A stretch of 64,000 nt of DNA from an uncultured bacterium (GTDB taxonomy: Bacteria > Cyanobacteriota > Vampirovibrionia > Gastranaerophilales > Gastranaerophilaceae). Of the stretch, positions 1 to 64,000 are shown one piece after another (the stretch's first letter is position 1; each line of letters begins with the position of its first letter). The translations under genes and the position numbers were made by a program. The DNA is taken from positions 1 through 64,000 of the forward strand of contig CACYVN010000004.1 of NCBI GenBank assembly GCA_902777855.1, written 5' to 3'. The notes under the pieces were generated by a model. It had not been told where the DNA came from, made no database searches, and saw only the letters and a list, made by a program, of their open reading frames with translations.

Positions 1-770
1 CAAGGGTTATAAAAACAGACTTTCCTTTCCCTTTTTTCCTATTGATTTTCCAACGACTTGAAACACAGTCGTTTTTTTTTCGCCCGAGCAGAGCCACGAC
101 TCGGAGTGTAACGGAGAGGAGAGACGAAAAACAATAATCGTAAAATGAATATTTTTCGATTTTGTTTTGAGCGGTGGCGTTTAATGCGAGGGCGTAAAGG
201 ATTTTGTGTCAGGGTGATGCGAACGAAGTGAGCAAACCTGCGGAAGTGAGGACAAAAGTGAATGGCAACGAAGTGAAATGAACAATTGTCCGAACTTTAA
301 CAAAATCAAAGACAAGCCCGAGCAGAGCCACGAGCGTTAGCGAGAGACCGACACTGAAACGGCGGCACGACGGTGACGGCGTTGGAAGTGGAGGCGGTGG
401 CGTTTATTGCGAGGCGAAACACCCAATCCGCTAAAATCCAAGACAAGCCCGAGCAGAGCCATTAGCCCGACAGGGTAAAAGTCCGACAATTATACCCGCA
501 ATGAATATTCGGGTTAATTGGAGGCGGTGGCGTTTATTGAAAAATGCGTAGCGGATTTTACACTCTGCCGAGCAAAACAATTAAGTATCGTTTTGCGAGA
601 GGTTGCGATGTCGAGCGATAGCGAGCAAGCACGAAAAGTCCGAAGTCAATTTTTACGACAACGCAGTGAAGTAAAAAACTTGACCGAGCCCAGTAAAATC
701 CAAGACAAGCACGAGCTGTGGCAGGAAACTAAAACTTCTTCAACTTCGCATATGATGCATCCATTGCTTT
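1..770. repeat. Noncoding block of degenerate interspersed repeats
   Basis: No convincing gene is seen here. Three short modules recur imperfectly. GCCCGAGCAGAGCCA occurs at 82, 316 and 447. A GGTGGCGTTTA-centred module occurs at 172-190, 390-414 and 520-540. AAAATC(C)AAGACAAGC occurs at 302, 433 and 695. Spacings of about 233 and 131 bp suggest long and short versions of one unit. The stretch is richer in GC than its surroundings and full of GCGA/GAGC words. An open frame at 518-874 runs through the repeats and looks accidental. The block is cut by the window edge, so its full size is unknown. Confidence 0.6.
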
Positions 771-827
771 TTTACCGGCAGATTGTAGTGTGGACAAAGC
801 GTATGCGTGCCCTCAAAATATATAAAA

Positions 828-858
828 GGTGGGCACATTTCATTTTGCCCACCCTACA
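828..858 (-). repeat. REP-like hairpin with 5' GTAG
   Basis: On the minus strand TGTAGGGTGGGC leads into a stem closed by GCCCACC, with a 12-nt loop. The arms GGTGGGC (828-834) and GCCCACC (847-853) pair perfectly, and CTAC at 854-857 is the GTAG tetranucleotide on the minus strand. The same architecture recurs near 17.65 kb and 62.2 kb with different stem sequence. Confidence 0.55.
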
Positions 859-896
859 TTTCTTTTCAGCCTGACACAATATATTGTAACCCAAAA

Positions 897-928
897 TAAA
901 AGCCCCCGAATATCGGAGGCTTTTATAA
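897..928 (-). terminator. Rho-independent terminator of the RHH gene
   Basis: The stem AAAAGCC-CCGA / TCGG-AGGCTTTT has a three-base loop and T-rich flanks on both sides. It lies 40 bp past the stop of the minus-strand RHH gene and could work in both directions. Confidence 0.75.
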
Positions 929-970
929 TATGTTTCCCAAATCTGATAGTTTCTTTCCTTTTTCCTATTG

Positions 971-1159
971 CTATCCCAACAAACTTTCAAGCAAATCTGC
1001 GTTTTTTAATGCACCTGTTGATTCTTTAATCTTCTGTTTGTAAATGTAAGTTCTCAGTGCTTCTCTGATTAGTTCACTACGTGAACGATTTTCACCCGTT
1101 GCAACCTGATCAATTCTGTTCAAAAATTCTTCAGGCATTGAAATCAAAACTCTTGCCAT
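971..1159 (-). CDS. Ribbon-helix-helix (CopG/MetJ-Arc type) DNA-binding protein
   Basis: This 62-residue protein opens MARVLISMPEEFLNRIDQVA, followed by ENRSRSELIREALRTYI. That is the beta-strand plus two-helix plan of the CopG/Arc fold: residues 3-8 would contact DNA and RSRSELI would be the turn into helix B. RHH proteins of this size are usually dimeric repressors, often antitoxins, but no toxin-sized gene lies beside it. AAAAGGAGAATAT just before the ATG gives a good ribosome site. It has its own terminator downstream and appears to be a single-gene unit. Its target is unknown. Confidence 0.85.
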   Translation of the reverse strand: MARVLISMPEEFLNRIDQVATGENRSRSELIREALRTYIYKQKIKESTGALKNADLLESLLG

Positions 1160-1320
1160 ATATTCTCCTTTTCAAATTAATACTCTGTCCTGTATATTAA
1201 TAAACAAATTTAGTTCAAAAAAAGTGCTAAATTTTATATAAGAAATATATATCAATTTTTGAAAATTACTGATTTACAAAGGTTTCGGGATTTAAATTCA
1301 TTTTAATATATCTTAACAAA

Positions 1321-2286
1321 CTAAGAAATCATTAATGCGAAACAGATTGAAAGCATGAACCAGGTCGAAATATTTCTTGCAAACATGAATCGCAAAAAGA
1401 AGGAAGCATTGGGAGTATGTTTAACTTGTTCCCAATTCTCAAGCGGATAGTGCCACGGTTGAGCATAAGGAACAGCATTTTTATTTTCGTTGTAAAGCTT
1501 TAACAATTCAAAAAGTTCACAAACAAGCGGGATTGTTAAAAGTGATAATAAGTAAAAATAATTGGATGTTTTTATAGATAACCAAATTATTAAAGCATAA
1601 CCCGTAATGTAAAATACAGACATAAATTTTAATGCTCTTTTTTTAGTATTTAAGAGTGTGCATAGAGTTCGTTTTGATGAACATACATCTTCATCAAAAT
1701 CCATAAGCATGTGCGCATACAATACCGTATTTACAAACATTGCGCACGCAAAAGATAATATCAAAACATCAAATGACAGATGTTTTGTCATAACATAATA
1801 AACACCTTCAAACATCAGAGGCCCGTATGCGAGAATTACTGATAAATCTCCGAAGCCTTTACTTGAAAGCTGTGAATACAAAAGGGCAATCGGCAATACT
1901 GCAAACGCAAAAATAATTACATACCAACCGGAAAGCAACAACAAAATTCCGCCGCAAATTGATGCGACAAAAAGCATCATAATAATAACATTTCTCAAAT
2001 CTTTTATAGTTGCCTGACCATTGCGAAGATAACGGCATTTAATTTCTTTTGAATTATTCAAAAATTTTTCATCACAAGAAAGCCTTTTGTAATCAAAATA
2101 ATCATCACTCAGATTTGTCGCAAGATGTACAAGTGAAATCCCTGCTAAGGCAATAAGCCCGCAAATAATATTCCCTCCATGCTTTGCACTGTAGCAAAAA
2201 ATTACAAGCCAGCTCAAAAACGTCATTGGAATTGAGTATGGTCTTGCATTATTTATCCAAAATTTTACCGAATTAATTATATTCAT
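1321..2286 (-). CDS. UbiA-family prenyltransferase (MenA-like)
   Basis: An integral membrane protein of 321 residues with about eight to nine hydrophobic segments. The first UbiA Asp-rich motif is seen as NLSDDYFD at residues 58-65 and the second as DFDEDVCSSKRT around 196-207. In this family these motifs bind the Mg-diphosphate of the polyprenyl donor. The RPYSIP opening resembles 1,4-dihydroxy-2-naphthoate prenyltransferase (MenA), but no menaquinone gene is nearby, so the acceptor is uncertain. It is the last gene of a minus-strand run starting at 5852. Its ATG follows the stop of the 73-aa ORF with no gap, suggesting translational coupling. Confidence 0.8.
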   Translation of the reverse strand: MNIINSVKFWINNARPYSIPMTFLSWLVIFCYSAKHGGNIICGLIALAGISLVHLATNLSDDYFDYKRLSCDEKFLNNSKEIKCRYLRNGQATIKDLRNVIIMMLFVASICGGILLLLSGWYVIIFAFAVLPIALLYSQLSSKGFGDLSVILAYGPLMFEGVYYVMTKHLSFDVLILSFACAMFVNTVLYAHMLMDFDEDVCSSKRTLCTLLNTKKRALKFMSVFYITGYALIIWLSIKTSNYFYLLSLLTIPLVCELFELLKLYNENKNAVPYAQPWHYPLENWEQVKHTPNASFFLRFMFARNISTWFMLSICFALMIS

Positions 2287-2508
2287 TTATGTAAATATAT
2301 TTTTTATTGCTACAACCGTTTCATAACTTGCATTAGCTTCTAAAAGCTCCTCTGCGCTCAGGCAAAAAAGAGTTATATAATGCTTTGCTTCAGTAATATT
2401 TCCCTTTTCAAGATTTTCAACCGCAAAATTTATAGCATCCTGACGACTGATTTTGGGCAATTGATCATTAATACCTTTTCTCAAAATTCTTGCTTTTGAT
2501 TTACCCAT
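2287..2508 (-). CDS. Small hypothetical protein (73 aa)
   Basis: A short soluble protein, basic at its start (MGKSKARILRKG) and then mostly helical with no recognisable motif. Its start overlaps the stop of the ROK kinase gene (TAATG), and its stop abuts the UbiA start. That tight packing is the main evidence that it is a real gene. No family recognised. Confidence 0.65.
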   Translation of the reverse strand: MGKSKARILRKGINDQLPKISRQDAINFAVENLEKGNITEAKHYITLFCLSAEELLEANASYETVVAIKNIFT

Positions 2509-3386
2509 TACATTACCCCTTTTTCAAAAGCAAGCAGTGCTGCACCTATCATGCCTGAATAATTGCCTGCTATTGCTTTTTTGACCTCAATTGGAGTTGT
2601 AATAATTTCTTTATTGGCATTATTCTGAATTTTTACTTCATCGACGAACTGAGCCATTGAGCCAGATAGAACAACACAATCAGGATCAAATATATTTGAA
2701 AGTCCTATTATACCATTTGTAATATCATCCTGCCATTTGTCAAGAATTTCAATCATCTTACTGTCGTTATTTTGGACTCCTTCAATGACATCATAAGTTG
2801 TGATATTTGAATTTTTTAAAATTTCACTCGCCGTAATCTGTAAACCTTTACCGGATGCATATATTTCAAAGCAATCCCAGTTCCCGCAGGTACATTTGCG
2901 TCTTTTATCCGAATACATTTTAAAATGCATTTCTCCTGCAGCACCGTTTTGTCCCTTCAAAAGCTCATTATTAATAATGATTCCGCCTCCTACGCCAGTA
3001 CCGAGTGTAAGCATAATACTGACTTTTGTTCCTTTTGATGCTCCTGTTTTGTATTCTGCCCAAGCTGCACAATTTGCATCATTTTCCACAAAAACAGGCT
3101 TAATTGATAATTCTTTAAATGGCATATTAGGATAACCATCTGCAATATTTCCTGTTGAACCGAGGATATGACTGTTTTCGTTATTCACGGCACCGCAAGT
3201 TGAAAATGCAATAATATCAACATTCTGTTCATGCTTTTTAATTATTGATTCAAATAACAATTTTATTTCTGCAAAAGATTTTGGAGTAGGATTTTTTTCT
3301 ATATCAGAAACAATCTGTCCGTTTTCATCAATTTCTGCACTATATATTTTTGTACCGCCAACATCTATACCGAGAGCATATCTCAT
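2508..3386 (-). CDS. ROK-family sugar kinase
   Basis: A 292-residue cytoplasmic kinase of the ROK family. The N-terminal phosphate-binding motif is GIDVGGTK (residues 6-13), the catalytic Asp lies in ENDANCAAWAEY (D103), GTGVGGGI follows at 129-136, and the ROK zinc site is H154 with C165, C167 and C172 (CTCGNWDC). ROK kinases phosphorylate glucose, ManNAc, GlcNAc and related hexoses. The nearby nanE-like gene makes N-acetylmannosamine kinase a reasonable guess, with glucokinase the main alternative; sequence alone does not decide. The start ATGA overlaps the stop of the 55-aa ORF upstream. Confidence 0.9.
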   Translation of the reverse strand: MRYALGIDVGGTKIYSAEIDENGQIVSDIEKNPTPKSFAEIKLLFESIIKKHEQNVDIIAFSTCGAVNNENSHILGSTGNIADGYPNMPFKELSIKPVFVENDANCAAWAEYKTGASKGTKVSIMLTLGTGVGGGIIINNELLKGQNGAAGEMHFKMYSDKRRKCTCGNWDCFEIYASGKGLQITASEILKNSNITTYDVIEGVQNNDSKMIEILDKWQDDITNGIIGLSNIFDPDCVVLSGSMAQFVDEVKIQNNANKEIITTPIEVKKAIAGNYSGMIGAALLAFEKGVM

Positions 3387-3550
3387 ACACTTTTTCCTTT
3401 ATTTAACGGTTTATTCCCGCATAAAGTTATAACATCAGAACTGAGATTTTGTTTATTTTCCAAAGTTTTAACACTGACATTATGAATTATATCCATTATA
3501 TTTTGTAATCTGTCATAATTAGACATCGGTTTTATAGGAAATATCTTCAT
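3383..3550 (-). CDS. Very small ORF (55 aa) between nanE and the ROK kinase
   Basis: A minus-strand frame begins MKIFPIKPMSNYDRLQNIMD and ends NKPLNKGKSV. It starts 2 bp after the nanE stop and ends with a TGA that shares bases with the ROK ATG (ATGA). Such exact packing on both sides in a co-directional operon favours a translated gene or a coupling peptide. No domain or membrane segment is recognised. Confidence 0.55.
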   Translation of the reverse strand: MKIFPIKPMSNYDRLQNIMDIIHNVSVKTLENKQNLSSDVITLCGNKPLNKGKSV

Positions 3551-3552
3551 TA

Positions 3553-4254
3553 TTATCCTTTCTGATTATCTCTAAATACAAATCTTTTTGTAATAAGCTG
3601 AGGTCTTGTAATTGCAGAACCGATTACAACAGAATGAGCTCCGAGTTCAAACGCTCTGTTTACCTGCTCGGGAGTCCATATTCTTCCCTCCAAAATTACA
3701 GGCAAATTTGATTGATTAACCAATTCTTCAAGCAATTTGAAATCGGGTTCGTTTTGAGGGGAAGATGCCGATTCTACAGTATAACCTGCAAGAGTTGTGG
3801 ATAATATATCCGCTCCTGCTTCCTGAGCAAGCAAACCTTCTTCTGTAGTACTTATATCAGCCATCGCGACTTTTTTGTTTATATGAATATAACGAATTAA
3901 ATCTTTAATCTTTTCATCATGAGGACGTTTTCTTTGAGTTCCGTCAAATGCAACAATATCTGCGCCGGCATGAATTACATCCAAAACATCTTTGATTGTC
4001 GGAGTTATATAAACTATTTCTTTATAATTTGCGGGTATTTTTTCAGGTTTTGTTATACCAATAACAGGAAGCGAAGTTATTTTTTTTGCATTTGTTATAT
4101 CCCTGACTCCTGCTACACGAAGCCCTCCTGCCCCGCCATTCAACACACTTTTCATCATAGCTGCCATGCACTTTTCATGATAAAGCGGTTCGGAAGGCAT
4201 AGCCTGAACAGAGACAACAACAACTCCCTTAATTTTATCCAAAACATTATTCAT
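3553..4254 (-). CDS. nanE: Putative N-acetylmannosamine-6-phosphate 2-epimerase
   Basis: This 233-residue protein matches the NanE family, a TIM-barrel enzyme that converts ManNAc-6-P to GlcNAc-6-P. Visible features are the opening KGVVVVSVQAMPSEPLY, the GGAGGLRVAG stretch, PVIGITKP, DIVAFDGTQRKRP, LSTTLAGYT, VILEGRIWTPEQ and the phosphate-binding end ELGAHSVVIGSAITRP. Length is normal for the family. No sialate lyase or sialate transporter is in view, so it may serve amino-sugar recycling, possibly with the ROK kinase two genes downstream. It sits in the middle of the minus-strand gene train. Confidence 0.88.
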   Translation of the reverse strand: MNNVLDKIKGVVVVSVQAMPSEPLYHEKCMAAMMKSVLNGGAGGLRVAGVRDITNAKKITSLPVIGITKPEKIPANYKEIVYITPTIKDVLDVIHAGADIVAFDGTQRKRPHDEKIKDLIRYIHINKKVAMADISTTEEGLLAQEAGADILSTTLAGYTVESASSPQNEPDFKLLEELVNQSNLPVILEGRIWTPEQVNRAFELGAHSVVIGSAITRPQLITKRFVFRDNQKG

Positions 4255-4281
4255 ATCGAAATTATATGAAAAACATAAGTT

Positions 4282-4665
4282 TTAAACAACCGATTTTAAT
4301 ACTTCTTCAATAAATGTAAGTTTATCAGTCAAACTATAAGGAATTTCTACATATTTTTGACTTCTTATTTTTTTGTCAAAATACTTACTTATCATTTTTT
4401 CCTGAGATTTCATTGAAAATTCAGACCAATACGGAGTATTTTTTATTTTATTAACAAGCTCTATCGCCAAATCCTCAAATTTATTAACTTTTTCCACTTT
4501 AGGATTTATTGAAACGATTTTTGATTCAACCGGCTCAATTAGCTCAGGCTCGGAAGCAAAAACTTCTTCTTGCGTTGTTTTAATAATAACCTCTTTCTCA
4601 GGTTCAGTTTTTTTTAAGAAATTAGTTTCACTTAATGTCTTTTTTAATTTATCCGCTATACTCAT
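4282..4665 (-). CDS. Hypothetical protein coupled to the CpaE-like ATPase
   Basis: A 127-residue soluble protein. Residues 1-60 are acidic and low in complexity (many E, K, P, V), as in a disordered linker. Residues 60-127 look helical and contain YWSEFSMKSQEKMISKYFDKK. Its ATG overlaps the stop of the CpaE-like gene by 4 bp (ATGA). It may be a partner or targeting subunit of that ATPase, by position only. No family recognised. Confidence 0.7.
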   Translation of the reverse strand: MSIADKLKKTLSETNFLKKTEPEKEVIIKTTQEEVFASEPELIEPVESKIVSINPKVEKVNKFEDLAIELVNKIKNTPYWSEFSMKSQEKMISKYFDKKIRSQKYVEIPYSLTDKLTFIEEVLKSVV

Positions 4666-5852
4666 TTATTCTCCCCATTTATGTTTAAAATACTGTCAAA
4701 GCGTTCTTCCATATTGATTTTATAAAGGTTATCGGACATATACTTGGCAAGCTCGCGATAACTTTGCGCAACGTTTGTTGACGTGTTTATTTCACTGACA
4801 GGAATCCCTTTATTTATTGCACTCATAATTGCAAAATAATTGTTCGGAACTTTCCAGTAAACATCGCGCGAAAGAACTTTTTGTACATCTTCTTCCTTTA
4901 TTTCGTCATTTTCCATATAACGATTTACGACAATCTTTGTTTTTTCTTTTCCGTAACCGAGTTTTTCAAATAATTCAAGGCATCTTTGCGTATTTCTTAA
5001 TGCCGGTAAATTAGCTACGGTTACAAGCAGTATAATATCCGAATTATCAAGTGCAGCAATATTTTTACCATCAAAACTTGCTTCTACATCCACAACTATA
5101 TAAGAAAAAGTATCCTTCAGCGTGTTAAAAAGTTTTGTTATCTGCGCAGGCTTTATAGTATCAGCCTGTTTAAAATAAGGCGGATCCGCAAGTACATAAA
5201 GACTTGTTCTTTTATACCTTTCTAATGTGCTTAACAAAAATGTTTCATTTATCTTGTCAATATTTTCAAGCATATAAGAAATATTAAACGAAGGTTTTAA
5301 GTCTAAAAATGTCGTAATATCACCCGTTTGAAAATTCAAATCAATTAGAGCAATATTTTCTTTTGTAATTTTGGCAAACTCCAATGCAAGATTTGTTGCA
5401 AGGGAGGTTTTTCCGATACCACCTTTGTTTGAAAAGACGGAAATAATTTTACATTTATTTTTCTTTTTTTCTTCTTCGTTTTCACAAAGAATCTTATTTA
5501 AACTTTCAATAAATTCATCCTTTATAATCGGTACGGGCAGAAATTCTCTTGCACCTAAGCGCATAACCTCAACAATAAGATTTACAGACGGATTATCAGA
5601 AAGTGCCAAAATTTTACAATTTGAATAATTTGATGCAATTTTTGAAATTAAATCCGTTTTTTGAGATTTATTTTCCGATAAGTCTGCAATAAATAGTTGC
5701 TTATCATTATTTGAAGTTATTTTGGTATAAACATCTTCACAAGAACTGCAAATAACAGTTTCCAAAGATTCAAACTCGGAGCAGTAAAGTTTCAAAACTT
5801 CTACAGTTGAAAATTCTTCCGATAATATGTAAGTTTGAATTTTTTGCATCAA
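4662..5852 (-). CDS. CpaE/TadZ-like MinD-family ATPase
   Basis: A 396-residue protein with two parts. Residues 1-120 form a receiver-like domain without the usual phospho-acceptor pattern (ending LGAREFLPVPI). From about 130 there is a ParA/MinD-type P-loop domain with a deviant Walker A, VFSNKGGIGKTSLATNLA, then ALIDLNFQTGDITTFLDL and YIVVDVEASF. This plan is that of CpaE/TadZ proteins, which place type IVc (Tad) pilus or secretion machinery at the pole. No other tad/cpa gene is in the window. It is the first gene of the minus-strand train and is divergent from tyrA. Confidence 0.85.
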   Translation of the reverse strand: MMQKIQTYILSEEFSTVEVLKLYCSEFESLETVICSSCEDVYTKITSNNDKQLFIADLSENKSQKTDLISKIASNYSNCKILALSDNPSVNLIVEVMRLGAREFLPVPIIKDEFIESLNKILCENEEEKKKNKCKIISVFSNKGGIGKTSLATNLALEFAKITKENIALIDLNFQTGDITTFLDLKPSFNISYMLENIDKINETFLLSTLERYKRTSLYVLADPPYFKQADTIKPAQITKLFNTLKDTFSYIVVDVEASFDGKNIAALDNSDIILLVTVANLPALRNTQRCLELFEKLGYGKEKTKIVVNRYMENDEIKEEDVQKVLSRDVYWKVPNNYFAIMSAINKGIPVSEINTSTNVAQSYRELAKYMSDNLYKINMEERFDSILNINGENK

Positions 5853-5993
5853 TTTTACCCTACATGCTTAATATATCATGTTTTTTTTACTCGGGCAACA
5901 ATGTTGCGTTAGGCAATTTTAATAATGGAAATTAGCATTATTGCACGAAATATGATATATTAATTTTGATACATACACTATGAGGGTAAGTAC

Positions 5994-6746
5994 ATGAAAG
6001 TCGGGGTTATAGGTTTGGGCTTAATCGGCGGATCGATATTTAAAGATCTGATTCGTTTGAATTATGATGTTATTGCGGTTTCAAAGTCTCAAAAAGGAGA
6101 AAAAATATATAAGAATTACGATATTTTAAGAGATTGCGATTTAGTTTTTGTATGCACCCCGATGAATAAAACACTTGCTGTTTTAGATGAACTTGAACAT
6201 ATTTTACCCGCAAACACAATCGTAACTGATGTGTGTTCTTTAAAAAGATTTGTATGCCAGAAACAATATTCATATAACTTTATCCCGTCACATCCGATGG
6301 CAGGAACAGAACATAAAGGATTTGAAAACTCTTTTGAGGGGTTATTTAAAGGTGCAAAGTGGGTAATTACAAAAAATATTGATGAAAATAATATTTTGAT
6401 AAAAATAATCAAACAACTTGGTGCAACACCTGTTTATACAACTCCGGAAGAACATGACAAAGCGGCGGCTTTAATTTCTCATATGCCAATGCTTATTGCT
6501 CAGGCAATATTTAAAAATGCACAGGATAACAAACTTGCACTTGAAATGGCATCGTCAGGATTCCGTGATATGACCCGTCTTGCTCTCTCCAATACCGAAA
6601 TGGCAAACGATATGATTACGATGAATTCCGATAATATTGAACAGGCAATTTTGGGGTTATACAAATCCGTAGGCGAGCTTACACAAAATAATTATTTAAG
6701 CCAAATCGAACAGATAAAAAATCTGCGAAAACAAATGTTTCTATAA
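5994..6746 (+). CDS. tyrA: Prephenate (or arogenate) dehydrogenase
   Basis: A 250-residue dehydrogenase of tyrosine synthesis that oxidatively decarboxylates prephenate or arogenate. It begins with a Rossmann loop GLGLIGGS (GxGxxG at 7-12). VFVCTPMNKT and VTDVCSLK are typical of TyrA, and the signature SHPMAGTEHKGF holds His100. The C-terminal helical part has ISHMPMLIAQA and FRDMTRLA. There is no chorismate mutase domain and no ACT domain, so feedback by Tyr is not evident. GAGGGTAAG precedes the ATG. Substrate choice cannot be read from sequence. It converges with the next gene and the two stop codons are adjacent. Confidence 0.93.
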   Translation: MKVGVIGLGLIGGSIFKDLIRLNYDVIAVSKSQKGEKIYKNYDILRDCDLVFVCTPMNKTLAVLDELEHILPANTIVTDVCSLKRFVCQKQYSYNFIPSHPMAGTEHKGFENSFEGLFKGAKWVITKNIDENNILIKIIKQLGATPVYTTPEEHDKAAALISHMPMLIAQAIFKNAQDNKLALEMASSGFRDMTRLALSNTEMANDMITMNSDNIEQAILGLYKSVGELTQNNYLSQIEQIKNLRKQMFL

Positions 6747-7178
6747 TTTTCTTGTTATTTTTATTATCTTTGCTTCTGGATTTTTGAGTTTGCTTTGCAA
6801 ATCCTCAATAACAGCTTTTATCTGTTCCTTTTCGTAATATTCGGTTGAAAATATTTTAATATTTTCTTTTTGTTTGCTGTAAAAAGATAAATAATATGAA
6901 GTATAGCCCTTTGCATACATATTACCTGCAACATTATTGGGAATAAATGTGACGTATTTGATATTTGAAATTGCTATAATATCTTGACGTTTTTTTGAAT
7001 TTATCATATTTATTTTCTCAACATAGCAATTATCATCGTTCTTGTTACAAATAAGTATTTCTTCTTTGTAATTTGTAAATAATCCTACAATTATACCGAT
7101 AAAAAGCAATATTGAAATTACTAATATTATGAAAGTTCTTTTTCCTTTATTTATAGTTTCTACCGGTGTTTTATCCAT
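6741..7178 (-). CDS. Single-pass membrane protein of unknown function
   Basis: A 145-residue protein with a basic N-terminus, one hydrophobic helix at about 14-35 (TFIILVISILLFIGIIVGLF) and a soluble domain probably outside the cytoplasmic membrane. Two Cys residues (ICNKNDDNC) are five residues apart. The domain is beta-rich and resembles small PH-like domains in composition only. GGAGAGATAATT before the ATG is a good ribosome site. Its stop lies directly against the tyrA stop. No family recognised. Confidence 0.7.
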   Translation of the reverse strand: MDKTPVETINKGKRTFIILVISILLFIGIIVGLFTNYKEEILICNKNDDNCYVEKINMINSKKRQDIIAISNIKYVTFIPNNVAGNMYAKGYTSYYLSFYSKQKENIKIFSTEYYEKEQIKAVIEDLQSKLKNPEAKIIKITRKL

Positions 7179-7205
7179 AATTATCTCTCCGCTTATACAA
7201 TAAAT

Positions 7206-7233
7206 TTATCACAAAAAACGATTGATGTATAAT
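7206..7233 (+). promoter_or_regulatory. Candidate promoter placed for a leaderless message
   Basis: TTATCA at 7206-7211 and a perfect TATAAT at 7228-7233 are 16 bp apart. The -10 box ends 6 bp before the ATG at 7240, so transcription would begin at or next to the start codon, and no Shine-Dalgarno is visible. Confidence 0.5.
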
Positions 7234-7239
7234 ACTTTT

Positions 7240-7890
7240 ATGAATAAAAAAGCGGTTATTTTTGATTTAGACGGAACTTTATTAAATACAATTGAGGATT
7301 TGACAGACAGTACAAATTTTGCACTTGCACACTATAATTCCCCGAAAAGAACCCTCACAGAAATCAGACAATTTGTCGGCAACGGAGTAAAAAAACTCAT
7401 TGAGCGGGCAATACATGACGGCGTAAATAATCCTGATTTTGAACAATGCCTTAATACTTTCAAACAACATTACAAAGAAAATATGTTTAATAAAACCATG
7501 CCTTATGAAAATATTATTTCTATGCTTGAAAAAATCAAAAATTTAGGAATAAAAACAGCAGTTGTATCAAACAAATTTGATGATGCAGTACAAGTACTAT
7601 GCAAAAAATATTTTGCCGGCTTAATTGATTTTTGTGCCGGCGAAAACGAAAAAAAAGGAATCCGGAAAAAGCCTGCGCCGGATACGGTTTTAAAAGTTTT
7701 AAACAAATTTAAAATAAAACCTAAAGATGCAATTTATGTCGGAGATTCCGAAGTAGACATTCAGACTGCAAAAAACGCAGATATGGAATGTATCAGTGCT
7801 TTGTGGGGATTTAAAGATAAAGAATTTTTGCTCAATAACGGAGCAAAAATTCTAATATCAAAACCTGATGAAATTTTCGAATACTTGTAA
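7240..7890 (+). CDS. HAD-family phosphatase, phosphoglycolate-phosphatase-like
   Basis: A 216-residue HAD hydrolase of the Gph type. Motif I is FDLDGTLLNT (D9 and D11), motif II is AVVSNK, and motif III/IV is GIRKKPAPDT followed by YVGDSEVDIQTAKNA. The cap domain between about 15 and 90 includes FVGNGVKKLIERA, as in phosphoglycolate phosphatases. The likely role is removal of 2-phosphoglycolate or similar small phosphoesters. I chose ATG 7240 (MNKKAVIF) over upstream TTG/ATG codons because family members begin just before the FDLDG strand. A consensus -10 box lies immediately upstream. Confidence 0.88.
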   Translation: MNKKAVIFDLDGTLLNTIEDLTDSTNFALAHYNSPKRTLTEIRQFVGNGVKKLIERAIHDGVNNPDFEQCLNTFKQHYKENMFNKTMPYENIISMLEKIKNLGIKTAVVSNKFDDAVQVLCKKYFAGLIDFCAGENEKKGIRKKPAPDTVLKVLNKFKIKPKDAIYVGDSEVDIQTAKNADMECISALWGFKDKEFLLNNGAKILISKPDEIFEYL

Positions 7891-7929
7891 TATAATTAGC
7901 AAAGGAACAGAAACAAGGAAGTATAAAAT

Positions 7930-8979
7930 ATGATTATCATAATGGAAAAAACGGCTACACAGGATAATATTCAAGCCGTAATGAATATATTAAAAGAACA
8001 CGGTTTTCGTGCAATTTTGCATGAGGGTGCAGTCCATACCGTAATTGATGCTTTAGGCGATAAAACAACCCTTTCAACTGACAGATTAGAGGCGATGGAA
8101 GGGGTCAACAGAGTAAAACTCATACGTGAGCCGTACCGTTTGGCATCCCGAGACAGAAAACCCGAAGATACCGTTATTGAATTTGACAACGGGGTTAAAA
8201 TCGGCGGAGCAAACAGGCCAGTATTTATGGTTGGACCTTGTTCGGTTGAAGATGATTATGAAGGACTTTTGCAGGTTGCAGTTGCAGCAAAAGAGATGGG
8301 ATGTCAATTTTTAAGAGGTGGTGCCTTCAAACCCCGCACATCACCCTATGATTTTGACGGATTGGGAGAAAAAGCACTGAAATATCTTGCAAAAGCCAAA
8401 GAAGAAACAGGACTTTTAATCGTAACAGAACTGATGGATGCAAGTGATTTGGATTTAGTCTGCGAATATGCGGATTTAATACAAATCGGAGCAAGAAATA
8501 TGCAGAATTTTCGTCTTTTAAAATCAGTTGGACAATGTTCTAAACCTGTCGTTTTAAAAAGAGGTCCTGCATGCACTATTAAAGAATTTTTGCTTGCAGC
8601 TGAACACATTATGTATAACGGGAATGATAAAGTAATTTTGTGTGAACGAGGTATTAAAGGATTTGACAGTTCTTATACAAGAAATGTTCTTGATATAGCT
8701 GCAATTCCGGTTATTAAAAAATATTCTCACTTGCCCGTAATTGTTGACCCGAGCCATGGGACAGGACAAAGATACCTGATTGAGCCAATGGCAAAAGCAG
8801 GTTTGGTTGCAGGAGCTGACGGCGTTATGGTAGAAGTTCACCACAATCCTGCCAAAGCTCTGAGCGACGGTAAACAAAGTTTATCTATACCACAATTTAA
8901 AGAAGTGTTCACAAGACTAAACTCTATAATTGATGTTTTACATCTCGAAAAAAATATGTCAGTACCGACTGTTGAATAG
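7930..8979 (+). CDS. aroF: 3-deoxy-7-phosphoheptulonate (DAHP) synthase
   Basis: A 349-residue enzyme that condenses PEP with erythrose-4-phosphate, the first step of the shikimate pathway. It is the AroA-I-beta type with an extra N-terminal ferredoxin-like regulatory domain (about 1-75) before a KDO8P-synthase-like barrel. Barrel landmarks are [60 protein letters not shown] and [15 protein letters not shown]. In Thermotoga-type relatives the N-terminal domain mediates inhibition by Tyr/Phe. AAGGAAG lies 9 bp before the ATG. tyrA 1.2 kb away belongs to the same pathway. Confidence 0.95.
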
Positions 8980-9048
8980 TTTTAACATTTGTAACATTTT
9001 TGCAAGTTCTTTCTCTGTATGCTAATTTATTAAAGGGAGAGAGTAGTT

Positions 9049-9921
9049 ATGAAAAATATTGTAATATATTCAACAAAGAAATCTTCTGACTTTGCTCAGA
9101 TTGTTGCAGGTATAGAGGATGCAGATGTAAGAATTGAAGATGCCGGGAATTTGAAAGATTATGAATCTTTAAATCCCGGAGTCATAGTTATTGAAGATGT
9201 ACCGGATATTAAAGATGTTTTGATGGTTACAAAATTCAAATATCCGATTTTATTTATCGGTGAAGCATTCAAAGGCTCTACCGTTCGTGCGGTTGCTTTT
9301 GATTATGTAAAAACACCTTTGGACAAACAGGAAGTTCTTATAAGAACAAAAAATATGTTAAAAATAAAAGAACTTCGTGACAAAATGAAAACCCTTTCAA
9401 CAACTGATGAATTAACAGGATTACATAACAGAAAATATCTTCTTGAACGTATGGAACAGGAAATTTCAAGAGCAAAAAGATATGCCACTCCTTTATCATT
9501 ATTATTGTTTGACTTAGATTTCTTTAAATCTGTGAACGATATTTACGGTTATGAATGGGGTGATGTTCTTTTAAAATCTATCGCAGATAAGTTAAGACAG
9601 GTTATCAGAAAAGAAGATATTTTAACAAGATACGGAGACGAAGAATATGTTGTCGTTCTTCCTAATACTCCAGAAGATAATGCATTTTTGTTTGCAGAAA
9701 GATTCAGAAAAGAAGTTGAACGCATGGAATTTATTCCTGCCGGCGAAGAAGAAAGACATCCGATTACAATTTCCGGCGGTATAGCAACTTTCCCGTGCCT
9801 TCCTGATACTGAAGAAGATGCAAACACAATCATAAGATACGCAGAACACGCATTATACAATGCAAAAAAGCGAGGAAAAAACAAAATTGTGCAATTCTCT
9901 CAAATTAATTTGGGAGAATAA
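9049..9921 (+). CDS. Receiver-like/GGDEF protein with degenerate active site
   Basis: A 290-residue protein. Residues 1-100 resemble a response-regulator fold whose acceptor position is not clear. Residues 115-285 form a GGDEF domain with DELTGLHNR (120-128) and FDLDFFKSVND. The signature is GDEEY at 196-200 instead of GG(D/E)EF, so the second Gly is Asp and the final aromatic is Tyr. The allosteric I-site RxxD is intact as RKED at 187-190, exactly five residues before the signature. It may be a c-di-GMP sensor rather than a cyclase, or a cyclase with altered activity. AAAGGGAGAGAG precedes the ATG. It is followed by a hairpin-rich leader and a terminator. Confidence 0.88.
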   Translation: MKNIVIYSTKKSSDFAQIVAGIEDADVRIEDAGNLKDYESLNPGVIVIEDVPDIKDVLMVTKFKYPILFIGEAFKGSTVRAVAFDYVKTPLDKQEVLIRTKNMLKIKELRDKMKTLSTTDELTGLHNRKYLLERMEQEISRAKRYATPLSLLLFDLDFFKSVNDIYGYEWGDVLLKSIADKLRQVIRKEDILTRYGDEEYVVVLPNTPEDNAFLFAERFRKEVERMEFIPAGEEERHPITISGGIATFPCLPDTEEDANTIIRYAEHALYNAKKRGKNKIVQFSQINLGE

Positions 9922-10028
9922 TAGCCTTCCCCGAAAAATTCGGGTGAGGATCAAAGGTTCCTTTCTGAACACTTACATAGTGTAAATCTGGTTAATAGGC
10001 GGTAACTTCCTTATACCGCCTTTTGTTT
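9922..10028 (+). ncRNA. Candidate structured RNA or structured 3' UTR
   Basis: Three short hairpins precede a terminator: CCCGAA/TTCGGG (9930-9944), GTTC/GAAC (9957-9970) and TTACA/TGTAA (9973-9985). They fill the 107 bases after the GGDEF stop. No known RNA family was recognised. It may simply be the 3' end of the mRNA. Confidence 0.3.
9998..10028 (+). terminator. Rho-independent terminator after the GGDEF gene
   Basis: GGCGGTA (9998-10004) pairs with TACCGCC (10014-10020), followed by TTTTGTTTTG. It separates this plus-strand gene from the convergent DUF805 gene. Confidence 0.85.
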
Positions 10029-10057
10029 TGTATTTTCGCCCATAATTATTTCCATAA

Positions 10058-10858
10058 TTATTTCTTAACCGCATTTTTTACACAGGTAATAAATTCAGAC
10101 TCAGTGTAATGAGATGCCCTGCAATTATGGTTAATTCTTGATAATTCTTTGTTGATTTTGCTCGGTGCATTATCTTCAATATATGTATAAACGCAGTTAA
10201 ATTTTTGTGTGCCTTTTTTAAAATTAAATTTCTTACAGTATTTAAGTCCGTCACGATAAAAATCTTCAATATTTTTTGTTTTAAATATATCTTTTGAAAA
10301 AACATTTGTAGGCTGAGCATTCGAACAATAAATACATAAACCGACAATTAAAACAGACAAAATAATATTGACAGTCCAATATGAACGAGGCTTATTTTCT
10401 TCTTCCTCCAATGCTTCAAAATCTACCCATTCTCCGCAATACATACACTTCTTTGCCTGAGATGGGATTTTGGCACAGCAATACGGGCAAATTTTAACTT
10501 CGGATTTATTCGCTTGTAATTCTTCCAAAGGTGCAGTGTTGTCTTTTTTGCTTCCCACGATAAGTAAAAATAATGAGAATACCATATTTATTGCCGGTAC
10601 AAGTATCAAAAGAACAAAAGACGGATTCAATCCGATGTCGTTTATTCTTTTTGTTACTGCTGCAAGTTTCATAGCAATAATACAACCTGTTAGAATAAGT
10701 GCAAAAATCAAAAGCCAAAGAGCCGCAAGTGAAGAACCGGGTTTGAATAAAGCAGAAACTGTTAATATGAATGAAAATGCTGTCAGATAACAAAGAACCG
10801 AGACCTGAAAATATTCAAGTCTGCCTATTTTACCTTTAAAATTCAATAATTCTTCCAA
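10058..10858 (-). CDS. DUF805 membrane protein with a zinc-ribbon insert
   Basis: A 266-residue protein. Residues 1-110 are DUF805-like, with FKGKIGRLEYF at the start and three or four membrane helices, including TKRINDIGLN between them. Two Cys pairs follow (CPYCCAKIPSQAKKCMYC), a zinc-ribbon, then one more membrane helix (about 163-180) and a C-terminal domain containing four or five Cys, probably outside the cytoplasm. The DUF805 plus zinc-ribbon join is a recurrent bacterial arrangement with no known role. GAAAATATTCAAG-type sequence upstream gives no clear ribosome site; the start was set by the conserved opening. Confidence 0.75.
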   Translation of the reverse strand: MEELLNFKGKIGRLEYFQVSVLCYLTAFSFILTVSALFKPGSSLAALWLLIFALILTGCIIAMKLAAVTKRINDIGLNPSFVLLILVPAINMVFSLFLLIVGSKKDNTAPLEELQANKSEVKICPYCCAKIPSQAKKCMYCGEWVDFEALEEEENKPRSYWTVNIILSVLIVGLCIYCSNAQPTNVFSKDIFKTKNIEDFYRDGLKYCKKFNFKKGTQKFNCVYTYIEDNAPSKINKELSRINHNCRASHYTESEFITCVKNAVKK

Positions 10859-10910
10859 AACCCAGCCCTCTTATGATAAGAGCATACCATATTTAAAAGG
10901 ACAGGACAAG

Positions 10911-11930
10911 TTATTTAACTTTTCCCCGCAGCTGCCCGCAAGCAGCATCAATATCGGCGCCCCGCTCTAACCTTACCGTAACTTTTTTACCGGAATGTTC
11001 CATCAGATACTTAAATTTCATTATAGAATTATTTGAGGGTCTTTGATAATCATTCTTTTCGGTCGGATTATACGGGATTAAATTGATATTGCATTTGATA
11101 TCTTTCAAATACGCTGCAAGCTCCTGTGCACTTTGTAATGTGTCGTTTAAATCTTTTATAAGAAGATACTCGATGGTTATTCTGCGCCCTGTTTTGTCAG
11201 TGTAATTTTTCAGGGCTTTGTGAAGTTCGTCCATCGGATATTTATTTTCAATCTGCATCAGTTTTGCACGCATTTCGTGGTTTGATGCATGAAGTGAAAG
11301 CGCAAGCGTTGACTGCATATCAAGCTGCGCGAGTTTGTTTATCTGAGGAACTATACCTGATGTTGAAACAGTTAATCTTCTTGCACCAATTTGAAAATCC
11401 TCATTAAAAATTTTCATTGCTTTTAAGACGTTATCAAGATTCAAAAGCGGTTCGCCCTGTCCCATAAAAACAATATTTGTAACTTTTAACCCGGTATCAC
11501 GCTGAATTGTTAAAACCTGTTCAATAATTTCTTTGTAATCAAGATTTCTGATAAACCCTCGTTTACCGGTTGCACAGAAGGAACAATTTACTGCACACCC
11601 AACTTGAGAACTTACACAGGCGGTCAAATTTGCCCTGTTATCAAACCGCATTAAAACCGTTTCCACACACTCTCCGTCAGGATATTCCAAAAGGTATTTT
11701 ATTGTTCCGTCAGAACTTACCTGCTTTACTTTAATTTTTACATCAGAAACTTTTGCAACTTTTTTTAATTCATCTCTGAATTTTACGGATAAATCTGTCA
11801 TTTCGTCAATTTCTTTGACTGATTTTAAATAAATCCAGTTATGAATTTGTCTTGCACGGAATTTTGAAGCTCCGAGTTTTGAAGTCAGCTGTTCAAATTC
11901 ACTTAAATTTAACCCAGATAAGATTTCCAT
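10911..11930 (-). CDS. rlmN: 23S rRNA (adenine2503-C2)/tRNA (A37-C2) methyltransferase
   Basis: A 339-residue radical-SAM enzyme that methylates C2 of A2503 in 23S rRNA and A37 in some tRNAs. The cluster motif is C112-x3-C116-x2-C119 in GCAVNCSFCATGKRGF. The second catalytic Cys lies in DAACGQLRG near the end (C331). Other landmarks are FMGQGEPLLN, LTVSTSGIVP, LALSLHAS and INLIPYNP. Length is typical. The start has no evident Shine-Dalgarno; a TATGAT box lies only 11 bp upstream, inside the arm of the inverted-repeat element shared with divergent proB. Confidence 0.96.
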   Translation of the reverse strand: MEILSGLNLSEFEQLTSKLGASKFRARQIHNWIYLKSVKEIDEMTDLSVKFRDELKKVAKVSDVKIKVKQVSSDGTIKYLLEYPDGECVETVLMRFDNRANLTACVSSQVGCAVNCSFCATGKRGFIRNLDYKEIIEQVLTIQRDTGLKVTNIVFMGQGEPLLNLDNVLKAMKIFNEDFQIGARRLTVSTSGIVPQINKLAQLDMQSTLALSLHASNHEMRAKLMQIENKYPMDELHKALKNYTDKTGRRITIEYLLIKDLNDTLQSAQELAAYLKDIKCNINLIPYNPTEKNDYQRPSNNSIMKFKYLMEHSGKKVTVRLERGADIDAACGQLRGKVK

Positions 11931-11943
11931 AAATAAATCTTAT

Positions 11944-12376
11944 CATAAACAATATTATCAGAACTATGTGATAATTTCGCACTTATTGTTCATTTTTTCT
12001 TTTTGTCTTGATGCAAAAAGAAAAAATGAACCAAAAAAGAAAAACACGCTGTCTCACTGCAATGCCTGACGGCATCGCTCCGCCCACCAGATATAAGTCT
12101 ATTACGTTCATACGTTTTTGTCCTGACGGACAAAAATCAATCAGGCGCCTAAAACTACGGCGCCTTTGATAATAATCTCCCAAGCGCGCGGCGTAGTTTT
12201 AGCCGCGCTAAGAGATTTTTGCCTGAAAGGCAAAAACACATATTACTGCGTTAGCAGTCTTATGCCGCCGTTAGGCGGTATTGTAATCAGCGAAGTTTTC
12301 TTTTCTTTGGTTCATTTCTTTTCTTTTGCCTCGCAAACAAAAGAAAAGAAATGAACTACTGATAATATTGTTTATG
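11944..12376. repeat. 433-bp nested inverted-repeat element between rlmN and proB
   Basis: Perfect 18-bp terminal inverted repeats, CATAAACAATATTATCAG at 11944-11961 and its complement at 12359-12376, enclose two diverged copies of one roughly 200-bp unit facing each other. Each copy has, from outside inwards, a perfect hairpin (18-bp stem at 11988-12031; 19-bp stem at 12310-12356), a short GCC/GGC stem, a TTTTTG(T)CC hairpin (12115-12136 and 12216-12236) and an arm CTAAAACTACG (12149-12159; complement 12192-12202). Stem sequences differ but pairing is kept. No protein gene is supported; the frames inside are short and shaped by the repeats. It looks like a MITE or a structured intergenic element. 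Confidence 0.75.
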
Positions 12377-12389
12377 TTATGATAATCAT

Positions 12390-13538
12390 ATGGACAGAAA
12401 AGATTTTATAAACGCAAAAAGAATTGTAATCAAACTCGGCACAAACATTCTGAGAAACGATGAAGGCTTTATTTCTCTGCCAAGAGTTTACACATTCATT
12501 GAGGATATTGCAAACCTTGTTAAATCCGGTAAAGAAGTCATTATTGTAACTTCGGGCGCAGTCGGAATGGGTAAAAAACGTCTGAATTTGCCCGATACAA
12601 AAGGTATTGCTTTGAAACAGGCTTGTGCTGCAATAGGTCAGTGCAAACTGATGTCGGTTTACGAAAACGGTTTTGAAACTTACGGTTTGACCGCCGCTCA
12701 AATTTTATTGACTGAAGATGATTTTTCTGTAAGAGAAAGATACCTGAGCCTGAGAACAACATTTAATAAACTGTTAGAACTCGGTGCAATTCCCATTGTT
12801 AATCAAAACGATACCGTTTCGACAATAGAACTGATAAGCCGTGCACCGGATGTTGAAATGCAGGTGAATTTCTCGGATAACGATAAACTTTCAGCACTTG
12901 TTGCAAGCGAACTTGATGCGGATTTACTTATTATTCTGTCAGATGTAAACGGACTATACAATTCAAATCCGAAAAACAACCCCAATGCACAATTAATTAA
13001 AGAGGTTGAAGAAGTTAATGACGAAATTCTTGCTCTTGCATCAGGTGTTTCTGACGGCGGACGGGGCGGTATGGAATCAAAACTTTTGTCAGCAAGACTT
13101 GTTACCCGTTTTGGCGGAAAAGTTTTAATTGCAAACGGCAAAGAACCATATATAATCAAGAAAATCTTTAACGGAGAGGATTTTGGTACAATGTTTTTAC
13201 CATCTGATGAGAATTTATCCGATAAAAAACGCTGGATTGGATATGCGACAAACATTATCGGCAAAATTATCGTTAATGACGGGGCAAAAAACGCACTCAT
13301 TCAGGACGAAAAAAGTCTTTTACCTATCGGTGTTGTTGATGTTAAAAACGATTTTAAAAAAGGTGATGTAATATCTATCCTTGATGAGCAGGACAATGAA
13401 TTTGCAAGAGGAATAGTAAATTACGATTCCGATGCCTGCAGAAAAGTTATCGGTTGCCACTCTGACAGTATTGTCGAAATTCTCGGATTTAAAAACTATG
13501 ATGCAATCATAACAAGAGATAATATAACAATTTTATGA
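12390..13538 (+). CDS. proB: Glutamate 5-kinase
   Basis: A 382-residue kinase that phosphorylates glutamate in the first step of proline synthesis. The amino-acid-kinase domain has RIVIKLGTNILRND, VTSGAVGMGKKRL, QNDTVS, FSDNDKLSALVA, ILSDVNGLYNSNPKNN and GGRGGMESKL. A C-terminal PUA domain (from about 285) includes KGDVISILDEQDNEFARGIVNYDSD. In ProB the kinase domain carries proline feedback inhibition. No Shine-Dalgarno is visible; a TATGAT/GATAAT box ends 3 to 6 bp before the ATG, so the message may be leaderless. It pairs with proA 80 bp downstream. Confidence 0.96.
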   Translation: MDRKDFINAKRIVIKLGTNILRNDEGFISLPRVYTFIEDIANLVKSGKEVIIVTSGAVGMGKKRLNLPDTKGIALKQACAAIGQCKLMSVYENGFETYGLTAAQILLTEDDFSVRERYLSLRTTFNKLLELGAIPIVNQNDTVSTIELISRAPDVEMQVNFSDNDKLSALVASELDADLLIILSDVNGLYNSNPKNNPNAQLIKEVEEVNDEILALASGVSDGGRGGMESKLLSARLVTRFGGKVLIANGKEPYIIKKIFNGEDFGTMFLPSDENLSDKKRWIGYATNIIGKIIVNDGAKNALIQDEKSLLPIGVVDVKNDFKKGDVISILDEQDNEFARGIVNYDSDACRKVIGCHSDSIVEILGFKNYDAIITRDNITIL

Positions 13539-13543
13539 CAATC

Positions 13544-13558
13544 TCCCCTACGGGGAGA
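13544..13558 (+). repeat. Small hairpin between proB and proA
   Basis: CTCCCC-TAC-GGGGAG is a perfect stem with a three-base loop just after the proB stop. It is followed by AAAAATTTTTCTT rather than an immediate T-run, so it is a weak terminator candidate or an mRNA-stabilising hairpin. Confidence 0.4.
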
Positions 13559-13618
13559 AAAATTTTTCTTAATGAACGATTGTGAATTTAGAAAAATAAG
13601 AGAGGGTAATATAAATTT

Positions 13619-14866
13619 ATGGACTTTATTCAAATCGCAAAAAACGCAAAAGAAGCATCATTAAAAATTGCCGGAGTAAATGTTGATATAAAAAATAAGG
13701 CACTTAATGCGGTTGCAGATGCTATAGAAACTCATAAAGAAGAAATTTTTTCTGCAAATAAAAATGATTTAGAAAATGCACAAAATCTTGTAAATGAGGG
13801 CAAACTTTCCAAATCAACTTTCAATCGTCTAAAACTTGATGAAAACAAAATGAGGGATATGATTCAGGGGGTTCGTGATATTTCGGAACTTGATAATCCT
13901 GTCGGTAAAATTTTACTAAAACGCGAACTTGATAAAGATTTGATTTTGGAAAAAGTTTCTTGTCCTATCGGAGTTTTGGGGATAATTTTTGAGGCAAGAC
14001 CTGATGTTATCTCACAGATTTCCTCGCTTGCGATTAAATCATCAAACGCAGTAATCCTAAAAGGCGGAAAAGAATCGGTTAATACCAACAAAAAAATAAT
14101 GGAAATAATGAACAATGCATTAGCACAGGTTTCAGGATTTCCTGATAATGTAATTCAGCAGGTTTTTACGCATGAAGATATTTCGCAGATGCTAAAATGT
14201 GATGAATATATAAATCTGATTATCCCAAGAGGGGGAAATAAACTTGTTCAATATATAAAAGAAAATACAAATATTCCTGTTTTGGGGCACGCAAGCGGAA
14301 TTTGTCATATTTTTGTCGATAAAAGTGCGGATATTGACGATGCCATAAAAATAGTTGTTGATGCGAAAACGCAATACCCAAGTGCATGCAACGCAGTTGA
14401 AACCCTTTTGATACATAAAGATTTTGGCAAAAAAGACGAACTTTTGGCCGCTTTGCAGTTAGAAGAAATCAAACTTGAACTGAATCCTGACAGTTGGGAC
14501 ATTGAGTATGGTGACAAAATTTTATCCGTCAAAATTGTAGATAATATTGATGATGCAATAGCACACATTAACAAATACGGCTCAGGGCATACAGATTGTA
14601 TAATTACAAACGATTTAAACAGCGCAGAAAAATTTATGAACGAAGTTGATAGTGCAGGTGTTTATCACAATGTTTCAACCCGTTTTGCAGACGGTTTCCG
14701 CTACGGTTTTGGCGCAGAGGTCGGCATTTCTACAAATAAAACTCACGCAAGAGGCCCTGTCGGACTGGAAGGTTTGACAATTTACAAATACAAACTGTAC
14801 GGAAAAGGTCAAATTGTTGATGATTATGCAAAAGGCACAAAGCAATTCCATCATAAAGATATTTAA
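13619..14866 (+). CDS. proA: Glutamate-5-semialdehyde dehydrogenase (gamma-glutamyl phosphate reductase)
   Basis: A 415-residue NADPH-dependent reductase that converts gamma-glutamyl phosphate to the semialdehyde, the second step to proline. It has the aldehyde-dehydrogenase fold with PIGVLGIIFEARPDV, KGGKES, IPRGGNKLV, the catalytic Cys in YPSACNAVETLLIH, and NVSTRFADGFRYGFGAEVGIST near the end. Length is normal. GAGAGGG sits about 12 bp before the ATG. It probably forms an operon with proB, although a GC hairpin lies between them. Confidence 0.97.
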   Translation: MDFIQIAKNAKEASLKIAGVNVDIKNKALNAVADAIETHKEEIFSANKNDLENAQNLVNEGKLSKSTFNRLKLDENKMRDMIQGVRDISELDNPVGKILLKRELDKDLILEKVSCPIGVLGIIFEARPDVISQISSLAIKSSNAVILKGGKESVNTNKKIMEIMNNALAQVSGFPDNVIQQVFTHEDISQMLKCDEYINLIIPRGGNKLVQYIKENTNIPVLGHASGICHIFVDKSADIDDAIKIVVDAKTQYPSACNAVETLLIHKDFGKKDELLAALQLEEIKLELNPDSWDIEYGDKILSVKIVDNIDDAIAHINKYGSGHTDCIITNDLNSAEKFMNEVDSAGVYHNVSTRFADGFRYGFGAEVGISTNKTHARGPVGLEGLTIYKYKLYGKGQIVDDYAKGTKQFHHKDI

Positions 14867-14875
14867 CTATTGTAA

Positions 14876-15196
14876 TTATTTAATTGAGAGAACAGTTTTT
14901 ACAATGTCAGTTATTGCATTTATTTCTTTGTCTGTCGCAGATGATAGTAAAGATTCCAAAACTTCTTTATTGCTTTCAGAGTCAGCAAACACAAACAATT
15001 TATATACAGGTACATTCAGAGCTTTTGCTAATAATGGTAATTTATTGAAACTCAAGGTATTTTTTGAATTTTCAATATAAGATATTGTTTTGGTAGATAA
15101 GCCGGTTAATTCTGCCAATTTTTCCTGACTGAGCCCTGATAATTTTCTTAAATAACGTACTCTTGAGCCGAATAATTTTTTAAAATTTATATCCAT
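14876..15196 (-). CDS. XRE-family transcriptional regulator
   Basis: A 106-residue protein with an HTH_3 domain at about 10-65: VRYLRKLSGLSQEKLAELTGLS, then TISYIEN. The C-terminal 40 residues (ATDKEINAITDIVKTVLSIK) look helical and may mediate dimerisation. It is divergent from the TPR gene at 15319. An inverted repeat GGTATT-AAT-AATACC in the shared intergenic region is a plausible binding site. It may control itself and the small-gene block to the right. Confidence 0.87.
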   Translation of the reverse strand: MDINFKKLFGSRVRYLRKLSGLSQEKLAELTGLSTKTISYIENSKNTLSFNKLPLLAKALNVPVYKLFVFADSESNKEVLESLLSSATDKEINAITDIVKTVLSIK

Positions 15197-15244
15197 AATT
15201 AATAATTATGACTTATTAAGGTACATTTCTCTATCCTATATAGC

Positions 15245-15259
15245 GGTATTAATAATACC
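15245..15259. promoter_or_regulatory. Candidate operator for the divergent XRE regulator
   Basis: GGTATT (15245-15250) and AATACC (15254-15259) form an inverted repeat with a 3-bp centre, ending directly before the -35 box at 15260. Wider arms AAGGTA (about 15218) and TACCTT overlap it. A repressor bound here could act on both divergent genes. Confidence 0.4.
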
Positions 15260-15287
15260 TTGATTTGTAATAAATTAATGTTATAAT
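15260..15287 (+). promoter_or_regulatory. Sigma-70-type promoter of the TPR gene
   Basis: TTGATT at 15260-15265 and TATAAT at 15282-15287 are 16 bp apart. The predicted start near 15294 leaves a leader of about 25 nt that contains AAGGAG. Confidence 0.65.
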
Positions 15288-15318
15288 GCTTTTACAATTT
15301 TAATATAAGGAGTTAGGT

Positions 15319-16023
15319 ATGAAGAAGGAATTAGTTGTTTTGGGTATTATTAGCTTAATGTCACTTGGTGGAATGGTCTATGCAGCGGAAGCAAATTCAA
15401 AAATAAATATTGAGCAATCAAATATTTGCATTGATGCAGCAAAATCATTCTATGAAAATAAGGATTATGCAAATGCTGAGAAAAAATTAAATGAAGCACT
15501 TAAATTAAATAATAAAAATGCTGAAGCATATTTTAGGATTGGAATGATTGAAGATGTAGTTAAAAATAATAAAGATAAAGCAATCAGTTATTTTACGAAA
15601 GCTATTGAGCTTGATCCCCATAATGTGGATTATTACAGAAGTAGAGCCAATAAGGAAGCTGAAAAATTGCAGTTTAAGCAATTATTTGATGATTTAAATA
15701 AAATCATTGAATTAGACCCTCAAAATGCTGAGGCATATGAAACATTAGGAATAATGCATGATGCAAATGGGCATAGTGAAGAATCCCTTGAATACTTTAA
15801 TAAAGCGATACAGTATTCTCACAATAAAAGAGTATTGTATGCTTTATACAAAGAAAGAGCTTCAGCAAAAATAAATTTAAGAGATTATGACGGTGCTATT
15901 GCTGATTATAAAAATGCAATTGAGTTAGCAAAACAAGTAAATGATTTTGACAAAATTTCCGATATTGAATACTTAAATCAAAGAATACATGTTTTACAAG
16001 AAACAAAAAAGATATTTAAGTAA
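15319..16023 (+). CDS. Secreted TPR-repeat protein
   Basis: A 234-residue protein with a signal peptide (MKKELVVLGIISLMSLGGMVYAAE; cleavage after about residue 22) and about four tetratricopeptide repeats. Clear units are AEKKLNEALKLNNKNAEAYF, AISYFTKAIELDPHN, LFDDLNKIIELDPQNAEAYE, LEYFNKAIQYS and GAIADYKNAIELAKQ. TPR arrays bind partner peptides; the partner here is unknown. A strong ribosome site (AAGGAG, 6-bp spacing) and a good promoter precede it. It leads a run of small unknown genes to 17637, which are even richer in AT than their surroundings. Confidence 0.85.
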   Translation: MKKELVVLGIISLMSLGGMVYAAEANSKINIEQSNICIDAAKSFYENKDYANAEKKLNEALKLNNKNAEAYFRIGMIEDVVKNNKDKAISYFTKAIELDPHNVDYYRSRANKEAEKLQFKQLFDDLNKIIELDPQNAEAYETLGIMHDANGHSEESLEYFNKAIQYSHNKRVLYALYKERASAKINLRDYDGAIADYKNAIELAKQVNDFDKISDIEYLNQRIHVLQETKKIFK

Positions 16024-16035
16024 GAAAGATAATAT

Positions 16036-16278
16036 ATGTTGTGTAAAAATTGTAGTAATTTGTTTATAGGTATTGTTTTTCTTTTATTATGTCGCGCTTT
16101 ACATAACTTATATATGGAATTGTCTTCAGAGGAATCAGATTTAGATTTCCCTGGGGCTGGGATTGTATTTACCATAATGCATTTATTGTTATGGCCACTT
16201 GTAGGCATAGGGGCAGGGGCACCATTTTATATAATATGTTTAATTATTTGTTTTATTTTTATTCAAATTAAAGGATGA
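16036..16278 (+). CDS. Small membrane protein (80 aa)
   Basis: An 80-residue protein with a hydrophobic first segment (about 8-28, IGIVFLLLCRALHNLY), an acidic loop SSEESDLDF, and one or two further membrane segments (FTIMHLLLWPLVGIGAGAPFYIICLIICFIF). Two Cys lie close together at the start (MLCKNC). The ATG is 12 bp past the TPR stop with AAGAAAGA upstream. It is probably co-transcribed with the TPR gene. No family recognised. Confidence 0.55.
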   Translation: MLCKNCSNLFIGIVFLLLCRALHNLYMELSSEESDLDFPGAGIVFTIMHLLLWPLVGIGAGAPFYIICLIICFIFIQIKG

Positions 16279-16318
16279 AAAAAAATTAACCCATAACTAT
16301 TCAAAAGGATACTTTAAA

Positions 16319-16795
16319 ATGAAACTTAGCAAAGAAAAAACAAAAATAATAAAAAATGTTATAAAAAATAGTGTAAAACTAATTTTTGAAAATGATTTTA
16401 TTTTGTTGAAAAATAACATACACGAACAGAATATTTCCCATAGATTGGCTTATTATATGGAAAATTTGCTAAATAACTATTCGTGGTTTAGGCAATCTAA
16501 ATTATCGGTAGATGTTGAATATAATAGAGATATTACTAATGTAAAAATGATTGATAATGATAATTGTCGTCCGGATGTTATTATTCATGAGCGTAATACA
16601 AATGAAAATAATATTATAGTTATTGAAATTAAAAAAGATAATGAAAATGATAGCAAGGATTTTAATAAATTAAAAAGTTTTACCAAAATTACACCAGAAA
16701 ATCAGTATAAATATAAAATGGGCTTATATTTATCCTTTTCAACAAAGGATAAAAAAGAAACCTATACATATTTTGAGGATGGAGAACAAAAATAG
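16319..16795 (+). CDS. Putative PD-(D/E)XK nuclease-fold protein
   Basis: A 158-residue protein whose centre matches the PD-(D/E)XK pattern. RPDVIIH gives Pro85-Asp86, and IIVIEIKK gives Glu103-x-Lys105 on the following strand, 17 residues later. Upstream, EQNISHRLAYYME is a helix with the E...HRLA pattern often seen before this core. The family includes many restriction and defence nucleases and some Holliday-junction or repair enzymes. No methyltransferase or helicase partner is adjacent, so a restriction role is not shown. AAAGGATACTTTAAA lies upstream of the ATG. AT-rich, possibly acquired. Confidence 0.6.
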   Translation: MKLSKEKTKIIKNVIKNSVKLIFENDFILLKNNIHEQNISHRLAYYMENLLNNYSWFRQSKLSVDVEYNRDITNVKMIDNDNCRPDVIIHERNTNENNIIVIEIKKDNENDSKDFNKLKSFTKITPENQYKYKMGLYLSFSTKDKKETYTYFEDGEQK

Positions 16796-16849
16796 AATTA
16801 ATATATAAATAAATTTAGGTAATCAAAAGTATATATAATGGAGGTATTT

Positions 16850-17377
16850 ATGAAAAAAAATATAGCTTTATTTACAATTATCATCTTATTAATTGGTCTT
16901 ACTGCAAATTCTGAAGACAATCAATATAACCCAAACAGACCCGAATGGAAGGATTTTTGTCCTTTTGGATTAGAAAATATTGAATCTTATAATGTTCAAA
17001 AATCGTTAGCTGGGACTGATAAACATTGGCAGATAAAAGAATATAATTATTGGGTAGATAGAAAAAAAGATTTTGAAAAAGATCTTAAAACCTGTGATGA
17101 ATTAGCCAATAATCCTGAAAATCAAAATCAATGCTATGCCAAGCTTATTGACAGACAAAATAGGCATAATCAGAGTGATGTTACTCCTTGGCAAGTTTGG
17201 CAAAATAAAAGAGCACAGTGGCAGCAAGCTGCTTATGCTATACAACAACAAAACATGCAACAACAGCAGTTAAATCTTCAAAGACAACAACTTATGATGC
17301 AAGAGTCTCAAAATATGCCGAAATTTTCTGACATTATGCCCAAAACGTACAATGTAAATATTCGACGCGGGTACTAA
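16850..17377 (+). CDS. Secreted Gln-rich protein of unknown function
   Basis: A 175-residue protein with a signal peptide (MKKNIALFTIIILLIGLTANSED). The middle is rich in aromatic and charged residues (RPEWKDFCPFGLENI, KHWQIKEYNYWVDRKK) with Cys residues that could form disulfides. The C-terminal third is very rich in Gln and Met (runs of QQQ between about 125 and 155). I chose ATG 16850 because GGAGG at 16840-16844 is its ribosome site; an ATG at 16838 would contain that site. No family recognised. Confidence 0.65.
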   Translation: MKKNIALFTIIILLIGLTANSEDNQYNPNRPEWKDFCPFGLENIESYNVQKSLAGTDKHWQIKEYNYWVDRKKDFEKDLKTCDELANNPENQNQCYAKLIDRQNRHNQSDVTPWQVWQNKRAQWQQAAYAIQQQNMQQQQLNLQRQQLMMQESQNMPKFSDIMPKTYNVNIRRGY

Positions 17378-17403
17378 AAATATAAACTTCATGGATAACT
17401 AAT

Positions 17404-17637
17404 ATGAAAGAACATAGTGATAAAACAACATTGTATTTTGTAATAATTATTATTTGTATATCTTGTTGGTATAATGAGCATGTTTCATATAATAAATTAA
17501 AAAATGAATATTTAGAGTATGTCAATTTTGTACATGAAACTGTAGATAGATTCCCAAGAATAGCTCATAGAATTTATGATTATGAATCATATTTAGATGA
17601 TGTAAAACAAGCAGAGATTGACAATAATAGTTATTAA
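17404..17637 (+). CDS. Small membrane-anchored protein (77 aa)
   Basis: A 77-residue protein with one hydrophobic helix near the start (TLYFVIIIICISCW, about 8-22) and an acidic C-terminal tail rich in Tyr (YNKLKNEYLEYVNF, YDYESYLDDV). The ATG is 27 bp after the previous stop with no strong ribosome site. Last gene of the small-gene run. No family recognised. Confidence 0.5.
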   Translation: MKEHSDKTTLYFVIIIICISCWYNEHVSYNKLKNEYLEYVNFVHETVDRFPRIAHRIYDYESYLDDVKQAEIDNNSY

Positions 17638-17642
17638 GAATT

Positions 17643-17785
17643 GTAGGTTGGGCTTTCAGCCCAACAATTAACAGTGTTGGGGTAGAAACCCCAACTTACA
17701 TAAAATGGATTGCTTCGCCTGACGGCTCGCAATGACATGTTTTTGTCATTGTAAGAATTGCAGGTTGGATATTCTTGCCTAACAT
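17643..17785. repeat. REP-like hairpin cluster (inverted pair plus a degenerate third copy)
   Basis: TGTAGGTTGGGC with stem GTTGGGC/GCCCAAC (17647-17665) faces a second hairpin GTTGGGG/CCCCAAC (17676-17695) ending in CTTACA, the complement of TGTAAG. Together they form an inverted pair. A degenerate third copy, TGCAGGTTGG, begins near 17758. Between them lie GCTTCGCCTGACGGCTCGC and a CAATGAC/GTCATTG hairpin (about 17731-17752). Confidence 0.65.
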
Positions 17786-17790
17786 AATAT

Positions 17791-18486
17791 CTAAATAACT
17801 GCTGAGAATATTTTATAATACATAAACAGGGCGACTAAAATTAATAAAACCCCGCAGATTTTCATTATTATTTCCGAAATCTGATAGAATTTTTCGCCCG
17901 ATGATTTTAGTTTTGAAGTAATTACACCTGCCAAAATAAATATAACACCCTGTCCCAACGAGAATAAAAATAACATTAAAATTGACTGACCGATATTTGC
18001 ACCGACTGATGCAAAAGCCATTATACTTGCCAAAATCGGAGTTGAACAGGGAGTTCCGATTAATGCAAAAACAGCACCGAGCAAAACCGGATACAAAAAA
18101 TCGTTGTTAAATTTGTTTTGGGGCATTTCTTTAATTAAAACAGGCAACTGAATATCAAGCAACCCTGTAATATTCAACCCCATAATCAAAATAACCGAAG
18201 CCGCAAAGAGTGCAAAATAAGGATTTCCTACAAAAATTTTACCTGTTAAGGCGCAAATTAAACCGATAACCGAAAAAACAATGCTTGCCCCAAGCACAAA
18301 AAAGAGCATTTGTACAAAAGTCTTTGACGGCTTGCTATCTCCGTATCCGCCGACATAACCGACAATTAAAGGCAACATTGAAAGTGAACAGGGAGAAACA
18401 GATGCAATTAACCCTCCCAAAAATGATGCCAAAAACATTACGTATATACTTGACGGATTTTGAAAAATTACAAGCAGTTCTTCCAT
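17791..18486 (-). CDS. ccdA: CcdA-type thiol:disulfide transporter
   Basis: A 231-residue membrane protein with six hydrophobic helices. The two conserved Cys that shuttle electrons across the membrane are C33 in ASVSPCSLSMLP and C147 in LIGTPCSTPI. CcdA/DsbD-beta proteins pass reducing power from cytoplasmic thioredoxin to an outside thioredoxin-like protein for cytochrome c assembly or other thiol repair. Such a partner is encoded just upstream and its stop overlaps this ATG (TAATG). Length is normal. Confidence 0.88.
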   Translation of the reverse strand: MEELLVIFQNPSSIYVMFLASFLGGLIASVSPCSLSMLPLIVGYVGGYGDSKPSKTFVQMLFFVLGASIVFSVIGLICALTGKIFVGNPYFALFAASVILIMGLNITGLLDIQLPVLIKEMPQNKFNNDFLYPVLLGAVFALIGTPCSTPILASIMAFASVGANIGQSILMLFLFSLGQGVIFILAGVITSKLKSSGEKFYQISEIIMKICGVLLILVALFMYYKIFSAVI

Positions 18487-18872
18487 TATTTTAATCTTTC
18501 AATAATTTCAATATATTCTTCCTTTTGTGCCGCCCCTTCAAATCTTTTGCATTCTTTGCCGTTTGAATCAAGCATTACAACCGTCGGAACAAGTGTTACA
18601 TTATACTTTTTAATTAACTTGTTATTCATATCTTTTCTTGAATCAACAATAACAGCCGTATATGATACTTTGTCTTTGTATTTTGGCAAAATTTCATTAA
18701 AAATTTTCTCGACTTCTTTACATTCAAGACACATTGAAGATGAGAATTTAATAATCTGCGGCAAATTTGTATCTGCTATTGCAGTTGAATCTTTATTCCA
18801 TGTCAAAGCCCAAAAAGCAAGCAACGGCAGAATTATTATTGCCAAAATTGTTACAATTGATTTTCTTGTCAT
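18486..18872 (-). CDS. Membrane-anchored thioredoxin-like protein
   Basis: A 128-residue protein with an N-terminal membrane helix (about 5-24, IVTILAIIILPLLAFWALTW) and a thioredoxin fold outside the membrane. The active site is C48-L-E-C51 in SSSMCLECKEVE, and the cis-Pro loop is TLVPTVVML. It is probably reduced by the CcdA-type transporter encoded immediately downstream with overlapping codons. The target thiols are unknown; cytochrome c maturation genes are not in the window. Confidence 0.85.
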   Translation of the reverse strand: MTRKSIVTILAIIILPLLAFWALTWNKDSTAIADTNLPQIIKFSSSMCLECKEVEKIFNEILPKYKDKVSYTAVIVDSRKDMNNKLIKKYNVTLVPTVVMLDSNGKECKRFEGAAQKEEYIEIIERLK

Positions 18873-18950
18873 AATATCCTCTTTTCTTTTTAATTACACC
18901 ATATTATTTTATTTTGGTATAATTTTTGCAATAAGTAACTCAGGCGTAAA

Positions 18951-19808
18951 CTATTCACCGAGTAAAATATTATCAATAAGTCTTACTCCTCCGACTCTGC
19001 ATGCAATAAATACTCTTGTATTATTATCCGCCTGCGGAACTTTTTCCAAATCCTCCTGATTCATAAATTCAAGATACTCAAGTTCATGATGTTCGTTAAG
19101 AAATTCGTACGCCGTTTCTTTGAGTGCTTCAACATCAGTCACGCCTTTTTTATAGCAGGAATTTATATTATTAAGAATTTTAGAAAGCACAAGTGCTTCT
19201 TTTTTATCTTCATCAGATAAATATTTATTTCTTGAGCTGAGGGCAAGTCCTGATTCTTCCCTGACTATCGGGCAAGGTATGATTTCAACGGGAATATTCA
19301 AATCTTTAACCATTTTTTTGATGATAATAAGTTGCTGCGCATCTTTTTGACCAAAGAAAGCATAATCCGGCTGAACAATATTAAATAATTTGTTAACAAC
19401 GGTACAAACACCGTCAAAATGTCCGACTCTTGATTTCCCGCAGAGCTTATTGACATAGAAAAACGGAGGAATAACGTAGGTTAAGAAGTCATTTGTTCTC
19501 ATTTGCCCTTCTCCGTACATTTCATTCGGATTTGGAGCAAAAACAACAGAGACACCGGCATCATCACACATTTTGTTATCAGCATCAAGTGTTCTTGGGT
19601 ATTTATCTAAATCTTCCCCCGGACAAAACTGAATAGGATTGACAAATACAGAAACCACAACTCTGTCGCATTTTTCAACGGCTTTTTTGATAAGGCTCAA
19701 ATGACCGTCGTGCAACGCCCCCATTGTAGGTACAAGCCCGATTGTCAGTCCTTGCTTTTTCCATTCTTTAACCTGCGCTCTGACTTCATTTATTGTATGT
19801 AATAACAT
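18951..19808 (-). CDS. panC: Pantothenate synthetase
   Basis: A 285-residue enzyme that joins pantoate and beta-alanine with ATP. Family motifs are GLVPTMGALHDGHLSLI (the HxGH nucleotidyl site), VVVSVFVNPIQF, FAPNPNEMY, KLCGKSRVGHFDGVCTVV, YAFFGQKDAQQL, PIVREESGLALSSRN, and RLIDNILL at the end. Length is normal. Its ATG overlaps the panB stop (TAATG). Part of the pxpA-yvcK-panB-panC run. Confidence 0.97.
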   Translation of the reverse strand: MLLHTINEVRAQVKEWKKQGLTIGLVPTMGALHDGHLSLIKKAVEKCDRVVVSVFVNPIQFCPGEDLDKYPRTLDADNKMCDDAGVSVVFAPNPNEMYGEGQMRTNDFLTYVIPPFFYVNKLCGKSRVGHFDGVCTVVNKLFNIVQPDYAFFGQKDAQQLIIIKKMVKDLNIPVEIIPCPIVREESGLALSSRNKYLSDEDKKEALVLSKILNNINSCYKKGVTDVEALKETAYEFLNEHHELEYLEFMNQEDLEKVPQADNNTRVFIACRVGGVRLIDNILLGE

Positions 19809-20608
19809 TAGTAAACCTCGTTTTCGTTAGGGTAATTCCCGTTTTTAATATCTTCAATATATTTTGCGGCACAATTTGTTATAAGTGATTTCATATCCCC
19901 ATATTTACGAGCAAATTTAGGTGTGAAATTATCAAATTTCCCAAATAAATCATCACAAACCATCACAAATCCGTCACAATACCTTCCCGCACCGCACGAA
20001 ATTGTCGGAACTGAAATATTTTCGGTAATATTTTTTGCAACATCTTCCGGCACCATCTCTAAAACAAGAGAAAATACACCGGCTTTTTCAAGTTTTTGGG
20101 CTTGTTTTAAAAGTTCTTCTGCCGCTTGCTCAGTTTTCCCTTGTATAATATGCCCGCCAATTACATTTTGACTTTGAGGGGTATAACCGATATGTCCCAT
20201 AACAGGAACACCCATATTGACGGTACATTCAATCAGCTTTTCAATATAATCATTACATCCTTCAAGTTTTACTGCATTAGCACCGTTTTTAACCATATTG
20301 CCAATATTAATCAGAGCAGACGGTATATCAATGGTATAACTCATAAACGGCATATCCGTAACAACCATTGCACGTTCTGCACCTTTGGCTACAGCTTTGG
20401 TAAAAATTGTCATTTCCTCAACACCGATACAATTTGTGTTGTCATATCCTAACGCTGTCATAGCAAGGCTATCACCTATTAAGATGATATCAGTACCTGC
20501 ATTATCAATATATTTTGCGGTTGAAAAATCGTAAGCAGTGAGCATTGAAAATTTCTCACCGTTATCTTTAATTTTTTTTAGTGTTCTGACGGTAACTTTA
20601 TTTGCCAT
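19808..20608 (-). CDS. panB: 3-methyl-2-oxobutanoate hydroxymethyltransferase
   Basis: A 266-residue enzyme that makes ketopantoate from ketoisovalerate and methylene-THF. Landmarks are KFSMLTAYDFSTAKYID, ILIGDSLAMTALGYDNT, VTDMPFMSY, AVKLEGC, PVMGHIGYTPQS, LVLEMVP, PTISCGAGRYCDGFVMVCDDLFG and FARKYGD. I chose ATG 20608 (MANKVTVRTLKK) because family members begin just before the TVRTLKK segment; a frame start at 20662 would run far into the upstream gene. With this start it overlaps the YvcK-like stop by 11 bp. A ketopantoate reductase is not seen here. Confidence 0.95.
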   Translation of the reverse strand: MANKVTVRTLKKIKDNGEKFSMLTAYDFSTAKYIDNAGTDIILIGDSLAMTALGYDNTNCIGVEEMTIFTKAVAKGAERAMVVTDMPFMSYTIDIPSALINIGNMVKNGANAVKLEGCNDYIEKLIECTVNMGVPVMGHIGYTPQSQNVIGGHIIQGKTEQAAEELLKQAQKLEKAGVFSLVLEMVPEDVAKNITENISVPTISCGAGRYCDGFVMVCDDLFGKFDNFTPKFARKYGDMKSLITNCAAKYIEDIKNGNYPNENEVY

Positions 20609-21899
20609 TTTTTTGCTCTTTTCTAAACCAATAATAAACAGCCCTTGCAACTTTTCTTGCACTATGCCTGATTAACCCGTCTTTTGAAGGTTCCACAATA
20701 TTTTTAGCACATATATTTACACCAAGTTTTTTAATTTCTGCACTATCAAGTTCTACAGGGAATTGCCCTTTTTCACGATATTTTTCATAGGGCAAATCCG
20801 GGAAATTATCATTTACAAGAATAGCATCGACAAGATGTTCTACATCCGCGTGCCTTATAAGAGCTTTTAAATGATCGCTTACACTATAGCCATCCGTTTC
20901 ACCCGGCTGAGTCATAATATTGCAAACATAAATTTTTTTCGCTTTTGATTGTGAAATAGCCTGCGAAATTTCTTTTATAAGTAAATTCGGAATTACACTT
21001 GTATAAAGACTTCCGGGACCCAGAATAATCAACTCTGCATCTGCAATTGCACTTAACACTTCAGGTAAAGCCTTGCAATCTTTTGGGACACTAAACAGTC
21101 GTTTAATATGCCCGTTCGCCTCCGGAATCATTGATTCTCCATGAATAATTCTGCCGTCTTCCATTTCAGCTGCAAGTTTCATATCATCTAATGTTGCGGG
21201 CAGAACCTGCCCTCTCAAAGATATAACATTAGCACTTGCCTTGACGGCTGATGCCATATCTCCGGTTATTTCACACATAGCTGTCAAAAACAGATTCCCA
21301 AAACTGTGTCCTTCAAGTCCTTCACCATTATCAAAACGGAATTTGAAAAGTTTGGTAACCAAATCTTCATCATCCGCTAATGCCGTCATACAGTGACGAA
21401 TATCTCCCGGAGGCAAAATGCCCAATGATTCTCTTAAGCGCCCTGAACTTCCGCCGTCATCACCGACACTTACAATTGCAGTTATATTGTTGGTAATATT
21501 TTTTATTCCGCTTAAAAGCATTGATAAACCGGTACCGCCACCCACTGCAACAACTCTGGGACCTCTGCTCAATTTTCTTTTACGGTAAAGATTTTCAAGT
21601 AAAACATCACTGGTTTTATTATCAGGTAAATCAAGAATAGATAAATTAGTCATTCTCCAGCCTTTAAAGAAGAATGCCGCACCTATCATCACAATGCCGA
21701 AAGCAAGCCACTCGGTTGAAATGGTATTTGCAACTTTACTGATAAACTGCATTGTATAAAATACCGGTCTGATATCAAATAATATCAAAATACCAAAGGT
21801 CATAAGCAGTGTGCCTGCAAAAATAAGTGCAAACCATCTTTTTACGTGTAATCCCGGAAGTAACCATCCTATCTGTTTTGGCATTTTAAATTTTTTCAT
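20598..21899 (-). CDS. YvcK/CofD-like protein with N-terminal membrane anchor
   Basis: A 433-residue protein. Residues 1-75 carry two membrane helices (about 20-42 and 55-75). The rest is the YvcK/CofD-like fold: VVAVGGGTGLSMLLSGIK, AIVSVGDDGGSSGRLRES, GDIRHCMTALADDEDL, LEGHSFGNLFLTAM, LGPGSLYTSVIPNLL, VCNIMTQPGETDGYS. YvcK (gluconeogenesis factor) binds UDP-sugars and is needed for cell-wall homeostasis in Bacillus-type bacteria. The extra membrane anchor occurs in some lineages. First in line before panB, with overlapping codons. Confidence 0.88.
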   Translation of the reverse strand: MKKFKMPKQIGWLLPGLHVKRWFALIFAGTLLMTFGILILFDIRPVFYTMQFISKVANTISTEWLAFGIVMIGAAFFFKGWRMTNLSILDLPDNKTSDVLLENLYRKRKLSRGPRVVAVGGGTGLSMLLSGIKNITNNITAIVSVGDDGGSSGRLRESLGILPPGDIRHCMTALADDEDLVTKLFKFRFDNGEGLEGHSFGNLFLTAMCEITGDMASAVKASANVISLRGQVLPATLDDMKLAAEMEDGRIIHGESMIPEANGHIKRLFSVPKDCKALPEVLSAIADAELIILGPGSLYTSVIPNLLIKEISQAISQSKAKKIYVCNIMTQPGETDGYSVSDHLKALIRHADVEHLVDAILVNDNFPDLPYEKYREKGQFPVELDSAEIKKLGVNICAKNIVEPSKDGLIRHSARKVARAVYYWFRKEQKNGK

Positions 21900-21910
21900 A
21901 ATTTCCCTTG

Positions 21911-22705
21911 CTATTCTACCCAGCCTGATTTCATCGCATTTTTATAATTAAAAGGTAATGGAGCAACAATTTCATTTGCAGCTATAATCAGTTCTTTAGC
22001 ATTTGATAATTTATTTGAGAAATGAATTGTATCCGCCTCAATTTGAGTTTTCCCACCAATATTATTTGTTACGCGGGAATTATTCAATAAATCTTTTAAT
22101 CTCGAAATTGATATATCGGTATTTTCTAAATCTTTCGCATTAAAAATTATATTACCCTGTTCATCATAAATTTTTTCAAGATGGACTTCGTGTGCGACCT
22201 GAATATTTTCTTCTTCTCCTATTTGAGCAAGATTTTGACCGGCTGCACCGTAATAAACAAGCCACTGCGAGCATTTTTTTATTGCTCTTGCAATAGTTCT
22301 TGATACTTCAATATCTTCCATTGCTCTGCGATACATTGCCCCATGAGGTCTTACATGTTCAATTTCCATATGATAAGCCTTCGCAAAAGTCATCAGGGCT
22401 CCAACCTGATACATAACAAGTGCTTCAAGCTCATCTTCTTCCAAATCCATCGGACGATACCCGAAACCCTGTATATCATCGTAACCTATGTGCGCCCCGA
22501 CTACTACATTTTTTTCTTTTGCTTCAAGTAAAGCTTCCTTTATCGCTGACGGGTCGCCTGCGTGAAATCCGCACGCAATATTAACTGAACTTACATAATC
22601 CAAAAGATTATATTCCGAGCTGTTTTTATAAATCCCGAAACTCTGCGCTAAATCACAGTTAAAATCAATATTTTTTATCCCTCTTTTTTCAATAACATTT
22701 TGCAT
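21911..22705 (-). CDS. pxpA: LamB/YcsF-family 5-oxoprolinase subunit A
   Basis: A 264-residue protein of the LamB/YcsF family: DFNCDLAQSFGIY, NIACGFHAGDPSAI, VVVGAHIGYDDIQGFGYRPM, HVRPHGAMYRRA, and the end IVAPLPFNYKNA. In bacteria PxpA works with PxpB and PxpC to hydrolyse 5-oxoproline to glutamate; those partners are not in the window. AAGGGATAATTTTT precedes the ATG. It lies 11 bp before the YvcK-like gene, so the four genes to panC may be one transcript. Confidence 0.9.
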   Translation of the reverse strand: MQNVIEKRGIKNIDFNCDLAQSFGIYKNSSEYNLLDYVSSVNIACGFHAGDPSAIKEALLEAKEKNVVVGAHIGYDDIQGFGYRPMDLEEDELEALVMYQVGALMTFAKAYHMEIEHVRPHGAMYRRAMEDIEVSRTIARAIKKCSQWLVYYGAAGQNLAQIGEEENIQVAHEVHLEKIYDEQGNIIFNAKDLENTDISISRLKDLLNNSRVTNNIGGKTQIEADTIHFSNKLSNAKELIIAANEIVAPLPFNYKNAMKSGWVE

Positions 22706-22773
22706 AAAAATTATCCCTTCTAATCAATTATACTATTAAAAAAATAATATAGGGATATTTTACAAAATATTAA

Positions 22774-23169
22774 TTATGCGTTATAGTACATTCCTTGAGA
22801 ATGATACGCATCCATTAAAGAACTCCGCAACAAATCTTCATTCATATCTGCTTTCCCAAAAGCAATCCTTTTAGCTTCTAAATCTGCTTGCTGATTGGAT
22901 GTAATTTTAATCATTCCTGAAAGTTTATTTCTGAAACTTCTGTATGCACCGCGCAACTTTTTATTTAAAGCAACAGCTTGATTCAATGCATTCTGAAGGT
23001 AACTTATTCTTGCTTCGTTTGTATTTTTCAAAGGATTTGTGGTATTTTGAGTTTTCTTTGCCTTTAGCCCTTCTTCAATTATGCTGTTTATTCCGGACAA
23101 AACACGCTTCGGAGCATTTAAAACACCTGATACTGTATTTGTTTTTGATGTAACTTTTGAAACACCCAT
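22774..23169 (-). CDS. Hypothetical basic protein (131 aa)
   Basis: A soluble, Lys/Asn/Ser-rich protein. The middle (NEARISYLQNALNQAVALNKKLRGAYRSFRNKLSG) looks helical, and the end is SLMDAYHSQGMYYNA. I chose ATG 23169 (MGVSKVTSK) with AAGGG 6 bp upstream; the longer frame would start at a TTG inside the preceding gene. No family recognised. Gene order suggests co-transcription with the NAGPA-type gene. Confidence 0.55.
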   Translation of the reverse strand: MGVSKVTSKTNTVSGVLNAPKRVLSGINSIIEEGLKAKKTQNTTNPLKNTNEARISYLQNALNQAVALNKKLRGAYRSFRNKLSGMIKITSNQQADLEAKRIAFGKADMNEDLLRSSLMDAYHSQGMYYNA

Positions 23170-23251
23170 AGCAATCCCTTTTAATCCTTTATATATAGAT
23201 AAAGGATTTTTAATATTTAAAATTGCCTTTTTGTTACAAATATTTACAATT

Positions 23252-24055
23252 TTAGTAAACAATCATAAAAGATTTCAAAACACGACCAGCGCCATCACCT
23301 TTTAGAGATATAACCTCAAGTTTCTTTTTATAGTTCATTGAAGTAGAACTCCCGCCATCAAAACCCATTGCTCTGTCGAGTTTCAGGTCTTTACACAAAT
23401 CTCTTACCTGATACATATCCATAGGATTTTCATCAGTAATTATGAGAATATGACATTCTTCAGTACCTTTGATACCGATAATCGTTCTTGATGTCTTATG
23501 CAGAACAGATGCTGATTCTCTTATAACATTTCCTTCTTCATCTTTTACAATGAACCCTTCTTCTTCAAGTTTTAATTCCGGATATATCAAAGGTCCGCCC
23601 TGAGCCGAGGTTACAATTGAACATTCAAAATCTACACCTGCATTGTGAGGTGCGATTTCATATTTAAACTTATTCCCGCATTGCAAAACTCTAAACTCGC
23701 TGCGGTTTAAGACTTTGTTCATATTTTTTCTAAAAAACTGATTTGCATACAAAGACTTATTGAAAATAGGATCCGCAGACGTCATTCTGTCTGTAACAAC
23801 ATAAGAAATTGTCTGACCATTATTCGGGTCAAAGAATCCTGCATTAACCGTTAATTTTGCCTTTGCCTTTATATGAGCTTCTTTGTTTGTAATAAGTTCT
23901 TCACTTGTAATAAATTTTATTTTTTTCTTTACTTTTTCGCCCTTTAAAACAATATGATATATCCCGTTTTCGTACTTAACCGAAATGTCTCCCGCAAAAG
24001 CCGGAGATGCAAAGAAAATTACAAAAATGAGAAAAATTATTTTAAAAATTTTCAT
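23252..24055 (-). CDS. Secreted phosphodiester glycosidase-family (NAGPA, DUF2233) protein
   Basis: A 267-residue protein with a clear signal peptide (MKIFKIIFLIFVIFFASPAFAGD; cleavage after about 21). The NAGPA core is visible as LTVNAGFFDPNNGQTISYVV, RTIIGIKG and the C-terminal AMGFDGGSSTSMNYKKK. NAGPA-fold enzymes remove alpha-GlcNAc caps or cleave sugar phosphodiesters, and in bacteria are linked to exopolysaccharide or cell-wall turnover. Its ATG lies 1 bp after the LptF-type stop, so an envelope role is likely, though the substrate is unknown. Confidence 0.85.
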   Translation of the reverse strand: MKIFKIIFLIFVIFFASPAFAGDISVKYENGIYHIVLKGEKVKKKIKFITSEELITNKEAHIKAKAKLTVNAGFFDPNNGQTISYVVTDRMTSADPIFNKSLYANQFFRKNMNKVLNRSEFRVLQCGNKFKYEIAPHNAGVDFECSIVTSAQGGPLIYPELKLEEEGFIVKDEEGNVIRESASVLHKTSRTIIGIKGTEECHILIITDENPMDMYQVRDLCKDLKLDRAMGFDGGSSTSMNYKKKLEVISLKGDGAGRVLKSFMIVY

Positions 24056-24056
24056 A

Positions 24057-25175
24057 TTACAAATCCTTTAACTTATAGAAAATATAAATGGCAAACATAA
24101 ATGCTGCAGCCGGGATAATTGCTGTCAGATACGGAGATAAAATACCTTTTTCTGCAAGCATATCAAAAAACGGCAAAGTTATATAATATACAAATACGCA
24201 CCCTATACCTATAGTAAAACCGACAACTCTTTGTTCTCTGGGTTTGCTAAAACCTAAAAGACATCCCAAAATTGCAAGCAATACCCCGACAAGCGGAGAC
24301 AAAAATCTCTGAAGATACTTATTAAGCATATAATTGTATTCTTCATCAAGCTTTTCATGCTTTAACAATTTCAAATATTTTCTTAATCGAGGATTGGAAA
24401 TATCCCTTTCTTTCAATGCGGAATAATTCATTAAAATGAATGCATTTTGAGCCGATTCCTTATCCAGAATATCCAATTTATCCTTATGATCTATTTCTAC
24501 ATAAATTCCGTCGTTTGAAATCTGATAAGTTGAAACATCCTGAAGATGCCAGACATCATCGTCTGCATAACCTTTTTTGGCTACATAAATGTTAGTTAAC
24601 TGATGCACATCCTGATAAATCTTGTTGGAAAAATCCAGAACAGTAACATTTTCCATATTTCTTCCGATTGCTCTCGAAATTACAATCGCAAGCAACGGAT
24701 GACCAGATTTATCTTTTTGGGTATAAATATACTGGGCATGAATAACATCCCCTCTTATAGCTCTTAATCTGCTTTCTGCATAAGGGGTTCCCCTATTTTC
24801 CAATACAAAACAAATACTTGCGAAAAGTAATGCAAAAACAACAACAGGGGCAACAATTCTCTGGAATGACATTCCTATTGCGCGAAATATCGTCATTTCG
24901 GAATCCTTACTTAATTTATCAAAGGTAAACAAAGTTCCCAGAAGCAAACCGACCGGAATTGCTTTGTCCAGAATCTTTGGCAATTCACACAACAACAACA
25001 CAAGTGCAGTGTTAAAATCATATTTCCCGTCGAGAGCATCTCTTACAGTATTTAAAAGAATTTCAGGAGCAATCCATACAATCGTAAATAATAAAACCGC
25101 ACCAATTGTTGCACCTGCAACCTGCTTCAATATATATTTATCATAAATTGATATTTTAGGGAATTTTATACTCAT
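24057..25175 (-). CDS. LptF/LptG-family LPS export permease
   Basis: A 372-residue YjgP/YjgQ-family protein with three membrane helices at the start (about 15-130), a beta-jellyroll domain outside the inner membrane (about 135-265) and three more helices at the end. The conserved opening (LKQVAGATIGAVLLFTIVWI) and the QRFLSPLVGVLLAILGCLLGF segment are visible. With LptB it would extract LPS from the inner membrane. Only one permease gene is present, whereas proteobacteria have two. Its start overlaps the lptB stop. Confidence 0.88.
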   Translation of the reverse strand: MSIKFPKISIYDKYILKQVAGATIGAVLLFTIVWIAPEILLNTVRDALDGKYDFNTALVLLLCELPKILDKAIPVGLLLGTLFTFDKLSKDSEMTIFRAIGMSFQRIVAPVVVFALLFASICFVLENRGTPYAESRLRAIRGDVIHAQYIYTQKDKSGHPLLAIVISRAIGRNMENVTVLDFSNKIYQDVHQLTNIYVAKKGYADDDVWHLQDVSTYQISNDGIYVEIDHKDKLDILDKESAQNAFILMNYSALKERDISNPRLRKYLKLLKHEKLDEEYNYMLNKYLQRFLSPLVGVLLAILGCLLGFSKPREQRVVGFTIGIGCVFVYYITLPFFDMLAEKGILSPYLTAIIPAAAFMFAIYIFYKLKDL

Positions 25176-25900
25176 TACAGTTTAAAATCCTCACCTAAAT
25201 AATGTTTTTTGGCTATAGGATCAACAGCAACGTCTTTACTTTTGCCCTGTATTTTAATTTTTCCATCAAAAATTACATAAGCCCTATCGGTAATCGAAAG
25301 AGTAGCTTTCGGATTGTGGTCTGTAATCAGAACTCCCAAACCTTTTTCAATAGACAGTTTTCTGATATTGTCTTTAATTTCCCCGATAGCAATCGGGTCA
25401 ATACCGGTAAACGGTTCGTCTAAGAGTATAAAATCAGGACTTGCAGCTAAAGCTCTTGCAAGTTCTACCCTTCTTCTTTCACCTCCTGAAAGCTTTATGG
25501 CAGCTTCTTTTCTTAATCTTGCCATACCAAATTCAGCAAGCAATTCTTCCAATTTTGAATGTTTTTCATTTACCGTCAGTTTGTCATTCATTTCAAGAAC
25601 AAATTTTATATTATCTTCAACTGACAAACTTCTGAAAATTGAAGCTTCCTGCGGCAAATATCCGATACCTCGTCTTGAGCGAATGTGCATAGGGTATTTT
25701 GTAATATCATCTCCCTCTAACAATACATGACCCTTATTCGGTTTTACAAGACCGACTATCATATAAAATGTTGTCGTTTTTCCTGCACCGTTAGGACCTA
25801 AAAGACCAACAACTTCGCCTTTATTTACTTCGAAATTGACGTCATTTACAACACATCTGTCTCCGTATATTTTAACAAGATTTTTAGCCTCTATTCTCAT
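25175..25900 (-). CDS. lptB: LPS export ABC transporter ATPase
   Basis: A 241-residue ATPase. Walker A is GPNGAGKTT (35-43), the Q-loop follows at YLPQEAS, the signature is LSGGERRRVELARAL and Walker B is FILLDEPFTGIDP, with the switch His in ITDHNPKATL. RRGIGYLPQEASIFR and TDRAYVIFDGKI are typical of LptB. It powers LPS transport with the permease encoded next to it. GGGGATGA lies upstream of the ATG. Confidence 0.95.
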   Translation of the reverse strand: MRIEAKNLVKIYGDRCVVNDVNFEVNKGEVVGLLGPNGAGKTTTFYMIVGLVKPNKGHVLLEGDDITKYPMHIRSRRGIGYLPQEASIFRSLSVEDNIKFVLEMNDKLTVNEKHSKLEELLAEFGMARLRKEAAIKLSGGERRRVELARALAASPDFILLDEPFTGIDPIAIGEIKDNIRKLSIEKGLGVLITDHNPKATLSITDRAYVIFDGKIKIQGKSKDVAVDPIAKKHYLGEDFKL

Positions 25901-26201
25901 TTCATCCCCTTTAATTATTCTTACATTTTACTCCCTAAATCGTATAATGCAAATTAAAACTTTCAGAGAAAAAGGACAAAAAGAAAGTCTCATCAATTTT
26001 GATAAGACTTATAAATATACATTTACCCCACACGCATGTTAACATGATAAAAATTCATTGTCAAGGGGGTTCTTTTACTTCATAACGCATACAAATTATT
26101 TTTAGTATGTAAATATATGTAACAATATATATAAAATATAGCAAATTTATATATATGTTTTTTTTTACATTAATGTACACACTTTAATAAGGAGACTGAT
26201 T
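25901..26201. other. Divergent intergenic region, lptB to the 107-aa gene
   Basis: About 300 AT-rich bases without a gene. A hairpin AAGTCT...AGACTT with an inner ATCA/TGAT (25985-26010) and the palindrome CATGTTAACATG (about 26035-26046) are seen. The segment before the 107-aa gene is nearly pure A/T, with AAGGAG at its end as the ribosome site. No promoter can be named with confidence. Confidence 0.4.
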
Positions 26202-26525
26202 ATGTATTTTTTGGATGGAGTAAGAGGTAATTCGGGAGTTTCCGGTCATACATCAGGGAAACCAGCAAAAAGAGCAGCAACACAGAAAAAACTGCCACCG
26301 GTTTTTTCAAGAGAAGCAAGAGAAATTGCAAAAGTTAAACAAGAGGTTAAATTTACAGCACCTGAAATAAAAAAAGATGATGATAATAATGCGTTATTAG
26401 AATTGAAAGGCTATGATGATAAAAGTACTGCTATCGGAGCATTTGATGTTCATGATCCGGAGGCTCAAGCCGAAATATTAAAAGCAAGAAGTATAATTCA
26501 TTGGGATAATAAAGACGATAATTAA
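26202..26525 (+). CDS. Hypothetical protein (107 aa)
   Basis: A soluble, probably disordered protein. The start is Gly/Ser/Lys-rich (GNSGVSGHTSGKPAKRAATQKK), the middle is charged, and the end (TAIGAFDVHDPEAQAEILKARSII) looks helical. A strong ribosome site (AAGGAG) and a good terminator mark it as an independent gene. It lies before the flagellar rod genes; a role in flagella is possible but unsupported. Confidence 0.65.
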   Translation: MYFLDGVRGNSGVSGHTSGKPAKRAATQKKLPPVFSREAREIAKVKQEVKFTAPEIKKDDDNNALLELKGYDDKSTAIGAFDVHDPEAQAEILKARSIIHWDNKDDN

Positions 26526-26542
26526 AAATAATAAAAACAGAC

Positions 26543-26578
26543 AAAAGCTCAACCGGAATCGGTTGGGCTTTTATTTGT
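26543..26578 (+). terminator. Rho-independent terminator of the 107-aa gene
   Basis: AAAAGCTCAACCG pairs with CGGTTGGGCTTTT around a GAAT loop, followed by ATTTGTTTT. Confidence 0.85.
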
Positions 26579-26683
26579 TTTGAATTATAACGTTGACTTT
26601 TGTTTTTTCTTCATTAAAACCATGCAAAACTCCTATAAACGGATGATTTTTCATTAATAACAATTAATAATCATGCAAAGTTA

Positions 26684-26691
26684 TCCGATAA
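26684..26691 (+). promoter_or_regulatory. Possible sigma-28-type -10 box before the rod genes
   Basis: TCCGATAA differs at one position from the sigma-28 -10 consensus GCCGATAA. The segment 11 bp upstream (TAATAATC) is a poor match to the TAAAGTTT -35 box. It lies 28 bp before the first rod gene. Confidence 0.25.
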
Positions 26692-26718
26692 TGGAAGTAG
26701 AAGAAGTAGAGGCAGATA

Positions 26719-27417
26719 ATGAAGATTAATGCAGGAATTTTTTACAACAACAGCGGGTTAACTAATTCAATCAGAGCTATGCACTTGCAGAGCGAACTGT
26801 TGGGGATTAGGAATGAGAATGTAGGCGGCTTTGATAAAGTAGGGTACCAGAGGAAAGAACCCGTTGTATCTTCCTTTACGGAATTTATGGGAGTAAATGC
26901 ACTTTCAACTACACTGGATGATAAAATCGGACGTATTTCGGTTTCCGATAATCCGCTTGATATTGCAATCGCAAATAAAGGATATTTTCAGATTGATACC
27001 GGCAACGGCATAAAATTAACGCGTGACGGGAGATTTAAAATAGGAAGCGATGGGAGTTTGCTTTCTTTAGAAGACGGTCAGGTATTATCCGATGCCGGTA
27101 TTCCGATTAAACTGCCGTTTATTCCGCAGAACTTAAGACACGTTAAAGTTGATATTAACGGGAAAATAAGTGTATTTAATGAAGAAACTCACGAGTTTAA
27201 AAAAGTCGGAAAGCTCGGGGTTGTCGATGCAAACGGACTTGTGGTAATGGAACCGAATATAAAACAGGGCTACAACGAATATTCAAACGTATCCTTGCAG
27301 GAAGAATTTATAAAAATGATGCCAATTATGAAAAATTTTGATGCAAACAGGCAAATGTATATGCTTCAGAATTCCGTTTTAGGCAAAGCAATATCTCAAC
27401 TCGGGTCGGCTTCATAG
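26719..27417 (+). CDS. Flagellar basal-body rod protein, FlgF/FlgG-like
   Basis: A 232-residue rod protein of the FlgE/F/G group. The N-terminal helix motif is SIRAMHLQSELLGIRNENVGGFDKVGYQR, replacing the usual Asn-rich NNLANANT. The core has NPLDIAIANKGYFQI, KLTRDGRFKIGSDGSLLS and GQVLSDAG, and the C-terminal helix is YNEYSNVSLQEEFIKMMPIMKNFDANRQMYMLQN. It is shorter than typical FlgG (about 260) and closer to FlgF in size. GAGG lies 7 bp before the ATG. First of four rod genes. Confidence 0.85.
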   Translation: MKINAGIFYNNSGLTNSIRAMHLQSELLGIRNENVGGFDKVGYQRKEPVVSSFTEFMGVNALSTTLDDKIGRISVSDNPLDIAIANKGYFQIDTGNGIKLTRDGRFKIGSDGSLLSLEDGQVLSDAGIPIKLPFIPQNLRHVKVDINGKISVFNEETHEFKKVGKLGVVDANGLVVMEPNIKQGYNEYSNVSLQEEFIKMMPIMKNFDANRQMYMLQNSVLGKAISQLGSAS

Positions 27418-27435
27418 TAAATAAGAGAGGTAAAA

Positions 27436-28152
27436 ATGTATAACTTTCAGGCAATAATTTCAAAAGGTACAAATAATGCACTCGTTCAGTTTGAGCGTTT
27501 CGGGATGCTTGCGCATAACCTGTCAAACGTGGATACAAACGGATATAAAAGACAGAGCTTCGAGCAAATTTTGAAAGAGGATGGCTATCTGACCGGCGCA
27601 ATCAGAAATGATTATAAACAAGGTTCAATAAGAGTAACAGAAAATCCTTATGATGTAGCAATTGATGGCCCCGGATATATCCCTGTTACATCTCCGTCAG
27701 GGGAAGTTCAATATACCCGTGACGGGGCATTCCGAACAGGCAAAGACGGTTATCTTATCACAAGCGACGGATGGCTTGTAGGTGACGGCATTAAAATTCC
27801 AGCCAATTGTCTAAAATTTGAAATAAAGAAAAACGGCGATGTAGTTTACTACAATTTCCACGGAGATGAAGCAAAGAAAATCGGTCATATTCCGCTTATC
27901 AGATTTGAAAATCCTGACGGGATGGAAAGAATGGATATGAACAGATTGAAACCGACTGAAGATTCAGGACAGGCATATATGGTAAAAGACCACGATTGTT
28001 TTAAACAAGCCTGCTTAGAGCGTGCAAACGTAAGCGTTTATGCCTCAGCAAACGAACTTCTAAGACTTAACGCATCAATGCTTGCAAGTATGCAAATCCT
28101 AAAAGCCGCAGACCAAATGTATAACAAGGCAATTAATATAAGAGAATCGTAA
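27436..28152 (+). CDS. Flagellar basal-body rod protein, FlgG/FlgF-like
   Basis: A 238-residue paralogue of the preceding rod protein. It keeps the canonical motif ERFGMLAHNLSNVDTNGYKRQSFEQIL at the start, then NPYDVAIDGPGYIPVTSPSGEVQYTRDGAFRTGKDGYLIT and a C-terminal helix ending LKAADQMYNKAI. These proteins stack to form the rod between the MS ring and the hook. GAGAGGTAAAA precedes the ATG. The more regular motif suggests this is the FlgG equivalent, but the two cannot be separated with certainty. Confidence 0.87.
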   Translation: MYNFQAIISKGTNNALVQFERFGMLAHNLSNVDTNGYKRQSFEQILKEDGYLTGAIRNDYKQGSIRVTENPYDVAIDGPGYIPVTSPSGEVQYTRDGAFRTGKDGYLITSDGWLVGDGIKIPANCLKFEIKKNGDVVYYNFHGDEAKKIGHIPLIRFENPDGMERMDMNRLKPTEDSGQAYMVKDHDCFKQACLERANVSVYASANELLRLNASMLASMQILKAADQMYNKAINIRES

Positions 28153-28169
28153 TAAATAAGAGGTAATAA

Positions 28170-28517
28170 ATGTATACACCACTTGACAGTATGGGCAGAG
28201 TTTCACTGATGATGGACTTAATCGCACAAAAACAACGTGCATTAGGTTCAAATATCGCGAACGTTGATACTCCGGGTTATATCAGGCAAGATATTGATTT
28301 TGGACAATATTTAAGCACTATGAACAGTCCGCTTGAAACAAAACTTTCTGAAAAACTCGGACCATCGGCTATTGCAACAGAAAGAGGAGAAGAACCTGTA
28401 AACAGTGCAAACGAATTGCTGAGAATACAGGAAAATGCAATTCTTTATTCTATGGCAACACGCAGAATGTCAAATATTATTACCGAAATGAAAACGGTAA
28501 TTAACGTCGGTAAATAA
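28170..28517 (+). CDS. flgB: Flagellar basal-body rod protein FlgB
   Basis: A 115-residue rod protein with the FlgB/FlgC N-terminal motif KQRALGSNIANVDTPGYIRQDIDF and the C-terminal ANELLRIQENAILYSMATRRMSNIITEMKTVIN. It is a little shorter than the usual 130 residues. FlgB is the most proximal rod component next to the MS ring. AGAGGTAATAA upstream. Followed directly by flgC, as in most flagellar clusters. Confidence 0.92.
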   Translation: MYTPLDSMGRVSLMMDLIAQKQRALGSNIANVDTPGYIRQDIDFGQYLSTMNSPLETKLSEKLGPSAIATERGEEPVNSANELLRIQENAILYSMATRRMSNIITEMKTVINVGK

Positions 28518-28546
28518 TAAATAAAATATGCAAAAAGGAGCATAAA

Positions 28547-28990
28547 ATGGGTATATTTGAATCAATCGACATCGGCGGAAACGCTCTCAGAGTACACGGT
28601 AAAAGAATTGATATTCACGCAAAGAATATCGCAAACCTTGATACGCCAAATTATGTACGTAAAATTCCTATTTTGAATGCGACTGACGATTTATCTTTTC
28701 ACGGGTTATTAAATACGATGAAAGAGGATGTTTTTGGAGTCGGTACATTGCCATATTTGCAGGGCGGAGTAAATTTCTCAGGTGTTGTAGAAGACCCGAC
28801 TCCGGGTCAAAAAATTTATCAGCCGGGGCATCCTGATGCAGATGAAAACGGTTACATAAGAACGTCAAACGTTAACGCAATGGTTGATATCGCGGATGCA
28901 CTAATGGCTCAAAGAGCGTATGAAGCAAACCTTGCGCTTGTAAACGTGACAAAATCCATGGCGCAAAAAGCCGTAGAAATCGGAAGATAG
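28547..28990 (+). CDS. flgC: Flagellar basal-body rod protein FlgC
   Basis: A 147-residue protein: GNALRVHGKRIDIHAKNIANLDTPNYVRK at the start, YQPGHPDADENGYIRTSNVN (the FlgC proline-rich signature), and the C-terminal MVDIADALMAQRAYEANLALVNVTKSMAQKAVEIG. AAAGGAGCATAAA before the ATG. Neither fliE nor fliF follows; the next gene is convergent, so the rest of the flagellum must be elsewhere. Confidence 0.95.
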   Translation: MGIFESIDIGGNALRVHGKRIDIHAKNIANLDTPNYVRKIPILNATDDLSFHGLLNTMKEDVFGVGTLPYLQGGVNFSGVVEDPTPGQKIYQPGHPDADENGYIRTSNVNAMVDIADALMAQRAYEANLALVNVTKSMAQKAVEIGR

Positions 28991-28992
28991 AT

Positions 28993-29460
28993 TTAGCCTT
29001 TCATTTTATTTATAATATTAGTTGTAGATTTACCTTCAACAAATGTTATAAATTCAACTTTTGTATTATTTTTACGCATAATATCCGCTTCCGGCAGGGT
29101 TTCCATTGTGTAATCAGCGCCTTTTGTATAAACATCGGGTTTTATTTGGTCTAAAAGCTGAGCGGGAGAATCTTCATCAAACATTACAACATAATCAACA
29201 CATGATAAAGCACAAAGAACTTCGGCTCTGTCGTTTTCATTATTTATAGGTCGACCCTCACCTTTAATACTTCTTACGGATTTATCGGAATTTAAAAGCA
29301 CGATAGAATAATCTGCAAAGGATTTTGTTTTTTGCAAATATCTTACATGCCCGACATGCAAAATATCAAAACACCCGTTTGTTGTGACAACCGTCTTTCC
29401 GCTTTTGTGTAATTTTTCTACAAATTCGGCAATATGCTCTCTTTTTATAACCTGACCCAT
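28993..29460 (-). CDS. rfaE2: D-glycero-beta-D-manno-heptose-1-phosphate adenylyltransferase (HldE C-domain type)
   Basis: A 155-residue nucleotidyltransferase with the HxGH motif in TNGCFDILHVGHVRYLQK, then VLLNSDKSVRSIKGEGRPINNENDRAEVLCAL and YTKGADYTMETLPEADI. It makes ADP-heptose for the LPS core. Here it is a free-standing enzyme without the kinase domain that E. coli HldE carries. CGAGGATAAAATT lies before the ATG, and TATAAT (minus strand, 29489-29484) gives a likely promoter. Confidence 0.92.
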   Translation of the reverse strand: MGQVIKREHIAEFVEKLHKSGKTVVTTNGCFDILHVGHVRYLQKTKSFADYSIVLLNSDKSVRSIKGEGRPINNENDRAEVLCALSCVDYVVMFDEDSPAQLLDQIKPDVYTKGADYTMETLPEADIMRKNNTKVEFITFVEGKSTTNIINKMKG

Positions 29461-29495
29461 AATTTTATCCTCGTTTCAAAATCATTATAGCATAA

Positions 29496-30914
29496 TTATT
29501 CGTATAATTTGCTTAAATCCAATTTTATTCTGTTTTCAACGGGCGAAATTTCATAAATTGTTTTTGCAAAGTTTTCTATATATGACTTATCTAATCTCTT
29601 ATTTTTTTGCTTTTTACTAACCTTTTCAAAAAATCCCTGTTTATACAGTTCAATCATTCTGTCAACATATTTCTGGCAATTTTTTCGAGTCTCAGGGTGC
29701 TTTCTTACCCATTCATCAAAATATATATTAGTCTTTTGTCTGTTAATTTCCTGACCGGAAAGCCCGTAATTTAAGAGCTTGCTCGGACCGCCGTTTTTCT
29801 TTGCTATGAGATGATCAATTGAACACATTCCGCTTAACAAAAGATTTGAGCCGATTTTATTATTACTTTGATCTGAAAATTTTACAATAAATGCAGATAC
29901 ATTATCTTTTGATGTCGGCAAACGCCAGGATGCTTCCGTAAATTCCTGTGCAAACTTTCTGTTTTTAAGCTTTCTTGTTATTTTTTTGAGTTCGTGAATA
30001 AACGATTTCCTTTCAAAATTTGCATAAGACGGGAAACCATGTACTTTTGCACTTGTAATATCAAGAAGTTTGATAATATCTTCATTATTTCTCAATGGGG
30101 ATATCTCGAAAATCTTTTTAAATTCGGCAAGATTTGTGGAATTTCGTTTTAATATTTCCGGCTGCATCTGCATCTCCAGCTTTTTTTTGATTTTTCTGCC
30201 GTATGCTCTTGAGCCTTTCGGTTCGTTATGAAAAATTTTATTTGCTACCGAAATCAGCCTTTGCATTGCATGTAATTCGTGAGGGTTATTCCTTATGAGC
30301 ATTTCAGCCCCAATTCTGCGCAATTTATACAAAAACTCACGTTCGCTGAAAGGCAATACAACAGGATCATTTAACAACCTCTTGTTTGTAATATTCATAA
30401 GTTCAGAAAATTCTTCATACAAATCTTTTGGCAAATCACATGCAAGACGTATAATTTCCTCAAAAACAGTTTGCTGAGCCCTCAGTAGTTTTTGTTTATG
30501 CTGAGGATATAATTTTTTAAAAGCTTCTGATAATGTAATATCAGGATGCTTTTTTGCAACTGCTTTAACAGAATTGAACGCTTCTCTATTTATTGGCATC
30601 ATTGTATTTTCATAATTAGACATTACTCTGACAACCTTGCCGAGAGGCTCACGGAAAAAATTGCTATTTTGCATTCTTTCAATAATTTTCGGATCTAAAA
30701 GCATAAGCCCCGTATACATATCAGGAACGCCATAAGCACTTAGTTTTTTTAATATATCCCCTCCGTTACTTACTCCCGAAAAAGATACAGTATCTCTGTC
30801 CAATACCGGTTTAAGCATCAGCGAATTTGGCACACAAGAAGAGTTATTCTCCCTTCTTTTAATAAGGTAAGGTTTATAATCCAAAACATTAAAATTTATA
30901 CTCGCAATATTCAC
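29496..30914 (-). CDS. Large helical protein with FSG motif and HNH-like C-terminal region
   Basis: A 472-residue protein with no signal peptide. The N-terminal 50 residues look disordered and end in DTVSFSG (FSG at 45-47), similar to the FTG motif of two other proteins in this window. A long Arg/Lys-rich helical region follows. Around 365-405 there is CSIDHLIAKKNGGPSKLLNY, then QEINRQKTNIYFDEW. The DH...GG...NY...NRxK spacing resembles an HNH nuclease site (beta-beta-metal fold). If so it could be a nuclease effector or toxin; no immunity-like partner is adjacent. The family is not otherwise recognised. Confidence 0.6.
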   Translation of the reverse strand: MNIASINFNVLDYKPYLIKRRENNSSCVPNSLMLKPVLDRDTVSFSGVSNGGDILKKLSAYGVPDMYTGLMLLDPKIIERMQNSNFFREPLGKVVRVMSNYENTMMPINREAFNSVKAVAKKHPDITLSEAFKKLYPQHKQKLLRAQQTVFEEIIRLACDLPKDLYEEFSELMNITNKRLLNDPVVLPFSEREFLYKLRRIGAEMLIRNNPHELHAMQRLISVANKIFHNEPKGSRAYGRKIKKKLEMQMQPEILKRNSTNLAEFKKIFEISPLRNNEDIIKLLDITSAKVHGFPSYANFERKSFIHELKKITRKLKNRKFAQEFTEASWRLPTSKDNVSAFIVKFSDQSNNKIGSNLLLSGMCSIDHLIAKKNGGPSKLLNYGLSGQEINRQKTNIYFDEWVRKHPETRKNCQKYVDRMIELYKQGFFEKVSKKQKNKRLDKSYIENFAKTIYEISPVENRIKLDLSKLYE

Positions 30915-30957
30915 TTCTTTTTAAAAATCCAAACAAAAAATATTTTGCGCAGAATAT

Positions 30958-32121
30958 TTAGGAATTATTAATTATCGCATCCGCACAAACAAACCCTGTT
31001 GACCAGCAGTTTTGCAGATTAAATCCGCCGCAAAATCCGTCGATATCGACTACTTCACCGCAAAAATACAGTCCCTTGTATTTCTTTGACTCCATAGTTT
31101 TTGAATTTATTTCATTCAGGTCTACTCCTCCGCAGGTAACAACTTCTCCATCAGGCACTTTTCCGGTAACAACCGCCTCAAAATCTGTCAGATTTTTATA
31201 AATCAAATCCCGCATTTTTCCGTCAATTTTATGGCATGGCAAATCAGGGTCAATATTTATAAAAATCAATAAAAATTGTGCAAAAGATTTTGGGACCAAT
31301 TGAGATAAAAGATTTTTTATTTCTTTATGCGGATTAGAATTTAATAACTTCTGAAAATCAAAATCGTTGGAGAATTTTAAATGAATTTTATACGGCATTT
31401 CTTTTCTTGCACAGACAGATGAAACAGTATAAATCAAAGGTCCAGAAAAACCTTTGTGAGTAAATAAAATATCCCCGTAAAAAGAGTTTTTCTCAATCTT
31501 AGCTTCTGCATTTTTAATACTTACACCTGCAAGCTGCGAAAAATCTTCTTTAGTTATAAGCCCTACAAGTGACGGTTGAGGAGGGATTATATTTAAGTCA
31601 AAAAAATTCAAAATCTCATAAGATGTATGTCCGCCTGTTGCGATTACAACATTATCAAAATAATAATCGCTCTTATTGGTTTTAACCTTATATTGCGGAC
31701 TGATTTTTAAAACTTCTTCATTTACAAACTTGCATTTTATTGATTTTAATAATTTTTCTCTCACGTCGGAAGATGAATTTGAAGTCGGAAAAATTCTGCC
31801 GTTATCCTGAGTGTATGTTTCAACACCTATTGATTTAAAAAATTGCAAAGTTTCATCTGTAGCAAATTTTGAAAATACGGAATACAAAAACTTTTTGCCT
31901 CTCGGATAGTTATGCGCAAGAGATTTAAAATTAAAATCGGCATGGGCAAGATTGCATCGACCTCCGCCGGTAGGCAAAAGAGTATGCAAAAACTTTCCCT
32001 TATCAAAAAGAGTCACATCAATCCCTGCATCCGATAAATACTTTGCACAGATACACCCTGAAGGACCTGCGCCTATTACCGCGACGGATTTATTAGAAAT
32101 CGAAGTCAACTCTTGTACCAT
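30958..32121 (-). CDS. HI0933/BaiN-family flavoprotein
   Basis: A 387-residue FAD-dependent protein. The Rossmann motif is VAVIGAGPSGCICAKYLSDAG followed by VTLFDKG. Family signatures are LPTGGGRCNLAH, YTQDNGRIFPTSNSSSDVREKLL, VVIATGGHTSY, LFTHKGFSGPLIYTVS, VVTCGGVDLNEINSKTMESKKYKGLYFCGEVVDIDGFCGGFNLQNCWSTG. Members are NAD(P)/FAD oxidoreductases of mostly unknown substrate; some reduce bile-acid intermediates. I chose ATG 32121 (MVQELTS), which overlaps folK by 29 bp, because residues before it do not belong to the fold. Confidence 0.88.
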   Translation of the reverse strand: MVQELTSISNKSVAVIGAGPSGCICAKYLSDAGIDVTLFDKGKFLHTLLPTGGGRCNLAHADFNFKSLAHNYPRGKKFLYSVFSKFATDETLQFFKSIGVETYTQDNGRIFPTSNSSSDVREKLLKSIKCKFVNEEVLKISPQYKVKTNKSDYYFDNVVIATGGHTSYEILNFFDLNIIPPQPSLVGLITKEDFSQLAGVSIKNAEAKIEKNSFYGDILFTHKGFSGPLIYTVSSVCARKEMPYKIHLKFSNDFDFQKLLNSNPHKEIKNLLSQLVPKSFAQFLLIFINIDPDLPCHKIDGKMRDLIYKNLTDFEAVVTGKVPDGEVVTCGGVDLNEINSKTMESKKYKGLYFCGEVVDIDGFCGGFNLQNCWSTGFVCADAIINNS

Positions 32122-32605
32122 ATAAAAAGACCATTTCAGGGTTTTCCAAATCTTCGTGCATCTGTGCAATAGTTTTGTGCAGAACAGGGTGTTCATAATC
32201 AGCATTCAGCTCAAGCATCGGTACAAGATTAAATGCTCTTAAATGAACATATTTATGCGGAATAACAAGATTTTCTTCGTTTATAATATCACTGTTATAA
32301 AACAAAATATCAATATCTATTGTTCTGTCCTCGTAATCGTTGCCTTGTTTATGTTCACGACCGAGTTTATGCTCAATTCCCTGGCAGACATTTAACAGTT
32401 CTTTGGGAGAATATTTTGTTTTGATTTCAACAACCGCATTCACAAACCAAGTTTCCGTTTTCATGTTCCACGGTTCAGTTTCGTAAAACGCAGAACTTCT
32501 GACAATAGAAATACCCCCGTCTAATCCGAGCAGACTTGCCGCCTGCTGAACAAAGCCGATACGGTCACCCTTATTTGAACCTAAACTTAAATACACTATT
32601 GCCAT
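32093..32605 (-). CDS. folK: 6-hydroxymethyl-7,8-dihydropterin pyrophosphokinase
   Basis: A 170-residue kinase of folate synthesis. Visible are YLSLGSNKGDR, SSAFYETEPWNMKTETWFVNAVVEI, IEHKLGREHKQGNDYEDRTIDIDILFY (the metal-binding Asp pair) and LVIPHKYVHLRAFNLVPMLEL. Length is typical. It overlaps the flavoprotein gene downstream. No folP or folB is in view. Confidence 0.95.
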   Translation of the reverse strand: MAIVYLSLGSNKGDRIGFVQQAASLLGLDGGISIVRSSAFYETEPWNMKTETWFVNAVVEIKTKYSPKELLNVCQGIEHKLGREHKQGNDYEDRTIDIDILFYNSDIINEENLVIPHKYVHLRAFNLVPMLELNADYEHPVLHKTIAQMHEDLENPEMVFLYGTRVDFDF

Positions 32606-32660
32606 AACGAAATTTTATAAATTTTTAAATAACATGTCAACATGTTCACTTTATTTGATG

Positions 32661-32666
32661 TATAAT
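32661..32666 (+). promoter_or_regulatory. TATAAT box 10 bp before waaA
   Basis: A perfect TATAAT ends 10 bp before the ATG at 32677. The predicted transcript would have at most a few leader bases, and no Shine-Dalgarno is visible. TCAACA at 32637-32642 is a weak -35 candidate (18-bp spacing). Confidence 0.45.
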
Positions 32667-32676
32667 TCAAAATGTT

Positions 32677-33978
32677 ATGACGATATATACAATTTTAATT
32701 ATATTATTAATACTCATTCTAATTTCAATTATTGATGTATTTTTCTTATACGGATTGGTTTCGACGGTAGTTTTTGTAATATGTTTGCCGTTTTATTTTA
32801 TTGTCCGTGTACTTAATAAAAAATTCTTATACGGATGGAAAGAGAAACTCGGATTTTTTAAAACCCCGAATCTTGGGGATAAAGTTATAATGTATCACGG
32901 AGTTTCGGTTGGGGAAGTCATTGCACTTGAAAACCTTATCAAAAAGACAAAAGAAGTTTTCCCTCAGTATAAAATCGTTGTCACAACCGGAACAAAAACA
33001 GGGCAGGAAATTGCCCGCAAAAAATATGCGCAGGTAGCTGATTTTATTACATATTTCCCGTTTGATATTACATATTGCGTAAACGTATTTTTAAATAAAG
33101 TCAGACCTAATGTCGTTTTAATCGCGGAAACAGAACTCTGGCCTATTTTTTCATCCTCATGCAAACGCAGAGGGATTCAGCTGTACTGCATAAACGGAAG
33201 AATGTCTGATTCGACATTTTCAATATATAAAAAATTCAGATTTTTCTTCAAATTCGTTCTTCAGAAATACACCAAAATTCTTACTCAGAGCGAAATTGAC
33301 ATGAATAAACTCCTTGCTATCGGCGCACCTAAAGAAAAAACTTCGGTTATGAAAAACCTGAAATTTGATATAAAAGCATCAAATGAAACTGTTGATTTGG
33401 GACAGGATGGTTTCAGGGTAATTATTGCAGGAAGCACCCACAAGGGAGAAGACGAAATAATTATTCCTATTTTCAAAGAAAAACACGAAAAATATCCTGA
33501 TACGAAACTGCTTTTGGTGTCCAGACATACCCAAAGAATACCGAATATTGTCGAACTGCTTGACAAAGCAGGTTTAAATTACGGTTATCGTTCAAAAGGG
33601 GATACATTTAAGAACTTCGATGTAATTCTTCTCGATACAATGGGAGAACTTGGCAAAATGTATTCAATATGCCATTTTGCATTTATAGGCGGGAGCTTTA
33701 ACAAAACAGGCGGGCACAATCCACTTGAAGCTACGGTTTATTCAAAACCGACAATAACAGGACCCTGTATTCACAATTTCAGAGATATTTACTGGCTTTT
33801 ATCCCGTTCGAATGCAGGAAAAATTGTTAAAAATCCGAAAGAATTATCGGAATATATTGAAAAATTATTATCGGATAACGAATTTTATCTTCAGGCATGC
33901 AAAGACTGCGAAACAATCTTCAACGACCAGCAAGGTGCGTTAGATATTGTTATCAACGAATTAAAAGAAATCTTATAA
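32677..33978 (+). CDS. waaA: 3-deoxy-D-manno-octulosonic acid (Kdo) transferase
   Basis: A 433-residue GT30 enzyme that adds Kdo to lipid A precursors at the cytoplasmic face. There is an N-terminal membrane anchor (about 3-45) and then YHGVSVGEVIALENLI, VVTTGTKTGQEIARKKY, YFPFDITYCVNVFL, LIAETELWPIF, CINGRMSDSTFSIYKKFRFFF, IIAGSTHKGEDEII, LLDTMGELGKMYSICHFAFIGGSFNKTGGHNPLEA. It shows the organism makes Kdo-containing LPS. Probably begins the envelope-polysaccharide region to 43.2 kb. Confidence 0.95.
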   Translation: MTIYTILIILLILILISIIDVFFLYGLVSTVVFVICLPFYFIVRVLNKKFLYGWKEKLGFFKTPNLGDKVIMYHGVSVGEVIALENLIKKTKEVFPQYKIVVTTGTKTGQEIARKKYAQVADFITYFPFDITYCVNVFLNKVRPNVVLIAETELWPIFSSSCKRRGIQLYCINGRMSDSTFSIYKKFRFFFKFVLQKYTKILTQSEIDMNKLLAIGAPKEKTSVMKNLKFDIKASNETVDLGQDGFRVIIAGSTHKGEDEIIIPIFKEKHEKYPDTKLLLVSRHTQRIPNIVELLDKAGLNYGYRSKGDTFKNFDVILLDTMGELGKMYSICHFAFIGGSFNKTGGHNPLEATVYSKPTITGPCIHNFRDIYWLLSRSNAGKIVKNPKELSEYIEKLLSDNEFYLQACKDCETIFNDQQGALDIVINELKEIL

Positions 33979-34038
33979 TTCTTTTGATAATTTTTGTAAC
34001 AACCTTAGATGTCAACTTATCGCCCTATATTGATATGA

Positions 34039-34044
34039 TATAAT
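34039..34044 (+). promoter_or_regulatory. TATAAT -10 box of the GH13-like gene
   Basis: TATAAT lies 26 bp before the ATG at 34071, leaving room for a leader with AGGGAG. The -35 is not clear. This contrasts with the leaderless arrangement at waaA. Confidence 0.45.
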
Positions 34045-34070
34045 TTTTATATGTTTATAGGGAGAAATTT

Positions 34071-36362
34071 ATGTTAGATTTTTTATTCACAAAAAAAGAG
34101 AGCCGAAATGCATCAGATGCCGAATTAAACAGAATATACGAAATTCTAAAAAAGGCATATCCGTTTGATGCGATACCGGAAATCCGTAAAAAATATCTTG
34201 AAATGCACATCAAAAAATACGGATATTTGACTTATTCATTCCAAAAAGCGCAGGAGGAACTCTCAAACGAGGAAGTTTTGTATGCTTTAGAACAAAAATG
34301 GATACAAAATAAAGTATTTAAAGACGGGAAATTTTCTTTTAAGAATAATCAAATAAGTGTTCTTTCAAGAAACCATCAAAAAAATTCTGACTGGTTTAAA
34401 AAAGAAGGACATGACATAAAACTTATAAACCTTGCTGCATTAGGTAACGGTAATCAGTCTAAAGAAACAGGGAAATTCTTTGACTGGTTAAAACAGTTAC
34501 TCATTTTGCCAAGCGGAAATTTAGAAAATAATATTTACGGAACAACAATTTATTTAATCCCGTTCCACCCGAGAGAATTTGGCTGTGCCTACCTGCCAAA
34601 GAGCAGTGAAGTAAGCCCAAAACTCAATGATGAATATATTGAAGAAATAACCGGAATGAATGTCAAAAAGCAGCTACAGACATTTATTACTATGGCTCAG
34701 CTTGCGGGGCATCCTGTCATTTATGATATTTTGCCGCAGACAGGCAGATTTTCAAAATTTGTGCTTGCAAATCCTCAGGTTGCACGCTGGTACGATATAA
34801 CAGAACTTCAAAAACAACTTGAAAATAAAGTTAATGAGGTTGCGGAATTTTTATCAAAAGATCACGACGAAGATGATATTAAAATAACAAAGGATGTATA
34901 TCTGCAAAGATTAAAAGGTAACAGCGGAGATTTAAGTCCTGTATATCAGGAGCTTTATGACAACTTTGAATCGATAATGATAGAGCATAAGAAAGCTCTT
35001 TCAAATCAAATGCTTGAAAGAGCTTATCAAAACAAAATTCACAAGCGTGTGAAAGATTTGGTAGCAAAAGTTCACGAATTTAAAGGCGATAAAAACAAAC
35101 TTGAAGAAAAAGATATAACAAAACAAATTGAGGTTATACAATTACTTATCAATGAAGGTTTGTGGCCTGCACCCGGGGGAGCATGGTGCTCTGCGGGGGT
35201 TCCAGTATTTGACTCAATGAGCGAATGCGGCGGATATCCAATGTTTAAACATTTTGATTTTAAAGGTGATGATGTTACTCCGCTTGCAAACCTTGATTGT
35301 CAAACACCTTACTATTTTGTTAACCTTGAAAACGGGAAATATAATGAAAATGTCATTGATTTATTTATAAAATCTCTTGAAAATATACAAAGGGATTACA
35401 ATTTTGACGGATTCAGGGTTGACCATATTGACCACATTGTTGATGAGGTATCCGAGCAAAACGGACGACCTATAAGTTACAGGGCACCAAAATATGTACT
35501 AAATAAACTCAATACAACTATGAAGAAAAAAATACCGTATTTTGCAACGCTTGCAGAATACATGCTTTGGGATAATTACTACAAAGAATATCACGAAGAT
35601 ATGAATTTTGATGTTCTCTGGGGCAACGATATTATATCTCAATTTGATAAAACTCCTGAAAAGATTGTTGAAGATAACCAAAATCTTGTCAATTACAATT
35701 CAAAATTCAAAAGCGGGAATATGCTTTCAATTTTAAAAACATATAATAATCAGGACGGCGAATTTCACGTTATTGACCAATATCCTGCGCAATTAGGCGA
35801 AAAAGGTGCATTGTATAAATGGGCAAAGTATAAACTTCTTCCCGGTGGCAAATATGCTCAGCGTCCGGTTATGTACGCAGATGGGGACGAAAGTTTCACT
35901 CAGGGCGGACTTGAATATACGATAGGCGAAGAAGTTGCAATGAGCCGCAGCAATAATGAAGATTTTTATACAAAATTCGATGCAATAGACAGATTTGTAA
36001 AAAACAATTCTATAATATCAGGCGGGGAAGCTCAAATTATAATTGAAGATGAGGACGGATATTGTGCGTGGATGGTTACAAGAGAACCGCTAAATACGGC
36101 ATACCTTGTAGTTTCGAATTACAAATACCCGACTGAAAAAGTTGTAAAAACCGCTCCGACAGGAGAAAATTACAAAGAAATAGTCGAAGGATATGCAATC
36201 TTTGACAAAAACATTGCAATACCCGGAGATTATGACCTTAAATATGAAATAGTCTTAAAAGAAAAAGACTACGAAAAAGAAGAATTCGAAAATTCCGACA
36301 ATATTCACTTTGACAAACTTGAACCTGGAGAATTCAGAATTTTTGAACTCGAAAGAAAATAA
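34071..36362 (+). CDS. GH13-like (alpha-amylase superfamily) protein, atypical
   Basis: A 763-residue cytoplasmic protein. The barrel is suggested by PVIYDILPQTGRFS (region I position), FDGFRVDHIDHIV around 445-460 (region II with the nucleophile Asp) and YFATLAEYML around 490-500 (region III with the acid Glu). A long charged helical insert (about 245-355) interrupts it, and the C-terminus is a beta domain. The region IV HD is not evident, so activity may differ from amylases. Its place beside waaA and the polyol-phosphate genes suggests trimming or transfer on a surface or storage glycan. GGGAGAAATTT precedes the ATG. Confidence 0.65.
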   Translation: MLDFLFTKKESRNASDAELNRIYEILKKAYPFDAIPEIRKKYLEMHIKKYGYLTYSFQKAQEELSNEEVLYALEQKWIQNKVFKDGKFSFKNNQISVLSRNHQKNSDWFKKEGHDIKLINLAALGNGNQSKETGKFFDWLKQLLILPSGNLENNIYGTTIYLIPFHPREFGCAYLPKSSEVSPKLNDEYIEEITGMNVKKQLQTFITMAQLAGHPVIYDILPQTGRFSKFVLANPQVARWYDITELQKQLENKVNEVAEFLSKDHDEDDIKITKDVYLQRLKGNSGDLSPVYQELYDNFESIMIEHKKALSNQMLERAYQNKIHKRVKDLVAKVHEFKGDKNKLEEKDITKQIEVIQLLINEGLWPAPGGAWCSAGVPVFDSMSECGGYPMFKHFDFKGDDVTPLANLDCQTPYYFVNLENGKYNENVIDLFIKSLENIQRDYNFDGFRVDHIDHIVDEVSEQNGRPISYRAPKYVLNKLNTTMKKKIPYFATLAEYMLWDNYYKEYHEDMNFDVLWGNDIISQFDKTPEKIVEDNQNLVNYNSKFKSGNMLSILKTYNNQDGEFHVIDQYPAQLGEKGALYKWAKYKLLPGGKYAQRPVMYADGDESFTQGGLEYTIGEEVAMSRSNNEDFYTKFDAIDRFVKNNSIISGGEAQIIIEDEDGYCAWMVTREPLNTAYLVVSNYKYPTEKVVKTAPTGENYKEIVEGYAIFDKNIAIPGDYDLKYEIVLKEKDYEKEEFENSDNIHFDKLEPGEFRIFELERK

Positions 36363-36384
36363 ATAATATTCTTAAACGGGATAT

Positions 36385-37356
36385 ATGGAAGAAAAAAAAG
36401 AGAATTTAATAAAAAAAATACTGAAAAATATTTTTTCGGTAACAGATGCGGATTACACTCACAAATTGATACGAATTTGCGGTATAAGAGTGCGGATTTT
36501 AAAATCAGACAATAAAAAAAGAATTAAAATAAATTATAAAAATTTTAATGATATAACTAAAATTCCCCAAGCGACAGGTTTTTTGAGAGATTATCAAATG
36601 GCTTTACTTGCTATTTTAAAAGAGTTTGACAGAATTTGCACTTCTCATAATCTGCGTTACTGGCTCAGCGGAGGTACGCTTTTAGGTGCACAAAGGCATA
36701 AAGGATTTATTCCCTGGGATGACGATGTTGATGTCGATATGATGAGAGATGATTATGACAAATTCCCGTCAATATTTAATGCCTGTACTACTAATCCCGA
36801 TTTGTACTGTGAACTCTGGCGAGATGAAAACGCTCCTGCAACATGCATATTAAAAATTAAGCATCGAAAAATTAAACAGGCTTTTATTGATATTTTTCCT
36901 CACGATTTTTACTACACAAGAGCAAGAGGGAAAGATAAAAAAAAGCTAAACAAAAAAATTCGTTCAATCAGAAAAAGACTCAGTTTAAGCCCGTTCAGAA
37001 TTAAAGATACCGATGAGCTTGTAGCAAAAATTAAACATCTGACATTAGATATCATAAACGAAAAAATTGATGTTGACGAAAGATTAAAGCCTTCCATTCA
37101 CTGGGGGCTTGATTTCCCGCATCGTTGGAGTAACTGGATATATGATTACGACCAGATTTTTCCGCTAAAAAAAATTGAATTTGAAGGGTATATGTTTAAT
37201 TGTCCTGCAGATACGGATTTTATGCTACACAACATATACGGAGAATATATGAAATTCCCCAAAAGCATCTGTCCGCATCACTCAGATGAAAATCAATTTT
37301 CTGATGAAGAAATTATTGAAATGAAAAAACTGATTTCGGAGGATAAAAATGCCTAA
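36385..37356 (+). CDS. LicD-family phosphotransferase
   Basis: A 323-residue protein with the LicD core LRYWLSGGTLLGAQRHKGFIPWDDDVDVDMMRDDY. The GGTLLGA stretch and the Asp cluster are nucleotidyltransferase-fold metal sites. LicD proteins transfer phosphocholine or other phosphodiester-linked groups from CDP donors onto glycans. It lies 22 bp after the GH13-like gene and overlaps the next by 8 bp. The neighbouring cytidylyltransferase could supply a CDP-polyol donor. Length is ordinary for the family. Confidence 0.9.
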   Translation: MEEKKENLIKKILKNIFSVTDADYTHKLIRICGIRVRILKSDNKKRIKINYKNFNDITKIPQATGFLRDYQMALLAILKEFDRICTSHNLRYWLSGGTLLGAQRHKGFIPWDDDVDVDMMRDDYDKFPSIFNACTTNPDLYCELWRDENAPATCILKIKHRKIKQAFIDIFPHDFYYTRARGKDKKKLNKKIRSIRKRLSLSPFRIKDTDELVAKIKHLTLDIINEKIDVDERLKPSIHWGLDFPHRWSNWIYDYDQIFPLKKIEFEGYMFNCPADTDFMLHNIYGEYMKFPKSICPHHSDENQFSDEEIIEMKKLISEDKNA

Positions 37357-38599
37357 ACTTCGTCCTTGGGAATACATTTTTTCATTAACAAATTCAGGAA
37401 CAGACAAACTTATTATGTTTTTGGGAATACCAATAAGAATCGATCGTTCCGGATATTATAAAAAATTCTGCGAAGAATTGCCAATTGACGGAAATAAAAT
37501 TGTCATAGATAACTTCAACGGCGGAAGTTATGGTTGTAATCCCAAATACATAACAGAAGAACTTTTAAAGCGCAATAAAAATTATGATATAGTCTGGCTT
37601 GTAAAAAGTGTAAAAAAAGAAACGGAAAAAGGGAATTTCCCTGAGGGAATAAGACTTGTAGGATACGGCACGAAACAAGGCTTGAAAGAACTTGCAAGCG
37701 CAAAACTCTGGATAGACAACCAAAGAAAAAACTACTTTATTAAAAAGGGTCTGACAAAAAAGGGAGGTCAATATTTTATCCAAACTTGGCACGGTTCTTT
37801 GGGTATAAAAAAACTTGATGCAGATGTTGAGGCTTTTACTAATGAATATAAGCAAGAATGGGTAGAACGAGCCAAATTTGATTCTGCAATGTGGGATTAT
37901 CTTTTGACTAACAGCGAATTTGAAAACAAAATTTTCCGCCGTGCATTGTGGTTTAATAATGAAATTAAACAGTACGGGCACCCGAGAAATGACATATTTT
38001 TTAAAGACTCAACACTGATTAAAAACAAAGTCTATGAATTTTTTGATATCCCGAAAGATAAAAAGATTTTATTATATGTTCCATCATTTAGAGATGACGG
38101 GGATATAGAGTGCTATAAACTTGACTATGACAGAATTTTGAAGGCATTAGAAAATAAATTTGGTTCCAAATGGGTATGCATCTCAAGACTTCACCCAAGA
38201 GCCAAAAAGTTTGATTCTCAAATTATCCCCGAAGATAATCCGCATGTTATTGACGGAACATTTTATCCTGATATTCAGGAACTTTTAGTCAGTGCAAATT
38301 GTGCAATTTCAGATTATTCAAGTTGTATATTTGATTTTATGATGAGCAGAAATCCCGCATTTATTTTTGCAACGGATATTGAAAAATTCAATACCGAAAG
38401 AGGATTTTACTATCCGCTTGAATCAACGCCATTTCCGATTGCTACAAATAATGAAACACTGATTAAAAACATAGAAAATTTTGATTATGAAAATTATAAG
38501 GTTAAAGCAGAGGAATTTATAAAAGAAAAAGGATGCACGGAAGACGGTCATGCCTCTGAAAGAACAGCAGATTTGATTGAAGAAATTATGAGGAAATAA
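37349..38599 (+). CDS. CDP-glycerol/ribitol glycerophosphotransferase family protein (TagB/TagF type)
   Basis: A 416-residue protein with family landmarks: YDIVWLVKS, YFIQTWHGSLGIKKLD, KQYGHPRNDIFF, KILLYVPSFRDDG, ISRLHPRA and VSANCAISDYSSCIFDFMMSRNPAFIFA. These enzymes move polyol-phosphate from CDP-polyol onto an acceptor, as in teichoic acid synthesis. It overlaps licD by 8 bp and precedes the cytidylyltransferase by 2 bp. In a bacterium with LPS this points to a phospho-polyol-modified capsule or O-chain. Donor (glycerol or ribitol) is not decided. Confidence 0.9.
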   Translation: MPKLRPWEYIFSLTNSGTDKLIMFLGIPIRIDRSGYYKKFCEELPIDGNKIVIDNFNGGSYGCNPKYITEELLKRNKNYDIVWLVKSVKKETEKGNFPEGIRLVGYGTKQGLKELASAKLWIDNQRKNYFIKKGLTKKGGQYFIQTWHGSLGIKKLDADVEAFTNEYKQEWVERAKFDSAMWDYLLTNSEFENKIFRRALWFNNEIKQYGHPRNDIFFKDSTLIKNKVYEFFDIPKDKKILLYVPSFRDDGDIECYKLDYDRILKALENKFGSKWVCISRLHPRAKKFDSQIIPEDNPHVIDGTFYPDIQELLVSANCAISDYSSCIFDFMMSRNPAFIFATDIEKFNTERGFYYPLESTPFPIATNNETLIKNIENFDYENYKVKAEEFIKEKGCTEDGHASERTADLIEEIMRK

Positions 38600-38601
38600 T
38601 A

Positions 38602-39345
38602 ATGAATATAGCGATTATATTTGCAGGCGGAACAGGACAAAGACTGAAAAGCGGACAAGATTCCACCCCTAAACAGTTTTTGAAAATACATAATAAACCT
38701 ATCATTATCCATACTCTTGAATTATTTCAGGAACATCCGCAAATTGATAAAATTTATATTGCAATTCATCCTGATTATTACGATTATATGGGTGAACTTG
38801 TAAAACACTATTACATAACAAAAACCGCAGGGATTGTAAATGGCGGAGAAACGGGTCAGGAGTCTATTTATAATGCTCTAAAACTTGCTCAAAGCCAAAA
38901 TCCTGACGATTCTATAGTGCTAATTCATGATGGTGTAAGACCCAATATTACACCTGAAGTTATAACAAAAAACATTGAATGTACGATAAAAAACGGGAAC
39001 GCAATAACATCGACTCCATGCTTTGAAACAATTTTGATAAGTGAAAACGGTACTAATCCGAAACATGTTCCTTACAGGAAAAACACATACGCAGCTCAGG
39101 CTCCGCAAAGTTTCAGACTTGGCGAAATCATACAAGCGCACGAACAAACAAGAAAAATAAACCAGAATTATGCGGATATTGTTGATTCTTGTACTTTATA
39201 TAAAACTCTTGGCAAAGAAACATTTATGATAAAAGGTAACAGAGGAAATATCAAAATAACTACGATTGAAGATTTGTATATATTGAGAGCATTAATCAGA
39301 TACAGAGAAGATTTGGAAGCTCTCGGAATTGACGGGAAAGAATAA
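38602..39345 (+). CDS. TarI/IspD-family cytidylyltransferase, probably polyol-phosphate specific
   Basis: A 247-residue enzyme. IIFAGGTGQRLKSG begins the CTP site, followed by TPKQFLKIHNKPIIIHTLELF, VNGGETGQESIYNAL, LIHDGVRPNI, YAAQAPQSFRLGEI and ITTIEDLYILRALI. The HNKPIIIHT and HDGVRP forms and the GNRGNIKITT end are nearer to TarI (ribitol-5-phosphate cytidylyltransferase) than to IspD. The neighbours, a CDP-polyol transferase, LicD and an SDR, support CDP-polyol synthesis rather than isoprenoid synthesis. The IspD alternative remains open. Confidence 0.85.
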   Translation: MNIAIIFAGGTGQRLKSGQDSTPKQFLKIHNKPIIIHTLELFQEHPQIDKIYIAIHPDYYDYMGELVKHYYITKTAGIVNGGETGQESIYNALKLAQSQNPDDSIVLIHDGVRPNITPEVITKNIECTIKNGNAITSTPCFETILISENGTNPKHVPYRKNTYAAQAPQSFRLGEIIQAHEQTRKINQNYADIVDSCTLYKTLGKETFMIKGNRGNIKITTIEDLYILRALIRYREDLEALGIDGKE

Positions 39346-39346
39346 T

Positions 39347-40354
39347 ATGACAATATTTGAAGATGATGTAAAAAATATAATAAAAGACTTTGATATGTCT
39401 GTTTTTGACGGCAAAACCGTTTTAGTCACCGGTGCAACGGGTTTAATCGGAAAACTTTGCGCAAAAAGTCTTTTAAATTCCGGTTTTGATACAAAAGTTA
39501 TTGCACTTATCAGAAACGAACAAAAGGGGATAAAAGTTCTCGGTAAGGATAAGAATTTAGAGTTTCTTATACAGGATATAAATGATGATATTAAGTTAGA
39601 GGTAAAAGTTGATTATATAATTCATTGCGCGAGTGTGACATCTTCTTCCGATTTTGTAAACAAACCTGTTGAAACAATTTTGACTGCAATTAATGGGACA
39701 AAAAATGTGCTTGAATTTGCACGAACACAAGAAAATTTAAAAGGTCTGATTTATCTTTCGTCACTGGAAGTTTACGGAAAACCGCAGCAAACGGATATCA
39801 CAGAAACTGATTATGGCTATATAGACATTTTGAGTCCGAGAAGCAGTTATTCTGAAGGAAAAAAATTGACAGAAACACTTTGTATATCTTATGGGAACGA
39901 ATACAATGTTCCCATAAGAATTGCAAGATTATCACAAACTTTCGGAGCAGGGGTTGATAAAAATGATAACAGAGTTTTTGCCCAGTTTGCTAAAAGCGTA
40001 ATCCATAAAGAAAATATTGTTCTTCATACAAAAGGAGAAACCAAAAGAAACTATTGCTACACAACAGATGCTGTTCGGGCAATTTTTACAATCCTTACAA
40101 AAGGAGAAAATAATAATGCATATAATGTAGCAAACAAAAATACATATACATCCATTGCTGATATGGCAAAATCACTTGAAAATGAAAACACAAAAGTAGT
40201 TTTTGAAATTGACAATAAAAACAGGGGCTTCAATCCTACAATGCAAATTTGCCTGAATACCGATAAACTCGAAACTTTAGGTTGGAGTGCAAAAGTTGAT
40301 TTGCCCGAAATGTTTGAGCGTACGATAAAATCAATGACGGAAGAAAATGAATAA
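39347..40354 (+). CDS. SDR-family NAD-dependent epimerase/dehydratase/reductase
   Basis: A 335-residue extended SDR. The Rossmann loop is VLVTGATGLIGKLCAKSLL; the catalytic Ser and Tyr-x3-Lys are in LIYLSSLEVYGKP and PRSSYSEGKKLTE; RIARLSQTFGAG and NYCYTTDAVRAIFTIL are typical. I chose ATG 39347 just after the cytidylyltransferase stop, with GGGAAAG as ribosome site. It might reduce or epimerise the sugar that is activated by its neighbour; the substrate is not known. It overlaps the acyltransferase start. Confidence 0.88.
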   Translation: MTIFEDDVKNIIKDFDMSVFDGKTVLVTGATGLIGKLCAKSLLNSGFDTKVIALIRNEQKGIKVLGKDKNLEFLIQDINDDIKLEVKVDYIIHCASVTSSSDFVNKPVETILTAINGTKNVLEFARTQENLKGLIYLSSLEVYGKPQQTDITETDYGYIDILSPRSSYSEGKKLTETLCISYGNEYNVPIRIARLSQTFGAGVDKNDNRVFAQFAKSVIHKENIVLHTKGETKRNYCYTTDAVRAIFTILTKGENNNAYNVANKNTYTSIADMAKSLENENTKVVFEIDNKNRGFNPTMQICLNTDKLETLGWSAKVDLPEMFERTIKSMTEENE

Positions 40355-41432
40355 ACTAAAAAATATTGAATTTTTGAGAGTTTTTTTAATAAGTGTCATT
40401 GTTTTACTGCATACAACGGCTTACGGCAGCTGGTCTCTGCTTGTAAACTTTCCGGATATAAAAGAACTTGATTTTTTTCACAAAACATTTATTCAGGGGA
40501 ATAATTCGGTTGAGGGCTTTTTTATAATCGCAGGCTTTTTATTGATTTATACTTTGAAAAATCAAAACATCAAAGATTTTATAAAGAAAAAATATATGCG
40601 TTTGTCTCCGACGATTTTATTTGCGGTAATAATATGCATAATAGCATCATTCTGGCACACAATAAAACTGAGGTTTTGGGACGACATTCTTGTGGTACTT
40701 TTACTGAACAACTTTGGTATTTGTTTAGCACACGGAACAACTCCAACATTGTGGTTTACTTCTGCATTATTTGCAGGGCTTTTAATTTATTTTTTATTGA
40801 CAAAAATTTCATCAAAAACAATCAAAACTATTTCATTTGTTGCATTACCGATATTAGCCTACGGAATTTTAGAGTATTTTCAGCACGGAAGTTTTTCGAC
40901 CCCGCACAAAAATTACGCATATATTTTTAATGTCGGCTTTTTAAGAGCCGTCGGAGGTGTGGGAATCGGAACAACTGTCGGATTTATTTACAAAAAATAT
41001 ATTCAGGAAATAAAGGAAAAAGTTTTTAATTTTATAGGTAATATTATAATAAATCTTGCCGAATTTTCATTGCTTTGCTTTATGGTTTGGTGGCTTGTAA
41101 CACCACACAAACAACTAAACTGCATTATCTTTGTTATTGCATTTGCTCTGTTATTAACTTTATTTGTATTTGAAAAAGGTATTATTTCAAAGATTACAAA
41201 TAAAGATATTTGGGTAAAACTTGGCAAATATCAGTATTCTATTTATGTTATTCACTCAGTTATCGGTAAAATTTTAATAAATTCCGTATGGAAAACAAAT
41301 TCGGAATTTGTAAAAATTCATCCGTATAGTACAATATTTATAATAATTTGCACAATCCTGATTGCAGGTTATATTACATATAATTTGGTCGAAAAACCGT
41401 GTACAAATTATTTAAAGAAGAAATTCGGATAA
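40347..41432 (+). CDS. Acyltransferase family 3 membrane protein
   Basis: A 361-residue integral membrane protein with about ten helices. It begins KNIEFLRVFLISVIVLLHTTAYG, with the conserved Arg and His of the acyltransferase-3 family, and later has NNSVEGFFIIAGFLLIY and the end YNLVEKPCTNYLKKKF. Such proteins O-acetylate or O-acylate surface sugars. Its start overlaps the SDR stop by 8 bp and its stop is 2 bp before the ABC transporter start, so it is clearly in the glycan operon. Confidence 0.88.
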   Translation: MNKLKNIEFLRVFLISVIVLLHTTAYGSWSLLVNFPDIKELDFFHKTFIQGNNSVEGFFIIAGFLLIYTLKNQNIKDFIKKKYMRLSPTILFAVIICIIASFWHTIKLRFWDDILVVLLLNNFGICLAHGTTPTLWFTSALFAGLLIYFLLTKISSKTIKTISFVALPILAYGILEYFQHGSFSTPHKNYAYIFNVGFLRAVGGVGIGTTVGFIYKKYIQEIKEKVFNFIGNIIINLAEFSLLCFMVWWLVTPHKQLNCIIFVIAFALLLTLFVFEKGIISKITNKDIWVKLGKYQYSIYVIHSVIGKILINSVWKTNSEFVKIHPYSTIFIIICTILIAGYITYNLVEKPCTNYLKKKFG

Positions 41433-41434
41433 AC

Positions 41435-43222
41435 ATGACAAAAATATTTGAAAAATTTAAAAATAAATTGAATGAAAAATACAAAAATGATGAGAATTAT
41501 CATTCTTTATCCGTTGTTTTGCCATATTTTAAACCGTATTTAAAAAGGACATTTCTCGCTCTCGGACTTGCAGTACCGATAGGTGCATTAGATGCGGTAA
41601 TTGCACTTTCATTAAAACCGTACATGGACATAGTAATGATGGAAAAGCAGATGCAATCTACATGGTATCTGCCTATTTTAATCGTTGTTTTCACATCATT
41701 TCAGGGAGGATTAAATTACCTTGCAACATATATGAACGACTGGGTTGGTGGCAAAGTTACAAATGATTTGAAAACAACCTTGTATTCAAAACTTATGCGT
41801 CAGGCTCCGGGATTTTTTGAGAAACAAACTTCAGGAAAGATTTTAAAAGCCTATAACAATGATGCAGAGAAGTCTTGCAGCGGACTTCTTACAAACTTAA
41901 AAACATGTATTTCAAGATTTTTTTCTTCAATTTCACTTATCGGAGTTTTGTTCTATAACTCGTGGCAATTAGCAATTATAGCTGTTACCGTTTTGTCATG
42001 CGCAATGGTCCCGTTATTAAAAATCAAGTCAAAAATTAAAGACATTTATAATCGTTCTGAAGGTGAAAATGCAAAGGTTCTTACAACATATAATGAAGCA
42101 TTTGCGGGGAATAAAGTTATTTCCGGATATAATCTTTATAACCTGAAAGAAAATCAATTTAAAAAACTCATAAATATAGTATTTGGATTAAAAATGAAAA
42201 TAACTCAGCATGTCAGTTGGCTTTCACCATTAATGCATGTTATAGTATCAATCGGAATTGCGCTTGTCATAGGTTTGGGCAGTTATTTCATAGTAAAAGG
42301 ACAACTCACTGCAGGACAATTTGTTTCGTTTATAACCGCACTGATTATGCTTTATACTCCGATTAAGGGTTTAGGCAACAACGCAAAAAATATTTCTACA
42401 TGCATGTGTGCGATGGAAAGAGTTGTATCAAAGCTCGAAAAAATACCTGCCATTAAAGATTGTGAAGATGCGGTTGATTTCCCTGATTTTAAAGACAAAA
42501 TTGAATTTAAGGATATCAAATTTTCTTATGTTAAAGGCAAACGTGTATTAAACGGAATATCTTTAGAAGTCAAAAAAGGTGAAACTATTGCATTTGTGGG
42601 TAACTCAGGAGGAGGCAAATCTACCTTAGTAAATTTGCTTCCAAGATTTTACAACGTAAAAAACGGCGATTTAACATTTGACGGAATTTCTGTTAACAAT
42701 ATAAAAGTTGATTCTCTGAGACAAAATATAGCCGTAGTTTTTCAGGATAATTTTTTATTTGAGGGAACAATAAAAGAAAACATTTTACTTGGGAATTTAA
42801 ACGCTACGGAAGAAGAAGTAAAAAAAGCAATAACCGAATCATACCTTGATGAATTTGTAAATTCACTTGAACAAGGCTGGGATACCCAAATCGGAGAGCG
42901 TGGAATGTTATTATCAGGCGGACAAAAACAAAGAATCGGAATAGCAAGAGCCTTTTTAAAAAATGCCCCGATTTTAGTTCTTGATGAGGCGACATCAGCA
43001 CTTGATAATCAGTCTGAATACATTGTTCAGCAGGCAATAGAAAACCTTATGAAAGACAGAACCGTATTTGTAATTGCACACAGACTCACTACAATCCAAA
43101 ATGCTGACAGAATAGCAGTAATAAATCACGGAAATCTGACAGAACTGGGAACTCACGAAGAACTTATGAACATCCCAAACGGCGAATACAAAAAATTATA
43201 CGAAATGCAGTTTAATCATTAA
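41435..43222 (+). CDS. MsbA-like ABC exporter (half-transporter)
   Basis: A 595-residue protein with six N-terminal membrane helices (to about 310) and an ATPase domain. Walker A is FVGNSGGGKSTLVNLLPRFY, the signature is LLSGGQKQRIGIARAFL, Walker B is PILVLDEATSALDNQSE and the switch His is in VIAHRLTTIQ. It resembles lipid A/lipid-linked glycan flippases such as MsbA. I chose ATG 41435 (MTKIFEKFKN), 2 bp after the acyltransferase stop; the longer frame overlaps that gene. It is last in the operon and may flip the product of the preceding genes. Confidence 0.9.
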   Translation: MTKIFEKFKNKLNEKYKNDENYHSLSVVLPYFKPYLKRTFLALGLAVPIGALDAVIALSLKPYMDIVMMEKQMQSTWYLPILIVVFTSFQGGLNYLATYMNDWVGGKVTNDLKTTLYSKLMRQAPGFFEKQTSGKILKAYNNDAEKSCSGLLTNLKTCISRFFSSISLIGVLFYNSWQLAIIAVTVLSCAMVPLLKIKSKIKDIYNRSEGENAKVLTTYNEAFAGNKVISGYNLYNLKENQFKKLINIVFGLKMKITQHVSWLSPLMHVIVSIGIALVIGLGSYFIVKGQLTAGQFVSFITALIMLYTPIKGLGNNAKNISTCMCAMERVVSKLEKIPAIKDCEDAVDFPDFKDKIEFKDIKFSYVKGKRVLNGISLEVKKGETIAFVGNSGGGKSTLVNLLPRFYNVKNGDLTFDGISVNNIKVDSLRQNIAVVFQDNFLFEGTIKENILLGNLNATEEEVKKAITESYLDEFVNSLEQGWDTQIGERGMLLSGGQKQRIGIARAFLKNAPILVLDEATSALDNQSEYIVQQAIENLMKDRTVFVIAHRLTTIQNADRIAVINHGNLTELGTHEELMNIPNGEYKKLYEMQFNH

Positions 43223-43255
43223 ATAATTACGAAAATTATAACTATTAATGTACAA

Positions 43256-44953
43256 TTAAGCAACCTGCTTTTCTTCTTCTTTCAATTCTTTTACTTTTGA
43301 AAAAGCATCTTTGCCGGTAAAATTTTTCTGGTTTAAAAATTCTCTGTTTTCAGGAGAAAGCATCTTATCATCAATTTGAGCCGGGTTTTGCTGTTGAGAT
43401 TGAGCAGCCGCCTGCGCCTCTTTTTCCATTCTGCGTTTTGTTAAATAGATATTAAGTTTTGGAATACCCACACCAAGTACAACACCTGAATATACATAAC
43501 CTGCGATTTGTGCAAGAGTTAAAATGCTGAGTTGTTTTTTAGCGGCTTTATTGTCACCTAAAGCTTTAATCATTTCACCGAATTTGAGAGCCTTGCCATC
43601 TTTAAATGCTTTTTCTCCAAGAGCTTCATGTAATACTTCATCTCTTGATTTAAGTGAGGAGGTTCTAATCCAGTTCAAAATACCACCTTTTTGTTCCTGC
43701 TTGATGAGTGATTTGTCAAATCCCTGAGCAACAAGTTTCTGGACAAAATTACCCAAAATCAACCAGTTTACAAAACCCAAAACATCTTTGGTCGTTGATT
43801 CTTTTAATTCATTTTCATTACGCGCTGCCAAAAATCTTGATGCTATAGTTGCACCGTAAATGAATTTCAACTGATTTATAGTAGGTGTAAAGCCTTTAAA
43901 TTGTAAGTTCTTTAACAAGTTTTTCGGATTTCCGATTGTAGCGATTACACCGGCACTAAACAAGCCTGCAACAAGAGCCTTTTGCATCTTAAATCCGAAT
44001 GAATCGTCTTTTTTACCTCCGCCGACAAATCCGTCACCACCGGTTTTACGTTTTGTAAGCCACATATTAATAGGCTGTACACTGCATCCTACAAGAGTTG
44101 CCATAAGAACACCGAGTACAGAACGTTTCATATTCATTCCTTTTAATGCTTTCAGGAACTTATTAGAACCATATTCCGAGGCTTCTTTAAATGCTTCAAC
44201 AACTTTATCTTTAGAGAATATTTTTGATAATTTAAATGTATTTTCTGCTATCGTATCTATTGAATAGCGAGAAGAATGCAATTTTTCACCTTCATTCGCA
44301 ATAATTCTGAAATTATTTTCAAGATTATTAGACGATGTAAGGATTTTCTTAATGTTGTATTTACCTTCTTTACTTAATTTTTCGCCTTTTTCAAGTTCTT
44401 CAACAAAAATATTAGCAGCCTTTTCAATGTCTTGTTCTTTAAATTTAGACCATTTTTCACCGTCATATACTTCATAATTCCCAAGTGCTTTTTTGATTCT
44501 CTCAAACATTGGATTCTGAACATTTTGAACGGTTTCTTCATGCCAGATTTTGCCCATCATATCGATAGTTTCAGAATCGGCAAAAATTGAAGCAGCTTTC
44601 AAATCTTTTTTACCCAAGCCAAATGCTTTATTTATGCCCATAGCAAGAGCAAGACCTGCCAATGTACCATAAGCCCCGACGGCAGAATCGTTGATAGTGC
44701 CCATACTTTCTCTGCGTGCAGTTTCCATCCCTGCAGCAGGTCCACGACCGAAATCAGTCAGGGTTCTTGGCAATACCATACAGAAAAAGTCGACGGCATT
44801 AGCACCCCACGCAGGACTTGTATCTAAGAATTTCAAAACATCAATAACTCCGGTAAAGTTCGGATTTTTACCATTCTTAGTTTGACCTGCATTATTTGGC
44901 GCAGAGTTTTGTCTGGTGATATTAAACTGTCTGTAGCTGTTATCGATTTTCAT
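43256..44953 (-). CDS. Membrane protein with FTG motifs at both ends (paralogue 1)
   Basis: A 565-residue protein. The first 30 residues are Asn/Gln-rich and disordered, then NPNFTG (FTG at 33-35). The body has several hydrophobic segments (about 95-115, 275-295, 335-350, 485-505) and the conserved FFCMVLPRTLTDFG and ETARRES. Near the C-terminus a second motif, QKNFTGKDAFSK, places FTG at 545-547. It is paralogous to the upstream gene and abuts it without a gap. No named domain recognised. It has a Gly-rich loop KTGGDGFVGGGKKD. Role unknown; a structural or delivered surface protein is conceivable. Confidence 0.75.
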   Translation of the reverse strand: MKIDNSYRQFNITRQNSAPNNAGQTKNGKNPNFTGVIDVLKFLDTSPAWGANAVDFFCMVLPRTLTDFGRGPAAGMETARRESMGTINDSAVGAYGTLAGLALAMGINKAFGLGKKDLKAASIFADSETIDMMGKIWHEETVQNVQNPMFERIKKALGNYEVYDGEKWSKFKEQDIEKAANIFVEELEKGEKLSKEGKYNIKKILTSSNNLENNFRIIANEGEKLHSSRYSIDTIAENTFKLSKIFSKDKVVEAFKEASEYGSNKFLKALKGMNMKRSVLGVLMATLVGCSVQPINMWLTKRKTGGDGFVGGGKKDDSFGFKMQKALVAGLFSAGVIATIGNPKNLLKNLQFKGFTPTINQLKFIYGATIASRFLAARNENELKESTTKDVLGFVNWLILGNFVQKLVAQGFDKSLIKQEQKGGILNWIRTSSLKSRDEVLHEALGEKAFKDGKALKFGEMIKALGDNKAAKKQLSILTLAQIAGYVYSGVVLGVGIPKLNIYLTKRRMEKEAQAAAQSQQQNPAQIDDKMLSPENREFLNQKNFTGKDAFSKVKELKEEEKQVA

Positions 44954-46693
44954 TTACGCTGCCTTTGTTGTTTGTTCTAACGAAAAAGCTTTGAATGCAG
45001 CTGATTTTGACGGATTGCCCGTAAAACTTTCTGATGCGGCAAGAGCCTGTGCCTGCTTTTCGGCTAATTCTTTTTGCTTTTTGTTAGTTTGGGTTCTTGT
45101 ATATAATGGGATAAATAAACCGAGTGATAATAGAGAGAATATCAAATTCCCTGCCTGACATGCAGCTCTTAAGTTTTTACTTTTTGTTCTCAGCGCTTCA
45201 TTAGAAATTGCACTGAGTTCGTCAGTTGATTTCATTGTTGTATGTTTTGCCCAATGCCAGAATTTTTGCAGCATATTGGCATTAGGATCACACTCTTTTA
45301 ATTTATTTATTAAAATAACATCTTTTGAATGTTTCTGAATTAATGTAGCAATTGCTTTTGCCGCATAATCTCCCAAGAAATAAAAACTTGAGAATGTTGC
45401 GATATCACGAATTGTATTTTCTTTTAATTCATTTGAATCTTCAGATGCTGCTATACGGCTTGAAAATGTAGCAGCAGAGATAATTCTTGCCTGATCCATT
45501 GTCGGGAATATATTTTTAAACTGGAACATTTTTAAACTTGGTCTGTCAAGTAACATCGATAGACCTGCGACAGCCCACATTAAAGGTACTGCAAAGAATT
45601 TATCAGCTGTAAGCTTTTTCTGTTCTTCAGGGGACAGATGTCTGTCTTTATCATCATTATAAATTGGAGCACCTGCTTTACCTGAAAGTTTGTGAGTAAT
45701 CCAGCGGTTAATCGGCTGAGCAGAAATTGCAAGCGGAATAATCAAACCGACAAGACCAATAGCACTTTTGGCATTGACAAGCTTTTTAGCCTTACTCATA
45801 TATTTTGTAAATTCTTTTGAATCCGTAGTAATATTTTCTTTAACCGCCCCTCTGAGCATATCACTGCTTGAATCAAGAAGATGTTTCAAACTGCTTGTCG
45901 AATAACCTTTTTGTTCCGTAAATCTGATATTTTCAGAAGCACCGGTTCTTTTAACTATATGATTGTATAAATCATCGGTATAGTTTTTATAAGATTTTAT
46001 TCCGAATAATTTTTTGAAACCTCTTACAAACTTATTATCAGAAACGAATTCTTCCTTATTACCCGTTAAAATATTGTTTGCAGTCTTTTTAAGGAGTCTG
46101 TCATATTCTGTATCATTAGCAAGAATTTCCTTAAATGCTTTTTCTTTATCCCCATCAACACCATGCAAATCCTGAGTCATAGTTTTGAGAGCATTATAAA
46201 TTTTTTCTTCGGAATCTTTACCGCCGGCTTCAGCAAAATATTTACCAATTTTATCAATTGATTCACTGTTAGCCCAGGATTTTGTTAAATCAGAAGCTTT
46301 AAAACTACCCATAACAGGCCTGTTGAGGAGCTTTGCGACTCCAATTACAATAAAACTCGGAATTAAGCAGTTGATAATAAGTCCCGAAGATTCACGCCGA
46401 AAAGCTTCAAATCCGCCAAATATATTGAGTTTACGCTTTTGTTCTTCTCCGTTATCACCCTTCTTTTTAGAGCCTATGAAGGTTTCAAGAAAAGTTCTTG
46501 GCAATATGGCAGTAGATAAGTCCAATACCGAAACATTTATCATCGGATTAGCTTCACAAGTTTGGATTCCGCGCAAAACCAAATCTCCCAAGCCCGTAAA
46601 TGCAGGATTTGACAAATTTTTCCCTGTGCTAATTCGGTCTTTTGGGGTTCTATTCTTACTATTTACACTACCTAATTCAACTTTATTTATCAT
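44954..46693 (-). CDS. Membrane protein with FTG motifs at both ends (paralogue 2)
   Basis: A 579-residue paralogue. The N-terminus is polar with no signal peptide, then NPAFTG (FTG at 32-34). The shared core is STAILPRTFLETFIGS and FEAFRRESSGL, then hydrophobic segments, SAQPINRWITHKL (paralogue 1 has VQPINMWLTKRK) and MLQKFWHWAKHTTMKSTDELSA (paralogue 1: ILNWIRTSSLKSRDEVLHE). A C-terminal SESFTGNPSKSAAFKAF places FTG at 557-559. The two genes have zero spacing and probably one transcript, with TATAAT (minus strand, 46732-46727) upstream. Function unknown. Confidence 0.75.
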   Translation of the reverse strand: MINKVELGSVNSKNRTPKDRISTGKNLSNPAFTGLGDLVLRGIQTCEANPMINVSVLDLSTAILPRTFLETFIGSKKKGDNGEEQKRKLNIFGGFEAFRRESSGLIINCLIPSFIVIGVAKLLNRPVMGSFKASDLTKSWANSESIDKIGKYFAEAGGKDSEEKIYNALKTMTQDLHGVDGDKEKAFKEILANDTEYDRLLKKTANNILTGNKEEFVSDNKFVRGFKKLFGIKSYKNYTDDLYNHIVKRTGASENIRFTEQKGYSTSSLKHLLDSSSDMLRGAVKENITTDSKEFTKYMSKAKKLVNAKSAIGLVGLIIPLAISAQPINRWITHKLSGKAGAPIYNDDKDRHLSPEEQKKLTADKFFAVPLMWAVAGLSMLLDRPSLKMFQFKNIFPTMDQARIISAATFSSRIAASEDSNELKENTIRDIATFSSFYFLGDYAAKAIATLIQKHSKDVILINKLKECDPNANMLQKFWHWAKHTTMKSTDELSAISNEALRTKSKNLRAACQAGNLIFSLLSLGLFIPLYTRTQTNKKQKELAEKQAQALAASESFTGNPSKSAAFKAFSLEQTTKAA

Positions 46694-46969
46694 ATATCGC
46701 TTGTTTTACTACCAAACTGCCTTTTCATTATAACCAAAGTACATATTAATTAAAAGTTCGGCAAAATAAAAATTGCGCACATAGTACAAAATATAAAGTA
46801 AATGTAAAGATGAAATTTTGCATAATTTTCTAAAAATATAACTTTTTAGAATAAATTTTGGCTAAAAAAGTTTAATTTTTACTAAAAAAAAAGCAAAAAA
46901 AACTAAAAAATGGCAAAAAAAATACAAAAATTAATTGTAAAATTTTGTAAAGATTACAATATTAATGTT
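46694..46969. other. AT-rich intergenic region upstream of the FTG pair
   Basis: About 280 bases without a gene, with long A-runs. A minus-strand TATAAT at 46732-46727 lies about 35 bp before the paralogue 2 start. Nothing else was recognised. Confidence 0.4.
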
Positions 46970-47001
46970 AAAAAGAGGCAACAAACATGTGCCTCTTTTT
47001 A
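46970..47001 (-). terminator. Bidirectional rho-independent terminator after the TonB-like gene
   Basis: AAAAGAGGCA pairs with TGCCTCTTTTT around a short loop. It lies 20 bp beyond the stop of the minus-strand TonB-like gene. Confidence 0.85.
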
Positions 47002-47020
47002 AGAAATTATAGAATTACAT

Positions 47021-47488
47021 TTAATACTGATTAGCTTTTACAGTAAAATTAAAATTTACTGTTACTTCATCTCTCGGGAAAGACAAAGGCAACGGAGGAA
47101 GCGGGGATGCTTTACGCAAAGCTGCCAGCGCAGATTCGTCAACTTCTTTATTTCCTGAAGACTGGGCAACAGATTCATTTATCACATGCCCGTTTTTTTG
47201 AATAGTGAATTTTAATACAACTTCTGAATCTTTATTTACAATCGGAGGTTGCCATTTACCGGAAATTTGCTTGTGCATTTCCTCAAGATAAGGCTGAAAT
47301 TCCGGGCTTGCAGAACCTTTACCGGCATTTTGACTTTGTTGCTGGGCACTTTGCCCATTAGCAATATTCTTTAATTCATAAGAACGATTGCCGAAAACTC
47401 CGATTATTGTTAATATCAAAAATGCAGAGCCCATAAAAATTAAAAAGCCCTTTGTCATTTTGTCCATACCTTTTTTCTGTTCAGCCAT
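47021..47488 (-). CDS. TonB-family C-terminal domain protein
   Basis: A 155-residue protein with a membrane helix at about 14-32 (FLIFMGSAFLILTIIGVFG), a short Gln/Ser linker and a TonB-like C-terminal domain (about 60-155): KWQPPIVNKDSEVVLKFTIQKNGHVINESVAQSSGNKEVDESALAALRKASPLPPLP. Such domains couple inner-membrane energy to outer-membrane receptors or act as TolA-like links. No exbB/exbD or receptor is nearby and the Pro-rich spacer is very short. AAAAGGAGAATTTT before the ATG supports the start. It lies 12 bp after mtnA. Confidence 0.85.
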   Translation of the reverse strand: MAEQKKGMDKMTKGFLIFMGSAFLILTIIGVFGNRSYELKNIANGQSAQQQSQNAGKGSASPEFQPYLEEMHKQISGKWQPPIVNKDSEVVLKFTIQKNGHVINESVAQSSGNKEVDESALAALRKASPLPPLPLSFPRDEVTVNFNFTVKANQY

Positions 47489-47500
47489 AAAATTCTCCTT

Positions 47501-48556
47501 TTATTTAAACGCTTTTGCAATAGAATCATTATAATCCGGTCGCAATATACCTTTTTCAGTAATTATTCCGGCAATTAACTCATGCGGAGTGACATCAAAT
47601 CCGGGATTTATGATATTCACACCGTCCGCACATATTTTTTTCCCGTTAATAGTTGTAACTTCTTCATGAGAACGTTCTTCTATAATAATTTCATCCCCTG
47701 ATTTAATGGAAGTATCAATAGTCGATAACGGGGCAGCCACATAGAACGGGATATTGTGGTATTTTGCAGCAATTGCAACCGTATAAGTTCCGATTTTATT
47801 TGCAGCATCACCGTTTGCCGCAATCCTGTCCGCTCCGACACAAACCATATCAATCATACCTTTTTTCATAAAATATGAACACATACCGTCTGTAATGAGC
47901 GTTACAGGAATACCATCCATGACAAGTTCAAGTGTTGTGATTCTCGCCCCCTGCTGACGTGGTCTTGTTTCATCAGCAAAAACTTGAATTGTTGGATCGT
48001 TCGCAAAAGCACTGCGCACAACCCCTAATGCCGTCCCATATCCAACAGTTGCAAGCGCTCCGGCATTACAATGAGTGAGAATAGTTGCACCTTTTGGCAC
48101 AACCAATGCGCCATAATCGCCAATCTTTTTATTTATTTCGATATCCTCAAGTTCAAGTTTTTTACCATTAATTTTTAATTCATCAATTAACGAATCTATA
48201 TCAGAATTACAATTTTTAATAATATCTTTTTGCTTTTCCACAGCCCAGTAGAGATTGACCGCAGTAGGGCGGGAAGTCACAAGATAATCTGCTTTTTTTA
48301 GTAATTCGTTCTTAAATACCTCAAAGGAGAAATTTTGTTTTTGCAATTCCTGTGCGTACAAAACAACACCATGGGCACCGGCAATACCGATAGCGGGGGC
48401 ACCACGGACAATCATTGTTTTAATTGCTTCAAACATTTCGTCACCAGTTTTAATATCAATATAATTAAACTCATAAGGGAATTTCGTCTGATCAACCATT
48501 CTTGAGCAATTATTAACCCATTCTATAGTTCTTATTTTTGATTCAAATTTTGTCAT
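47501..48556 (-). CDS. mtnA: S-methyl-5-thioribose-1-phosphate isomerase
   Basis: A 351-residue enzyme of the eIF2B-like family that isomerises methylthioribose-1-P to methylthioribulose-1-P in methionine salvage. Visible are MIVRGAPAIGIAGAHGVVLYA, SRPTAVNLYWAVE, ILTHCNAGALATVGYGTALGVV, VFADETRPRQQGARITTLEL, VGADRIAANGDAANKIGTY and HNIPFYVAAPLSTID. The catalytic Cys is in THCNAG and Asp in GADRIAANGD. No mtnK, mtnB or mtnD is in the window, so a wider role in 5-deoxypentose-phosphate disposal is possible. Adjacent to the membrane protein upstream with no gap. Confidence 0.94.
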   Translation of the reverse strand: MTKFESKIRTIEWVNNCSRMVDQTKFPYEFNYIDIKTGDEMFEAIKTMIVRGAPAIGIAGAHGVVLYAQELQKQNFSFEVFKNELLKKADYLVTSRPTAVNLYWAVEKQKDIIKNCNSDIDSLIDELKINGKKLELEDIEINKKIGDYGALVVPKGATILTHCNAGALATVGYGTALGVVRSAFANDPTIQVFADETRPRQQGARITTLELVMDGIPVTLITDGMCSYFMKKGMIDMVCVGADRIAANGDAANKIGTYTVAIAAKYHNIPFYVAAPLSTIDTSIKSGDEIIIEERSHEEVTTINGKKICADGVNIINPGFDVTPHELIAGIITEKGILRPDYNDSIAKAFK

Positions 48557-49024
48557 TTATCTGTCCTCATCTGCATGTTTTTTTTCATATAAATCGCGGA
48601 TTAAATTTATAATATAATACGTCAAAAATCCCGAAAATGCATTTGTTGTTGCTGTTAATACACCTATAAAAAGAATTATTATGATTAACAGCCAAACCGG
48701 AGAATTTATTATCATTGCGGTAAGAAAATAATTTGTCGTAAATTTAGTTGTAATATACAACAACGCAACGACAATTGAATATGCAAATGAAAAAGTTATA
48801 TTAGCAAAAAAGCCTGTCAAAGCACCATTTACAATACTGTCTTTTGGAGTAGTCAAATCGAGTTTCCCGGCCATAATAAGAAGAAGCATAACAAAAGGGG
48901 CACTTAGGAATAAAACACAAAAAAGTGCAAACCCGCCTATATAAGGAATTGCTCCCAATATCCCAAAAATTGTTCCTACAAGCAAACCTGATATTGCCAG
49001 ATACTTTAAAATAAGCTTATTCAT
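48557..49024 (-). CDS. Four-helix membrane protein of unknown function
   Basis: A 155-residue hydrophobic protein with four or five membrane segments (for example YLAISGLLVGTIFGILGAIP, FALFCVLFLSAPFVMLLLIM, FANITFSFAYSIVVALLYI, SPVWLLIIIILFIGVLTA) and a charged C-terminus EKKHADEDR. No family recognised. It is packed between ruvC (31 bp) and mtnA (0 bp) on the same strand. Confidence 0.65.
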   Translation of the reverse strand: MNKLILKYLAISGLLVGTIFGILGAIPYIGGFALFCVLFLSAPFVMLLLIMAGKLDLTTPKDSIVNGALTGFFANITFSFAYSIVVALLYITTKFTTNYFLTAMIINSPVWLLIIIILFIGVLTATTNAFSGFLTYYIINLIRDLYEKKHADEDR

Positions 49025-49055
49025 AGTTACATATTACCATTGATAATTAAAAAAC

Positions 49056-49547
49056 TCAATTAATATATTTGTCTAAAAGAGCCTGACTTCTTGTGTAACA
49101 AATTGCAATTGCAACCGCATCTACAGTATCATCAAGTTTTGGTAATTTATCCGTAGTAAGAGCAACTTTTACCATCTGTTCCACTTCTTTTTTAGTTGCA
49201 CGCCCATAACCTGTAAGTGTTTGCTTTACTTCTATGGGAGTATATTCGAAAACAGGAATTTCGTTTTGTTTCAATGCCAATAAAATTACCCCCCTTGCAT
49301 GGGCAACAGGCATAACTGTTGTATAGTTCCGGAAGAAAAACAGTTTTTCTATTGCGCAAACATCAGGCTGATATTTTTCTATAATAATTTTTATATCATT
49401 ATAAATTTCATGTAACCGAGCACCTTCACTATCGTCTTTAGATGTCTGAATAGAACCTGAGTGAAGTAATACAGAATTTTCTCCGTCAAAATCTAATATA
49501 CAATACCCGACTATAGCCATTCCCGGGTCAATACCCAATATCTTCAT
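49056..49547 (-). CDS. ruvC: Holliday junction resolvase RuvC
   Basis: A 163-residue endonuclease that cuts Holliday junctions as a dimer with RuvAB. The active-site carboxylates are visible: D7 in KILGIDPGMAIVGY, Glu in CAIEKLFFFRN, and the Asp pair in LDDTVDAVAIAIC. ARGVILLALK, EYTPIEVKQTLTGYGRATKKEV complete the fold. Length is normal. Confidence 0.96.
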   Translation of the reverse strand: MKILGIDPGMAIVGYCILDFDGENSVLLHSGSIQTSKDDSEGARLHEIYNDIKIIIEKYQPDVCAIEKLFFFRNYTTVMPVAHARGVILLALKQNEIPVFEYTPIEVKQTLTGYGRATKKEVEQMVKVALTTDKLPKLDDTVDAVAIAICYTRSQALLDKYIN

Positions 49548-49722
49548 AGTTGTATTATATAAGGTTTTATCATTATAAACAACAATTAAGCTAAAAAATT
49601 ATTATTTTGTATAAACTATATTATATGCAAATAAATTTCCGTAACATGTTGTTACATTTTATATAAAATAAGGCAATTATCTCTTAAAAATATACTTTAT
49701 ATATACATAAGGGGATATTACG

Positions 49723-50478
49723 ATGATTCAATGGGGAAGCATACCGACATATATAGCACAAAGACCTCTGTTCAGCATACCACAAATACCGTATGCTCCT
49801 GTGCAAATGCCATCAATATTCCAGTATAATCCGTTTGGCACCATGAATTTACCGGCTTACAATGTGCCGGCAATTGCACCAACACCACAAGGGATTTCTT
49901 CATGGTCAAACCCATTTAGCGGATGGTTCAATTTCTCTTGGCCGAATTTTAGCAATTTCAAAATGCCGACATTTAACTTTTCAAATACATGGAACAAAAT
50001 TAAAACAACAACAAGTAATTGGTATAATTCAGCTAAAAAAACAGTATCAAATACATGGACAAAAGTAAGTAATTTTGCTTCCAAAATTATTTCAAAAGCA
50101 AGACAATATCTTGGATTTAACGAAAAAGACAATTCATATAAAAAATTCACAAACGGCAGAACTGAAGCATGGTGCGCAGATTTTGCGACATATGTTGCAA
50201 GAGAAAGCGGCGCCAATATCCCTCACTTCAGCGGGGTGTCACAAATCTTAGCCTGGGGAAGAAAAAATAATCGTTTTTCAACAAGTGCAAAACCGGGAGA
50301 TTTAATTATCTTCAAAGGGACAAACAGCAAGGGGAAACAAGTATCTCATACCGGCATAGTTACAAGAGTTGAAAACGGAAAAGTTTATACAATTGAAGGC
50401 AATACATCAGATAAAGTGGCAGAAAGAAGCTACTCTCTCAGAGATAACAGAATTACAGGTTACGTTTCAGCCGCATAA
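49723..50478 (+). CDS. CHAP-domain peptidoglycan hydrolase
   Basis: A 251-residue protein. Residues 1-100 are rich in Pro, Phe, Trp and Asn (PFSGWFNFSWPNFSNFK) and there is no Sec signal peptide. A CHAP domain occupies about 125-251, with catalytic C151 in RTEAWCADFATYVAR, H209 in VSHTGIV and a polar third residue in TIEGNTSDK. CHAP enzymes are amidases or endopeptidases that cleave peptidoglycan. The absence of a signal peptide suggests a non-Sec exit route, or release by lysis. AAGGGGATATTACG precedes the ATG. It converges with tRNA-Arg. Confidence 0.87.
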   Translation: MIQWGSIPTYIAQRPLFSIPQIPYAPVQMPSIFQYNPFGTMNLPAYNVPAIAPTPQGISSWSNPFSGWFNFSWPNFSNFKMPTFNFSNTWNKIKTTTSNWYNSAKKTVSNTWTKVSNFASKIISKARQYLGFNEKDNSYKKFTNGRTEAWCADFATYVARESGANIPHFSGVSQILAWGRKNNRFSTSAKPGDLIIFKGTNSKGKQVSHTGIVTRVENGKVYTIEGNTSDKVAERSYSLRDNRITGYVSAA

Positions 50479-50480
50479 AA

Positions 50481-50554
50481 TATGCCCGGGGGGAGTCAAA
50501 CCCCCGACCTTGGGCTTCGGAAACCCACGCTCTATTCGTCTGAGCTACGGACAC
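50481..50554 (-). tRNA. tRNA-Arg (CCG)
   Basis: A 74-nt cloverleaf on the minus strand. The acceptor GTGTCCG/CGGGCAT includes two G-U pairs. The D-stem is GCTC/GAGC, the anticodon stem TGGGT/GCCCA has the loop TTCCGAA (anticodon CCG, reading CGG), and the T-arm is GGGGG-TTTGACT-CCCCC. The discriminator is A. CCA is not encoded. Confidence 0.93.
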
Positions 50555-50558
50555 ATAA

Positions 50559-50592
50559 AAAGGACGGATTTTATAATCCGTCCTTATTATAA
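50559..50592 (-). terminator. Rho-independent terminator after lemA
   Basis: AAGGACGGATT pairs with AATCCGTCCTT around a short A/T loop, with T-rich sequence beyond. It lies between the LemA gene and tRNA-Arg, so the tRNA is probably made from its own promoter or by read-through. Confidence 0.8.
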
Positions 50593-50604
50593 TATAAAAT
50601 ATTT

Positions 50605-51252
50605 TTATTTTAAATAATCAGATGCGCTTACAGATTGTCTTGATTGTTCATCTGTTTCAAAGAACGGATAAGAGCTTATTCCGATCATTCCAGCAATTAA
50701 AGAACTTGGGAAGATTTCAACAGCGTTATTAAGTTCATTAACTGCACTGTTATAAAATCTTCTTGCCGCAGCTATATGTTCCTCAACTTCTGAATAAGTC
50801 TGCATTGCCTGCATCATTGTGCCATCTGCCTTTAATTGAGGATAGTTTTCAACATTTACCATTAATTGCCCCATTTTTGATGAAATCTGATTATCAAGAT
50901 TAATTTTTTCACCGATTGTATTAGCATCAGATTTTATTGATGCTGCAGCACTTCTTAATCTTGTAATTTCATCAAATAATCCTCTTTCATGTTCCATATA
51001 TTTTTGAGCAATAGTCAAAATATTAGGAATCAAATCATAACGTTTTTTGAGCTGAACATCTATACCGCTCATTGCCTCTTTTGTCTTATTTTTCAGCTGT
51101 ATAAGACGAACATACATCGGGTATAAAAATACCAAAAGTAAGACCGCAATTACTATAATTGCAATTAATGTTCCACTCATTGAAAATCCTCCGTTTCCTG
51201 CCCCTTGTGCTGCATGAGTTGCAACAATCGGGATTCCGTACAATAAACTCAT
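50605..51252 (-). CDS. lemA: LemA-family membrane protein
   Basis: A 215-residue protein with one membrane helix at about 28-50 (TLIAIIVIAVLLLVFLYP) and the LemA helical-bundle domain: LIQLKNKTKEAMSGIDVQLKKRYDLIPNILTIAQKYMEHERGLFDEITRLRSAA, AARRFYNSAVNELNNAVEIFPSSLIAGM. LemA proteins are widespread and of unclear function; some link to stress or phage. It follows two DUF3137 genes and an LCP gene on the same strand, a pairing seen in other bacteria. Confidence 0.93.
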   Translation of the reverse strand: MSLLYGIPIVATHAAQGAGNGGFSMSGTLIAIIVIAVLLLVFLYPMYVRLIQLKNKTKEAMSGIDVQLKKRYDLIPNILTIAQKYMEHERGLFDEITRLRSAAASIKSDANTIGEKINLDNQISSKMGQLMVNVENYPQLKADGTMMQAMQTYSEVEEHIAAARRFYNSAVNELNNAVEIFPSSLIAGMIGISSYPFFETDEQSRQSVSASDYLK

Positions 51253-51298
51253 AAATAAATCCTTTCAATATATTGATTATAACACTATTTTTTGCACT

Positions 51299-52357
51299 TT
51301 ACAATCCTAATTTTTTATCCAGTTTGAAATGATCAACTAATTCAAGAATTGATGCAAATTCTTCAAATAACAAATCATATTGATATGTATCTGTTAATGT
51401 TTCAGACAAATTAGCCAGGCTAAATAAATCTTTTGTGGTGTATGGTGCAATATAAACATAATTTTTATAAAAAGAGCAATATATTCTGTCGGTATCAAAA
51501 GCTTTCATTATTCCTTTAAATCTCTCAATAAAAGATGTTGTCAAAAGATATCTTGCTTCTATTTGGTCAGTAGAAAAAACCTTAAATTTTTTAATAAAAT
51601 CTATATCTTCAAGCTCGATATTTTCAAGTTTGTTAATTAGTGTGGTATGACTTTTAGGACGAATGACCGTTAACCCTTCAAAATTTTTGTTCATTCTCAA
51701 ACGTATAATTGCGCCATGAAAAAGAGTTGTTTTGTCGTTTCCTGAACCTCTGCAATAATCTCCTTCCGTAATAGCAATATTAACTCCGCGATATGAACCA
51801 ATGAAATTATCGTCCGTAGAATAGCATGCATCAGAGCTATAAGGATATAAATCAGCTTCTGTAACTTCCGATTCATTGATAATACAATTCAATGTCCATT
51901 TAAATCCCGGAACTGCTTCCATTAATATAGGCATTACTTGATTTTTTATTTCATTTTCAAGTTGTTTTTTAAAAAAGTGGCGAATCCCCAAAAATGCAGC
52001 AAATATTCCTAATATAAATTTAATGCTGATTTCAGTTCCCAATAGTAAAGCTATCGCAATATAGACAATAATAAGAATTATTGTTCCCGCCAAACCTAAA
52101 TTAAGGTTAGATGTATATTTTATGCGTTTTTGTTCAAAAGGCTCAAGTTTTGGATAGACCTCCGTTTTAAGTATATTAAGGTAGTCTTTTCTGAATTGTT
52201 TCAAAGAATATTCTTTTTGTTCTGTCTGAGGTGTATCACTTGGCTTTTCGGATGGAGAACCAACAATTTCACCAGAATCAGCAGACTGATTTGAAACGTT
52301 CTGATTAATTATTTGATTATTTATAATATTATCGCCGATTCTTGGAATGTTATTCAT
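51299..52357 (-). CDS. DUF3137-family membrane protein (copy 1)
   Basis: A 352-residue protein. It begins MNNIPRIGDNI and a Ser/Gln/Pro linker, then two membrane helices (about 78-118, with NLGLAGTIILIIVYIAIALLLG). The DUF3137 domain follows: FIGSYRGVNIAITEGDYCRG, FHGAIIRLRMNKNFEGLTVIRPKS, KVFSTDQIEARYLLTTSFIERFKGIM and IYCSFYKNYVYIAPYTTKDLF. AAAAGGAGATTTAT gives a strong ribosome site. It is paralogous to copy 2 immediately upstream and shares 68 identical bases at its 3' end. Confidence 0.85.
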   Translation of the reverse strand: MNNIPRIGDNIINNQIINQNVSNQSADSGEIVGSPSEKPSDTPQTEQKEYSLKQFRKDYLNILKTEVYPKLEPFEQKRIKYTSNLNLGLAGTIILIIVYIAIALLLGTEISIKFILGIFAAFLGIRHFFKKQLENEIKNQVMPILMEAVPGFKWTLNCIINESEVTEADLYPYSSDACYSTDDNFIGSYRGVNIAITEGDYCRGSGNDKTTLFHGAIIRLRMNKNFEGLTVIRPKSHTTLINKLENIELEDIDFIKKFKVFSTDQIEARYLLTTSFIERFKGIMKAFDTDRIYCSFYKNYVYIAPYTTKDLFSLANLSETLTDTYQYDLLFEEFASILELVDHFKLDKKLGL

Positions 52358-52414
52358 ATAAATCTCCTTTTCAAAGGCTTATAATTATTTTATTCTAACA
52401 TTTTTTATATTTTT

Positions 52415-53419
52415 CTACAATCCTAATTTTTTATCCAGTTTGAAATGATCAACTAATTCAAGAATTGATGCAAATTCTTCAAACAAAACTTCGTATTGCT
52501 TTTCATCTGTAAGAGATTCTGATAAGTCTGCGATACTAAATAAATCATTATTGGTATATGGCCCGATATAAACATAATCTTTATAAAATGAGCAATATAT
52601 TTTTTCCGTTTTAAAAGCAAGCATAATCCTTTTTAATCGTTCCATAAATGCAGTAGTTAGTAAGTATCTTGCCTCTATTTGATCTGTAGAAAATACTTTA
52701 AATTGTTTATTAAATTCTACATCCTCAAGTTTAATTTCTTCAAGCTTTGTCAGTCGTGTACTATTATTGTATGGTCGTAAAATTGTTACTCCTTCGAAAT
52801 TTTTATTCATTTTTATCCTGATAATAGGTCCCTGAAAAATATTTAATCCATTTTTATCTGAACAACGGCACTCAGTAATTGCTATTTCGACTCCTCTGTA
52901 TGAACCTTTGAAATTATCATCAGTTTTATAATGCCCTTCAATATCATCAATATATAACCCGGCTTCTTCAGGTTCTGATTTTGTTATAATTGGTTCAAGA
53001 GTCCAGGAAAATCCCGGAAATGCTTGTATTAATATTGGAGCAATACGACTTTTTATTTCGTTTTCCAATTTTTTTTTGATTGAGCTGCGATATCTGGTAA
53101 AAATAAAATACACACCAAGAATAAATAATATTTGCAGTGTAATTTTAAATAAAATACAAATAACAATATAGATTCCAATAAATAGTGTTACACCTATCTT
53201 TAGTTCTTTTACTTTTGCAATTGATTGTTTTTGTAACTCGTTGAACTGTTCAAGCTTCGGAAATACATTGTTCTTGAGTATATATATATAATCTTTTTTA
53301 AACTGTTCTATGGAATATTTTTCTTGTTCATGCGATTTTGGGATGTCGGTATTATCAGGAACATCACTATGCGTATTATAATTCGCAGTATCATCGCCAA
53401 TTCTTGGGATATTATTCAT
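52415..53419 (-). CDS. DUF3137-family membrane protein (copy 2)
   Basis: A 334-residue paralogue with the same plan: MNNIPRIGDDT, a short linker, two membrane helices (about 70-108) and the domain with FKGSYRGVEIAITECRC, FQGPIIRIKMNKNFEGVTILRPYN, KVFSTDQIEARYLLTTAFMERLKRIM and IYCSFYKDYVYIGPYTNNDLF. The ATG at 53419 is chosen because copy 1 begins identically; a GTG lies two codons upstream. Tandem duplication is clear. The role is unknown, but DUF3137 and LemA genes are often neighbours. Confidence 0.85.
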   Translation of the reverse strand: MNNIPRIGDDTANYNTHSDVPDNTDIPKSHEQEKYSIEQFKKDYIYILKNNVFPKLEQFNELQKQSIAKVKELKIGVTLFIGIYIVICILFKITLQILFILGVYFIFTRYRSSIKKKLENEIKSRIAPILIQAFPGFSWTLEPIITKSEPEEAGLYIDDIEGHYKTDDNFKGSYRGVEIAITECRCSDKNGLNIFQGPIIRIKMNKNFEGVTILRPYNNSTRLTKLEEIKLEDVEFNKQFKVFSTDQIEARYLLTTAFMERLKRIMLAFKTEKIYCSFYKDYVYIGPYTNNDLFSIADLSESLTDEKQYEVLFEEFASILELVDHFKLDKKLGL

Positions 53420-53438
53420 AAACACGGACTTTCTTTAT

Positions 53439-54752
53439 TTAATTTTCATCGCCCAAAACTATTGTAAAATCTGATTTTGCACATTGATAATTTGCCGGTT
53501 CGTATACAAACTGTTTTGATTTTGCATTAGGAACTTTTGATTTTAAATCTGCATAATAATCAATAGTTACATATTTAGAATGCGCGATAAACTGTGAATG
53601 AGTCGAGCTGGAACTACCGGTACATATAACATTTATACCGTTATCTTCAAGTTCTTTTTTTAATTTCTGAGCATTATCTTTTCTTTTTGAAGAACTCATT
53701 ATACTTGCGGTGTATTCTTCTTTCATACCGTCAAATTTTTCTCTGTATATAAGTCGGTTGATTACTTCCTGAGTTTTATCCGGATCCAAAATCCAGTAAC
53801 TTATGTATCCATGTTTATTCGGGGAACCGGGAAGCATCGCAATTTCTATGTTATCCATATCAAAATGAGTCGCCAAAGCAGCATACTGACTCATTTCATA
53901 AGGAGTCATATCCGTTTTTACATACTTATGAGTAACAGAAACAAGTTTCGGAATTTTGACAATTGTTTCAGGCTTTTTCAAATCAGCAAGCAGACCTCTT
54001 AAAAACCACTGCTGGCGCTTTGTTCTGCCAATATCACCCATCGCATCGTGTCGAAAACGCAGATATTCAACTACATCCTTGTCCGTCAGATGATGTTTTC
54101 CTTTAGATATATTTATATGGAGTTTCCCTGTATTATCATCATATTTCATATTCTTTTCAACATAAATATCAACCCCGCCAAGTGCTTTTACTATTGCTCT
54201 TACACCCTCATCATGAAACATAATATATCTGTCAATTTTTATCCCTAAAGTATCTTCGATTGTTTTAACAGTCATCTTTATACCGCCAATTGCATGTGCG
54301 GCATTGATTTTTTGTGTACCCATACCTTCGGGCAAATAAACTTTGCTGTCACGCGGAATAGAAATAGCATTGACTGTCTTAGTACGGGGATCAATGTTCA
54401 TCAGAATAATCGTATCCGTTCTTGTACCGACCCACAAATCGGAGTCCGCACCGTTTGAATCTACGCCTAAAAGCAAAATATTTTCTCTGTGAGGTCCAAA
54501 CGGCAAATTAAAATCAAGAGCATTTGTATTTTTCTTTGAAAATCTCGATAAAATATCCGTTCCGTTTGCAAAGATTAAAATTCCGCCCAAAACCAGCAAA
54601 AACATAAAGACCATAATCATTAAGGATTTGCCAAAAGACGAACCGGAAGAACGCCTTGAGTGTCTGCCCCTATAATTTTCGTAGGGACTCTGACTGCGGC
54701 GTCTTGGGGAATTAGGGCGTCTTGAGCCTTTATAACTTCTGCTGTCTCTCAT
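53439..54752 (-). CDS. LytR-CpsA-Psr (LCP) family protein
   Basis: A 437-residue protein. The N-terminal 40 residues are rich in Arg/Ser, followed by a membrane helix (about 44-66, SLMIMVFMFLLVLGGILIFANG). The LCP domain is visible as NILLLGVDSNGADSDLWVGTRTDTIILMNIDPRTKTVNAISIPRDSKVYL, KINAAHAIGGIKMTVKTIEDTLGIKIDRYI, VEYLRFRHDAMGDIGRTKRQQWFLRGL; a LytR_C domain lies near the end (ELEDNGINVICTG). LCP enzymes attach glycopolymers to peptidoglycan by phosphodiester links, which fits the polyol-phosphate locus. Confidence 0.93.
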   Translation of the reverse strand: MRDSRSYKGSRRPNSPRRRSQSPYENYRGRHSRRSSGSSFGKSLMIMVFMFLLVLGGILIFANGTDILSRFSKKNTNALDFNLPFGPHRENILLLGVDSNGADSDLWVGTRTDTIILMNIDPRTKTVNAISIPRDSKVYLPEGMGTQKINAAHAIGGIKMTVKTIEDTLGIKIDRYIMFHDEGVRAIVKALGGVDIYVEKNMKYDDNTGKLHINISKGKHHLTDKDVVEYLRFRHDAMGDIGRTKRQQWFLRGLLADLKKPETIVKIPKLVSVTHKYVKTDMTPYEMSQYAALATHFDMDNIEIAMLPGSPNKHGYISYWILDPDKTQEVINRLIYREKFDGMKEEYTASIMSSSKRKDNAQKLKKELEDNGINVICTGSSSSTHSQFIAHSKYVTIDYYADLKSKVPNAKSKQFVYEPANYQCAKSDFTIVLGDEN

Positions 54753-54852
54753 TTATATTAAATCTCTAAATTAATTTTGTGTTGTAACTCTATTTTACAA
54801 TAAATAATTCAAAAAATATACAATAAATAACGTATATTTACATTTTTTTAAT

Positions 54853-55443
54853 TTACTTCAACTTTGCTTCAACCTGATTAAAGAACTCATTATAAGGTTC
54901 CGGTCGGTATATTCGGATAACCTTGACTGGAGCCATTTGATTAAATGCAAAACCATCCGCATTTTGCAAAACTTTTTCAACAGGAATAAATTTAACCTTA
55001 ACTTTATTTGTATCGACCTGAGAAATATAAACATTTGCATCAATAACTACCGTTTTATCCTTCATCTCCGTTGCAATTCTTCTTGTCGGACTGTACATTG
55101 ATGCGGCTGTTGCTCCGTAAGAAAAAACTGTATAAGCAGTCGCAGCAGCGAGCACAACACTCCATCCGGCAACACGTTTTTTGCTGGTATAAGAAGCCTT
55201 TAAAGTTTTGGTAACTCTTATAACACCCAAATCCTGATTATAATCTTCGATTGTGTAATCACTGTCATATAAAGTCACAAGCACTGCACTCATAACGGAT
55301 TCTGTATCATCAGCATTGAAGTAGCGTGTCTGCATATCTTCAAGCACTGCCTGCTTAACCCTTGGCATTGTCTTTGAATAAGATATTTCACAATGATAAA
55401 AACAAAATATCAAAATTGTAACTATACAAAATAATTTTTTCAT
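54853..55443 (-). CDS. Secreted or anchored protein of unknown function (196 aa)
   Basis: A protein with a signal peptide or lipobox-like start (MKKLFCIVTILIFCFYHCEISYSK). The domain RYFNADDTESVMSAVLVTLYDSDYTIEDYNQDLGVIRVTK resembles the core of the upstream protein (SYPADDSLLAMKSVLNVMQDEGFIVYNVNSLLGYIYG), so the two are distant paralogues. A small hydrophobic stretch (about 90-108) follows, and the end FFNQVEAKLK is helical. Its start overlaps the upstream stop. Probably envelope-located. Confidence 0.7.
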   Translation of the reverse strand: MKKLFCIVTILIFCFYHCEISYSKTMPRVKQAVLEDMQTRYFNADDTESVMSAVLVTLYDSDYTIEDYNQDLGVIRVTKTLKASYTSKKRVAGWSVVLAAATAYTVFSYGATAASMYSPTRRIATEMKDKTVVIDANVYISQVDTNKVKVKFIPVEKVLQNADGFAFNQMAPVKVIRIYRPEPYNEFFNQVEAKLK

Positions 55444-56609
55444 TATTCCCGATTTTCTTTTGCCTGTCGTTTTGCTTCTTTTATTGCTTGTTTAATTGCT
55501 TCCTTCTCCGCTTTGGCAGCTTCTTTTTCAGCCTGCAAAGCCTCTTTCTCAAGTTCCTTTTGAAGTTGCATAGCTTCCTTTTGAGCTTGCATGGCTTCTT
55601 TTTGAGCCTGTTTAGCCTCAAGTTTTGCCTGTTTAACAAGTTCTTTTAGTTCCCTTGCTTCTTCCTTAGGAGTCTTTATATGTTCCGGTTCACTGTCTAC
55701 CGGAACTAAATCTAAAATTTGTTCCGGAGTATAAACAGGTTCAACAACAGGTTCGGCTTTTTGCTCATCCGCAGGTACCGGTTTAATTTCTTCGACTGGT
55801 TTTTCTTCTTTATTATCCTGCTTATTGGTATTCACTTGATTTTCTTCTGTTGAAGACGTATTCTCTTTTACCTCTGTATTTTCCTGAGCAGATTGCTCCG
55901 GGTCCGGAGAAACAACTTGTTCCGGAGTATCCGTTTGTACCAATACAGGGGCCTCCTGAACTTTAGTTTCAGCAGCAGGCTCGGCTACAGGTTCTTCTGG
56001 TTGCTTAATTTGCGGTTTTCTTACCTGCGGTTTCGCCTTTTGAGTAGTTTTTTTAACCGATACGGGAGTTTCTTCTTTTTTTAATTTTTCGGCAATTTGT
56101 TTTTGAAGAACAATCGCACTATCAACTTTTGCATAAAAATCAGCATAATATTGAGCATCTTCTATATCTTCTATCATTTGAGCATTGCCGTACTCGTTGA
56201 GAAGTTTTCGTCTGAAATTTGCCCTTACCCTTGATTGCTCCCCAAACTGAGTAACATTTATACTGACTTCAAGAGTTGCAACCTTTACACCGTTATAGTT
56301 TAATCTTGATTTTGTAACCCCAAATTCCTGTGAAATATCAACATTCGGGTCTGATATATCAAAATCTTTAACACCATAAATATAACCAAGGAGCGAATTA
56401 ACATTATACACGATAAAACCTTCATCCTGCATGACATTTAAGACTGATTTCATTGCAAGTAAACTGTCATCAGCCGGATAAGACTTTGTCTGAAATTGTC
56501 GTTTCTCTAACTGTGTAACAGGTGTTATAATTTCTTCATTCTGACGCTTTTTTGCCATAACCGGCAAACTGCAACACATTATAAGTAAAATTGCTAATAT
56601 CTTTTTCAT
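55443..56609 (-). CDS. Secreted protein with Pro/Glu linker and Ala/Lys/Glu coiled coil
   Basis: A 388-residue protein. The signal peptide is MKKILAILLIMCCSLPVMAKK. The globular part (about 25-175) shares its core with the downstream protein. A long Pro/Glu/Gln/Thr linker (about 180-310) follows, then a coiled coil made of repeats of the type QAQKEAMQAQKEAMQLQKEL to the end. I chose ATG 56609, which begins the signal peptide, with GAGGTTAAGAG upstream; earlier starts add unrelated residues. It may span the periplasm. No known family. Confidence 0.72.
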   Translation of the reverse strand: MKKILAILLIMCCSLPVMAKKRQNEEIITPVTQLEKRQFQTKSYPADDSLLAMKSVLNVMQDEGFIVYNVNSLLGYIYGVKDFDISDPNVDISQEFGVTKSRLNYNGVKVATLEVSINVTQFGEQSRVRANFRRKLLNEYGNAQMIEDIEDAQYYADFYAKVDSAIVLQKQIAEKLKKEETPVSVKKTTQKAKPQVRKPQIKQPEEPVAEPAAETKVQEAPVLVQTDTPEQVVSPDPEQSAQENTEVKENTSSTEENQVNTNKQDNKEEKPVEEIKPVPADEQKAEPVVEPVYTPEQILDLVPVDSEPEHIKTPKEEARELKELVKQAKLEAKQAQKEAMQAQKEAMQLQKELEKEALQAEKEAAKAEKEAIKQAIKEAKRQAKENRE

Positions 56610-56621
56610 TCTCTTAACCTC

Positions 56622-56660
56622 AAAAAAAATTCTGCTATAGGTATTATAGCAGAATTTTAT
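56622..56660 (-). terminator. Rho-independent terminator after the 210-aa gene
   Basis: AATTCTGCTAT pairs with ATAGCAGAATT, and on the minus strand a run of eight T follows. It lies 20 bp past the stop at 56681. Confidence 0.85.
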
Positions 56661-56680
56661 ATTATTTGAAATCATTTATA

Positions 56681-57313
56681 TTATTTTTGCTTTGCAATTC
56701 CCATTACGGCATTTTTAAATGCACCTTTTTGAGCTAATTCTAAATGTAATACATCATATTTACCAACAGTATCGAGCAATTTTTTACCTATTCCTTGAGT
56801 TACATCTAACTTGAACAAAGTATTCAATCCTTCAAGGTCTAAAACCGATGCAGCTTTGAGCATCGCAACATCATTGAATAAGGCATTTAAACCGGCAGGA
56901 GAACTAATGTATTTTACCTGAGATTTATCTTTTATGTATTCCGACGGATGTCTTCTTACAAAATTTCTTACGGTATCAAGTTTATCAACAGTTTCAGGAG
57001 TAAGAATTTTTTTCATTACTTCTACATCCTGCTTATTTTTTGCAATATCTAAAATTGCGTTCATATTTGAACGGACAAACGGACTTTTTTCAATTTTGCT
57101 ATTACCCATAATTATTTCCAATACCGCAAAATTATTTGGATTAAGTTTTTGTCCTATTACAGGAATATCAGGCTCAAGTTTTGCTCTGCCTACGAATCCT
57201 TCCGGCAAAAGATTTTTTCTTAAAGGCATACTGTCAGCATTTACCCAGCCGCATTTTTTAGCAATTTGCTGTTGATATTTACTTACGGGTTTTATTAAAT
57301 TAAGACTTACCAT
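56681..57313 (-). CDS. Hypothetical helical protein (210 aa)
   Basis: A soluble protein with no signal peptide. The N-terminus has KYQQQIAKKCGW and PEGFVGRAKL; the rest is helical (NAILDIAKNKQDVEVMKKIL, LDTVRNFVRRHPSEYIKD, SVLDLEGLNTLFKLDV). No domain recognised. It is transcribed alone, with its own terminator. Confidence 0.65.
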   Translation of the reverse strand: MVSLNLIKPVSKYQQQIAKKCGWVNADSMPLRKNLLPEGFVGRAKLEPDIPVIGQKLNPNNFAVLEIIMGNSKIEKSPFVRSNMNAILDIAKNKQDVEVMKKILTPETVDKLDTVRNFVRRHPSEYIKDKSQVKYISSPAGLNALFNDVAMLKAASVLDLEGLNTLFKLDVTQGIGKKLLDTVGKYDVLHLELAQKGAFKNAVMGIAKQK

Positions 57314-57412
57314 ATTCTTAAACTCCTATTTTTCTGCGCTTGAACAATATAAAATTGCTGAAAATATTTTTTGCTTTTTTTTATTACTTTGTAACGAAGA
57401 CTTAACAATTTA

Positions 57413-59062
57413 TTAGTTATCAAGTATAATTTTTACTTCTTTTAAAAGCTCAAAAAGTACTTCATTCCAATCGTTTTGTTTTTTTGCCTGTAAAGGTTTC
57501 ACGCTCTCATACCAGCCAACGTTTTCACCATCAGTTTTAAACCAGCGAAAATTTGTTTCTTTGTTAAAAAGACCAATTGTTTTAGCCCCCAATGCCCCTG
57601 CCAAATTTAAAATAACATTATCTGTCGAAATTATTAAATCCATATTTTTAACGGCACAAGCACTTTGCGTAAAATCACCAAAAGCGTTTCCTAATGGTAT
57701 TACACCGTTATAATCCCCCGCATTTTTTTGCAAATCATACATTTTTAAATTCGGAATATCTTTTAAAAGAGTGTATATTTTTGAAATTTCAATATTTCTG
57801 TCGTCATAGTTGGCATTTTTTTCTCCGCTGCAAGATATTCCTATTTTAAAATAATTGTCATCCTGTAAGAATCTTTCTTTATAAGCTTTAATCTTGTCTT
57901 CGGTAATATCTAAATAATTTGTTGATAGCCGAGAAATAGCGGAAGAATCGAACTTTAATGCATACAAAACATCCAAAAGCGCAATATTAACATCATATTC
58001 AACGTCATTTTCATCCGTTACAATTTTAACACCTTCAAACAAATGTGAATTTAAAATTAAATCATAAAGTTCACTTTGAACTACAAAAATAACTTCTTTT
58101 GCAATTTTTTTCAACAAAGGTACAAATCTGGAATACATGATAGTATCGCCAAATCCCTGTTCATAGTGAACAAGCAATGTTTTATCAGATATATCAGATT
58201 TAAAATCCCATTTTTTATTTATAGCTGACGGATATTTTAAATTTATATCGTCTATATTAAACCTGTGAGCAAAATACTTATGGCCATTTAGAAAATCGCC
58301 GCATCTGATTAAAAAACCGCCATAATTGTAATAATCATTTTCTGTCGGATTATTTTGCAAAAGTTTTTCGTAATATATTTTTGCCAAAGTATTATGTCCG
58401 AGTTTTTCATAGCCAAAAGCCAATCCATGGAGTGCAAGTCTGTTATCAGGCTGTAATTTATATGCCTGCTCATACAGTTCAATTTGTTTTTCTAATGATT
58501 CACTGCCATTTAATTTTGAATACAAATTCGCTGTAATAGTGTAAATTGAAACTTTCGTTTTATCGACTTCCATAAATTTTTCATAACAATCAATCGCATT
58601 TTTATAATCATTTATCTCTTTATAAAAATCCGCAAGATCTATGTATGCTAAAAGCTTATTTTCTTCTTTTTGTGAATAAATATCCAAAAAACTTTTATAT
58701 AAAACAGTATCACCCGATTTTGCAAGATTTCTGGCAATTACAAGATAATCAGAACAGTCAAGATTAGATTTAACAAGCAAAAACCTGTAAAGTACAAGCG
58801 CCGATAAGTGATCCCCTTTTGAAGTTTCATCTTTAGCATAATTTTTTATCGTAGAAAACAATACCGTCTTCATACTGTCAGGGGCTTCTTGTTTCATTGG
58901 AACAAATTTTTTATAGACATTAATAATTTCCAAATTAAAACCATCATTAATTTTATCAAGAATAAAAGTGTCAAGTCCTCTCAACAAATCTGCCTTAATC
59001 TCATTTTGAGCAAAACTTTCAGGATCTTTTTCAAATAATAATTTTAATTCAGCTCTCTTCAT
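57413..59062 (-). CDS. TPR protein with GT9/GT41-like glycosyltransferase domain
   Basis: A 549-residue protein. Residues about 60-270 are TPR repeats (YKNAIDCYEKFMEVDK, IELYEQAYKLQPDNRLALHGLAFGYEKLG, AKIYYEKLLQNNPTENDYYNYG). The C-terminal part (about 290-549) has the heptosyltransferase-like landmarks LLVHYEQGFGDTIMYSRFVPLLKK, FKIGISCSGEKNANYDDRNI and MDLIISTDNVILNLAGALGAKTIGLFN. Such TPR-GT fusions are common in bacteria and are thought to glycosylate proteins or envelope components. The substrate is unknown. Confidence 0.85.
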   Translation of the reverse strand: MKRAELKLLFEKDPESFAQNEIKADLLRGLDTFILDKINDGFNLEIINVYKKFVPMKQEAPDSMKTVLFSTIKNYAKDETSKGDHLSALVLYRFLLVKSNLDCSDYLVIARNLAKSGDTVLYKSFLDIYSQKEENKLLAYIDLADFYKEINDYKNAIDCYEKFMEVDKTKVSIYTITANLYSKLNGSESLEKQIELYEQAYKLQPDNRLALHGLAFGYEKLGHNTLAKIYYEKLLQNNPTENDYYNYGGFLIRCGDFLNGHKYFAHRFNIDDINLKYPSAINKKWDFKSDISDKTLLVHYEQGFGDTIMYSRFVPLLKKIAKEVIFVVQSELYDLILNSHLFEGVKIVTDENDVEYDVNIALLDVLYALKFDSSAISRLSTNYLDITEDKIKAYKERFLQDDNYFKIGISCSGEKNANYDDRNIEISKIYTLLKDIPNLKMYDLQKNAGDYNGVIPLGNAFGDFTQSACAVKNMDLIISTDNVILNLAGALGAKTIGLFNKETNFRWFKTDGENVGWYESVKPLQAKKQNDWNEVLFELLKEVKIILDN

Positions 59063-59074
59063 AAAATATTTTTA

Positions 59075-59539
59075 TTAATAGCCAATTGCCCAGTTGAAAG
59101 AAGATTCATAAACTTTTTTGGGCTTTGGCATAACTTCTTCAGAATTCATAGCGGTAACTTCAAGCACTTTATCCGCCTTTTGCAAAAGTTTGAATTCTCC
59201 GATTTTACTGTCAACATTATTAAACGACTTGTATCTGTCCAAATCGGCCTGCAAGTCAAGATTTTCCGTGTTAACCCTGACAATTTCTCTGTCTAAAGTA
59301 TTTAGCTTAGCTTCAAAATTCATAGCAATATAGTAACTTATAAAAGTAATAACAATTGTAAATAACAAACACACACATAAAGTTTTATTTATTCTCCGGG
59401 TAATCATTTCTCTTACGGTAACAGGTTTTTGCTGATAATAAATAGCTGCAACGGAAGGAGTTGATACAGGAGACGTCACATTTCTCATATCTTGCGTAAA
59501 AATATTATTCTGATGTGGATCTGTTATTTTTGTAACCAT
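59075..59539 (-). CDS. FtsL-like bitopic membrane protein (candidate)
   Basis: A 154-residue protein. There is a cytoplasmic N-terminal segment (about 1-50, ending in EMITRRINK), one membrane helix (about 52-72, TLCVCLLFTIVITFISYYIA), then a heptad-rich coiled coil (AKLNTLDREIVRVNTENLDLQADLDRYKS) and a short tail. This topology and its place 1 bp after rsmH match FtsL, the divisome protein that normally follows rsmH in division clusters. FtsL is too variable for sequence proof. No ftsI follows here, so the usual cluster is broken. Confidence 0.6.
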   Translation of the reverse strand: MVTKITDPHQNNIFTQDMRNVTSPVSTPSVAAIYYQQKPVTVREMITRRINKTLCVCLLFTIVITFISYYIAMNFEAKLNTLDREIVRVNTENLDLQADLDRYKSFNNVDSKIGEFKLLQKADKVLEVTAMNSEEVMPKPKKVYESSFNWAIGY

Positions 59540-59540
59540 A

Positions 59541-60482
59541 TTACTGCGATTGTTTTATATATCTTGCGACCCTTAGCTTCGCACTTCTTGAAGGCGGGTT
59601 ATCCTTAATTTCTTCCTCCGATGCAGTTATGGGTTTCTTATTTAATAATTCCAAGACCGGCGGGGGACAATTACAAACTGCCTGTGTTTTATCACAATGA
59701 CAACGGGTTGAGTGATATTTGAACAGCTGTTTTACAATTCTGTCTTCAAGAGAATGAAAACTGATTACACTGATTATAGCACCGAACTCTAAAATGTCCA
59801 ATATATCATTCAAAGTTTGTTTAACATTTTGTAACTCATGATTTACTTCAATCCTTACAGCCTGAAAAACCCTTGTTGCAGGGTGAACTTTTGATTTAAC
59901 ATGCGGAGTACACCCGACAATTAAATTTGCAAGTTCAGTTGTTGTTTTAATATTTTTCAATTTCCTTTTTGTAACAATTTCTTTTGCTATCCGCTTTGAG
60001 AAATGTTCTTCCCCATACTCGGAAAATATTCTGACCAAATCATCTTCACTGTATTTGTTAATAACATCATAAGCGGTTAAATCTTCCTCCTGATTAAAGC
60101 GCATATCCAACGGTGCCTCTTTAGAAAACGAAAATCCTCGTTCCTGCTTGGTTAACTGATGGTAAGATGCACCCAAATCAAACAAAACACCGCCTGTAAT
60201 CTTTTCTATACCCAAATTTTTTAAAACATGTTTAATATTTGTATAAGAAGATTTCACAATTGTTAAGTTTTTGTAATCTTTCAATCTTTCTGATGCCGCA
60301 TCAATAGCATCCTGATCGATATCAAAAGCAATCAGTCTGCCGCTTGGAGAAATTTTTTGTAAAATGAGTTCACTGTGACCACCTCCGCCAAGTGTGCAAT
60401 CAACATAAATTTTGCCGCCAACGCATTCAAGAGCATCCACTGCTTCATTTTTCATTACTGTATAGTGAGTAAAATTTTCCAT
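59541..60482 (-). CDS. rsmH: 16S rRNA (cytosine1402-N4)-methyltransferase
   Basis: A 313-residue methyltransferase (MraW). It opens HYTVMKNEAVDALE and has the SAM loop YVDCTLGGGGHSELIL, FDIDQDAIDAA, GGVLFDLGASYHQLTKQERGFSF, APLDMRFNQ, VFQAVRIEVNHEL and VISFHSLEDRIVKQ. Length is typical. It lies at the head of a division-type gene pair with the FtsL candidate, but mraZ is not upstream: a terminator and the pilin gene are there. Confidence 0.97.
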   Translation of the reverse strand: MENFTHYTVMKNEAVDALECVGGKIYVDCTLGGGGHSELILQKISPSGRLIAFDIDQDAIDAASERLKDYKNLTIVKSSYTNIKHVLKNLGIEKITGGVLFDLGASYHQLTKQERGFSFSKEAPLDMRFNQEEDLTAYDVINKYSEDDLVRIFSEYGEEHFSKRIAKEIVTKRKLKNIKTTTELANLIVGCTPHVKSKVHPATRVFQAVRIEVNHELQNVKQTLNDILDILEFGAIISVISFHSLEDRIVKQLFKYHSTRCHCDKTQAVCNCPPPVLELLNKKPITASEEEIKDNPPSRSAKLRVARYIKQSQ

Positions 60483-60526
60483 AAGATTATATTATCATGA
60501 ATAATCTTCTGTATTAAAAAACTACA

Positions 60527-60563
60527 AAAAGCGGAGAGGAACATTTGTCCTTCTCCGCTTAAA
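60527..60563 (-). terminator. Rho-independent terminator of the pilin gene
   Basis: AAGCGGAGAGGAA pairs with TCCTTCTCCGCTT (one mismatch) around a six-base loop, with T-runs on the minus-strand side. It follows the minus-strand pilin gene. Confidence 0.85.
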
Positions 60564-60585
60564 ACTTTATCCTATCAGGTAATTA

Positions 60586-61344
60586 TTATTTACCTCTTGA
60601 TAATACCATTTTAGCTGCGTTTGATGCAGGTTCAACAACACCATCGTGGAATACGATTGGGAAGATATCACCCATTGCAGCACCTGTTCTTGCAACATCA
60701 CAGCTTGAGCTTGGGTCTAAAACTGTTTCAGATTCAGTGTTACAAGTAACTTCTTTGTTTGGAGGTGTAGGTCCGTTAACGTCAACGAAACCTAAGCAGC
60801 TGCCCAATTTACCTTCAGCAGTAGCGCCTTCGCCTTCTCCTGATGCCTGCTGTAATGCAGCAGCATTCAATACATTACCTGCACCTAAACCACATTTTTT
60901 AGCAGCCGGGTCAAAACCAACATAAGAACCGTCAGCTAATGAATAAACTAAATAAGCTTTATCAGGTAAAACTTTTGTAGAAGCAAATGTGTACTTACCT
61001 GAACCATTTGCAGCTTTAACATTGTTTGTACCATATGCACCATAGAATGTTTGACCTGCTAATGTGTTGTTAAAAATACCGCAAACAGTAAAATCACCGT
61101 CAGCAACCGTATCAGAACCGCAAGATGTAGCGGAACTATCGGTAGTAACAAGTGAATAGTCAATATCATATTGTGCCTGAGCCATCAATGCAGCCTGAGA
61201 CAATGTAGATACTGTCTTTTTGAATTGTGAAGCAAACTTAACGCTGTTAGTGTTTTGAATCAATGTAGGAATAGTCATTGCGGCTACAACACCGATGATA
61301 CCTAATGTGATTAAAACTTCAGCAAGAGTAAAACCTTTTTTCAT
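60586..61344 (-). CDS. Type IV pilin / pseudopilin-like protein
   Basis: A 252-residue protein with a class III leader: MKKG then FTLAEVLITLGIIGVVAAMTIPTL, with prepilin peptidase expected to cut between Gly4 and Phe5, and Glu at mature position 5. The globular part is Ala/Gly-rich, with DSSATSCGSD, FTVCGIF, KKCGLG, GSCLGFVDVNGPTPP, CNTESE and SSSCDVA, so several disulfides are possible. GFVDVNG resembles the calcium loop region of major pseudopilins. Codon use looks even and highly expressed, and a strong promoter is present. The organism's family of such proteins is large; no assembly genes are adjacent. Confidence 0.9.
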   Translation of the reverse strand: MKKGFTLAEVLITLGIIGVVAAMTIPTLIQNTNSVKFASQFKKTVSTLSQAALMAQAQYDIDYSLVTTDSSATSCGSDTVADGDFTVCGIFNNTLAGQTFYGAYGTNNVKAANGSGKYTFASTKVLPDKAYLVYSLADGSYVGFDPAAKKCGLGAGNVLNAAALQQASGEGEGATAEGKLGSCLGFVDVNGPTPPNKEVTCNTESETVLDPSSSCDVARTGAAMGDIFPIVFHDGVVEPASNAAKMVLSRGK

Positions 61345-61709
61345 AGTTCATAACCTTTCTTTTTTGTTTAATACTATAACTTTTGTATCACTTTGTGATT
61401 ATATTACACATTTTTTTGATTTGTGTCAATTATTTGTACGATTTTTTATAATTTTCATCAAAAATCTGATTTATACATTAAAAAAATATCCTCATAATTA
61501 AAATTCTAATTTATACTGGTATTAATCCCAAAAGATTAATTTAAATAACATTAATTATTTTAAACTAATTCTAAAGTATTATTTTAGGGCATAACATTTG
61601 GGAAGATTGTAGGATATTACTGAGTTTTAGCGAATGTAAATTATTGTTAAGAAGAATCACACTTGCAAAAAAAAATTCAGTAAGTAGTATAAAAATATAA
61701 ATTGAATAA
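61345..61709. other. Divergent intergenic region, pilin to tRNA-fMet
   Basis: No gene seen. It contains the pilin promoter (described separately) on the minus strand and, near 61663-61693, TTGCAA and TATAAA, 19 bp apart, as a possible tRNA-fMet promoter. The middle is AT-rich without clear structure. Confidence 0.5.
61387..61429 (-). promoter_or_regulatory. Strong sigma-70-type pilin promoter with a palindrome at the start site
   Basis: On the minus strand TTGACA (61429-61424) and TAATAT (61406-61401) are 17 bp apart. The predicted start, near 61394, falls inside the palindrome ATCAC-TTT-GTGAT (61387-61399), a possible operator. AAAGG provides the ribosome site before ATG 61344. Confidence 0.65.
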
Positions 61710-61786
<77 letters not shown>

Positions 61787-61792
61787 TTTGAT

Positions 61793-61820
61793 AAAAGACT
61801 ACGACAAGTAGTCTTTTTTG
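61793..61820 (+). terminator. Terminator after tRNA-fMet
   Basis: AAGACTAC pairs with GTAGTCTT around GACAA, followed by a T-run. A near copy occurs at 61946-61970. Confidence 0.85.
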
Positions 61821-61918
61821 TTGGTCGCTTGGATTTTCACCGAGGTTCAGCTTCGTGGCTTCGCCACTGCGCATACAGGCTCACACGCTTCGCAAAAGGC
61901 TTAGCGGTTCGCTTTGTA

Positions 61919-61941
61919 AAATCCAGCTCCCGCAACCATTT
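61919..61941 (+). repeat. Duplicated tRNA-fMet 3' end (att-like direct repeat)
   Basis: A 23-bp stretch (AAATCCAGCTCCCGCAACCA plus TTT) is identical to 61767-61789 in the tRNA gene, 152 bp away. Both copies are followed by near-identical terminator hairpins (TAAAAGACTAC and CAAAAGACTAC). The rest of the tRNA is not repeated. Confidence 0.8.
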
Positions 61942-61972
61942 ACAAAAGACTACAGAAGTAGTCTTTTTTTGT
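61942..61972 (+). terminator. Second copy of the tRNA-fMet terminator
   Basis: AAGACTAC/GTAGTCTT around AGAA, then seven T. Part of the duplicated tRNA 3' segment. Confidence 0.75.
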
Positions 61973-62009
61973 TATCACACGGAATTTATTTCCTGGGAAC
62001 AAAAAGTGC
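61971..62009 (+). repeat. 39-bp direct repeat, copy 1
   Basis: Begins GTTATCACACGGAATTTATT and ends CAAAAAGTGC. It matches 62270-62308 with one mismatch. It directly follows a hairpin with a T-run. Confidence 0.75.
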
Positions 62010-62205
62010 TACCTTTTTTTAGGACATTTGGTCGGAAGGAGTGAATGTTTTGGGACGCAAAAGCTGTCAATTTTAGTAAGTTTTAGCGATTTTAGAAGGT
62101 CGGAAGTTGTTTGATTATTACCCCTCAAAATGTCCGGAATGTCCAGTTTAGATAACAAAAATGTCCGCTATATTACACTCTCTTTACAAATATTTGTACT
62201 CAAAA

Positions 62206-62259
62206 GTAGGGTTGACTTTAGTCAACCAAAATATGTCGGTAGACTGAAGTCTACCCTAC
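62206..62259. repeat. Inverted pair of REP-like hairpins
   Basis: GTAGGGTTGACTTTAGTCAACC (stem GGTTGACT/AGTCAACC, 62206-62227) faces the complement of GTAGGGTAGACTTCAGTCTACC (62238-62259). Each unit begins with GTAG and each forms its own hairpin, and the two can also pair with each other. A T-run follows. Confidence 0.7.
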
Positions 62260-62269
62260 TGGCTTTTTT

Positions 62270-62308
62270 GTTATCACACGGAATTTATTTTCTGGGAACA
62301 AAAAGTGC
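62270..62308 (+). repeat. 39-bp direct repeat, copy 2
   Basis: Same sequence as 61971-62009 with one mismatch (TTTT for TTTC). It also directly follows a hairpin plus T-run. Confidence 0.75.
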
Positions 62309-62465
62309 CATGCTGAATGTATTTCAGCTTCTATACATTTGATTGAAGCATAGCATATAAGATTAATAACCAAACATGCAGATTCCGCCCGAGAAGAAAC
62401 GTTTTGCACGAAATCAAAGATTCCGGAAAAAAGCAGGCAGCTTCGAAATAAAAAGAAAATCGAAT

Positions 62466-63206
62466 TTACTCTGCAATTCGTGCAGGGAAATTACTTTTTA
62501 AAAGATTATTAACAAACTGCTGGGCTTTTTCATGTGAAGAATAAACCCCGACCTGCAGTGTATAAGACCCGCCTAAATTCTTTACTATCGGATTAACACC
62601 GATTCCCGCATCCTGTATAATTGATTTTGCCACTTCTGCCTGCTTTTCGGTTGCATAATAACCTACAACGACCTTATAAGTTTTTGAATCAACAGGAGCA
62701 GGAGCCTTTGTTTCTTTTGAAACAACCGGAGCTTTCTGAGTTTTATCTTCTTTATCCTGCTTTTGGTCTGCCGGTTCTTCGGCTTTTTTCTGTTGCAATT
62801 TTGCATCCTGCATTTCGGCTTCCATCTCACCGACAGTCTTTTTGACCTGTTTTGGAAGAACAACTTTTTCATCTAACTCCGGTGAGAAAATTCCGTCACC
62901 TTTGATGTTACCGTCATCTTCATCCCGCAAATGTTTTAATCTCTCGTCAACAGAACCTTGGACTCCTTCATCCTCAAATTCTGCATACTCCTCATTATCC
63001 GCAATACCAACATCAACATTTGGAGACAAAATTTTGGCAAAACCCAAAAATATCAGTATCCCTATTACAAGAACCGAGATAAAAACAGTCAAATCCTTGT
63101 AAGAACGCTTGTGAACTTTTTGTCTGTATTCATCATAAGAAAAATGCGTTCTGTCACCATTTGGATTTTCTTTATTTGCTTTCGCATTACTTGTATTTTT
63201 TAACAT
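62466..63206 (-). CDS. SPOR-domain membrane protein
   Basis: A 246-residue protein with a basic N-terminus (KVHKRSYKDL), one membrane helix (about 40-60, TVFISVLVIGILIFLGFA), an acidic/charged linker and a C-terminal SPOR domain (about 170-246: TYKVVVGYYATEKQAEVAKSIIQDAGI, SYTLQVGVYSSHEKAQQFVNNLLKSNFPARI). SPOR domains bind denuded septal peptidoglycan, so a division-site role is likely. Its start overlaps the DUF366 stop by 1 bp. Confidence 0.9.
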   Translation of the reverse strand: MLKNTSNAKANKENPNGDRTHFSYDEYRQKVHKRSYKDLTVFISVLVIGILIFLGFAKILSPNVDVGIADNEEYAEFEDEGVQGSVDERLKHLRDEDDGNIKGDGIFSPELDEKVVLPKQVKKTVGEMEAEMQDAKLQQKKAEEPADQKQDKEDKTQKAPVVSKETKAPAPVDSKTYKVVVGYYATEKQAEVAKSIIQDAGIGVNPIVKNLGGSYTLQVGVYSSHEKAQQFVNNLLKSNFPARIAE

Positions 63207-63760
63207 TACACACCTCTGACCTTTGTGCTTGCAAGTTTTATGTCATCAAGTTCCGCTGAATATTTTTGCATAACTTCAAGCGCAAATACTTTTATATCTT
63301 TTATACCCAAATCACTCTCCAAACCCGAAACTGATATTGGTGCCCCGTCGGAAATTATATTCAATCCTGTGTGAATCAAAACAGATGTGAGTGATTTTGT
63401 GGCAATTGAAACAGATAATTTTTTACCGTTTACAAACAAATCATCCCCGTCTCTTTTTACGCTAAATCCTCTGTTTTCAAGAGCTTCTTTGATTACGGTA
63501 ATTAAAAGTCTTTGTCTTAATACTCCCTCAACAAGTTCAGTATTAAACTGTTCCGTTATAAAACTGAGCATATATCTGCTGTAAATCGGCTCATTATTAA
63601 TCACGTCCTCAATATCTACCATTTCAGATAACTTAACTTCACATTCCCCGCAAAAAGCTACAATAGCATCCCCCTGAATTTTAAAATTTTTATATATCCA
63701 GTGTGGTGCAAGCTGAGAACCAATATATTTAATTTCGTTATCAATAAAAAGTGTTTTCAT
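63206..63760 (-). CDS. DUF366-family protein
   Basis: A 184-residue cytoplasmic protein that matches DUF366: MKTLFIDNEIKYIGSQLAPHWIYKNFKIQGDAIVAFCGECEVKLSEMVD, HIEDVINN-type region, MLSFITEQFNT, and LSVSIATKSLTSVLIHTGLNIISDGAP. The family has no proven function. It lies directly behind queC (5 bp), which suggests a link to 7-deazaguanine (queuosine) metabolism. Confidence 0.85.
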   Translation of the reverse strand: MKTLFIDNEIKYIGSQLAPHWIYKNFKIQGDAIVAFCGECEVKLSEMVDIEDVINNEPIYSRYMLSFITEQFNTELVEGVLRQRLLITVIKEALENRGFSVKRDGDDLFVNGKKLSVSIATKSLTSVLIHTGLNIISDGAPISVSGLESDLGIKDIKVFALEVMQKYSAELDDIKLASTKVRGV

Positions 63761-63764
63761 ATCT

Positions 63765-64000
63765 CTAACCGAATATTTTTTTTATATAATCCTGTGCATT
63801 GTTCGCTTCAAGAGCATGCTTCAATCTTACGCAGGATTCACATATTCCGCAATGTCCGCTCCCGCCCATATAACAACTCATTGTCAGCTCAAGCGGAATA
63901 TCGTTAGACAAAGCCAACATGACTATATCATTCTTATCGGAATTTAGCAAGGGTGCAACAACTTTAGCCCTATTCATTGTCGAATACTTAAACTCCTCAT
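63765..64000 (-). CDS. queC: 7-cyano-7-deazaguanine synthase, C-terminal part (cut by window edge)
   Basis: The frame stays open to the window end, so the N-terminus with the ATP-PPase loop is missing. What is seen is EEFKYSTMNRAKVVAPLLNSDKNDIVMLALSNDIPLELTMSCYMGGSGHCGICESCVRLKHAL. The four Cys (CY...HCGICESC) form the QueC zinc site, and the PLLNSDKNDIVMLA region is typical. QueC makes preQ0 from carboxydeazaguanine for queuosine. An internal ATG at 63977 is not the real start. Confidence 0.9.
   Translation of the reverse strand, partial: EEFKYSTMNRAKVVAPLLNSDKNDIVMLALSNDIPLELTMSCYMGGSGHCGICESCVRLKHALEANNAQDYIKKIFG

Follow-up and report, generated by a model that had tools for sequence, protein, structure and literature searches.

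A hairpin-filled, gene-free element between rlmN and proB of a gut Gastranaerophilales genome, a probable chromosomal variant of the dif module

Dif (pdif) modules have been described on Rep_3/OrfX plasmids and on chromosomes of Acinetobacter (PMC13141974, PMC12907356, PMC11705084) and were regarded in 2026 as unique to this genus (PMC13141974). The Acinetobacter modules carry genes, alternate between C and D polarity in arrays and often possess two different spacers (PMC11705084). Inversion between sites with identical spacers was reported as a rule for these bacteria (PMC13141974, PMC11705084). Inverted sites preclude excision, and the movement of a single module is not explained by excision (PMC13141974). 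CTX-phi and other IMEX also use the host Xer system, and the two inverted dif-like regions of CTX-phi fold in single-stranded DNA into one site (PMC5357621).

The window analyzed here is a stretch of 64,000 nucleotides from a genome of 1.94 Mb in 31 contigs (G000). It contains a palindrome of 0.44 kb between rlmN (10911-11930, minus strand) and proB (12390-13538, plus strand), both of which were confirmed by NCBIfam. An earlier note, made from the sequence, had described this palindrome as an element bounded by perfect 18-bp terminal inverted repeats (11944-11961 and 12359-12376). These repeats were recovered, but the functional ends are instead the two 24-bp sites listed in Table 1. The halves are roughly mirrored, as the note had proposed in speaking of two facing copies, and positions 12015-12044 and 12297-12326 are 80% complementary. 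The outer stems of 18 and 19 bp are perfectly paired, and their sequences differ between the halves. When the module was folded as RNA or as single-stranded DNA of either strand, both ends paired with each other and a row of hairpins formed in the interior. Compared to dinucleotide shuffles, the fold reached z values of -15.9 for RNA and of -14.2 and -15.4 for the two DNA strands. Thus, the palindrome is real and lies far beyond shuffled sequence (z -14 to -16). No credible open reading frame was found inside the module, in line with the note. At the gathering threshold, Rfam models detected two tRNAs only in the whole 64-kb window and the module matched none of them.

Table 1. Features of the module and of its immediate surroundings (window positions).
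Feature	Position	Strand	Description
Whole module	11940-12380		non-coding, hairpin-rich DNA flanked by two inverted dif-like sites
Left dif-like site	11940-11963	-	outward TTCTGATAA-TATTGT-TTATGATAA; XerC-type arm inside, XerD-type arm outside; arms compared with the candidate dif of G000
Left 6-bp spacer	11949-11954	-	TATTGT on the minus strand
Left subterminal hairpin	11988-12031		18-bp arms GTTCATTTTTTCTTTTTG (11988-12005/12014-12031)
Central G+C-rich hairpins	12145-12206		GGCGCC / GCGCGC arms
Right subterminal hairpin	12310-12356		19-bp arms GTTCATTTCTTTTCTTTTG (12310-12328/12338-12356)
Right dif-like site	12357-12380	+	TACTGATAA-TATTGT-TTATGTTAT; 6-bp spacer same as in the left site
Right 6-bp spacer	12366-12371	+	TATTGT
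Native upstream DNA of proB, adjoining the module	12381-12389	+	GATAAT box also present in G006 and G022

Alignment of 56 module ends yielded the outward consensus TACCGATAA-NNNNNN-TTATGTAAA, in which the conservation of ATAA and TTAT is partly imposed since the end scan demanded both motifs along with a minimum score. The two sites of the window module are inversely oriented and face each other with the XerC arms inside (C polarity). Their arms are degenerate, especially the outer D arms. The sequence ATAATATATATTATGTAAA is conserved as a single copy in the genomes of many congeners, apparently at one locus with a common upstream sequence, and this single-copy locus is a candidate for the chromosomal dif of the genus. 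In G000 the candidate is located at C3:57319 (L253:1020; GATACCGATAATATATATTATGTAAATT) and reads GATACCGATAA-TATATA-TTATGTAAATT. Both of its arms match the arms of the module ends. Solo TATAGT sites were discarded as chromosomal dif, being not conserved in the genus. A candidate dif is now offered for the Gastranaerophilales lineage; earlier prediction of dif had been unsuccessful for each of the five Cyanobacteria tried (PMC3025954). In genome G113, which belongs to genus g13, dif has ..CAGTGATAA and one element likewise contains CAGTGATAA, a hint that the module arms may track the dif of their host. Furthermore, G000 encodes two XerC/XerD-type recombinases, both of which satisfy the PRK00283 model for tyrosine recombinases.

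The search for further copies that the note had called for revealed that the window palindrome is not unique. Within its own genome 109 matching pieces were found, which include about 20-25 distinct places with identities of up to 93%. The end motif ACATAA-N6-TTAT occurred 91 times in G000, compared to 32 matches for a reversed control pattern. The modules are about 0.16-0.7 kb long, and those of G000 stand singly. Their interiors are mosaic, and some copies have only the ends in common and contain other hairpins. Many contigs of this genome end inside modules (C1, C2, C3, C6, C9, C10, C11, C13, C14, C16, C18, C22 and C23). Assemblies of the group therefore break at modules and the copy numbers are underestimates. 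Related modules occur across the order: among 238 of its genomes, a subset from several genera showed strong enrichment of the site pattern over the control (for example, 24 versus 1 in G089, 26 versus 0 in G137, 20 versus 1 in G154), and in G054, a member of another family, the counts were 49 versus 2. A survey of polarity found C modules in genera g1, g2 and g6 and D modules in g13 and g23, and a single spacer usually prevailed within a genome. Two of the relatives compared below correspond to known bins, G006 to the roe-deer rumen bin RGIG4922 and G023 to RUG13741 (100% identity over kilobases).

The 6-bp spacer varies among copies but tends to be the same on the two sides of any one copy. 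In G000 the two spacers were identical in 13 of 18 pairs (expected 1.84), a conservative count since the 18 include one spurious (L102 1325) and one doubtful pair (L134). In other Gastranaerophilales, where orthologous copies are not all independent, agreement was observed for 26 of 33 pairs (expected 2.79). None of 100,000 permutations reached the observed number in either set. Spacer identity amounted to 0.86/0.91 within copies versus 0.56/0.53 between copies. The corresponding values were 0.63 versus 0.61-0.63 for the C arm and 0.72 versus 0.72 and 0.81 versus 0.79 for the D arm, and the flanks and adjacent sequence showed little or no within-copy excess of agreement. Only the spacer matches between the two sides, which is a signature of recombination rather than of general pairing. 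The earlier claim that structure is kept while sequence changes holds for the hairpins, which have several stem sequences, each perfectly paired, and fails at the module ends, where general structural covariation was rejected. Modules with unequal spacers, for example C4:86184 (TATTAT/CATATA), have the look of recombinants. Two modules of G021, at C5:125.1k and C5:130.6k, seem to have swapped halves, with roughly 5 kb between them inverted.

Among module loci shared between species, two showed an interior that is flipped with respect to the flanks; neither is the window copy. At C8:69978 the interior and the variable base of the C arm (TT/TA) changed sides between G000 and G021, whereas the last base of the D arm stayed with each flank (left ..AAA, right ..AAG). 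Thus, the switch point lies inside the site core, within about 22 bp. At C1:237117 of G023 the subterminal sequence TCATTGAGAGATTAAAACTTTCTACCTG is located on the left in one species and on the right in the others (G021 and G006 were compared). This orthologue comparison covers a handful of loci in draft assemblies, possibly of mixed strains. Inversion in place is the expected outcome if Xer acts on two inverted sites whose spacers are equal, and host XerCD is a strongly, though indirectly, supported agent of it.

Empty counterparts of modules were detected in congeners. The cleanest was C8:69978, where G023 reads GGATTTTTTTT|GTAAGG and the filled site GGATTCTTTTT-ACATAA...TTAT-GTAAGG, without target duplication. 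For C5:130575, empty in G022 (CTTATATAAAAACG), a duplication of 0-3 bp is ambiguous since the site is palindromic. In the window, ..TATTGT-TTAT directly adjoins the stretch that G022 has natively at proB (GAAAGTTATGATAAT). These targets carry a few bases of the outer part of the XerD arm only, unlike normal Xer targets. Several further loci (C7:140076, C8:85373 and the G021/G006 locus L213/L323) were rejected as empty sites because they were not clean. C5:125.1k was set aside because a dif-like core of equal spacer (ATAA-TTCGCA-TTAT) is already present there in G022 and could represent a target, a remnant or a footprint. The many dispersed copies and the empty sites bear out the proposal of a non-autonomous mobile element.

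Adjacency of rlmN and proB was not found in the relatives examined. As the two genes are not neighbours in close relatives, the module, within the interval 11931-12389 of the window, marks a synteny breakpoint, and the G000 modules at C7:130187, C7:282172 and C7:293895 are likewise situated at breakpoints. This coincidence suggests that the dimer-resolution system may drive genome rearrangement. The inverted repeats end 13 bp from each start codon, in agreement with the 14 bp given earlier. The statement that the arms hold the only -10-like boxes was in part incorrect: the GATAAT at 12381-12386 belongs to the native upstream sequence of proB and is present in the element-free G022 and G006. 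Sigma-70-like matches in the module are few and weak. An outward promoter for rlmN or proB within the module is nevertheless plausible, since rlmN in G000 has lost an upstream stretch which is conserved in G006, G021 and G023.

Three other explanations have to be weighed. The element could be a classical MITE, that is, a relative of an insertion sequence that has undergone deletion and is mobilized by a DDE transposase, with its likeness to dif due to chance. Short length, non-coding content, inverted ends, high copy number and the AT-rich TTAYRTAA-like surroundings of one empty site would all suit such an origin. We consider it unlikely, because the empty site at C8:69978 lacks a target duplication, the two arms match those of the host dif, the central variable hexamer of the repeats is the same on either side of a copy, and interiors have inverted without leaving their locus. 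Neither an autonomous partner, a circular form nor a transposon with these ends was seen, without a dedicated search for such a transposon. Of the MITE proposed earlier, mobility is thus retained and the classical type is not. Homogenisation of palindromes in general, by hairpin-mediated repair or gene conversion, together with homologous recombination between the arms and without involvement of Xer, would account for huge palindromes whose subterminal hairpins are alike in both halves. It would not confine matching to 6 bp and leave C arms, D arms and neighbouring sequence without a clear within-copy excess of similarity, and the narrow switch inside the dif core at C8:69978 as well as the match of the arms to host dif also render it improbable.

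The third explanation is a domesticated regulatory element, which as a cruciform, a bidirectional terminator or an RNA would control rlmN and proB. The very stable folds, the proximity to both start codons and the missing rlmN upstream region are compatible with this role. In G006, G021, G022, G023 and G024, however, no module was present upstream of proB or rlmN, and in G027 a separate module near proB occupies a different position, a few bases further upstream. Copies stand at many other loci, and no Rfam model matched at the gathering threshold. No evidence that was found supports the regulatory cruciform of the note, and a regulatory role of this kind appears very improbable.

We are therefore rather confident in reading the element as a non-coding dif module of C polarity that resides on the chromosome and is operated by an Xer-type mechanism. 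The sequences themselves document the dif-like ends, the spacer rule, the interior inversions and the empty sites. For its agent, XerCD, and its route of insertion we infer the following course. Two inverted dif-like XerC/XerD sites with XerC arms inside and equal 6-bp spacers enclose mosaic hairpin DNA, and the host XerC/XerD pair would invert this interior. Spacer identity would be required for strand exchange by XerC/XerD and maintained by it. As single-stranded DNA the palindrome would fold so that its two ends pair into one double-stranded dif-like site, which XerC or XerD would join to a target that looks like one half of a XerD arm; replication would then complete the second strand, in the manner of the folded attP of CTX-phi or of integron attC. 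Recombination between modules would rearrange the chromosome and reshuffle the interiors. As both ends copy the dif of the cell itself, housekeeping recombinases of the host can probably flip and spread the modules. A folded single-stranded intermediate is favoured for insertion, because the ends paired in the single-stranded fold of every module tested and CTX-phi behaves in this way (PMC5357621). The spacers match and the arms do not, which lends no specific support to the folded hairpin, so that the single-stranded route is one option; a cointegrate route is possible.

Outside the order, Gracilibacillus timonensis was observed to contain inverted dif-like pairs of D polarity, 0.2-0.8 kb apart, among the matches listed for named genomes. 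The pairs at L319, L336, L344, L353, L382 and L391 have the XerD arms inside and enclose palindromic DNA, and two pairs fold with z values of -14.6 and -8.0. Among the matches listed, spacers were identical in four of seven pairs, which is not significant as the spacers of this genome are too alike. No spacer-matched inverted pair occurred among about 85 other loci picked solely for one strong site, nor in 39 viral contigs with a site, and no plasmid or phage record similar to the Gastranaerophilales modules was found. Viral or plasmid carriers were discarded on these grounds.

A different arrangement was noticed in Ectobacillus panaciterrae, Priestia endophytica and Paenibacillus (L325, L348, L371, L361). 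Here, direct series of dif-like sites on the same strand (TACCGATAA-N6-TTATGTAAAC) have varied spacers and often lie some 20-60 bp (up to about 190) past the stop codon of an open reading frame on that strand. This layout resembles an array of integron-style cassettes based on dif-like sites; a literature search found nothing on such arrays. Separately, a short palindromic insertion at L145:7340-7430 (GGCTGGATTGCTTCGCCTGTCGGCTCGCAATGAC), absent from G022, perhaps represents another small repeat family.

In comparison with the described systems, the Gastranaerophilales modules resemble those of Acinetobacter in their two inverted XerC/XerD sites, 6-bp spacers, C and D polarities and inversion between equal spacers. 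In contrast, they are non-coding, filled with hairpins, single and chromosomal, usually have equal spacers and are inserted at non-dif sites. The window element has the inverted, host-dif-like XerC/XerD-type sites and the 6-bp spacer of a dif module; it carries no credible open reading frame, and modules stand singly in G000 rather than in an array alternating with D modules. It is therefore a variant of the dif module and not a plain member. To judge from the Gracilibacillus sequences, similar non-coding inverted pairs of the opposite (D) polarity occur there too. Single gene-free modules with empty counterparts and in-place inversions in gut Gastranaerophilales, together with the Gracilibacillus D pairs, make it testable how single modules move. 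We tentatively entertain, as possible though doubtful, a class of gene-free elements in at least two phyla that would transpose as a dif mimic folded from single-stranded DNA and be inserted outside dif by the dimer recombinases. If true, this would explain how single modules with non-excisable inverted sites move at all. With CTX-phi and other IMEX the modules share inverted dif-like regions able to fold in single-stranded DNA into one site, but they have no phage genes, are not inserted at dif and have no known replicating form. Integron attC sites are long imperfect palindromes whose ends pair into recombinase boxes and whose stems vary while pairing is kept. The boxes of the modules are, in contrast, arms of the host dif, two complete sites flank each module, and neither an integron integrase nor a cassette array is associated with them. 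MITEs and the neisserial dRS3/NIME mosaic repeats are small and non-coding, with inverted ends and mosaic interiors; the modules differ from them by the lack of a target duplication at the cleanest empty site and by dif-like ends with a matched spacer.
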